Shown here: positions 1 to 5,713 of the stretch, piece after piece
Numbering within the stretch: position 1 is the first letter of the stretch
Layout: every line of letters begins with the position of its first letter
Assembly (NCBI GenBank): GCA_023250585.1
Contig: JAHFAK010000125.1
Span: forward strand, 1 to 5,713
Direction of reading: 5' to 3'
Source of the DNA: Deltaproteobacteria bacterium
GTDB taxonomy: Bacteria > Bdellovibrionota_F > JAHFAK01
Length of the DNA stretch: 5,713 bases
Notes under the pieces: model-generated
Told to the model about the DNA's origin: nothing
The model's input: the letters and a program-made list of their open reading frames with translations, nothing else
Database searches by the model: none
Made by a program: the position numbers and the translations under genes

Positions 1-1
1 T

Positions 2-112
2 TTTATCAGACTTGAATTAAGGAGGTTTGAAGATGGTATTACTTGGTATCAACAAAAGTGGGATATCGTCAGAGACTCAGTAAAAAATCATCTTGCTATG
101 TCAACTGCGTAA
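2..112 (+). CDS. C-terminal end of a probable nucleotide-sugar epimerase/dehydratase (partial)
   Basis: Only the last 36 codons and the TAA stop (110-112) are in the window; the start lies upstream. The visible tail contains FEDGITWYQQKW. This resembles the C-terminal 'E-D/E-G-hydrophobic...W-Y' stretch that ends extended short-chain dehydrogenase/reductase enzymes acting on nucleotide sugars, such as dTDP-glucose 4,6-dehydratase and UDP-sugar epimerases. The similar stretch in the decarboxylase gene at 4539 is [13 protein letters not shown]. The NAD-binding Rossmann domain and the catalytic YxxxK are outside the window, so the exact reaction cannot be stated. A second nucleotide-sugar gene on the same strand further right supports a sugar-metabolism locus interrupted by the restriction-modification and recombinase block. 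The family call is moderate and rests on a short motif. A different protein with a chance tail is possible. Confidence 0.5.
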   Translation, partial: FIRLELRRFEDGITWYQQKWDIVRDSVKNHLAMSTA

Positions 113-123
113 GATCTCCATTA

Positions 124-152
124 TTAAAACCTGCTGTTTAAGAATTTTTTTT
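124..152 (+). terminator. Weak candidate Rho-independent terminator after the partial sugar gene
   Basis: A short AT-rich stem is formed by TTAAAAC (124-130) and GTTTAA (136-141), with one bulged A and loop CTGCT. A run of eight T follows at 145-152. It begins 12 bases after the TAA of the upstream gene and reads in the same direction. The stem is weak, so the call rests mainly on position and the T-run. The rest of 113-236 holds no recognisable gene. Confidence 0.35.
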
Positions 153-236
153 CTTGGTGTAGATCCGTTTTGTAACTCGGGTAGCACTAGACTCTTCAGG
201 TATATGATTTATTTAATTAGATAAAGCTACTGCCTG

Positions 237-3200
237 TCAAATCTTTTCTCTTCTACAAATCTCCAAGTAAATCTTATTTATTTCAGATTCAATTTCTTTA
301 GTTTTACTGATATCAGAATAGTTTTTATGTGCAAGTTTTGACAAACTTACGAGCTTTTTGTGAGCCTCATTTTTCTCGGAATAATAAGGTATAAATATAG
401 GCGGTCTTATTTTAAAACTCCTTGAGTCTGAGGAATTTATAATAAAATCATGAGTTATTGGTGCATTAAGGATTGCACAGATAAAATGAGCTTCATTTGA
501 AGTTATTAGACTTCCATCTTCTCTTTCTGAAATCGACACTGCATGGTTTTGAAACACAGGTCTTTTGAGTCCTCCCCAGCTAGTTATAACTTCTTCAACT
601 ACAGTTGCTTGCCACTTTGTGTTATCACGAAAAGCTACATAGCTTTTAGCAAAGCTATATTTACCAACCCGTGCAAGGGCATAAAATTCTTGATCCCTTT
701 TCCCTATTATTTTTTCATTGTACGTAGTTTGAGCATCAATTGATTTCTTATTATTAATTAGATATTTGGCTAAGTATGGAGCCTTCTTACGTAAATCAAT
801 AAGCCTTAAAGGTACCCTTGTACTAAATGATTCCTCATAAGGGAAAGGCACTAGAAATGAAGGGGTATCTTCTATGTGCCAACGTTTAATATTTATCCCT
901 TTTATTAATGGGTGTACATATTTTTTTTCAAGTAATACATCTTGTGCAGCGATTTTATGTTTTGAACGATCATTCTGATAGTTCTTTAAATAGATTTCAT
1001 CACTACGTTTTGGCATATCTGGATCTATTTCAAACAAGAAGAGTTCTTGCGGATAAAACTCAATACCCTCTCTACCAATATAATTGGATACACCAGAAAT
1101 TATTCTAAAATGTTCTAGTGCTGTTGAAGTGTCAGCATATGAGAAGTTCGTACTTGTTTTAATACATTGTCCAAGGACTTTATGTTCTACTTTAAAAAAA
1201 TCTTTAACTTGGTCAAAACGATTATATTGGTTTATCTTATCTATTGTATATTCTGATTTTTTTAGAAACATAGACACAGGTATACCTTTTGTATAATCAG
1301 CTTTGTTTGATGAAATAAAATAGGTAAGGAATTTGTGTTGGACAGGTTGAAATGGATGACCAGATTTAGTCCAATCAAATATCTTTTGAAAGTATAATCT
1401 TCTACCATTTGATTGATAAAAATTCCTAAAGCCCTCATATGTTTGAAGAAGCATAAGATTTTGTGGCATTAAGAATCCTAAAACTCCTTTTTCAGAGAGC
1501 CAATTATCTGCCGCAACGTTTGCTATTAATGCACAAATATTCAAATTAATTCCACCTGTGAGTCTATCCCCTGAAAAAAGATGTCGCTCAATACACAAAG
1601 ACTTAATACGATTCCTGTATCCTTCTGGTAAATTACGCCAATCGATCCAAGGTGGGTTGCCTGCTATGATGTCAAACTTTCCCAGGCTTGCAGTAGTTAA
1701 GAAATTAGTTACGATTCTAGCCCATATTCCATTCCATTCGTTTCGCTCTAATTCTATAAACTTTTTCGCAAGTTCATCAATTTTTTTAGCTATTGCAGGA
1801 ATCAAATCTTCTGGCTTCGCAAGTCCTTTAATTTTTTCAGAAACAGCTTGCCAATCTAATGATTTTATATCAAATTCAACTTCAGTCATTACTTTCGAAA
1901 ATTGATCAGTCTTTTTAACAACGCTTTTTGGCAAAACAATATCAATATATCCTTTCAAAGTTTTAATATGGTATCTAAGGCAGGATATATTTTCAATTTC
2001 TAATGGCTCAGGGACATAAGATGAATCACCAAGGTAAACCGGAATATTAAATTGTAGCCCTTCTTCAATCAAGTGAGCAGTATTTATAAAATAATTAACT
2101 CTCCCAGTTAAAACCGATAATGGATTCAGATCAATCCCTTTTACACGATCCAATACCATTTTAAGGCGGTTAGTTTTCTCCTCAGACTGTGTTTCTTCAA
2201 GAACTCGTTGAATAGCGGCTATTAAAAACGTACCAGAGCCTAAGGTTGGGTCAAGCAATTTCCATAAAGTTTTTTTATTTTGCAAGATAGCATCTTCAAC
2301 CAAATTATCTGCGAGCCAAGATGGTGTATAGAATTCACCCAAACTGTGTCTAACTTTAGAAGGTACTATTCGTTGGTATAGTTCTTTAAAAAGGTCGTGT
2401 GTTTTTACTTGTTCATGCACAAGAACTTTATCCTCATATTTAGAAAGTAATGCAATAACCTCTATTATTTTATTGTAAATCTGTTTATTCCATTGTTGAG
2501 TTGAAGAATACCATGAAAAATAATCACCTTCTAATAAATTGTTTATTCCTATAGTTCTAAAGATTTCTCCATCTTCAAGAGATTGCATTTTCATTTGAAG
2601 AACAGTATTTTTGGCTTGTGCAAGATTGCCAAATTCAACAGTATTCTTATTGAAGTAAACTTTGCTAACAACTTTGAAAGCTATCAATTTGACTATAATC
2701 GCATAAGTGGTTTGTAATGAATACAAAGCCAGATATTCTTGTTTATTTGTTTTTATTTCCACATCAACTGCCTCGGCAAGCGACTGCCTCCTTTCTTGGA
2801 TGTCCTTTTGTTGCGAAGTATCATCATGCGAAAGTTTAAATAGTTCTTGCCATTCTTCAAACAACATTTTTGTTTTAGGTTGTAATTTCTTAAGAAGAGT
2901 AACGTAAAATATTTTTGTTAGCTGTTTAGCCAAATTATCATCTAGTGGTTCGCAAAAATCTCGAATAAGATTATCTGAGGTTAGTGCAATCTGTTCTAAT
3001 AAAACTATGGTTTTTATAACTCGATCTAAAATTATTGGGGAGATTTGTCCCCACGCTTCTGTATATATTTTCCCACCTTCATTTCTAATAAATCTGCAAT
3101 GAATGCCATCAGTAACTAAACCAAGATAATCGGTTGGATATTTTGCATTTAAGCCATGTAAATATTCTTCAATCTGCCGAGAAGCTTTCGTTTTCTGAGA

Positions 3201-3497
3201 AGAAGTTCTAAGTTTGCTACTATGCTTGAACTCAATAACAAAAGCACCATACTTACTATCAATTCTTCCCTTTGTAACATGCCTTTCAGTACCAATGAGT
3301 TTTTCTTTCTCTGGATAATATTTAAGCCCAAGTTCATTATTGATAAAAGAAAAAAGATTTAATTCAAAACTACTTACAACTGATGCTTCATTATCAGCCG
3401 TTTCAGATTTTCTCTTAATATCAAGAGTTAATGTTGCCAATTTTTTTCGATAATCGGGTGAAAATAGTTTTTCTGTAAAAATTTGGATTCCTGCCAT
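237..3497 (-). CDS. Type IIG-like restriction-modification enzyme (nuclease, adenine methyltransferase and specificity region in one chain)
   Basis: This 1086-residue protein is predicted to cut unmodified DNA and to methylate adenine in its own recognition site, using S-adenosylmethionine, as a one-gene defence system. An N-terminal PD-(D/E)XK nuclease is seen as GRID (Asp80) followed by VIEFK (Glu89, Lys91), the D-X8-E-X-K layout of MmeI-like nucleases, with Gln108 downstream. Residues about 150-380 are a mostly helical connector. The methyltransferase shows motif X GEFYTP (387-392), motif I DPTLGSGTF (416-424), an acidic motif II in KGIDLNP (453-459, Asp456) and catalytic motif IV NPPW (614-617). 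That order is gamma-class N6-adenine, Eco57I family. Residues about 800-1035 fit a target-recognition domain and end in a helical tail. There is no helicase, so it is not a classical Type I or Type III subunit. An in-frame TAA shortly upstream fixes ATG 3497 as the first ATG; no Shine-Dalgarno site is visible. The reading frame is intact, so the enzyme may be active. The recognition sequence cannot be predicted. Confidence 0.88.
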   Translation of the reverse strand: MAGIQIFTEKLFSPDYRKKLATLTLDIKRKSETADNEASVVSSFELNLFSFINNELGLKYYPEKEKLIGTERHVTKGRIDSKYGAFVIEFKHSSKLRTSSQKTKASRQIEEYLHGLNAKYPTDYLGLVTDGIHCRFIRNEGGKIYTEAWGQISPIILDRVIKTIVLLEQIALTSDNLIRDFCEPLDDNLAKQLTKIFYVTLLKKLQPKTKMLFEEWQELFKLSHDDTSQQKDIQERRQSLAEAVDVEIKTNKQEYLALYSLQTTYAIIVKLIAFKVVSKVYFNKNTVEFGNLAQAKNTVLQMKMQSLEDGEIFRTIGINNLLEGDYFSWYSSTQQWNKQIYNKIIEVIALLSKYEDKVLVHEQVKTHDLFKELYQRIVPSKVRHSLGEFYTPSWLADNLVEDAILQNKKTLWKLLDPTLGSGTFLIAAIQRVLEETQSEEKTNRLKMVLDRVKGIDLNPLSVLTGRVNYFINTAHLIEEGLQFNIPVYLGDSSYVPEPLEIENISCLRYHIKTLKGYIDIVLPKSVVKKTDQFSKVMTEVEFDIKSLDWQAVSEKIKGLAKPEDLIPAIAKKIDELAKKFIELERNEWNGIWARIVTNFLTTASLGKFDIIAGNPPWIDWRNLPEGYRNRIKSLCIERHLFSGDRLTGGINLNICALIANVAADNWLSEKGVLGFLMPQNLMLLQTYEGFRNFYQSNGRRLYFQKIFDWTKSGHPFQPVQHKFLTYFISSNKADYTKGIPVSMFLKKSEYTIDKINQYNRFDQVKDFFKVEHKVLGQCIKTSTNFSYADTSTALEHFRIISGVSNYIGREGIEFYPQELFLFEIDPDMPKRSDEIYLKNYQNDRSKHKIAAQDVLLEKKYVHPLIKGINIKRWHIEDTPSFLVPFPYEESFSTRVPLRLIDLRKKAPYLAKYLINNKKSIDAQTTYNEKIIGKRDQEFYALARVGKYSFAKSYVAFRDNTKWQATVVEEVITSWGGLKRPVFQNHAVSISEREDGSLITSNEAHFICAILNAPITHDFIINSSDSRSFKIRPPIFIPYYSEKNEAHKKLVSLSKLAHKNYSDISKTKEIESEINKIYLEICRREKI

Positions 3498-3541
3498 ATA
3501 TCTACATTAATAAATCATCAACATGAAGTAAAATCGCTTAT

Positions 3542-3569
3542 ATTTTATACTTCTTAATAAGTTAATCAA
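3542..3569 (-). promoter_or_regulatory. Candidate promoter of the restriction-modification gene
   Basis: On the minus strand a -35-like TTGATT (3569-3564) and a -10-like TAAAAT (3547-3542) are separated by 16 bases, which would place the transcript start about 38 bases before the ATG at 3497. The region is very AT-rich, so chance matches are likely; an alternative -10-like TATAAT also lies nearby at about 3576-3571. No Shine-Dalgarno sequence precedes the start codon. Confidence 0.3.
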
Positions 3570-3593
3570 TTATATACCAAGGAGGTTATCTAC

Positions 3594-3635
3594 ATGATTG
3601 TCTCTGCAGGCAATATATTTAATAAGTGTAAATGA
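3594..3635 (+). CDS. Possible 13-codon leader ORF or remnant of a gene start
   Basis: A strong Shine-Dalgarno sequence, AAGGAGG (3579-3585), lies eight bases before an ATG. The ORF encodes MIVSAGNIFNKCK and stops at TGA 3633-3635. That stop overlaps the ATG at 3632 of the following reading frame as ATGA, the arrangement typical of translational coupling. This is the best ribosome-binding site near a gene boundary in the window. The peptide has no recognisable domain or attenuator-like codon run. It may be a leader peptide, or the surviving first codons of a gene that once began here and was cut by the deletion that removed the recombinase N-terminus. Expression is not shown. Confidence 0.25.
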   Translation: MIVSAGNIFNKCK

Positions 3636-4242
3636 TTACAAATCACCAAAACAAATCCAACCAATTCCTTGATGAAAGTTTTCTAATATTTTTAATTCAG
3701 CTATCAGTTAGTTGGTATATAAACCCAAATGCTTTAAAAGACTTGATCATGGACAAAGAAAAACTTGAATGGGTAAAAGAAGGGCTAAGAGATAGTCATA
3801 ATGAAGAAAAGAAAATTAGGGAAGAAATTATTTAGAACTTGAAAATGAATTGAGGCTTGTAAGAGAAAGACTTGATAAGTTATATATCGATAAGCTAGAG
3901 GGAAAAATTACTGAGGATTTTTGGAGTCGCACAAGTGATAACTGGCTTAAAAGACAACATGAACTGACAAGTACTATCGAACAACATAAAAATGCAAACA
4001 TTGAATATCTCAATGATGGTATTTCCTTGCTAGATAAGGCAAATAACTTATATAAAGAATATAGGCTCAAGGAAGAAATTGATGAAAAGAGAAAACTTTT
4101 AAATATTGTAGTTTCGAACTCGGTATTAAATGGCTCAAACCTAGTTGTAGAGTACAACGAACCGTTTTTAATTTTCTCAAATATCACAAACACTGGAAAC
4201 TGGCGGGGCCGACGAGACTCGAACTCGCGACCTCATGCGTGA
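3632..4242 (+). pseudogene. Serine site-specific recombinase remnant, C-terminal part only, frameshifted
   Basis: Two adjacent frames together give the end of a large serine recombinase. Frame one (ATG 3632 to TAG 3833-3835) is convincing only from about 3728, where NALKDLIMDKEKLEWVKEGL and RDSHNEEKKIREE match the stretch before the coiled coil. Frame two continues from 3835 as ELENELRLVRERLDKLYIDK then LEGKI, the coiled-coil hallmark of zinc-ribbon recombinases, and later KRKLLNIVVSNSVL. Adding one T in the TTT at 3831-3833 joins the frames as EEIILELENEL. The resolvase domain with its catalytic serine, the DNA-binding domain and the zinc ribbon are all missing; about 170 residues remain of the 500 or so usual for this family. 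The end, WRGRRDSNSRPHA, is the antisense of tRNA-Asp. The gene is most likely dead. The first 30 or so residues, MITNHQ..., are not recognisable and may be chance sequence or deletion-junction filler. Confidence 0.72.
3728..4242 (+). mobile_element. Probable tRNA-proximal end of a degraded integrated element
   Basis: The recombinase remnant runs directly into the 3' end of tRNA-Asp, the usual arrangement when an element integrates at a tRNA and its recombinase gene sits at the element edge. The restriction-modification gene to the left is the likely cargo. The far end was not located: neither the 113-236 spacer nor any other part of the window shows a direct copy of the tRNA 3' end. The interval given covers only the recognisable recombinase portion and its tRNA overlap. 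The element may extend left to about position 113 or may have been trimmed. Confidence 0.4.
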
Positions 4243-4277
4243 CAGGCATGCGTTCTAACCAACTGAACTACGACCCC
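4201..4277 (-). tRNA. tRNA-Asp (anticodon GTC), CCA encoded
   Basis: Read on the minus strand, the gene starts GGGGTCG and ends CGGCCCC-G-CCA; the 7-bp acceptor stem pairs with one T-G wobble. The D arm is GTTC/GAAC. The anticodon arm is CATGC/GCATG with loop CTGTCAC, so the anticodon is GTC (aspartate) with T33 and A37. The variable region is AGGTC. The T arm is GCGAG/CTCGT around TTCGAGT. Total length is 77 with the 3' CCA in the DNA. All arms are complete, so the gene should be functional even though it served as an apparent integration site. The opposite strand encodes the last 13 residues of the recombinase remnant. Confidence 0.97.
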
Positions 4278-4295
4278 TTTTTTGTATAGCGCTCC

Positions 4296-4324
4296 GCCCA
4301 GCCCTTTCTGGGAAAGAGCTGGGC
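4296..4324 (+). terminator. Strong GC-rich hairpin, possible terminator facing away from the tRNA
   Basis: GCCCAGC (4296-4302) pairs with GCTGGGC (4318-4324). After one C-A mismatch, CTTTC (4304-4308) pairs with GAAAG (4312-4316) around a TGG loop. On the plus strand TTTT follows only after five bases (4330-4333), so it is an imperfect Rho-independent terminator; it could end rightward transcription coming through the recombinase remnant. On the minus strand it lies about 19 bases before the tRNA-Asp 5' end and could sit in the tRNA leader or promoter, with a TATACA (4288-4283) between them. Confidence 0.5.
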
Positions 4325-4357
4325 TCCACTTTTATCGATGTCACTTTACGATGTTCT

Positions 4358-4380
4358 GGTTTTTCGCTTACGGAAAAACC
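4358..4380. repeat. Perfect 8-bp inverted repeat with 7-base loop
   Basis: GGTTTTTC (4358-4365) and GAAAAACC (4373-4380) are exact reverse complements around the loop GCTTACG. No T-run follows on either strand, so a terminator is unlikely. It lies in the 261-base gene-free stretch between the tRNA and the decarboxylase gene. It could be an RNA hairpin in a leader or a protein-binding site. The rest of that stretch (4381-4490) shows only AT-rich sequence. Confidence 0.4.
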
Positions 4381-4493
4381 TTCACTTGAAATTTGGTTTA
4401 AAGATTTAAAGAATCAGGATTCAACAAAATCATAATTATTATATCTTATTGATTGATATTACTTGTTTTAAGCCCAATTTTATTTCTTACGCG

Positions 4494-4516
4494 TTATAGA
4501 AAAATCTTTTCTATAA
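4494..4516. promoter_or_regulatory. Perfect 10-bp palindrome upstream of the decarboxylase gene, candidate operator
   Basis: TTATAGAAAA (4494-4503) and TTTTCTATAA (4507-4516) are exact reverse complements with a three-base spacer ATC. The repeat ends 22 bases before the ATG at 4539. A -10-like TAGAAT (4525-4530) lies just after it, so the palindrome would cover the -35 region, a typical place for a repressor site. In RNA it would form a weak A/U hairpin. No regulator gene is in the window. Confidence 0.45.
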
Positions 4517-4524
4517 AAAACCGT

Positions 4525-4530
4525 TAGAAT
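4525..4530 (+). promoter_or_regulatory. Candidate -10 box giving a nearly leaderless transcript
   Basis: TAGAAT ends eight bases before the ATG at 4539, so transcription would begin at or within a base or two of the start codon. No Shine-Dalgarno sequence is present between it and the ATG, which is consistent with a leaderless message. No clear -35 box is seen; the palindrome at 4494-4516 occupies that position. Confidence 0.3.
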
Positions 4531-4538
4531 AATACATT

Positions 4539-5471
4539 ATGCGAATCGTAATTACAGGCGGAGCGGGATTTATAGGTTCACACCTTGTAGAAAAATTTCT
4601 TTCTCTTGATCATCAGGTTGTTGTTATTGATAATTTGATTACAGGAAAATCTGAGAACTTAACTCTCCATAAAAATTTGATTTTTATAGAACAAAATATT
4701 TGTAAATATACTGAAGTAGAAGGAAAAGTAGACTGGGTTATGCATTTTGCCAGCCCGGCTTCACCAATTGATTTTAAAAAATTACCCATTCAAATTTTAA
4801 AAGTCGGCTCAAGCGGTACGATAAATGCTCTTGGCATTGCAAAAGTAAAAAAAGCAAAGTTTTTTCTTGCCAGCACTTCTGAAGTTTATGGAGATCCCCT
4901 GGAACACCCTCAGAAAGAGACTTATGTAGGAAATGTAGATCCAATTTCTGAGAGATCTGTTTATGATGAAGCAAAACGCTTTGCTGAAGCTACTACTATG
5001 GCATATCACAGATTTCATAAAATTGACACTAGGATTATCCGTATCTTTAACACCTATGGTCCCCGTATGCGTCCTGAAGATGGAAGAGTTATTTCAAATT
5101 TTATTAGCCAAGCTCTTACAAATAAACCAATTACAGTTTATGGCGATGGTACTCAAACAAGAAGCTTTCAGTATGTGACTGACTTGGTCGAAGGTGTGGT
5201 TCGTTTAATGGATGTAGATTTTTATGATCCGGTAAACCTTGGAAACCCTATTGAATATACTATTTTAGACCTGGCAAAAATTATTAAAAAACTTACAAGT
5301 TCAAACAGCGAAATTGTTTTTAAACCGTTGCCTGAAGCAGATCCAAAACGCAGAAGACCAGACATATCCAGAGCAAAACAAATGTTAAAATGGGAGCCAA
5401 AAATCTCTCTGGAAGATGGTTTAATGAAAATGATTGAATATTACAAGCCATTATTACAATTACAAAAGTAG
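4539..5471 (+). CDS. UDP-glucuronate decarboxylase-like NAD-dependent sugar-nucleotide enzyme
   Basis: This 310-residue extended short-chain dehydrogenase/reductase most likely converts UDP-glucuronate to UDP-xylose and CO2 in the cytoplasm, supplying a sugar for surface glycans. The N-terminal NAD site is GGAGFIG (7-13), with Asp31 at the end of the second strand. HFASPASP (69-76) is characteristic of the UDP-glucuronate decarboxylase branch. STSEVYGDP (112-120) carries the Ser-Glu pair linked to decarboxylation in ArnA and UXS enzymes. The catalytic YxxxK is Tyr142/Lys146 in [20 protein letters not shown] (169-177), [10 protein letters not shown] (184-193), RSFQYVTD (208-215) and the Arg-rich DPKRRRPDI (268-276) are also as expected. 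Length is normal for the soluble bacterial form, with no membrane anchor. The [20 protein letters not shown] segment (123-142) departs slightly from the common GNVNPIGPRS form. A related decarboxylase/epimerase is the alternative. The start has no Shine-Dalgarno site. An M55 peptidase gene follows after 41 bases without a terminator. Confidence 0.85.
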
Positions 5472-5512
5472 GGACATACCAATGTGTTTGCCCGTTCGTT
5501 ATGAGAAGAAGT

Positions 5513-5713
5513 ATGAAAATCCTAATCTCAGCAGATCTTGAAGGTGTAAATGGTGTAGCTCACACTGATCAAATTTATCCTGAAGGGAAATATTATAAAG
5601 AGACTTTGATCAGATGGTCAAAAGAATTAAATGCAATTGTAGATGGTTTACATGAAGCCGGAGTAAAAGAAATAGTTATAAACGATTCTCATAATCACTC
5701 TCGAAACCTAGAT
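5513..5713 (+). CDS. M55-family D-aminopeptidase (DppA-like), N-terminal part
   Basis: The first 67 residues are present; the gene runs off the window. M55 peptidases are zinc enzymes that remove D-amino acids from the N-terminus of short peptides, as B. subtilis DppA does with D-Ala-D-Ala and D-Ala-Gly-Gly. The start MKILISADLEGVNGV gives Asp8 and Glu10, and NDSH places His60. These are the positions of three zinc ligands known in DppA (Asp8, Glu10, His60). The remaining ligands and the proposed nucleophile histidine lie beyond the window. The start ATG at 5513 is chosen because it gives the family's usual N-terminus and is preceded by a weak purine-rich AGAAG (5504-5508). An in-frame ATG at 5501 would add MRRS. 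With 41 bases after the decarboxylase stop and no terminator, the two genes could share a transcript. A role in recycling peptidoglycan-derived peptides is plausible but inferred. Confidence 0.85.
   Translation, partial: MKILISADLEGVNGVAHTDQIYPEGKYYKETLIRWSKELNAIVDGLHEAGVKEIVINDSHNHSRNLD

What the first reader, a model, noticed from the sequence alone, without database searches (positions are those of the whole stretch)
4195..4277. Recombinase C-terminus is encoded exactly by the antisense strand of tRNA-Asp
The codon for W in the terminal WRGRRDSNSRPHA begins at 4201, the very base complementary to the last A of the tRNA's CCA. The recombinase frame then runs 13 codons into the tRNA and stops in its anticodon arm. 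This marks the tRNA 3' end as the probable attachment site, and means the recombinase tail was supplied by the host on integration. Integration at tRNA 3' ends is well known for tyrosine integrases; a serine-type recombinase doing it, with its own stop codon inside the tRNA, is less usual.
Basis: partly seen in the sequence, partly recalled or inferred. Interest (0 to 1): 0.6.

Follow-up and report, generated by a model that had tools for sequence, protein, structure and literature searches.

The report
tRNA-targeting serine recombinase, tail swapped
The window holds the broken end of a mobile-element recombinase that inserted at the 3' end of a tRNA-Asp gene; comparison with relatives shows a widespread group of serine recombinases that inserts at many tRNA genes and, on insertion, exchanges its own protein tail for one read off the back of the tRNA.

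Summary
The 'recombinase', however, is only a frameshifted C-terminal remnant. Intact relatives are large serine recombinases ending the same way in tRNA-Asp, Asn, Gln, Arg, Glu, Ser, Ala, Leu, Tyr and tmRNA genes across many bacteria. Phage relatives not at a tRNA keep a conserved native tail. In close pairs the DNA is 69-92% identical up to the crossover and 42-53% after it. The T-loop motif GAAC lies 5 bp further out in attP than in attL, the published attP/attB rule for serine integrases. In integrated elements the native tail was found displaced to the far end (attR): clear in G066, G130, G151; probable in G176, G287. Shared bases put the crossover at tRNA nt 70-73. The W/CCA is therefore the element's (no other tRNA read in this genome encodes CCA); the rest of the tail is the host's. 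Serine recombinases at tRNAs and integrase tail swaps each have precedents. New are the breadth, the +5 T-loop register, and element-borne CCA and terminators. Whether the swap regulates the enzyme is untested.

The parts
3734..3841 (+). First part of the recombinase remnant (coiled-coil region), in the third reading frame; homologous to L003 residues 339-368
   Evidence: 43-44% identity to L003/L008; searches show the frame change near 3836
3838..4200 (+). Second part of the remnant: end of the coiled coil and C-terminal strand pair, element-derived, open frame 1 base away from the first part
   Evidence: 38-43% identity to full-length relatives, E 1e-28 to 5e-33
4201..4203 (+). TGG: the W codon, antisense of the tRNA's encoded CCA; inferred to be element-derived
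   Evidence: no CCA in 32 other tRNA genes of the genome; TGG lies in the same place in attP of relatives
4204..4207 (.). Inferred crossover zone, antisense of tRNA nt 73-70; most likely dinucleotide GG at 4205-4206
   Evidence: inference from attL/attR shared k-mers in relatives and from the attP/attB geometry
4208..4239 (+). Host-derived end of the reading frame (rest of WRGRRDSNSRPHA), antisense of the acceptor stem, T arm and anticodon arm of the tRNA
   Evidence: by analogy with attP/attL pairs
4219..4224 (+). TCGAAC, antisense of the T-loop TTCGA motif; proposed zinc-ribbon-domain half-site of attB
   Evidence: 17 nt from N73 here, 22 nt in attP of 17 of 18 phage relatives
4240..4242 (+). 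Stop codon TGA, overlapping the antisense of the anticodon
4201..4277 (-). tRNA-Asp (GTC) gene, the integration target, restored with an encoded CCA
237..3497 (-). Type IIG restriction-modification enzyme next to the remnant; cargo or later insertion
   Evidence: PADLOC REase_MTase_IIG E 4e-157 over the full length; Pfam Eco57I

Best explanation
The window shows the decayed attL end of an element integrated at the 3' end of a tRNA-Asp gene by a large serine recombinase. In this group attP lies inside the 3' end of the recombinase gene and carries a copy of the tRNA 3' end (in many members with the CCA). The recombinase pairs attP with a tRNA gene and recombines at tRNA nt 70-73. The side next to the recombinase keeps the element's bases (the CCA and, often, a new terminator for the tRNA). 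The far side is the host tRNA, so the reading frame now runs on through the antisense of the acceptor stem, T arm and anticodon arm and ends wherever that strand has a stop. The native 30-40 residue tail, a predicted pair of helices, is moved to the other end of the element. Shown in relatives: the attP/attL pairs, the displaced tails, the +5 register, selection on the native tail. Inferred: that the T-loop motif is what the zinc-ribbon domain reads, that the tail swap changes enzyme activity, and that the window's own remnant went through the same event before it lost its N-terminus.
For: Homologues end in antisense tRNA in plasmids, phages and genomes: tRNA-Asp, Glu, Arg, Gln, Asn, Tyr, Leu, Ala, Ser, Gly, His and tmRNA. 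Integrated/non-integrated pairs are 69-92% identical over the 300 nt up to the core and 42-53% after it. GAAC is 22 nt from the NGG core in 17 of 18 native-tail loci and 17 nt in integrated ones, equal to the 5-bp shift of Rutherford 2013 (PMC3783163). attR with the displaced native tail: G066, which rejoins in frame to KMEVKFQCSNFEKWIKTL... like its free relatives; G130 at 740258, an 8-mer shared with the tRNA plus GAAC at exactly +25, 0.007 expected in 60 kb; G151, a 9-mer found only at attL and attR in 20 kb; G176 and G287 weaker. Displaced tRNA terminators precede the G130 and G176 attR. Only the window's tRNA encodes CCA among 33 read in the genome. Native tails are under purifying selection. 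Terminator-like hairpins at 24 of 43 sites against 21 of 140 control stretches. Domains: Resolvase, Recombinase, zinc ribbon; fold: serine integrases.
Against: No att site of the window's own element was found: the contig ends at base 1 of the window and no close relative with an empty site is held. The window has no terminator-like hairpin and no catalytic domain. attR was looked for and not found in G058, G003, G124 and G349. The motif is GAAC only in G130, G066 and the phage loci; G151 and G287 have GCAAC and G176 GACAC at the expected place. One relative (L143) has a tyrosine integrase gene next door that could have done the integration there. No biochemical test.
Confidence: 0.85

Rival explanations
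1. A tyrosine integrase of the element does the tRNA targeting and the serine recombinase merely sits at the end of the element.
For: tRNA 3' ends are the classic targets of tyrosine integrases (PMC4383910); L143 carries a tyrosine integrase directly upstream.
Against: Of ten upstream neighbours tested only L143's is an integrase. attP lies inside the serine recombinase gene and shows the 5-bp shift peculiar to serine integrases. The identity at attL/attR is only 6-9 bp, whereas tyrosine elements typically duplicate longer tRNA segments (from general knowledge).
Confidence: 0.06
2. The overlap is an accident: the recombinase gene lost its stop codon and runs into whatever lies downstream, here a tRNA.
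For: The window's gene is a decayed remnant, and stop positions inside the tRNAs vary freely.
Against: All eight best homologues of an independent sample do the same, at the same register, in different tRNAs; close relatives not at a tRNA have a constrained native tail instead.
Confidence: 0.02
3. The contig is foreign to this genome (a binning error), so the encoded CCA says nothing about the element.
For: The window's tRNA-Asp is the only one of 33 with CCA; the contig is short and has no close relative.
Against: The tRNA shares an unbroken T-arm stretch with the genome's two other tRNA-Asp genes and is 92-93% identical to them; the trinucleotide make-up of 4278-5713 is typical of the genome (0.120; host pieces 0.102-0.210). 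attP of relatives carries the TGG as well.
Confidence: 0.08
4. The native-tail forms are not free attP but elements integrated elsewhere, so the tails say nothing about the pre-integration state.
For: The viral contigs are fragments without proven circularity.
Against: In G066 and G130 the same kind of tail is found at the far end of the integrated element, joined at the same bases; free relatives of a tRNA-integrated copy differ exactly from the core on.
Confidence: 0.05

Closest known systems
Large serine recombinases / serine integrases (phiC31, Bxb1, A118/LI, TP901-1)
   Same: Resolvase, Recombinase and zinc-ribbon domains with a long coiled coil; ZD motif 5 bp further out in attP than in attB; short core
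   Different: Target is the 3' end of tRNA/tmRNA genes; attP lies inside the recombinase gene
Mycobacterium AICE serine recombinases in tRNA-Leu (Ghinet 2011, PMC3218068)
   Same: Serine recombinases with the Recombinase domain integrating into a tRNA gene
   Different: One tRNA in one genus; no tail exchange described in the text read; whether it belongs to this group was not tested
phiRSM1/phiRSM3 of Ralstonia (Askora 2011; PMC4471427)
   Same: Serine recombinase, attP equal to 13 bp of the 3' end of tRNA-Ser
   Different: Resolvase/invertase-like enzyme; attP lies between orf14 and orf15, not inside the recombinase gene
Streptococcus ICE serine integrases in rumA (PMC4701971)
   Same: Integration exchanges the 3' ends of target and serine integrase genes and so changes the integrase C-terminus
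   Different: Target is a protein gene; no tRNA is restored
Phage Mx8 of Myxococcus (Tojo 1996, Magrini 1999, as cited in PMC4383910 and PMC4701971)
   Same: attP inside the integrase gene; a 112-residue tail is replaced by 13 residues and the enzyme is less active
   Different: Tyrosine integrase

Membership tests
Large serine recombinase (serine integrase) | Resolvase + Recombinase + zinc-ribbon domains | tested here: met
   Six full-length relatives, all three Pfam domains above cut-off. The window's own remnant lacks all three.
Large serine recombinase (serine integrase) | Fold of known serine integrases | tested here: met
   Model of L107 (pLDDT 80, pTM 0.41) matches SPbeta-type/Bxb1/phiC31 integrase complexes and LI integrase 4kis, E 3e-17 to 7e-12; low TM-scores because domain arrangement is flexible
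Large serine recombinase (serine integrase) | ZD motif 5 bp further from the core in attP than in attB | tested here: met
   22 against 17 nt, 17 of 18 native-tail loci; motif assignment to the ZD is inferred
Large serine recombinase (serine integrase) | Catalyses attP x attB recombination | not testable with these tools
   needs an assay
tRNA-integrating element | Element lies between a restored tRNA gene and a displaced copy of its 3' end or flank | tested here: met
   G130 and G176, with displaced terminators; G151, G287, G066 with shared k-mers. Not found in G058, G003, G124, G349; not testable for the window's own element.
tRNA-integrating element of the tyrosine-integrase type | Tyrosine integrase next to the att site | tested here: not met
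   Present in 1 (L143) of 10 neighbours tested
Element whose integration changes the integrase C-terminus (Mx8, rumA ICEs) | attP inside the integrase gene, tail exchanged on integration | tested here: met
   an effect on activity is not testable here

The most novel reading that the evidence does not exclude
The tail exchange is a built-in switch: a conserved two-helix tail needed by the free element's recombinase is cut off on integration and replaced by host antisense-tRNA residues, so the integrated copy makes a different enzyme (for instance one that integrates poorly or depends on a partner for excision). The group finds its targets by reading the near-universal T-loop motif, which would explain how one kind of enzyme moves between so many tRNA genes.
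Probability: 0.35. Interest if true: 0.75.

Novelty: new variant of a known kind. Interest (0 to 1): 0.55.

Why it matters
[quoted passage not shown] A whole group that does so across phyla, with att sites that can be written down from sequence alone, makes such islands findable, and gives serine integrases whose natural targets are conserved tRNA genes. It also gives many natural cases in which to test whether a C-terminal swap controls a serine integrase, which so far rests on one tyrosine phage enzyme and a suggestion for streptococcal ICEs. A practical point: recombinase proteins ending in ..WRGRRDSNSRPHA-like residues in databases are integration scars, not conserved tails.

Tried and rejected
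Own-genome search for a second copy of the tRNA 3' end: only the two other tRNA-Asp genes and a 17-bp T-arm match in tRNA-Leu, so no attR for the window. Direct repeats inside the window: nothing att-like. PDB hits of the remnant to pentatricopeptide designs are coiled-coil noise. attR search in G058 (100 kb), G003, G124, G349: no convincing candidate; a G003 8-mer at 91150 lacks the motif at +25. Empty-site relatives of G058: the genus holds no other genome. phiRSM-like recombinases as members of this group: a short tail query found none, which is a weak test. Membership of the conserved stop position in a regulatory scheme: rejected, stops vary from 12 to 109 nt. The claim that every relative sits at a tRNA: rejected, 13 of 30 loci in the genome sample do not overlap one (two of these have a tRNA nearby), mostly the more distant ones.

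Full report
What is there. tRNA-Asp(GTC) lies on the minus strand at 4277..4201, CCA encoded. The + strand frame that enters it reads WRGRRDSNSRPHA* from 4201 to 4242, with W opposite CCA and the stop over the anticodon. Upstream, the frame belongs to a recombinase, but only to its C-terminal third: two pieces homologous to residues 339-368 and 381-503 of the 506-aa relative L003, in different frames, with no Pfam domain left. A type IIG restriction-modification gene stands where the rest should be. The window's recombinase is therefore dead.

What the relatives show. Full-length relatives carry the Resolvase, Recombinase and zinc-ribbon domains of large serine recombinases, and a model of one finds serine integrase structures. 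Relatives in G058, G003, G016, Heliobacteriaceae and Zixibacteria MAGs, a Legionella and a Neochlamydia plasmid, and gut phage contigs all end inside antisense tRNA-Asp, Glu, Arg, Arg, Gln, Asn, Tyr, Glu and Leu; further phage contigs end in tRNA-Gln, tRNA-Ala and tmRNA. In a separate sample of 386 genomes, 17 of the 30 loci fetched, and all of the eight best-scoring, do so. Two of the 30 (L152, L161) are the G058 and G003 genes already seen. The more distant loci are mixed, so this is a property of part of the serine recombinase family, not of all of it. The tree mixes targets, for example Asp and Gln in sister rows, so targets have changed often.

Free and integrated forms. Eighteen phage loci have no tRNA at the end of the recombinase gene but a native tail of about 30-40 residues. 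Pairs of integrated and native-tail loci (L062/L059, L067/L057, L069/L071, L076/L074) are 69-92% identical over the last 300 nt up to a short NGG core and 42-53% identical after it, about what unrelated sequence gives in such an alignment. The native tails accumulate silent changes faster than amino-acid changes (pN/pS about 0.1-0.55, small counts), so they are translated and constrained. In the model the core lies in a disordered linker (480-487) and the tail is two helices, 491-501 and 504-513.

The register. In integrated copies the T-loop antisense GAAC lies 17 nt from the N73 position by the geometry of a tRNA. In 17 of 18 native-tail loci it lies 22 nt from the homologous NGG. These loci are related, so they are not 18 independent trials; they fall into about eleven groups by eye, and the chance of GAAC at a fixed place is about 1 in 256 for each. 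A shift of 5 bp between attP and attB is what Rutherford and colleagues showed for the zinc-ribbon motif of serine integrases, at bp 16-24 in attP and 11-19 in attB (PMC3783163). With a GG core at nt 72-71, TCGAAC falls at bp 14-19 in attB and 19-24 in attP, inside those ranges. That the zinc ribbon reads this motif is my inference.

The displaced tail. The model predicts the native tail at the other end of an integrated element. G066, integrated in tRNA-Ala, has it at its far end, joined at TGGAGG to the C-terminus of a second recombinase, as if two elements had integrated one after the other; rejoined, it reads KMEVKFQCSNFEKWIKTL..., colinear with free relatives L074 and L129. In G130 the 8-mer TGGCTCCG of the tRNA-Asn 3' end occurs once more 18 kb away, with GAAC at +25 (tRNA: +20), an in-frame tail WLRFAETYRTLL..., and in front of it what looks like the tRNA's own displaced terminator. 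In G151 the 9-mer TGGCTCCCC occurs in 20 kb only at the tRNA and 8 kb away, followed by WLPQVDAFRNFL.... G176 (28.8 kb, displaced terminator) and G287 (22.6 kb) are similar but with inexact motifs; these two were chosen from several k-mer hits by their tails and are weaker. The shared k-mers overlap at tRNA nt 70-73. In G058, G003, G124 and G349 I found no attR.

What the element gives back. In 16 integrated copies laid out, eleven have the TGG (CCA) next to the core, and many attP sites carry it too. In the window's genome none of 32 other tRNA genes read, two tRNA-Asp included, encodes CCA, and the composition and the tRNA's similarity argue against a foreign contig. A terminator-like hairpin in the tRNA's direction lies in the antisense of the recombinase 3' end at 24 of 43 sites, against 21 of 140 control stretches of such genes (Fisher p 3e-7); related sites count several times, so the p-value is optimistic. 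Among the window's nearest intact relatives tested it is present in seven (L003, L008, L153, L154, L156, L157, L158) and absent in L155 and the window.

What is known. [quoted passage not shown] Ghinet et al. (2011) had reported eight Mycobacterium AICE serine recombinases in tRNA-Leu, and cited phiRSM1 in tRNA-Ser, calling such cases rare (PMC3218068; PMC4471427). Exchange of the integrase C-terminus is known for Mx8 and for streptococcal ICE serine integrases in rumA (PMC4701971). The literature search covered open-licence papers only, so a description of this group elsewhere cannot be excluded. I therefore call it a new variant of a known kind.

Confidence. That this group integrates at tRNA 3' ends through the serine recombinase with exchange of its tail: high, from sequence alone. 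That the window's remnant is the scar of such an event: likely, without direct proof. That the exchange regulates the enzyme: open. One earlier notebook entry says 19 of 30 loci; the correct count is 17.

Noticed in passing
window 237-3497: A full-length type IIG restriction-modification gene (PADLOC REase_MTase_IIG, E 4e-157) stands beside the recombinase remnant, as cargo or as a later insertion.
   Followed up: partly
L099 (G066 far end), L060 (G068), L182-L184 (G287): Two different serine recombinase elements appear stacked at one tRNA gene, the older one's recombinase now ending in the younger one's displaced tail.
   Followed up: partly
L003, L008, L145, L146, L153, L154, L158, upstream of the tRNA 3' end: Terminator-like hairpins for the tRNA are written in the antisense of the recombinase's own coding sequence (the KPFD..LAKG stretch in L003 and L008).
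   Followed up: partly
L143 931-1971: A tyrosine integrase gene lies 26 bp upstream of the serine recombinase on the Legionella adelaidensis plasmid; why both are kept is unclear.
   Followed up: no
L162, L167, L173 and the attR tails of G130, G151, G176, G287: Native C-termini of serine recombinases, also of some not at a tRNA, share a loose motif W-x-x-x-V-[DE]-x-[FI]-R-x-[FL]; the W codon TGG doubles as the antisense of CCA in the tRNA-targeting ones.
   Followed up: no
window 4539-5471 and 5501-5713: Downstream of the tRNA lie an NAD-dependent sugar epimerase/dehydratase gene and the start of an M55 D-aminopeptidase gene, ordinary chromosomal genes.
   Followed up: no
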